From contig JAHIPR010000006.1 of the NCBI GenBank assembly GCA_018903015.1, positions 1 through 14,825 on the forward strand: a DNA stretch of 14,825 bases, in the 5' to 3' direction. The DNA comes from a bacterium (lineage in GTDB: Bacteria; Atribacterota; JS1; SB-45; 34-128). Every line of letters begins with the position of its first letter. Positions within the stretch are counted from its first letter, which is position 1. Shown one piece after another: positions 1-14,825 of this stretch. The translations under genes and the position numbers were made by a program. The notes under the pieces were generated by a model that was given only the letters and a program-made list of their open reading frames with translations, did not search any database and was not told where the DNA came from.

Positions 1-996
1 AAAAGCATTGCTATAGATTTAAAAAAACCTGAAGGAAAACAGATTATAAAAGAATTAGCTAAAGTATCAGATGTGGTCCTTGAAAACTTCAGACCCGGAA
101 CTACGAGAAAATTAGGCCTATCTTATGATGTTTTATGCAAAATAAATCCTCGAGTTATCTATGCAGCTGTTTCCGGTTTTGGACACAGCGGTCCATACTC
201 CGAAAGACCTGCTTATGATATGATTGCCCAAGCTTTAGGCGGTATTATGAGTATAACCGGCCAGCCTGGAGGAGAACCTACCCGGGTGGGGTCATCAATC
301 GGTGATATTATTGCAGGTATGTTTGGGGCAATAGGAATTATTTCTGCAATTTATGAAAGAGTATTTACCGGTATAGGTCAGATGGTCGATGTCGCTATGC
401 TTGATGGACAGGTTGCAATTCTTGAGAACGCTATTGTCAGATATGCGATAAGCGGAGAGGTACCAGGCCCTCTTGGTTCCAGGCACCCATCTATTACTCC
501 TTTTGGCGGATTTAAGACAAAAGACTCGTGGGTTATCATTGCCTGTGGTAATCAGGCGATTTGGGAAAAGTTTTGTAAGGCAGTTGACCGTGAAGAGCTG
601 TTGGAAGTAGAGGAATTTGAAACAAACGAGAAAAGGACAGAAAATTACCAGAAGATAAAACCTATCCTTGATAAAATTACTATTCAGAAGACTACAGAAG
701 AATGGTTAAAAATTTTCGAATCCGTTGGTGTACCCGCCAGTGCCATTAATACCGTGGATAAACTCTTTAATGATCCACAGGTTAAGGCAAGAAAAATGAT
801 TATACAAACCGAGCAGCCTGGTATGGGTAAAATACATGTAGCGGGAAATCCGATAAAGTTATCGACATTAACCGAGGAAGTGGTTACAGGCCCTGCTCCA
901 AAGATTGGAGAGCATACTGATGAAATTCTTCAAAGTTTTTTAAATTATGATAATGCCAAGATTAATGAATTAAAAAAACAGAAAGTAATATTTTAG
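1..996 (+). CDS. CaiB/BaiF-family CoA-transferase, 5'-truncated
   Basis: Class III CoA-transferase, which moves CoA between carboxylic acids through an enzyme aspartyl-CoA intermediate. The frame is open from base 1, so the gene starts outside the window; 331 codons are visible of a family length near 390-400, and the first methionine at 73 is internal. Visible family features are ENFRPGT near the beginning, the VSGFGHSGPY and AYDMIAQA stretches, and VDVAMLDG, whose Asp (codon 403-405) matches the catalytic aspartate of formyl-CoA transferase. The C-terminal PAPKIGEHTDEIL motif is typical, and the gene ends in TAG. The cyclase-family gene follows within about 26 bases, so the two are probably co-transcribed. 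Substrate cannot be told from sequence; the neighbours (a hydrolase and an amidohydrolase) suggest use of an organic acid released from an amide or ring compound. Confidence 0.9.
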   Translation, partial: KSIAIDLKKPEGKQIIKELAKVSDVVLENFRPGTTRKLGLSYDVLCKINPRVIYAAVSGFGHSGPYSERPAYDMIAQALGGIMSITGQPGGEPTRVGSSIGDIIAGMFGAIGIISAIYERVFTGIGQMVDVAMLDGQVAILENAIVRYAISGEVPGPLGSRHPSITPFGGFKTKDSWVIIACGNQAIWEKFCKAVDREELLEVEEFETNEKRTENYQKIKPILDKITIQKTTEEWLKIFESVGVPASAINTVDKLFNDPQVKARKMIIQTEQPGMGKIHVAGNPIKLSTLTEEVVTGPAPKIGEHTDEILQSFLNYDNAKINELKKQKVIF

Positions 997-1022
997 TTAA
1001 AAAGATGAAGGGAGAAACGAAA

Positions 1023-1805
1023 ATGAAATTTTTCGAAAAGATTAAGATGTACGATTTAACTCAACCATTAAGCCACCTGACTCCGGCCTGGCCCACTTAT
1101 GAACCACTGCAAATTAAATTTTTTAAGAGGCTTGCCCCCAATGGAGCAAATGGTCAGCTTATTACCACCAGTAACCATGTAGGAACACATTTAGATGGTT
1201 CACTTCACTTTTGTACTCACGGCAGGGATATAGCAAGCGTACCCTTAGATGACCTTATCGGACCTGCTGCGGTAGTTGACCTTAGTGATATTGCTGAAGA
1301 TTACGGCATTTATACTTCTAAAGATATTATGGAAAGAGTAGAGGTAAAGAAAGGTGATATATTGGTAATCTATACCGGTTATCATCGTTATAGCTGGGAT
1401 CAACCGGAAGCAGATGAGGTAAGATATATGATTAAACACCCTGGCCCTACTATGGAGTTTGCCAATTGGTGTAAAGAAATGGATATTAAGTGGATAGGTG
1501 TTGATTGTGGCTCTGCGGACCACCCGATGAATACCAAGATTCGGGATTGGATGCCGGTGCAGGCAAAAGAGTGTGATGAAGTTTTCAAGAAAAGATACGG
1601 CAAAGGGCTTGAAGAGGTATACCCTCCAGACCATTATCAATTAATGCATACCCAGCTTTTCCATCTTGATATAATTCATGTAGAAAATATTGGAGGAGAT
1701 ATTGATAAAATACTCAACAAAAGGACAATTGTCGGATGCTTCCCCTGGCGTTTTGTGGGAGGAGAGTCAAGTATTTGCCGGGTAGTCGCCTTTGACGAAG
1801 AATAG
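1023..1805 (+). CDS. Cyclase-family (kynurenine formamidase-like) metal hydrolase
   Basis: Member of the cyclase family (PF04199), metal-dependent hydrolases that include bacterial kynurenine formamidase and isatin hydrolase. The metal-binding signature HxGTHxDxxxH is intact at about residues 52-62 (H52, H56, D58, H62). Length of 260 residues is close to the family norm. An in-frame ATG lies six codons upstream at 1005, but AAGGGAG at 1008-1014 sits 8 bases before the ATG at 1023, so I choose 1023. The gene follows the CoA-transferase closely and precedes a nitrilase-family gene, with a hairpin between. The substrate is unknown; an N-formyl amide, lactam or cyclic diketone is plausible for the family. 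It ends in TAG. Confidence 0.85.
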   Translation: MKFFEKIKMYDLTQPLSHLTPAWPTYEPLQIKFFKRLAPNGANGQLITTSNHVGTHLDGSLHFCTHGRDIASVPLDDLIGPAAVVDLSDIAEDYGIYTSKDIMERVEVKKGDILVIYTGYHRYSWDQPEADEVRYMIKHPGPTMEFANWCKEMDIKWIGVDCGSADHPMNTKIRDWMPVQAKECDEVFKKRYGKGLEEVYPPDHYQLMHTQLFHLDIIHVENIGGDIDKILNKRTIVGCFPWRFVGGESSICRVVAFDEE

Positions 1806-1819
1806 AAAAATATAAACAG

Positions 1820-1858
1820 AAGTGCCAGGCACATTTATAAAGATAGTTTGGCACTTTT
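1820..1858 (+). terminator. Hairpin with short T tail between hydrolase genes
   Basis: AAGTGCCA (1820-1827) and TGGCACTT (1849-1856) are perfect 8-base inverted arms, followed by TTTT and an AT-rich stretch. The left arm overlaps a nested GTGC-CAG-GCAC palindrome (1822-1832). It may be a weak intrinsic terminator separating the CoA-transferase/cyclase pair from the nitrilase, or a dispersed GTGCC/GGCAC repeat. The T tract is short. Confidence 0.45.
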
Positions 1859-1886
1859 AATTTAATACAAAGGAAGGAGAAAACAG

Positions 1887-2777
1887 ATGAAGGAGTTTAT
1901 TGCGGCTGCTGTTCAAATTGCGGTTAAACCAAATGATATTAATTATAATTTAGAAAAAATAGGTTTTTGGCTTAAGACTGCAGTAAAAGAGCATCATGCT
2001 GAATTAGTCGTATTTCCAGAGTCTATTACTACGGGGTTTGCTCCAGGTATGCCGCCTGAAGAGTTCTATGATTTATTGAATTATATTCCGGGACCCGAAA
2101 CCGATCAAATTGGAGCGCTTGCCAGAGAATTAAAGGTACATGTTATCCTTCCCATATACGAGAAAGGCGAAGAAAAAAATGTAATCATGAATAGTTCTAT
2201 ACTTATAAATGATGAGGGAGAAATTGCCGGGGTTTACCGTAAAACACATCCTTTCCCCACTGAGAGGCTTGGTGGTGGCGGGTGGACTACTCCCGGCAAG
2301 GAAGCTGTGGTGGTGGAAACCAAGCTGGGGAAAATTGGGATGATAATATGCTATGATGGCGATTTCCCTGAATTAAGCAGAGTTTTAGCTATCCGTGGTG
2401 CGGAGATTATAACCAGGCCTTCAGCACTATTACGAAGTTTTGAGATATGGGATATGACTAATAAAGCCAGGGCTTATGATAACCATGTGTATGTTATAGC
2501 GGCAAATTCTGTAGGGGCAGATGCGGGAAATAATTATTATTTTGGAAGCAGTATGATAATTAGCCCTATCGCCCAGAAACTTGCCCAGGCTCGAGGTACA
2601 GAAGAGATAATATCTGCAAAACTTGACCCCGATCCACTAAAGCATGTAACTTATGGGTCAAATAGCCCAATGATATTCGATCATCTTGAAGACCGAAATT
2701 TAGAGGTGTATAAAGATATTTTAAAGGAAGCAAAGAGTCCTTTTGAGCCGGCAAAGCGAATTCCGTATAACCATTAA
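1887..2777 (+). CDS. Nitrilase/carbon-nitrogen hydrolase family amidohydrolase
   Basis: C-N hydrolase fold (PF00795) that cleaves a non-peptide C-N bond, usually of an amide or N-carbamoyl compound. The catalytic triad is complete: E45 in VVFPES, K119 in GVYRKTHPF, and C155 in IICYDGDFPE. Length of 296 residues is normal for the aliphatic amidase/formamidase/N-carbamoylputrescine amidase branch. A strong ribosome binding site, AGGAAGGAG at 1871-1879, is 7 bases from the ATG. The C-terminal tail (residues about 270-296) is polar and not informative. It forms a set with the upstream CoA-transferase and cyclase-family hydrolase, suggesting stepwise breakdown of an amide- or ring-containing substrate. 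Exact substrate is not predictable from these motifs. Confidence 0.88.
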   Translation: MKEFIAAAVQIAVKPNDINYNLEKIGFWLKTAVKEHHAELVVFPESITTGFAPGMPPEEFYDLLNYIPGPETDQIGALARELKVHVILPIYEKGEEKNVIMNSSILINDEGEIAGVYRKTHPFPTERLGGGGWTTPGKEAVVVETKLGKIGMIICYDGDFPELSRVLAIRGAEIITRPSALLRSFEIWDMTNKARAYDNHVYVIAANSVGADAGNNYYFGSSMIISPIAQKLAQARGTEEIISAKLDPDPLKHVTYGSNSPMIFDHLEDRNLEVYKDILKEAKSPFEPAKRIPYNH

Positions 2778-3078
2778 GATTATTAAAGTTTAAAAACTCC
2801 CCTTTTTTATTTTGCTTACCCAACCTCGTACATATTATAAATTGGAAATTGCGCAGAAGTAAAATAATAATACTTTAATATTTTTTTAAAAAAAAGAAGG
2901 ATTTTTAAAATTTATGTGGTATTTTAAACATAAGGAAATGAATTTATTTTAATTAGAACTTAGGAATTACATAATTTGCCATTTTTAAAAAATTAGATAG
3001 TGCTTAAATTTGAGTTTAATCTAAAAAGTAATTAGCTGTAATACATATAATTTATTTAAAGGGAAGTGATTTTTTTTC
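2778..3078. other. Intergenic region between nitrilase and hutP
   Basis: Very AT-rich, with no credible ORF. It holds a weak AGTTT/AAACT arm pair with a T run (about 2787-2808) that could be a poor terminator, copy A of the A-rich repeat (2885-2925), a TATAAT at 3046-3051 without a convincing -35, and the hutP ribosome site GGGAAGTGAT at 3061-3070. Two UAG triplets four bases apart (2954-2956, 2961-2963) occur, but no third one and no terminator follow. Confidence 0.5.
2885..2925 (+). repeat. A-rich/GAAG/T-rich upstream repeat, copy A
   Basis: An A run, then GAAGGATTTTTAAAATTTAT (2896-2915), then GTGGTATTTTAAA. Copies lie at about 5066-5100 (B) and 8279-8318 (C). A and C match through most of roughly 38 bases; B matches A through the GAAGGATTTTTAAA core and then diverges. 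Each copy is in the upstream region of a separate transcription unit. Function is unknown; a promoter, UP-element or operator role is possible. Confidence 0.6.
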
Positions 3079-3513
3079 ATGGCTAAAATTGGGCGTTTAA
3101 CAATATCATTGTTGATATCTTCGGGAGAAGAAGAAAAGGAATTATTGAAGAAAGTTAACAGTTTAGGCTATAAAGTATGCCAAGGCAAAGCCGGAACCAT
3201 GGATAGCAAAGAAATTATCGCTGCAATAGAAACAACAGCAAAAAGAGAAGGAATTTTTCGTACAGGTTGTTATAGAGAAGAACATGCTTTATATCATACT
3301 ACTTTAAATGCATTAAGAGGTCTATGTAGAGGAGAAATTGGCATTGGTAATTTTTTAAGAACTATAGGGGTAAAATTTGTTGTTTTAAGAGGACCTTTAG
3401 ATACTACACGTGATTTAGGAGAATGGATATCTGTAGGTATTTACGGAACGGTAGGTGCTCCTATTAAGGGATTTGAACATGAGGCAATAGGTTTGGAAAT
3501 TAACCATATTTAA
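3079..3513 (+). CDS. hutP: HutP, histidine-dependent RNA-binding antiterminator
   Basis: HutP binds UAG-repeat sites in mRNA leaders when L-histidine and Mg2+ are present and prevents intrinsic termination; in Bacillus subtilis it controls the hut operon. This 144-residue protein matches B. subtilis HutP (148 residues) along its length, including IGRLTISLL at the N-terminus, YKVCQGKAGTMDSKEIIAAIET, YREEHALYHTTLNALRG, LRTIGVKFVVLRG and GTVGAPIKGFEHEAIGLEINHI at the C-terminus. H69, H73 and H134 line up at a constant offset of four with the Mg-coordinating H73, H77 and H138 of the Bacillus protein, and T95 and E133 line up with the RNA-contacting T99 and E137. GGGAAGTGAT at 3061-3070 provides the ribosome site. 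No hutH, hutU or hutI is visible nearby. Two leaders with HutP-type UAG spacing lie at 3594 and 8348, so these are its likely targets. Confidence 0.93.
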   Translation: MAKIGRLTISLLISSGEEEKELLKKVNSLGYKVCQGKAGTMDSKEIIAAIETTAKREGIFRTGCYREEHALYHTTLNALRGLCRGEIGIGNFLRTIGVKFVVLRGPLDTTRDLGEWISVGIYGTVGAPIKGFEHEAIGLEINHI

Positions 3514-3550
3514 CAGTTTTATTTATATTGTAAGCATGTATAAATTAAAT

Positions 3551-3579
3551 TTTACAGAATATAAAAATCGTGTTATAAT
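3551..3579 (+). promoter_or_regulatory. Sigma-70-type promoter for the UAG leader/hisC unit
   Basis: TTTACA at 3551-3556 and TATAAT at 3574-3579 are separated by exactly 17 bases, matching the housekeeping consensus at all but one position. Transcription would begin near 3586 and run straight into the UAG leader and terminator, giving either a short RNA of about 70 nt or read-through into the aminotransferase. Confidence 0.75.
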
Positions 3580-3593
3580 AACAAAAATTAAAT

Positions 3594-3628
3594 AAAGACC
3601 CATAGCCATTAGATAATAGGGGGAGAGA
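3594..3628 (+). promoter_or_regulatory. Putative HutP binding leader, copy 1
   Basis: UAG triplets at 3603-3605, 3610-3612 and 3617-3619 are separated by exactly four bases each (CCAT, ATAA), which is the UAG-N4-UAG-N4-UAG geometry known for HutP sites. The third triplet abuts the 5' arm of the terminator that follows. Bases 3593-3612 are identical to 8348-8367, and AATAGGGGG recurs in both. The CCC at 3599-3601 could pair with the G run 3619-3623 as a competing hairpin. HutP bound here would be expected to stop the terminator forming and let transcription reach the aminotransferase. Site identity rests on geometry, duplication and adjacency to hutP. Confidence 0.75.
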
Positions 3629-3656
3629 TATTTTATATAACTCTCTCTTTTTTTAT
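3621..3656 (+). terminator. Intrinsic terminator in the hisC leader
   Basis: GGGAGAGA (3621-3628) pairs with TCTCTCTT (3642-3649) using two G-U pairs, with a 13-base AT loop, and runs into a T7 tract and TTATTTTA. It lies about 120 bases before the aminotransferase start, directly behind the UAG triplets, which is the layout of an attenuator. Confidence 0.8.
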
Positions 3657-3776
3657 TTTAATTTAGAAATTACCAGATTTTAAATAAAAAGAAGTATAGT
3701 AAATAATTTAATAAATATTTAATTTGTTGCTTATTTTAATTGTATTACTTTTAATAGACAGAAAGGTGCATAAGAG

Positions 3777-4877
3777 ATGGGGGAAGAGAAGACCTTGTTA
3801 CGAAAAGGAATATTAGACCTAAAACCTTATATTCCTGGCAAACCAATTGAAGAGGTCAAACGAGAATTAGGTTTAAAAGAAGTTATAAAATTAGCTTCCA
3901 ATGAGACTTCCATAGGCCCCTCGCCTTTAGCGGTAGAGGCCATAAAAAAAGAAGTAGAAAATATTAATCTTTATCCCGAAGGTTCAAGTAGACTCTTAAG
4001 AGAAAAAATAGCTCATAAATTAAAAATTGATAAAGAGATGATAATTGTCGGTAATGGTGCGGATAATATTATTACTCTCGTAGGGAGTGCTTTTATTAAT
4101 GAAGGTGATGAAATAATTACTGGAGAGATCACTTTTCCCGCTTATGAAACTATAACCAAAATTATGGGAGGGAAAGCAATTCCTGTAAAATTTAAGGATT
4201 ATACTTATAATTTAGAGGAGATTGTTCATCAAATAAATGAGAGAACTAAACTTATTTTCATATGTAATCCTAATAATCCAACAGGGACAATAGTTAACAA
4301 AGAAGCAGTAGATAAATTTATGAGACAAATTCCTGAAGATATAGTTATAGTATTTGATGAAGCCTATTATGATTATGTGGAAGATAAAAATTACCCCGAC
4401 AGCCTCTCTTATGTTTTAGAGGGAAAGAATATCATCATTCTTCGTACTTTTTCTAAAATAGCAGGGATAGCAGGAGTTCGAATAGGTTATGGTATAGCTA
4501 AACCAGAATTGATAGGATATTTAAGGAAGGTAGCAAGTCCATTCCCTGCAAATCGATTAGCTCAGGTTGCAGCCGCAGCTTCTTTAGATGATGAGGAACA
4601 TCGTAGGAAAGTTTTAAGATCAAATCAAGAAGGAAAAAGATATTTATATAGAGAGCTAAAGAAATTAGGATTTTTTTATGTTCCAACAGAGGCAAATTTT
4701 GTTTTTATTGATTTGAAAGAAGACGCCGAGGTTATTTTTGAAAAATTATTAAAAGAGGGAGTAATTATTCGACCGGGGAAAACCTGGGGTTGCCCTAACT
4801 TTATTCGAGTTACTATAGGGACTATTAATGAAAATCGAAAGTTTATCCAAGCTCTTAAAGAGGTATTAAATTCTTAG
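3777..4877 (+). CDS. hisC: HisC-family aminotransferase (histidinol-phosphate/aromatic type)
   Basis: Class I/II PLP-dependent aminotransferase of the histidinol-phosphate aminotransferase family. In order: KLASNET near residue 38, YPEGSS near 66, NGADNII near 93, the NPNNPTG loop at 164-170, FDEAYYDY with D194 and Y197, the PLP lysine K227 in TFSKIAG, R235 in GVRIGYG, and the C-terminal RPG/FIRVTIG segment. The 366-residue length is normal. A ribosome site GAAAGGTG (3761-3768) precedes the ATG. No other his genes flank it. The attenuator upstream resembles a HutP target, so if HutP antiterminates on histidine, expression rises with histidine, which is the wrong direction for biosynthesis. 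I therefore suspect a catabolic histidine or aromatic aminotransferase making imidazolepyruvate-type ketoacids. Ordinary HisC or aromatic aminotransferase remains possible. It ends in TAG. Confidence 0.87.
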   Translation: MGEEKTLLRKGILDLKPYIPGKPIEEVKRELGLKEVIKLASNETSIGPSPLAVEAIKKEVENINLYPEGSSRLLREKIAHKLKIDKEMIIVGNGADNIITLVGSAFINEGDEIITGEITFPAYETITKIMGGKAIPVKFKDYTYNLEEIVHQINERTKLIFICNPNNPTGTIVNKEAVDKFMRQIPEDIVIVFDEAYYDYVEDKNYPDSLSYVLEGKNIIILRTFSKIAGIAGVRIGYGIAKPELIGYLRKVASPFPANRLAQVAAAASLDDEEHRRKVLRSNQEGKRYLYRELKKLGFFYVPTEANFVFIDLKEDAEVIFEKLLKEGVIIRPGKTWGCPNFIRVTIGTINENRKFIQALKEVLNS

Positions 4878-5065
4878 TGTTCAGAAGACATCAAAACTAA
4901 AAAGTCGCTGACCAGCGGTGAGCAAATCTTTTTATCTTGGAAAATCTAAGAGCTTTTATACTATAAATAGAACTATTGAGAGTTTGCAGCAAAAAAAATG
5001 GGATAATTATTACTGGCGATTAACTTGAAAAAGAAAAACTTACTATAAGAATATTTTAATTTTTT

Positions 5066-5100
5066 GAAAAAAAAAGAAGGATTTTTAAACTTTTTGTCGA
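5066..5100 (+). repeat. A-rich/GAAG/T-rich upstream repeat, copy B
   Basis: An A9 run followed by GAAGGATTTTTAAACTTTTT (5076-5095) and GTCGA. It shares the GAAGGATTTTTAAA core with copy A and differs downstream. It lies about 110 bases upstream of the ABC importer operon. Confidence 0.58.
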
Positions 5101-5114
5101 ACCTGATAAGTAGA

Positions 5115-5141
5115 TGTGAAGAATAAAACTAAATTCTTACA
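5115..5141 (+). promoter_or_regulatory. Inverted repeat in the importer leader
   Basis: TGTgAAGAAT (5115-5124) and ATTCTTACA (5133-5141) form a nine-pair stem with one bulged G and an eight-base loop. There is no adjacent long T tract, so it may be an operator or a leader hairpin; which one cannot be decided from sequence. Confidence 0.35.
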
Positions 5142-5212
5142 AAAAGATCTATTTTCTTTCTTGTTTTATTTAGCCAAAATAAAAAATCAAATATGGAAGG
5201 AGGTGAAAAAGA

Positions 5213-5983
5213 ATGAGAAATAGAAAATTAGTATTAGTGCTTATTTTTTCTCTATTGGTTATGGTTAGCGTAGGGAGCATTAATTTGTTAGCTGCTGAAA
5301 AGAAAGTATATATTAGTGGTATGGATGCTGATTATCCACCCTTTACCTATGTGGATGAAAAGGGCCAACCTGCTGGATTTGATGTAGAATGTCTGAATTG
5401 GATTGCCCAGGAGATGGGGTTTGAAGTTAAACATCAACCTACTGCCTGGGATGGAATATTTACCAGTTTATTAGCCAAAAAGATTGATATGGTTTATTCT
5501 GGAACATCTATTACCCCCGAGAGGTTGGAAAAGGTAGATTTTAGCATACCGTATTGGGAAATTAATCAGGGACTTTGTGTTCGCGAAGATTCAGACCTTA
5601 ATATTATCGCTGCTTTGAGTGGTAACTATAAAGTAGGGAGCTCTAGAGGTTGTACAGCAGCTATGTGGATTGAAGATCACCTGGTAAAACCTGGCATACT
5701 TCCAAAAGATAACCTAAAATTGTATGAGAGTTTTTCTATAGCAGTCAAAGATTTATTAAACGGAAGAATAGATTCAGCTATGATGGATGATGTAGTAGTG
5801 GAAGATGCCATTAGAAAAGGGCAAGCTTTGAAGATTGTAGGGATAATTAAGACCGGTGAAAAATACGGAGTGGCAGTAAGAAAAGAAGATAAAGAATTAA
5901 AAGCACTGCTTGATGAAGGAATAACTAAATTGAAAAAGTCAGATAAATGGGATGAATTGATTATTAAATATTTTATTGAATAA
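5213..5983 (+). CDS. Polar amino acid ABC transporter substrate-binding protein
   Basis: Family 3 solute-binding protein (SBP_bac_3), which captures an amino acid outside the membrane and delivers it to the permease pair. Residues 1-28 form a type-I signal peptide: basic MRNRK, a hydrophobic core to about 26, and a likely cut after the LLAA. There is no lipobox cysteine, so the protein would be free in a periplasm and not a lipoprotein. The mature part begins with YISGMDADYPPFTYVDEKG, then AGFDVE and SGTSITPERLEKVDFS, where R104 is the usual ligand-carboxylate arginine. Length of 256 residues is typical. A near-perfect ribosome site, GGAGGTG at 5199-5205, lies seven bases before the ATG. It heads an operon with two permeases and an ATPase. 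Histidine or a histidine derivative is an attractive ligand given hutP nearby, but the binding pocket does not prove it. Confidence 0.92.
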   Translation: MRNRKLVLVLIFSLLVMVSVGSINLLAAEKKVYISGMDADYPPFTYVDEKGQPAGFDVECLNWIAQEMGFEVKHQPTAWDGIFTSLLAKKIDMVYSGTSITPERLEKVDFSIPYWEINQGLCVREDSDLNIIAALSGNYKVGSSRGCTAAMWIEDHLVKPGILPKDNLKLYESFSIAVKDLLNGRIDSAMMDDVVVEDAIRKGQALKIVGIIKTGEKYGVAVRKEDKELKALLDEGITKLKKSDKWDELIIKYFIE

Positions 5984-5995
5984 CAAACATAGTAA

Positions 5996-6045
5996 GGGTG
6001 GAGGAGTACCTTCTTAACTTTACATTATTCCTCCACCTCATTTTT
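5996..6045 (+). terminator. Intercistronic terminator between binding protein and permease
   Basis: GGTGGAGGA (5997-6005) and TCCTCCACC (6029-6037) are perfect nine-base arms, extended inward by about three pairs including one G-U, followed by TCA and TTTTT. Such a partial terminator after a binding-protein gene fits the common excess of binding protein over membrane components; it could also protect the upstream mRNA from decay. Confidence 0.8.
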
Positions 6046-6070
6046 GGTGATAAAGTGAGAAAAAATAATT

Positions 6071-6754
6071 ATGAATGAAAATTTTATGGTAATCTATCAG
6101 GCTCTTCCTTATATGCTTAGAGGTTGTATAGTAACTATTGGATTGGTAGGAGGAGCTTTAGGTTTAGGGTTTATAATAGGGATTCCTATGGCCGTAGGGC
6201 AGGTATATGGAAATAAATATATCTCCGGTTTAATATCTTTTTATGTCTGGTTTTTTAGGGGGCTTCCGGTTTTAGTCCTTCTTTTTCTTTTTTATTTTGG
6301 ACTATTTTCTCTTATAGGGCTTAATTTATCTGCTTTTACCGCTGCCATCCTGGTCTTAGGGCTAAGAAGCTCTGCCTATCAATCTCAAATATTTCGGGGA
6401 AGCATTCAATCATTAAACGAGGGACAAATGTTAGCTGCTCAATCCTTAGGAATGAAGAAATATGAAGCGATTTTATTTATAATTTTACCCCAAGCTTTGC
6501 GGATTTCTATCCCCGGTTGGTCTAATGAATACGCCATTCTCTTAAAAGATTCAGCAGTCACTTATGCTATAGGGGTAATAGAAATATTAACCAGAGCGAA
6601 TTTTATCGCTACCAGGACTTACAGGCCTATGCCTATTTTCCTTATTTGTGCAGTAATTTTTATTATTTTAACTTATGGCGGAGTAAAAGTTCTTGATCTT
6701 TTAGAAAATAAAGTAAAAATCCCTGGCTACGGAGAGAGGAGAGGTGAAATTTAA
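6071..6754 (+). CDS. Amino acid ABC transporter permease (HisM/GlnP type), first
   Basis: Integral membrane subunit of the His/Glu/Gln/Arg/opine ABC importer family. It is 227 residues with about five hydrophobic segments (roughly 12-41, 55-80, 85-100, 150-175, 185-212). The cytoplasmic EAA coupling loop is clear at about 122-148 (AAQSLGMKKYEAILFIILPQ, then RISIPGW). The N-terminal GCIVTIGLV and the WFFRGLPVLV segment are family hallmarks. The gene follows the binding-protein terminator and is five bases from the ATPase gene. The ribosome site is weak (GTGAGA about 10 bases upstream), consistent with lower expression than the binding protein. It likely pairs with the second permease at 7533 as a heterodimer. 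Confidence 0.9.
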   Translation: MNENFMVIYQALPYMLRGCIVTIGLVGGALGLGFIIGIPMAVGQVYGNKYISGLISFYVWFFRGLPVLVLLFLFYFGLFSLIGLNLSAFTAAILVLGLRSSAYQSQIFRGSIQSLNEGQMLAAQSLGMKKYEAILFIILPQALRISIPGWSNEYAILLKDSAVTYAIGVIEILTRANFIATRTYRPMPIFLICAVIFIILTYGGVKVLDLLENKVKIPGYGERRGEI

Positions 6755-6759
6755 ACAAG

Positions 6760-7530
6760 ATGCAGAATAATAAAGATATTATTGTATTGCGTGTAGAAGA
6801 TATACATAAAAAATATGGAAATGAAGAAATATTAAAAGGAGTTTCTTTTGAGATTAAAAAAGGAGAAACTAAAGTTATTATTGGTCCTTCCGGAAGTGGG
6901 AAAAGCACCCTTCTTCGCTGTATCAATCAATTGACCATTCCGAACAAGGGACGAATTTGGTTAGGGGACGAAGAAGTAACACATAATAAGAAGGATATTA
7001 ATCGGTTTCGCCAGAAAATAGGCATGGTTTTTCAGGAATTTAATTTATTTGATCACTTAACCGCTTTGAAAAATGTTGAAATAGGTTTAGTTAGGGTAAA
7101 AAAGATGGATAAGAAAGATGCTAAAGAAAAAGCAATAGAAGAATTAAAGCAAGTTGGTTTGGAAGAACAAGCCAATTTATATCCTGCACAACTTTCCGGA
7201 GGACAAAAACAAAGAGTTTCTATAGCCAGAGCATTAGCTATGGATCCCAATGTAATGCTTTTTGATGAGCCTACTTCTGCTCTTGATCCTGAGCTGATTG
7301 GAGAAGTATTAGAGGTAATAAAAAAATTAGCTCTTAGCGGAATGACTATGGTAGTGGTAACCCATGAAATGGGTTTTGCCCGTTCGGTAGCAAATGAAGT
7401 AATATTTATAGAAAAAGGAAAAATAATAGATAAAGGTCCTCCTTATAAACTTTTTACTAATCCTGATAATGAGCGAACCAAGAAATTTCTTTGTAAAATA
7501 ACTGAACTTTATGGAAAGTCGGAAGAATAA
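6760..7530 (+). CDS. Amino acid ABC transporter ATP-binding protein
   Basis: ATPase subunit that powers the importer (GlnQ/HisP class). All nucleotide-binding motifs are present: Walker A GPSGSGKST at 42-50, Q-loop at Q92 in MVFQEFNLF, signature LSGGQKQR at 145-152, Walker B VMLFDEP with D169 and E170, the D-loop SALD, and the switch histidine H202 in VVVTHEMGF. Length of 256 residues is normal. It sits between the two permease genes with gaps of five and two bases, so the three are translated from one message. GGAGAGGTG inside the end of the first permease gene probably serves as its ribosome site. Confidence 0.95.
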   Translation: MQNNKDIIVLRVEDIHKKYGNEEILKGVSFEIKKGETKVIIGPSGSGKSTLLRCINQLTIPNKGRIWLGDEEVTHNKKDINRFRQKIGMVFQEFNLFDHLTALKNVEIGLVRVKKMDKKDAKEKAIEELKQVGLEEQANLYPAQLSGGQKQRVSIARALAMDPNVMLFDEPTSALDPELIGEVLEVIKKLALSGMTMVVVTHEMGFARSVANEVIFIEKGKIIDKGPPYKLFTNPDNERTKKFLCKITELYGKSEE

Positions 7531-7532
7531 AA

Positions 7533-8195
7533 ATGGGCGATATTACTTTTATTCGAGATATACTTTTACCCCCTTTATTAGAGGGAACAGTAGTTACTAT
7601 TAAATTGATAGTTTTTTCTATTCCACTTGGCCTGCTTTTGGGAATTTTAATAGCTATTGGCCGGGTGTATGGAAACAAGTTTATTTCTTCTTTTTGTAAT
7701 GTCTACACATTATTTTTTCGTGGCAGCCCTTTATTGGTACAGCTTTTTATTATCTATTATGGTCTTCCTTCTATTGGTATCTTTTTCTCTCCTTTTGCTG
7801 CAGCAGTTGTAGGTTTTATCTTTTGTAGCGGAGCATATCATTCAGAATATATAAGAGGAGCTATTCAATCGATAAAAACTGGGCAGATGATGGCTGCTGA
7901 AGCCCTGGGGATGACCAGAGCTAAAGCTGTCTTATATATTATTCTACCCCAAGCCTTAAGAAGGGCTATCCCGGGCTGTTCCAATGAAATTATTTATTTA
8001 GTAAAATATTCTTCCCTAGCTTTCATGGTTACCTGTATGGAACTTACCGGGGTAGGAAAAATTATCGCTTCTCGTTATTTTGAATTTACAAAAGTTTTTA
8101 TTGTAGTAGGAGTAATATATCTATTACTGGTTTCTGTGGTTACCAAGTTTCTTGATATGTTAGAGAAAAAATTAAAAATTCCAGGATTAGAATAG
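7533..8195 (+). CDS. Amino acid ABC transporter permease (HisM/GlnP type), second
   Basis: Second membrane subunit, 220 residues, related to the first permease but clearly distinct. It has the same layout: GTVVTIKLIVFSIPLGLLLG near the start, LFFRGSPLLVQLFIIYYG, the EAA loop AAEALGMTRAKAVLYIILPQ and RRAIPGCSNE, then two terminal hydrophobic segments. The start is two bases after the ATPase stop, indicating translational coupling. A system with two different permeases resembles HisQM. It ends in TAG, and no clear intrinsic terminator follows directly. Confidence 0.9.
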   Translation: MGDITFIRDILLPPLLEGTVVTIKLIVFSIPLGLLLGILIAIGRVYGNKFISSFCNVYTLFFRGSPLLVQLFIIYYGLPSIGIFFSPFAAAVVGFIFCSGAYHSEYIRGAIQSIKTGQMMAAEALGMTRAKAVLYIILPQALRRAIPGCSNEIIYLVKYSSLAFMVTCMELTGVGKIIASRYFEFTKVFIVVGVIYLLLVSVVTKFLDMLEKKLKIPGLE

Positions 8196-8278
8196 AGTTG
8201 ATAAAGGGAATATAAAATTTTAAAAAAATAACTAAAAGAATAAATAGCAAACAAAATCATATACGCTACCCATTTTTT

Positions 8279-8318
8279 TAAAAAAAGAAGAATTTTTAAA
8301 ATTTATATAGTATATTAA
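8279..8318 (+). repeat. A-rich/GAAG/T-rich upstream repeat, copy C
   Basis: An A run followed by GAAGAATTTTTAAAATTTAT (8287-8306) and ATAGTATATTAA. It matches copy A at nearly every position apart from a few G/A and A/T changes. It ends about 30 bases before the second UAG leader, so it may carry or overlap the promoter of the corrinoid operon. Confidence 0.58.
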
Positions 8319-8347
8319 GTTAAAAATAATACATGTAAATCTTATAT

Positions 8348-8380
8348 TAAAGACCCATAGCCATTAGGCAATAGGGGGTG
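8348..8380 (+). promoter_or_regulatory. Putative HutP binding leader, copy 2
   Basis: UAG triplets at 8358-8360, 8365-8367 and 8372-8374 have exact four-base spacers (CCAT, GCAA). The first 20 bases equal those of copy 1 at 3593. The third UAG lies inside the 5' arm of the terminator stem, so protein bound to the three triplets would be incompatible with the terminator. ACCC (8353-8356) can pair with GGGT (8376-8379) as an alternative hairpin. This places the whole RACo-corrinoid operon under the same control as the aminotransferase, if HutP is the ligand-binding factor. Confidence 0.75.
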
Positions 8381-8407
8381 AACGAGATCCATCCCCTATT
8401 TTTATTT
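8370..8407 (+). terminator. Strong intrinsic terminator in the corrinoid operon leader
   Basis: AATAGGGGGTG (8370-8380) pairs with CATCCCCTATT (8390-8400) over 11 positions with one G-U pair and a nine-base loop, followed by TTTTTATTTA. It lies 110 bases before the first gene of the operon and not after a gene, so it acts as an attenuator. Confidence 0.88.
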
Positions 8408-8432
8408 ACGAAGATTACAAGGTTTTAATTTG

Positions 8433-8466
8433 AGAATTTCCTGTGGCTTGCCACAGGGTAGATTCT
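8433..8466 (+). promoter_or_regulatory. Stable leader hairpin with CUUG loop
   Basis: CCTGTGG (8440-8446), CTTG loop (8447-8450) and CCACAGG (8451-8457) form a seven-pair GC-rich stem closed as G(CUUG)C, an especially stable tetraloop. Outer arms AGAAT (8433-8437) and ATTCT (8462-8466) extend it across an internal loop. No T tract follows, so it is not a terminator. It could stabilise the processed mRNA 5' end or bind a factor. It is unlike the surrounding AT-rich DNA. Confidence 0.55.
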
Positions 8467-8519
8467 GAAGTATTATGATTATATGAGTAAAGGAGAAGTT
8501 CAATTTTAAGGAATTTTAA

Positions 8520-10286
8520 ATGAAAATAAAAGTTTATTTTACCAAAGAAGAATTATATGTTTATTTAAATTATGGAGAAACAGTGTATGATGCTGCGATA
8601 AAGGCGGGGATTGACATAAATGCAAATTGTGGTGGAAAAGGTAAATGTGGGAAGTGTAAGGTTAAAATTATTAAGGGTAAAACGAACAAGATAACAAATA
8701 ATGAAATTTCTTTACTGTCTATTCAAGATGTTAAAAAAAATATAAGATTATCTTGTTGCACTAAAATATTCGATGATATATATGTTGAAACATTAGATAA
8801 AATGAGTTCATGTAAGATGCTTACAGAAGAGAATAGCAAAGTAATAAAATTAGATCCTTTTGTCAAGGTATATAATTTAAAAGAAAATTTATTTAATGAA
8901 AATGCTCGATCTTTTGAAGAGCAGATAATAAAAAATTGCAAATGTGAAATAAAGAAAATTAGTAATGAGGCATTAAGGAAATTTAATAATTTAAATAAAA
9001 TAAGTAAAAAATGTGTGATATATTGTTCCGAAGAAGAGATTATTGATATAGATGCATGCGGGAAAAATAGTTGTTATGGAGTAGCCTTTGATATTGGGAC
9101 CACTACTATAGTGGGATATTTAATAGATTTAAAAAGCGGAGAAAAAAGAGATGTAGGGGCAATGCTTAACCCGCAAATTGTTTATGGCGATGATGTAATA
9201 ACCAGAATAGAATACTCTCAAAGAGATAAAGGATTGGAAAAATTAAATTTATCTGTAATTAATGCTTTAAACAAAATAATTTTAAACTTATGTAAATCAC
9301 AAAATATTTCGTATGATAAAATATATGCATGTTCTATAGTTGGAAATACTTGCATGACCCATATATTTATGGGTATACCCGTAGAGAGTTTAGGAGAATA
9401 TCCTTATTTGCCCATTTTTACAAAATTTAAAAAGATAAAGGCGAAAGAAAGAAAAATAAAAATAAATGAAGAAGGATATATATATATTCTTCCTAATGTC
9501 TCAGGTTTTATTGGTGCAGACATTGTTTCTGATTTAATTTCTAGCGAAACATATAACACTAATAAAAATTTTTTAATTATTGATATTGGTACCAATGGGG
9601 AGATTGTTTTAGGGAGTAAAGGACATATTATTTGTAGTTCTTCTGCTGCCGGTCCTGCTTTTGAGGGAAGCAGGATAGAATTGGGAATGCGGGGACAGAT
9701 AGGTGCTATAGAAAGATTTGATCCTGTAACTTTTGAGGTAAAAGTAATTGGAAATACTATACCTCAAGGTATTTGCGGTTCAGGTCTTATAGATATAATA
9801 TCAGGTTTAATTCAAATTGGGGCTGTAGATAAAAAAGGTACTTTTACCGGTAAATTTAAAGAAAGAATTTTTAAAAAAAATAATATTAAATGTTTTAAAA
9901 TATATGAAAAGCAAAATAAAATTATTTATATTACCCAAAAAGATATCAGAGAATTTCAGATGGCTAAATCAGCTATTTCTACAGCCATAAAATTGCTTTT
10001 AAAAGAAATGGATTTAAAAATAACAGATTTAGATGAAATTTTAATAGCCGGTGCTTTTGGAAATTATATGGATATTGAAAACGCAATAAGTATTAATATA
10101 ATTCCTAAAATAGATTTAAATAAAATAAAAGGTATTGGTAATGCAGCAGGAGCAGGAGCAATCAAGGCATTATTATCCCGAGATTTTAGAGATAAGTGTA
10201 ATGAATATGCTGAAAAAATGAAAAATATTAATTTAACTTCTTATAAAGAATTTTACAAAATGTTTATTAATGATATAAATTTTTAG
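8520..10286 (+). CDS. RACo-type corrinoid protein reductive activator (2Fe-2S plus ASKHA ATPase)
   Basis: Uses ATP hydrolysis and a low-potential electron to return inactive Co(II) corrinoid to Co(I), repairing corrinoid methyltransferases. The N-terminal ferredoxin domain (about 1-95) has a plant-type 2Fe-2S site: C37, C43, C46 and C79 (next to C80). The ASKHA/DUF4445 part begins with FDIGTTT (190-196) and continues through VGNTCMTHIFMG, IDIGTNGEI, AAGPAFEG, GICGSGLIDI, LIAGAFGNY and GNAAGAGA. The 588-residue length is slightly below typical RACo. The archaeal activator RamA instead carries C-terminal 4Fe-4S clusters, which are absent here. The linker and C-terminus are rich in Lys, Asn and Ile, and the gene looks more AT-rich than the upstream blocks. 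It is the first gene after the UAG attenuator, and the last codon before the TAG is Phe. Confidence 0.93.
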   Translation: MKIKVYFTKEELYVYLNYGETVYDAAIKAGIDINANCGGKGKCGKCKVKIIKGKTNKITNNEISLLSIQDVKKNIRLSCCTKIFDDIYVETLDKMSSCKMLTEENSKVIKLDPFVKVYNLKENLFNENARSFEEQIIKNCKCEIKKISNEALRKFNNLNKISKKCVIYCSEEEIIDIDACGKNSCYGVAFDIGTTTIVGYLIDLKSGEKRDVGAMLNPQIVYGDDVITRIEYSQRDKGLEKLNLSVINALNKIILNLCKSQNISYDKIYACSIVGNTCMTHIFMGIPVESLGEYPYLPIFTKFKKIKAKERKIKINEEGYIYILPNVSGFIGADIVSDLISSETYNTNKNFLIIDIGTNGEIVLGSKGHIICSSSAAGPAFEGSRIELGMRGQIGAIERFDPVTFEVKVIGNTIPQGICGSGLIDIISGLIQIGAVDKKGTFTGKFKERIFKKNNIKCFKIYEKQNKIIYITQKDIREFQMAKSAISTAIKLLLKEMDLKITDLDEILIAGAFGNYMDIENAISINIIPKIDLNKIKGIGNAAGAGAIKALLSRDFRDKCNEYAEKMKNINLTSYKEFYKMFINDINF

Positions 10287-10304
10287 AACAAGGTATTAAT
10301 ATTA

Positions 10305-10982
10305 ATGAAATTAGTTAGAAATATAAAAGTAACACCCAATAAAGAGGAAATTCTAATAAGGATGGGTTATCCTTCTGATAAAAAAGTCAAAAATAAAAAA
10401 ATAATTAATTTGGTGGAAGAAAATATAAATAATAGCAAAAAATATTCTGATAAAATTTTAAGCGCCTTAAACTTTTATAAAATTAATAAAAAAGAAAAAT
10501 GGATAAAAAAATTAGACAATTCAGGTGAGAGTTATTCCTATTGTTGTTTTTATATTGTAACAGCGGGGCAAATCATACAAGATGAGATACATTCATTGTT
10601 AGAAAATCATAAAATTTTAGATGCTTTAGTTTTAGACGCTATGGCTTCTTATTTTGTTGAGTATGCTTCTACATTTGTGCAAAATAATATTATTAAAAAG
10701 GCTAAAAAAATAAAATTGCATCCTCATAAAATTATATTCCCCGGGAACAAACTTCCTATTGATTTACAAAAGGTAATATTTAAAAAAATAGATGCTTCCA
10801 AAATAGGAGTTTCATTATCTGATAATTGTTTAATGATTCCCCTAAAAACAATTTCATCTATAATTTTATTTAATGAAAATGAAAATGGTAGCTATATAAT
10901 AAAACCATTTGATATATGTACATTTTGTAATTTTAGAAAAAGATGTTCTTATTGTAAAATAAAGAACATAAAAAATAATTAA
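10305..10982 (+). CDS. Stand-alone MetH activation-domain-like protein
   Basis: 225 residues resembling the AdoMet-binding reactivation domain of cobalamin-dependent methionine synthase, found alone beside many corrinoid methyltransferase systems. Support: the helix LDAMASYFVEYASTFVQ, then HKIIFPGNKLPIDLQKVIFKKIDASKIGVSLSDN (shown here in pieces: FPGNKLP, IDASKIGVSL) and CLMIPLKTISSII, which follow the order of the MetH domain's PGYG, Q-IF-LDA-IGV and M-P-KS-S-I features. The C-terminus adds a cysteine cluster C205-X2-C208-X5-C214-X2-C217 that could bind a metal or Fe-S cluster. It starts 18 bases after the RACo stop with only a weak AAGG ribosome site. Together with RACo it probably keeps the corrinoid protein active. 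The N-terminal 70 residues are Lys/Asn-rich and unassigned. Confidence 0.78.
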   Translation: MKLVRNIKVTPNKEEILIRMGYPSDKKVKNKKIINLVEENINNSKKYSDKILSALNFYKINKKEKWIKKLDNSGESYSYCCFYIVTAGQIIQDEIHSLLENHKILDALVLDAMASYFVEYASTFVQNNIIKKAKKIKLHPHKIIFPGNKLPIDLQKVIFKKIDASKIGVSLSDNCLMIPLKTISSIILFNENENGSYIIKPFDICTFCNFRKRCSYCKIKNIKNN

Positions 10983-11105
10983 ATATCTATTGATAAATTT
11001 CATTAAAATATATGAAAAATAAAAAAATCCATACCAATTTAGAGATTATATTAAAAAACTAAAATAATTTTTAAGTTAAGTTAATTAATTAAAGGAGGAT
11101 TTAGA

Positions 11106-11759
11106 ATGAAAAAAAGTGAAAGGCTGATACAATTTATTAAAGACGGTGATGATTCAAGTGCATTAAATTTAGTAAAGGAAATACTTAGCGAAATAAGCCC
11201 AAGGGAAATAATAGGTGATTTAACTACGTTTATGAGAGAGTTAGGGGGAAAATTTGAAAAATTCGAAATATTTCTTCCTGATTTAATGGTAGCAGCTGAT
11301 ACTTTTATGGAAGTAATGAAGGTATTAGAACCTTTGCTTCAAAAAGATGAAAAAAAGGAAAAAGTAAAAATAGTATTAGCTACCGTGAAAGGTGATATTC
11401 ATGAGATAGGGAAAAATATTCTGGCTATAGTATTAAAATCTAATGGTTATGAAATTATTGATGCAGGAAGAGATGCTGATCCTCTTGATATTATTAAAGC
11501 TGCGGAATCAAATAATGCTTATCTGATCGGGCTTTCTGCTTTAATGACTACTACGATGCCTAGCCAAAAAGAATTAATAGATATATTGCAGGACCAAGGG
11601 AAAAGAAGTAAATTTAAAATATTGGTAGGCGGTGCTCCGGTATCTGCAGAATGGGCTTCACAAATAGGGGCGGATGGATATGCAGAAGATGCGTTTAAAG
11701 CAGTAAAATTAGTTAATGAAATTGAAGAAAAATTAAAAAAGAAAGTAGAGGATAAATAA
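11106..11759 (+). CDS. Corrinoid (B12-binding) methyl carrier protein, MtmC/MtbC-like
   Basis: Carries the methyl group between two methyltransferases on a bound corrinoid. An N-terminal helical cap (about 1-85) is followed by a Rossmann-like B12 domain with DIHEIGKNI, where H99 is the lower cobalt ligand (DxHxxG), then SAL in GLSALMTT and the GG of LVGGAPVS. The 217-residue length is normal for the dimethyl/monomethylamine corrinoid protein family. AAAGGAGG at 11091-11098 is a near-perfect ribosome site seven bases from the ATG, suggesting high expression compared with the two activator genes. Its TAA is directly followed by the ATG of the methyltransferase (no gap), the usual mtmC-mtmB style pairing, so these two proteins are almost certainly partners. 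Confidence 0.94.
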   Translation: MKKSERLIQFIKDGDDSSALNLVKEILSEISPREIIGDLTTFMRELGGKFEKFEIFLPDLMVAADTFMEVMKVLEPLLQKDEKKEKVKIVLATVKGDIHEIGKNILAIVLKSNGYEIIDAGRDADPLDIIKAAESNNAYLIGLSALMTTTMPSQKELIDILQDQGKRSKFKILVGGAPVSAEWASQIGADGYAEDAFKAVKLVNEIEEKLKKKVEDK

Positions 11760-13139
11760 ATGTCGGTTTTAAGAATGTGGGAAATAGTAAAAAGAGCCGA
11801 AACCGGAGAATTTATAGAAGAGAATAAATATATTTCAAAACGTTTTATCCCTAATTTACAAAGAGTAGTAAAAAAATATGACATAAAATATGATCCCCAG
11901 AATGTTATTACTTCAGATGATGATTTAATAGACAGGGTTTGGCAAGCGGCTTATGAATTTTTTTTAGAGACCGGAGTATATCATCAAGATTCTCACCGAA
12001 TAATAAAATTTTCTAAACAAGAAATTGAAGAGGCTTTATTCAATGCTCCTTCAGAATATATGGTAGGCGAAGGAAGTGATTTAAGAAGATTTGGTTCGAG
12101 AAAACCAGAAGATGAAAGACGCCCCTTTATGTTACTAAGCCCAGATATAACCTATGATGAACATGATCATTTTCTTGCCTGTGTAGCATTTTTAAAAGAA
12201 CCAACCTTAGATGGTCTATGTGCTCCTATTTTAGAAGAATTTATGGGTAGAAAAATAAAATCTCCAACTCCTTCTGAATTAGGTGGTTGTGTTATGCACG
12301 CTATGAGTTTAAGGGAAGCGGCAAGGCTTGTTGGAAGACCCGGAGTTTGGTTTGTGGCAGTGGGGACAGCTGAATCGGATATGGCTCAAATAGGTGTAAG
12401 CAATGATGAATGGGGGGTAAGACATACTGATGGAAGGTTATCTCCTATTATAACAGAATTTATGACTAATAATTCTATGTTAAACAAAGCAGTTCATTAT
12501 CAAATGAATGGGAATATAAGTGGATTATTGGCAGGAGCAATTTATGGAGCTTATGCAGGAGGTGCAGAAGGAACTGCAGTTCTTCAGACAGCATATAATA
12601 TATTAGGTTTAATGATGCATTTTTGTCAATTTACTCAAAATTTCCCTTTTCACATGCTTTATGGTTCTAATACAGGAAGAGAAATGTTATGGATAGTAAG
12701 TACCTTCAGTCAGGCAGTAGCAAGAAATACTCATCTGGTTATGACTTCTAATGGGTTTGCCAATGCAGGCCCTGGGACAGAGATGCTATTTTATGAAACC
12801 GCTGCTCATGCTATAGCTTCTGCGGTTGCTGGAAATAATATATGGGATATTGCCCCCGCAAGAAATAAAGTACACAATCATGGTACACCTCTGGAATGTA
12901 GATTTGCAGCAGAAGTTGCTCATACTGTTACTAAAAGGAAGATGAGAAGAAAAGAAGCAAATGAGATAGTTGATAAGTTACTTTTAAAATACGAAAAAGA
13001 TATACCTACTGCTTCAATGGGAAAACCATTCCAAGAACTTTATGATATGAAAGAGCTTATCCCGATAGCAGAATATCTTGATCAATATAATAAAATAAAA
13101 GAAGAAATTGCTAAAATGGGGATTGATTTTATTTATTAG
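11760..13139 (+). CDS. MtmB-family corrinoid methyltransferase without pyrrolysine
   Basis: 459 residues, matching methanogen monomethylamine methyltransferase MtmB (about 458) in length and along its sequence: LETGVYHQDSHRIIKFS, GRKIKSPTPSEL, GRPGV, AYAGGAE, YGSNTGREML, AGPGTEM and the C-terminal MGKPFQELYDMK. MtmB transfers the methyl group of a methylated amine to its corrinoid protein and uses pyrrolysine, encoded by in-frame UAG. Here the frame is uninterrupted, and the residue aligned to pyrrolysine is V199 (GTG at 12354-12356). By my from-memory alignment the active-site Glu is kept (E270), whereas the Gln and Tyr near pyrrolysine become N331 and F333. A changed substrate is therefore likely, as in the non-pyrrolysine MttB relatives. 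It ends in TAG followed in frame by a second TAG two codons on. No ribosome site stands out beyond GAGG in the preceding gene, so coupling is expected. Confidence 0.9.
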   Translation: MSVLRMWEIVKRAETGEFIEENKYISKRFIPNLQRVVKKYDIKYDPQNVITSDDDLIDRVWQAAYEFFLETGVYHQDSHRIIKFSKQEIEEALFNAPSEYMVGEGSDLRRFGSRKPEDERRPFMLLSPDITYDEHDHFLACVAFLKEPTLDGLCAPILEEFMGRKIKSPTPSELGGCVMHAMSLREAARLVGRPGVWFVAVGTAESDMAQIGVSNDEWGVRHTDGRLSPIITEFMTNNSMLNKAVHYQMNGNISGLLAGAIYGAYAGGAEGTAVLQTAYNILGLMMHFCQFTQNFPFHMLYGSNTGREMLWIVSTFSQAVARNTHLVMTSNGFANAGPGTEMLFYETAAHAIASAVAGNNIWDIAPARNKVHNHGTPLECRFAAEVAHTVTKRKMRRKEANEIVDKLLLKYEKDIPTASMGKPFQELYDMKELIPIAEYLDQYNKIKEEIAKMGIDFIY

Positions 13140-13227
13140 TATTAGCGGAATACAATATATTGAAAATATCTTTAAAGGAAGATCACAATTTTAACTATTT
13201 TAAATTTTTTAGTGAGGTAATAATCTT

Positions 13228-14199
13228 ATGAAATTAATAGTAAGAAAAAATACCAAAGGAATCCCTGTAGCACCCTTGATGGGCGCACCCGGGATACAGT
13301 TAACTAATACAAAATTAAAACAAAATTTAGAAAATGCCCATATCCAATTTGATAGCTTAGAAAAATTGTATAATAAATTTAAGCCTGATGCTATGTTTAA
13401 TTTGATGGATTTAACTGTAGAAGCTGAGGCTTTAGGAGCCGGAGTATTACAACCTGAAAACGAACCCTTTTCTGTAATAAATCATCCAATAAAAAATAAA
13501 GATGATCTTAAAAAAATGTCCCTAATTAAACCTGATGTGGAAGGTAGAATGAAAGTATTTTTAGATGTTATTTCTTATATGAAAAATTCTTTTGATTGTA
13601 AAGTAGTTTCATATATCATTGGCCCTTATACTTTAGCCGGTTTATTGAATGGTACTAGTGAAATTATAAAAAAAGTAATTAAAGATCCAGAATTTTTAAA
13701 AGAGTTATTGAGATTTACTACAGATTTTATTTATGCTTACGGTAATAATATAATCGATAGAGGCGCAGATGCTTTATGTATTTTAGAGCCCACTGCTGCA
13801 ATGTTATCTCCCCAACAATTTGTAGAATTTTCCGGGGAATATACAAAAAAGTTAATTTCGAAATGGAATATACCCAGTATATTGCATATATGCGGTAATA
13901 CTTCTCATCTTATTCCTAAGATGGTTGAAATTCATCCCGCAGGAATTAGCCTGGATTCTTTAGTTGATTTAAGCAAAATTTCTCTTCTGGTACCAAATGA
14001 AATTGCGATTATTGGTAACATAGATCCGGTGAAGGTCATGGCTTATGGAGACAAAGAGCTATTAAGAAAAAAAGTGTTATTACTTATAAAACAGATGAAA
14101 AAAAATAATAATTTTATTTTAAGCACTGGTTGCGATTTGCCCCAAGATACTAACCTTGAAAATATAGAATTGTTTATAAATTTAGCGCGAAATAGTTAA
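13228..14199 (+). CDS. UroD-family MtaA/MtbA-like methylcorrinoid methyltransferase
   Basis: Uroporphyrinogen-decarboxylase superfamily methyltransferase expected to take the methyl group from the corrinoid protein and pass it to a thiol or other acceptor. The zinc motif H-x-C...C is present: H220 and C222 in ILHICGNT, and C302 in LSTGCDLP, a spacing close to that of archaeal MtaA. The family motifs IGPYTLAG, ILEPTA and GNIDP are also visible. The 323-residue length is typical. GTGAGGT at 13212-13218 is the ribosome site. Methanogen relatives methylate coenzyme M; whether this organism makes coenzyme M is unknown, and tetrahydrofolate or another acceptor is possible. It is the last gene of the operon, with a hairpin terminator downstream. 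Confidence 0.87.
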   Translation: MKLIVRKNTKGIPVAPLMGAPGIQLTNTKLKQNLENAHIQFDSLEKLYNKFKPDAMFNLMDLTVEAEALGAGVLQPENEPFSVINHPIKNKDDLKKMSLIKPDVEGRMKVFLDVISYMKNSFDCKVVSYIIGPYTLAGLLNGTSEIIKKVIKDPEFLKELLRFTTDFIYAYGNNIIDRGADALCILEPTAAMLSPQQFVEFSGEYTKKLISKWNIPSILHICGNTSHLIPKMVEIHPAGISLDSLVDLSKISLLVPNEIAIIGNIDPVKVMAYGDKELLRKKVLLLIKQMKKNNNFILSTGCDLPQDTNLENIELFINLARNS

Positions 14200-14213
14200 T
14201 AAATTTTTTTCAT

Positions 14214-14246
14214 AATTCTTACTAATAATATTAATAAGAATTTTAT
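14214..14246 (+). terminator. AT-rich terminator after the corrinoid operon
   Basis: AATTCTTA (14214-14221) and TAAGAATT (14235-14242) are perfect eight-base arms, with four further pairs TAAT/ATTA inside after one mismatch, and a short T run at the 3' edge. It is symmetrical and low in GC, so it may be a modest terminator or a palindromic operator. Confidence 0.5.
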
Positions 14247-14264
14247 TGTCTAAAGTAATTGTTT

Positions 14265-14270
14265 TATAAT
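14265..14270 (+). promoter_or_regulatory. Candidate -10 box for the larA remnant/iorA unit
   Basis: TATAAT at 14265-14270, in the same TATAATAACAA context as the promoter at 3574. The -35 region 16-18 bases upstream is only TTTATT/TTATTG, so support is moderate. It would start transcription near 14277, just before the remnant ATG, and would drive iorA. Confidence 0.45.
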
Positions 14271-14291
14271 AACAATAAAGAGAAAAATGTA

Positions 14292-14539
14292 ATGGAAAAA
14301 ATTCTGCTTCCTTATGGAAAAGAAAAAATATCCATTTAATAGCAAAATGTAAAGAAAAAGCAAAAATTTATTTAATTTCACAGGGAATTAATGATAGAGA
14401 GAAAATAAGAATGGGGTTATTGCCGGCAAAATCAGCTCAAAATATCGTAGATAGTATATTAAAAGAGTATGGGGAAGAATCAAAGGTACTGGTTTTGCCA
14501 ACTGCTTCTATTGCCCTTCCCCTTCTTGAGGAGGTATGA
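14292..14539 (+). pseudogene. LarA/DUF2088 (lactate racemase-family) gene with its middle deleted
   Basis: Family members are about 420 residues. Here only both ends survive. The ATG at 14292 opens MEKILLPYGKEKISI, which matches the usual N-terminal strand of this family, and stops at 14337. From about 14336, in another frame (+2 relative to the first), comes LIAKCKEKAKIYLISQ, then a GLLPAKSAQ segment and KVLVLPTASIALPLLEEV to the TGA at 14537, which resembles the family's C-terminal 65 residues. The tail frame has no start codon before an internal ATG at 14411, and its upstream stop is at 14276. The junction implies loss of roughly 1 kb plus a frame change. The intact promoter-like box and the overlap with iorA suggest the deletion left iorA expressed. 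An assembly collapse is the main alternative. Confidence 0.72.
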
Positions 14540-14541
14540 AT

Positions 14542-14825
14542 TTGAAAAAATTATTAACCGGAAATGAGGCGATTGCCGAAGGGGTAATTGAATCAGGGGT
14601 AGAAGTAGTCACCGGATATCCGGGAACTCCCTCAACGGAGGTAGTTCTGACTCTGTTGTCTCAGTCAAAAGATCTGGGAATACATGTAGAGTGGAGTACA
14701 AACGAGAAAGTTGCTTTCGAAATTGCCGCTGGTGCTGCCTGGGCTGGGAAAAGAGCCCTGGTCACCATGAAAATGTCGGGAGTGAATGTGGCTGCTGATT
14801 CATTGGCTTCTATTGCTTATAGTGG
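14542..14825 (+). CDS. iorA: Indolepyruvate:ferredoxin oxidoreductase alpha subunit, 3'-truncated
   Basis: IOR oxidatively decarboxylates aryl pyruvates to acyl-CoA while reducing ferredoxin; the alpha subunit carries thiamine diphosphate and a C-terminal ferredoxin domain (outside the window). The visible 94 residues are diagnostic: LLTGNEAIAEGVIESG, VTGYPGTPSTEV, VEWSTNEKVAFEIAAGAA, KRALVTMKMSGVNVAAD. GAGGAGG at 14528-14534 is seven bases before the TTG at 14542, whereas the in-frame ATG at 14536 would leave one base, so TTG is the better start. That ATG overlaps the TGA of the larA remnant as ATGA. A ketoacid oxidoreductase beside a possibly histidine-induced aminotransferase hints at imidazolepyruvate as a substrate, but only as inference. 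Confidence 0.93.
   Translation, partial: MKKLLTGNEAIAEGVIESGVEVVTGYPGTPSTEVVLTLLSQSKDLGIHVEWSTNEKVAFEIAAGAAWAGKRALVTMKMSGVNVAADSLASIAYS

Follow-up and report, generated by a model that had tools for sequence, protein, structure and literature searches.

HutP and two leaders in the window

In Bacillus, the hut genes for histidine breakdown are switched on by HutP. The window, that is, the whole 14,825-nt stretch of Atribacterota DNA that was analyzed, carries a hutP gene, two similar leaders and the genes that follow them, all on the same strand:

3079..3513, + strand, hutP, HutP-family RNA-binding antiterminator (144 aa)
3551..3579, + strand, putative promoter TTTACA-17-TATAAT (11 of 12 consensus bases), ending 19 nt 5' of the CCCA of leader 1
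3593..3654, + strand, leader 1: NAG triplets at 3603, 3610 and 3617; predicted terminator stem 3618-3650 plus T-run
3777..4877, + strand, HisC-like class I/II aminotransferase (TIGR01141, 348.5 bits; cut-off 276.55), first gene past leader 1
5213..8195, + strand, polar amino acid ABC transporter: solute-binding protein 5213-5983, permease 6071-6754, ATPase 6760-7530, permease 7533-8195
8348..8409, + strand, leader 2: NAG triplets at 8358, 8365 and 8372; predicted terminator stem 8370-8400 plus T-run
8520..10286, + strand, RACo-type reductive activator of corrinoid proteins
10305..10982, + strand, weak match to the B12-dependent methionine synthase activation domain (21.5 bits, below the Pfam cut-off of 25)
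11106..11759, + strand, corrinoid protein (MtbC/MtgC-like)
11760..13139, + strand, MtmB-family methyltransferase, open frame with Val199 at the pyrrolysine (Pyl) position
13228..14199, + strand, MtaA/MtbA-like (URO-D) methylcobamide methyltransferase
14536..14823, + strand, iorA, first 96 codons, running off the window

Judged by its sequence, the window HutP is a genuine, full member of its family, scoring 90.7 bits against Pfam PF09021 (cut-off 25) and 181.7 bits against the NCBIfam HutP equivalog NF002838 (cut-off 155), with identity to B. subtilis HutP (1wmq) in 71 of 142 aligned columns. The initial annotation had named H69, H73 and H134 as conserved ligands, and these residues are indeed unchanged in all 27 aligned close relatives, picked among the 120 matches listed. 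They align with H73, H77 and H138 of B. subtilis HutP, which we take to be the metal/histidine ligands, and the three are retained in the window and in all seven other Atribacterota genomes with HutP. Positions 55, 69, 73, 77, 88, 98, 99, 130, 132, 137 and 138 (B. subtilis numbering) are likewise kept, and position 56 differs in one sequence. Position 81, in the helix of H73 and H77 (i+8), is Glu in five of five hut-linked HutPs and Asn, Asp, Ser or Gly in all eight Atribacterota HutPs compared; because of this replacement, the ligand of the latter could differ from that of the hut-linked proteins.

The two leaders share 20 identical bases (3593-3612 and 8348-8367) and contain the only TAG-N4-TAG-N4-TAG arrays in the window (3603-3619 and 8358-8374), and the third triplet touches the terminator stem in both, in agreement with the first description of this DNA. 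None of 200 shuffles contained a pair of matches to the shared 19-mer when as many as three mismatches were allowed. The predicted stem of leader 2 is stable (-19.6 kcal/mol, z -3.86; equaled in 0 of 200 shuffles) and that of leader 1 is weak (-12.2 kcal/mol, z -1.16; 30 of 200 shuffles as stable), and a T-rich stretch follows each. The leader model R1, whose training set included both window leaders, scored them at 31.5 and 29.1 bits and the rest of the window at 3.5 bits or less. With the putative promoter as start, leader 1 would be very short. The ABC transporter genes, separated from the HisC-like gene by a 335-nt gap, are probably co-transcribed with leader 1. A larA remnant lies inside the 336-nt gap between the methyltransferase genes and iorA.

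Leader conservation across Atribacterota genomes

Comparison with 50 Atribacterota genomes, seven with HutP and 43 without, revealed a leader consensus of CCCA-NAG-N4-NAG-N4-NAGGGG followed by a terminator. The spacing of four proposed from the window recurs in 13 of 14 Atribacterota-type leaders, the exception (G050 C289:25352) having a five-base first spacer. The strict UAG rule was dropped, since AAG, GAG and UAG all occur in homologous leaders; the triplet is thus NAG, its AG invariance being partly by construction, as the leaders were collected in part by patterns requiring AG in each triplet. In all 16 leaders folded from the third triplet onward, pairing of the terminator begins within that NAG. 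Holding the three NAGs unpaired costs 2.3 to 11.9 kcal/mol in 15 leaders (G050liv left aside), which is a crude figure. T-runs were read directly from the leader sequences; one is missing after the G001a stem, and just three T follow that of G050liv.

Leaders scoring at least 19 bits are present in 7/7 genomes with HutP and in 0/43 of those lacking it, which answers the initial concern that leaders might occur without hutP. True sites score 19-32 bits, and the R1 maximum in the HutP-less genomes is 16.8 bits. The chance of such a match in presence is 1 in C(50,7), about 1e-8, uncorrected for kinship. A second model, R2, trained on four leaders outside the 50 genomes (two from the window and two from Bacillota), found 10 of 12 known sites and missed two. 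Its top eight matches all lie in HutP genomes and cover all seven, with a thin separation: the ninth match, in HutP-less G028, scores 15.6 bits versus 15.7 for the G004 site, and two further HutP-less matches come after it. Pattern matches occurred in five HutP-less genomes; inspection of seven HutP-less loci with pattern or R1 matches revealed no leader-plus-terminator, and the remainder were judged by score. HutP-less G034 retains an ABC-SBP-LarA-IorAB-AcdAB-Xdh operon, and no leader was found in that stretch (best R1 score genome-wide, 14.8 bits).

With the Bacillus hut system, the Atribacterota one shares the protein family and its metal/histidine ligands, a terminator adjoined by NAG triplets at four-base spacing, and a leader 3' of hutP (same strand, within 860 nt, in six of eight cases counting the window). 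Unlike the latter, the Atribacterota leaders precede no hut genes, and several occur per genome, up to four in G050. The same leader is found between hutP and hutH, its classical place, in two of four Bacillota plasmids (Peptoclostridium and Niallia); the Priestia plasmid has a hut leader of 16 bits with different spacing, and no leader match was found at hutP of the Cytobacillus plasmid. The accessible text of PMC7430163 describes two NAG clusters 20 nt apart in the Bacillus hut leader, whereas the Atribacterota leaders have one. No consistent second cluster was found in 17 leaders, including the Peptoclostridium and Niallia hut leaders, which suggests that the two-cluster arrangement is peculiar to B. 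subtilis and not general among HutP leaders. Nine leaders have a fourth, overlapping NAG, and isolated NAG matches occur at -77 (G001b), -76 (Niallia) and +55 (G005); these were attributed to chance or to the G-rich stem.

Genes behind the leaders and the proposed switch

Leader-preceded genes encode transporters, a HisC-like aminotransferase, IorAB, AcdAB, molybdenum hydroxylases and a HisD-family dehydrogenase. IorAB is a 2-oxoacid:ferredoxin oxidoreductase of the indolepyruvate type, and AcdAB is an ADP-forming acyl-CoA synthetase. The regulon first proposed, an aminotransferase and a corrinoid methyltransferase operon, is supported by leader conservation and HutP co-occurrence but was drawn too narrowly. 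At least one leader stands 5' of HisC and/or IorA in the window and all seven genomes (9 of 14 leaders). No histidase (HAL) was found in the 50 genomes and no urocanase in the seven with HutP. The leader-type HisC (at least 69% identity) occurs in five of the seven HutP genomes, G002 and G004 being without it, and in none of the 43 others. IorA of the leader type (71-73% identity) occurs in four of these 43. The IorA genes of G033, G036 and G038 stop at contig ends, where a leader is possible, and G003 carries a further IorAB-AcdA operon that no leader precedes. The HisC and HisD-like proteins exceed curated biosynthetic cut-offs. The scores of IorA and AcdA fall short of the cut-offs for IOR (narrowly) and acetate-CoA ligase, which makes their substrate assignment a candidate one, and PDB relatives gave no readable substrate for the solute-binding protein and HisC.

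HutP antitermination has probably moved from Hut to a transaminase/oxidoreductase fermentation of histidine, keeping the classical leader mechanism, with the MtmB operon placed under the same control by a second leader copy. Ligand-loaded HutP would grip NAG-N4-NAG-N4-NAG in the short leader; the intrinsic terminator starts at the third NAG, so that binding would block hairpin closure and RNA polymerase would read through, and without ligand transcription would stop inside the leader. By analogy with hut, L-histidine plus a divalent metal is most likely the ligand. In the regulon, hutH, hutU and hutI would be replaced by a transporter, the HisC-like aminotransferase, IorAB and an ADP-forming acyl-CoA synthetase, converting histidine through imidazolepyruvate and imidazoleacetyl-CoA to imidazoleacetate with a yield of one ATP; the molybdenum hydroxylases of some genomes could act thereafter.

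The accessible portions of PMC9986279 and PMC3942289 describe a similar logic for histidine fermentation in Thermococcales, comprising an aminotransferase (TK0548), a 2-oxoacid:ferredoxin oxidoreductase and an ADP-forming imidazolylacetyl-CoA synthetase, an archaeal precedent for an acyl-CoA synthetase specific for imidazoleacetate. The Atribacterota set differs in being bacterial, in one operon and under presumed HutP control. The oxidoreductase step is termed unknown in the accessible part of PMC9986279, and IorAB would be a testable candidate for it.

A regulon of this kind, with multiple leaders in genomes that yielded no histidase, would mark HutP as a portable sensor of histidine; the leader would then serve as a sequence tag for histidine genes of uncultured bacteria. 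The gene set points to an uncharted use of histidine, perhaps of methylated histidine too. To our knowledge, HutP is known only from hut; in a literature search covering few subscription papers, neither titles nor abstracts mentioned HutP regulons beyond hut, HutP regulons of Atribacterota, or corrinoid demethylation of hercynine.

Alternative readings and the MtmB module

The same switch might respond to another ligand fermented by the pathway, namely an aromatic amino acid or a modified imidazole (imidazoleacetate or methylhistidine). The replacement at position 81 and the slightly sub-threshold IorA would fit this, as would the IOR-type enzymes of Pyrococcus, which serve aromatic amino acids according to the accessible text of PMC3942289. 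Contact of position 81 with the ligand is putative, however, and the ligands and other checked positions are kept as described, which leaves this reading unlikely. Far less probable is a regulon for histidine biosynthesis, although the leader-preceded HisC exceeds the hisC equivalog cut-off and G001 and G003 have a leader-linked HisD-family gene above that of hisD: both genomes carry one or more further HisDs with higher scores (543-573 versus 492 bits), and the genes behind HisC are IorAB-AcdA and transporters, with no other his genes among them. As HisD was not found in G005, G049 and G050, a biosynthetic role of their leader-HisC is unlikely, absences being soft in these MAGs. The least probable reading treats the leaders as common terminators or repeats in which a NAG array arose by chance, with the HutP target lying elsewhere. 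The array by itself is not very rare (at least two matches in 1 of 200 shuffles) and the leader 1 terminator is weak, but this reading is opposed by the strict co-occurrence with HutP, the identity in kind with leaders between hutP and hutH, the leaderless G034 operon and the Rfam search of the window, in which no family reached its gathering score and both leaders gave sub-threshold matches only.

The role of the MtmB module within the preferred HutP-controlled histidine fermentation is a separate matter. In common with monomethylamine MtmB and Pyl-less MtqB, the window protein matches PF05369 over its full length and adjoins a corrinoid partner, an activator and an MtbA-like gene. Unlike pyrrolysine-containing MtmB, it is encoded by an uninterrupted frame without a UAG-encoded pyrrolysine, has Val199 in that column and is tied to a histidine-type leader. 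Perhaps the module feeds methylated histidine into the fermentation. In the full scheme, an anaerobic route that would be new and that we consider tentative and doubtful as a whole, the Pyl-less MtmB would demethylate hercynine or N-methylhistidine, transamination, IorAB and ATP-forming CoA release would lead to imidazoleacetate, and free histidine would induce the genes via HutP. A somewhat stronger possibility, though still short of an even chance, is that the operon is unrelated to histidine and was inserted by chance with a leader-bearing promoter, its substrate being perhaps a quaternary amine, for example choline or tetramethylammonium. These two are the substrates of the sole demonstrated Pyl-less MtmB according to the accessible text of PMC13044021, and methylated histidine would be a testable addition to a family with that one demonstrated function. 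Consistent with a chance insertion, a homologue occurs in just one of the 50 genomes, with 31% identity and no leader in view. Against it, the operon has its own leader copy and sits within the histidine operon, between transporter and iorA and beside the larA remnant, and the second MtmB-bearing genome is one of the seven with HutP.

Architecture of the HutP gene region and its leaders

The hutP product scores above the curated HutP equivalog threshold, confirming the gene proposed in the initial annotation. All of the listed genes of the window, from the CoA-transferase gene through iorA, lie on the + strand.

1-2777, +: genes for a CoA-transferase III, a cyclase and a nitrilase-family protein, preceding hutP
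3079-3513, +: hutP
3593-3654, +: leader 1, followed by HisC-like aminotransferase and polar amino acid ABC transporter genes
8348-8409, +: leader 2, followed by the corrinoid methyltransferase set (RACo activator, weak MetH-activation-like protein, corrinoid protein, MtmB homologue, MtbA-like protein)
end of window, +: start of iorA, after the methyltransferase set

In genome G002, cyclase and nitrilase genes 93-94% identical to those of the window likewise adjoin hutP. Candidatus Atribacteria and one entry labelled Nealsonbacteria are among the named sources of the closest relatives of the window HutP, and all five loci located in genome contigs belong to Atribacteria or Atribacterota.

As initially annotated, the two leaders have 20 bases and the array UAG-N4-UAG-N4-UAG in common, and each is followed by a predicted terminator, that of leader 1 being weak against shuffled sequences. 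Two copies of the array alone occurred in 1 of 200 shuffles (a modest chance probability), and a longer word common to both leaders in 0 of 200 (a low one). A promoter-like, near-consensus element ends 19 nt upstream of leader 1; the promoter match of leader 2 is poor (9/12 bases). Since folding from the third NAG onward places the first paired base within that triplet in all 16 leaders folded, HutP bound there would compete with the terminator hairpin. PMC7430163 likewise reports that HutP prevents terminator formation, with two NAG clusters there and one here.

The residue at B. subtilis HutP position 81 (N77 in the window) is Glu in 5/5 hut-linked HutPs and N, D, S or G in 8/8 Atribacterota HutPs. 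This position lies on the helix bearing two metal ligands, and the sequence difference possibly reflects a change of ligand in the Atribacterota proteins.

Conservation of the leader and its occurrence with HutP

HutP was detected in 7 of 50 Atribacterota genomes, and B. subtilis was the sole one of 14 control genomes with a match. The pattern CCCANAGN4NAGN4NAGGGG matched in 6/7 HutP genomes and 5/43 HutP-less genomes (a reversed control pattern gave 2 matches). Leader model R1, trained on 15 leaders, 11 of them from the scanned genomes, found 11 sites at 25.9-32.2 bits and a twelfth at 19.2, all in the seven HutP genomes and covering each of them, and the highest score among HutP-less genomes was 16.8 bits. 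With this model, the expected co-occurrence with hutP was upheld, and no leader of comparable score appeared in genomes lacking the gene. Because the training of R1 included 11 known sites, model R2 was built from four leaders, none out of the 50 genomes, and it bore out the co-occurrence in part: the best eight sites all fell in HutP genomes (7/7 covered), but the 13 sites at E 0.3 or less comprised 10 of the 12 known and three in HutP-less genomes, the ninth site (G028) scoring only 0.1 bit under the weakest of the top eight. In the 15 leaders compared, the AG of every triplet is constant, partly by construction, as the leader collection itself favoured it; the variable positions include the N of the first and third triplets and the majority of the spacer bases.

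Among hut-linked loci taken as a positive control, two of four fit the leader. The leader also occurs in Peptoclostridium and Niallia, where it stands between hutP and hutH and has a strong terminator; the Niallia histidase was confirmed (717.5 bits vs a cut-off of 539.15), and the Peptoclostridium hutH was taken from annotation. The Priestia leader has a different spacing (16 bits), and the Cytobacillus plasmid has no leader site at hutP, its sole match (12.7 bits) lying elsewhere.

Genes downstream of the leaders

The 14 leaders are distributed as two each in the window, G001 and G003, one each in G002, G004, G005 and G049, and four in G050, the last within a 25.6 kb contig (C289; loci L034 and L074). 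HisC and/or IorA, the latter of the indolepyruvate-type ferredoxin oxidoreductase IorAB, lie downstream on the same strand for 9/14. IorB and AcdA come after IorA, with AcdB (AcdAB, ADP-forming acyl-CoA synthetase) and molybdenum hydroxylase genes further on in G001, G004, G005 and G049, in G001 behind a branched-chain-type ABC operon; AcdA and hydroxylases were assigned by domain scan in G004 and by BLAST similarity in the other genomes. These xanthine-dehydrogenase-like hydroxylase genes adjoin AcdAB at L030 (15999-19763), L031, L042 and L077, in G004, G005, G049 and G001, and their products could hydroxylate imidazoleacetate. One leader each in G001 and G003 (L026, 6635-13157; L028, 962-7459) precedes a HisD-family paralogue, a sugar-type ABC operon and an alcohol dehydrogenase gene. 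In G050, two leaders precede operons of NMT1-type/DctM transporters and UbiD decarboxylases with no obvious histidine role, and another a branched-chain-type binding protein.

The regulon was placed outside hut by the initial annotation, which agrees with the detection of histidase in 0/50 genomes and urocanase in 0/7 HutP genomes (3/43 of the remainder have one), individual absences being soft because the genomes look like MAGs with completeness values not given. A role in histidine biosynthesis was considered, as the window HisC and a HisD-like protein of G001 exceed the hisC and hisD model cut-offs; it was rejected because G005, G049 and G050 carry leader-HisC with HisD not detected, and it is also countered by other, higher-scoring HisD genes in G001 and G003. 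G034, without HutP, keeps the ABC-SBP-LarA-IorAB-AcdAB-hydroxylase order with no leader, and G033, G036 and G038 have the same IorA type on genes that run into the ends of their contigs. Not every copy is under HutP, since G003 carries an additional IorAB-AcdA operon that lacks a leader.

The methyltransferase set and the larA remnant

The window MtmB is without pyrrolysine; its relatives number 431 at E 0.001 among 7998 scored candidates, the best 120 of which are listed. PMC13044021 reports a function for a Pyl-less MtmB for the first time, the enzyme acting on tetramethylammonium and choline, and PMC9768040 describes a Pyl-less MtmB induced with dichloromethane. Methylated histidine would be a substrate making sense of the placement of the MtmB set. 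Between the MtbA-like gene and iorA (14290-14535), both ends of larA (lactate racemase family) are present with the middle missing. The gene is intact in G002, G004 and G034, where it precedes iorA (G002 and G034) or lies just upstream of hutP-leader-iorA (G004); therefore, the methyltransferase set appears to sit within an older transporter-larA-iorA operon.
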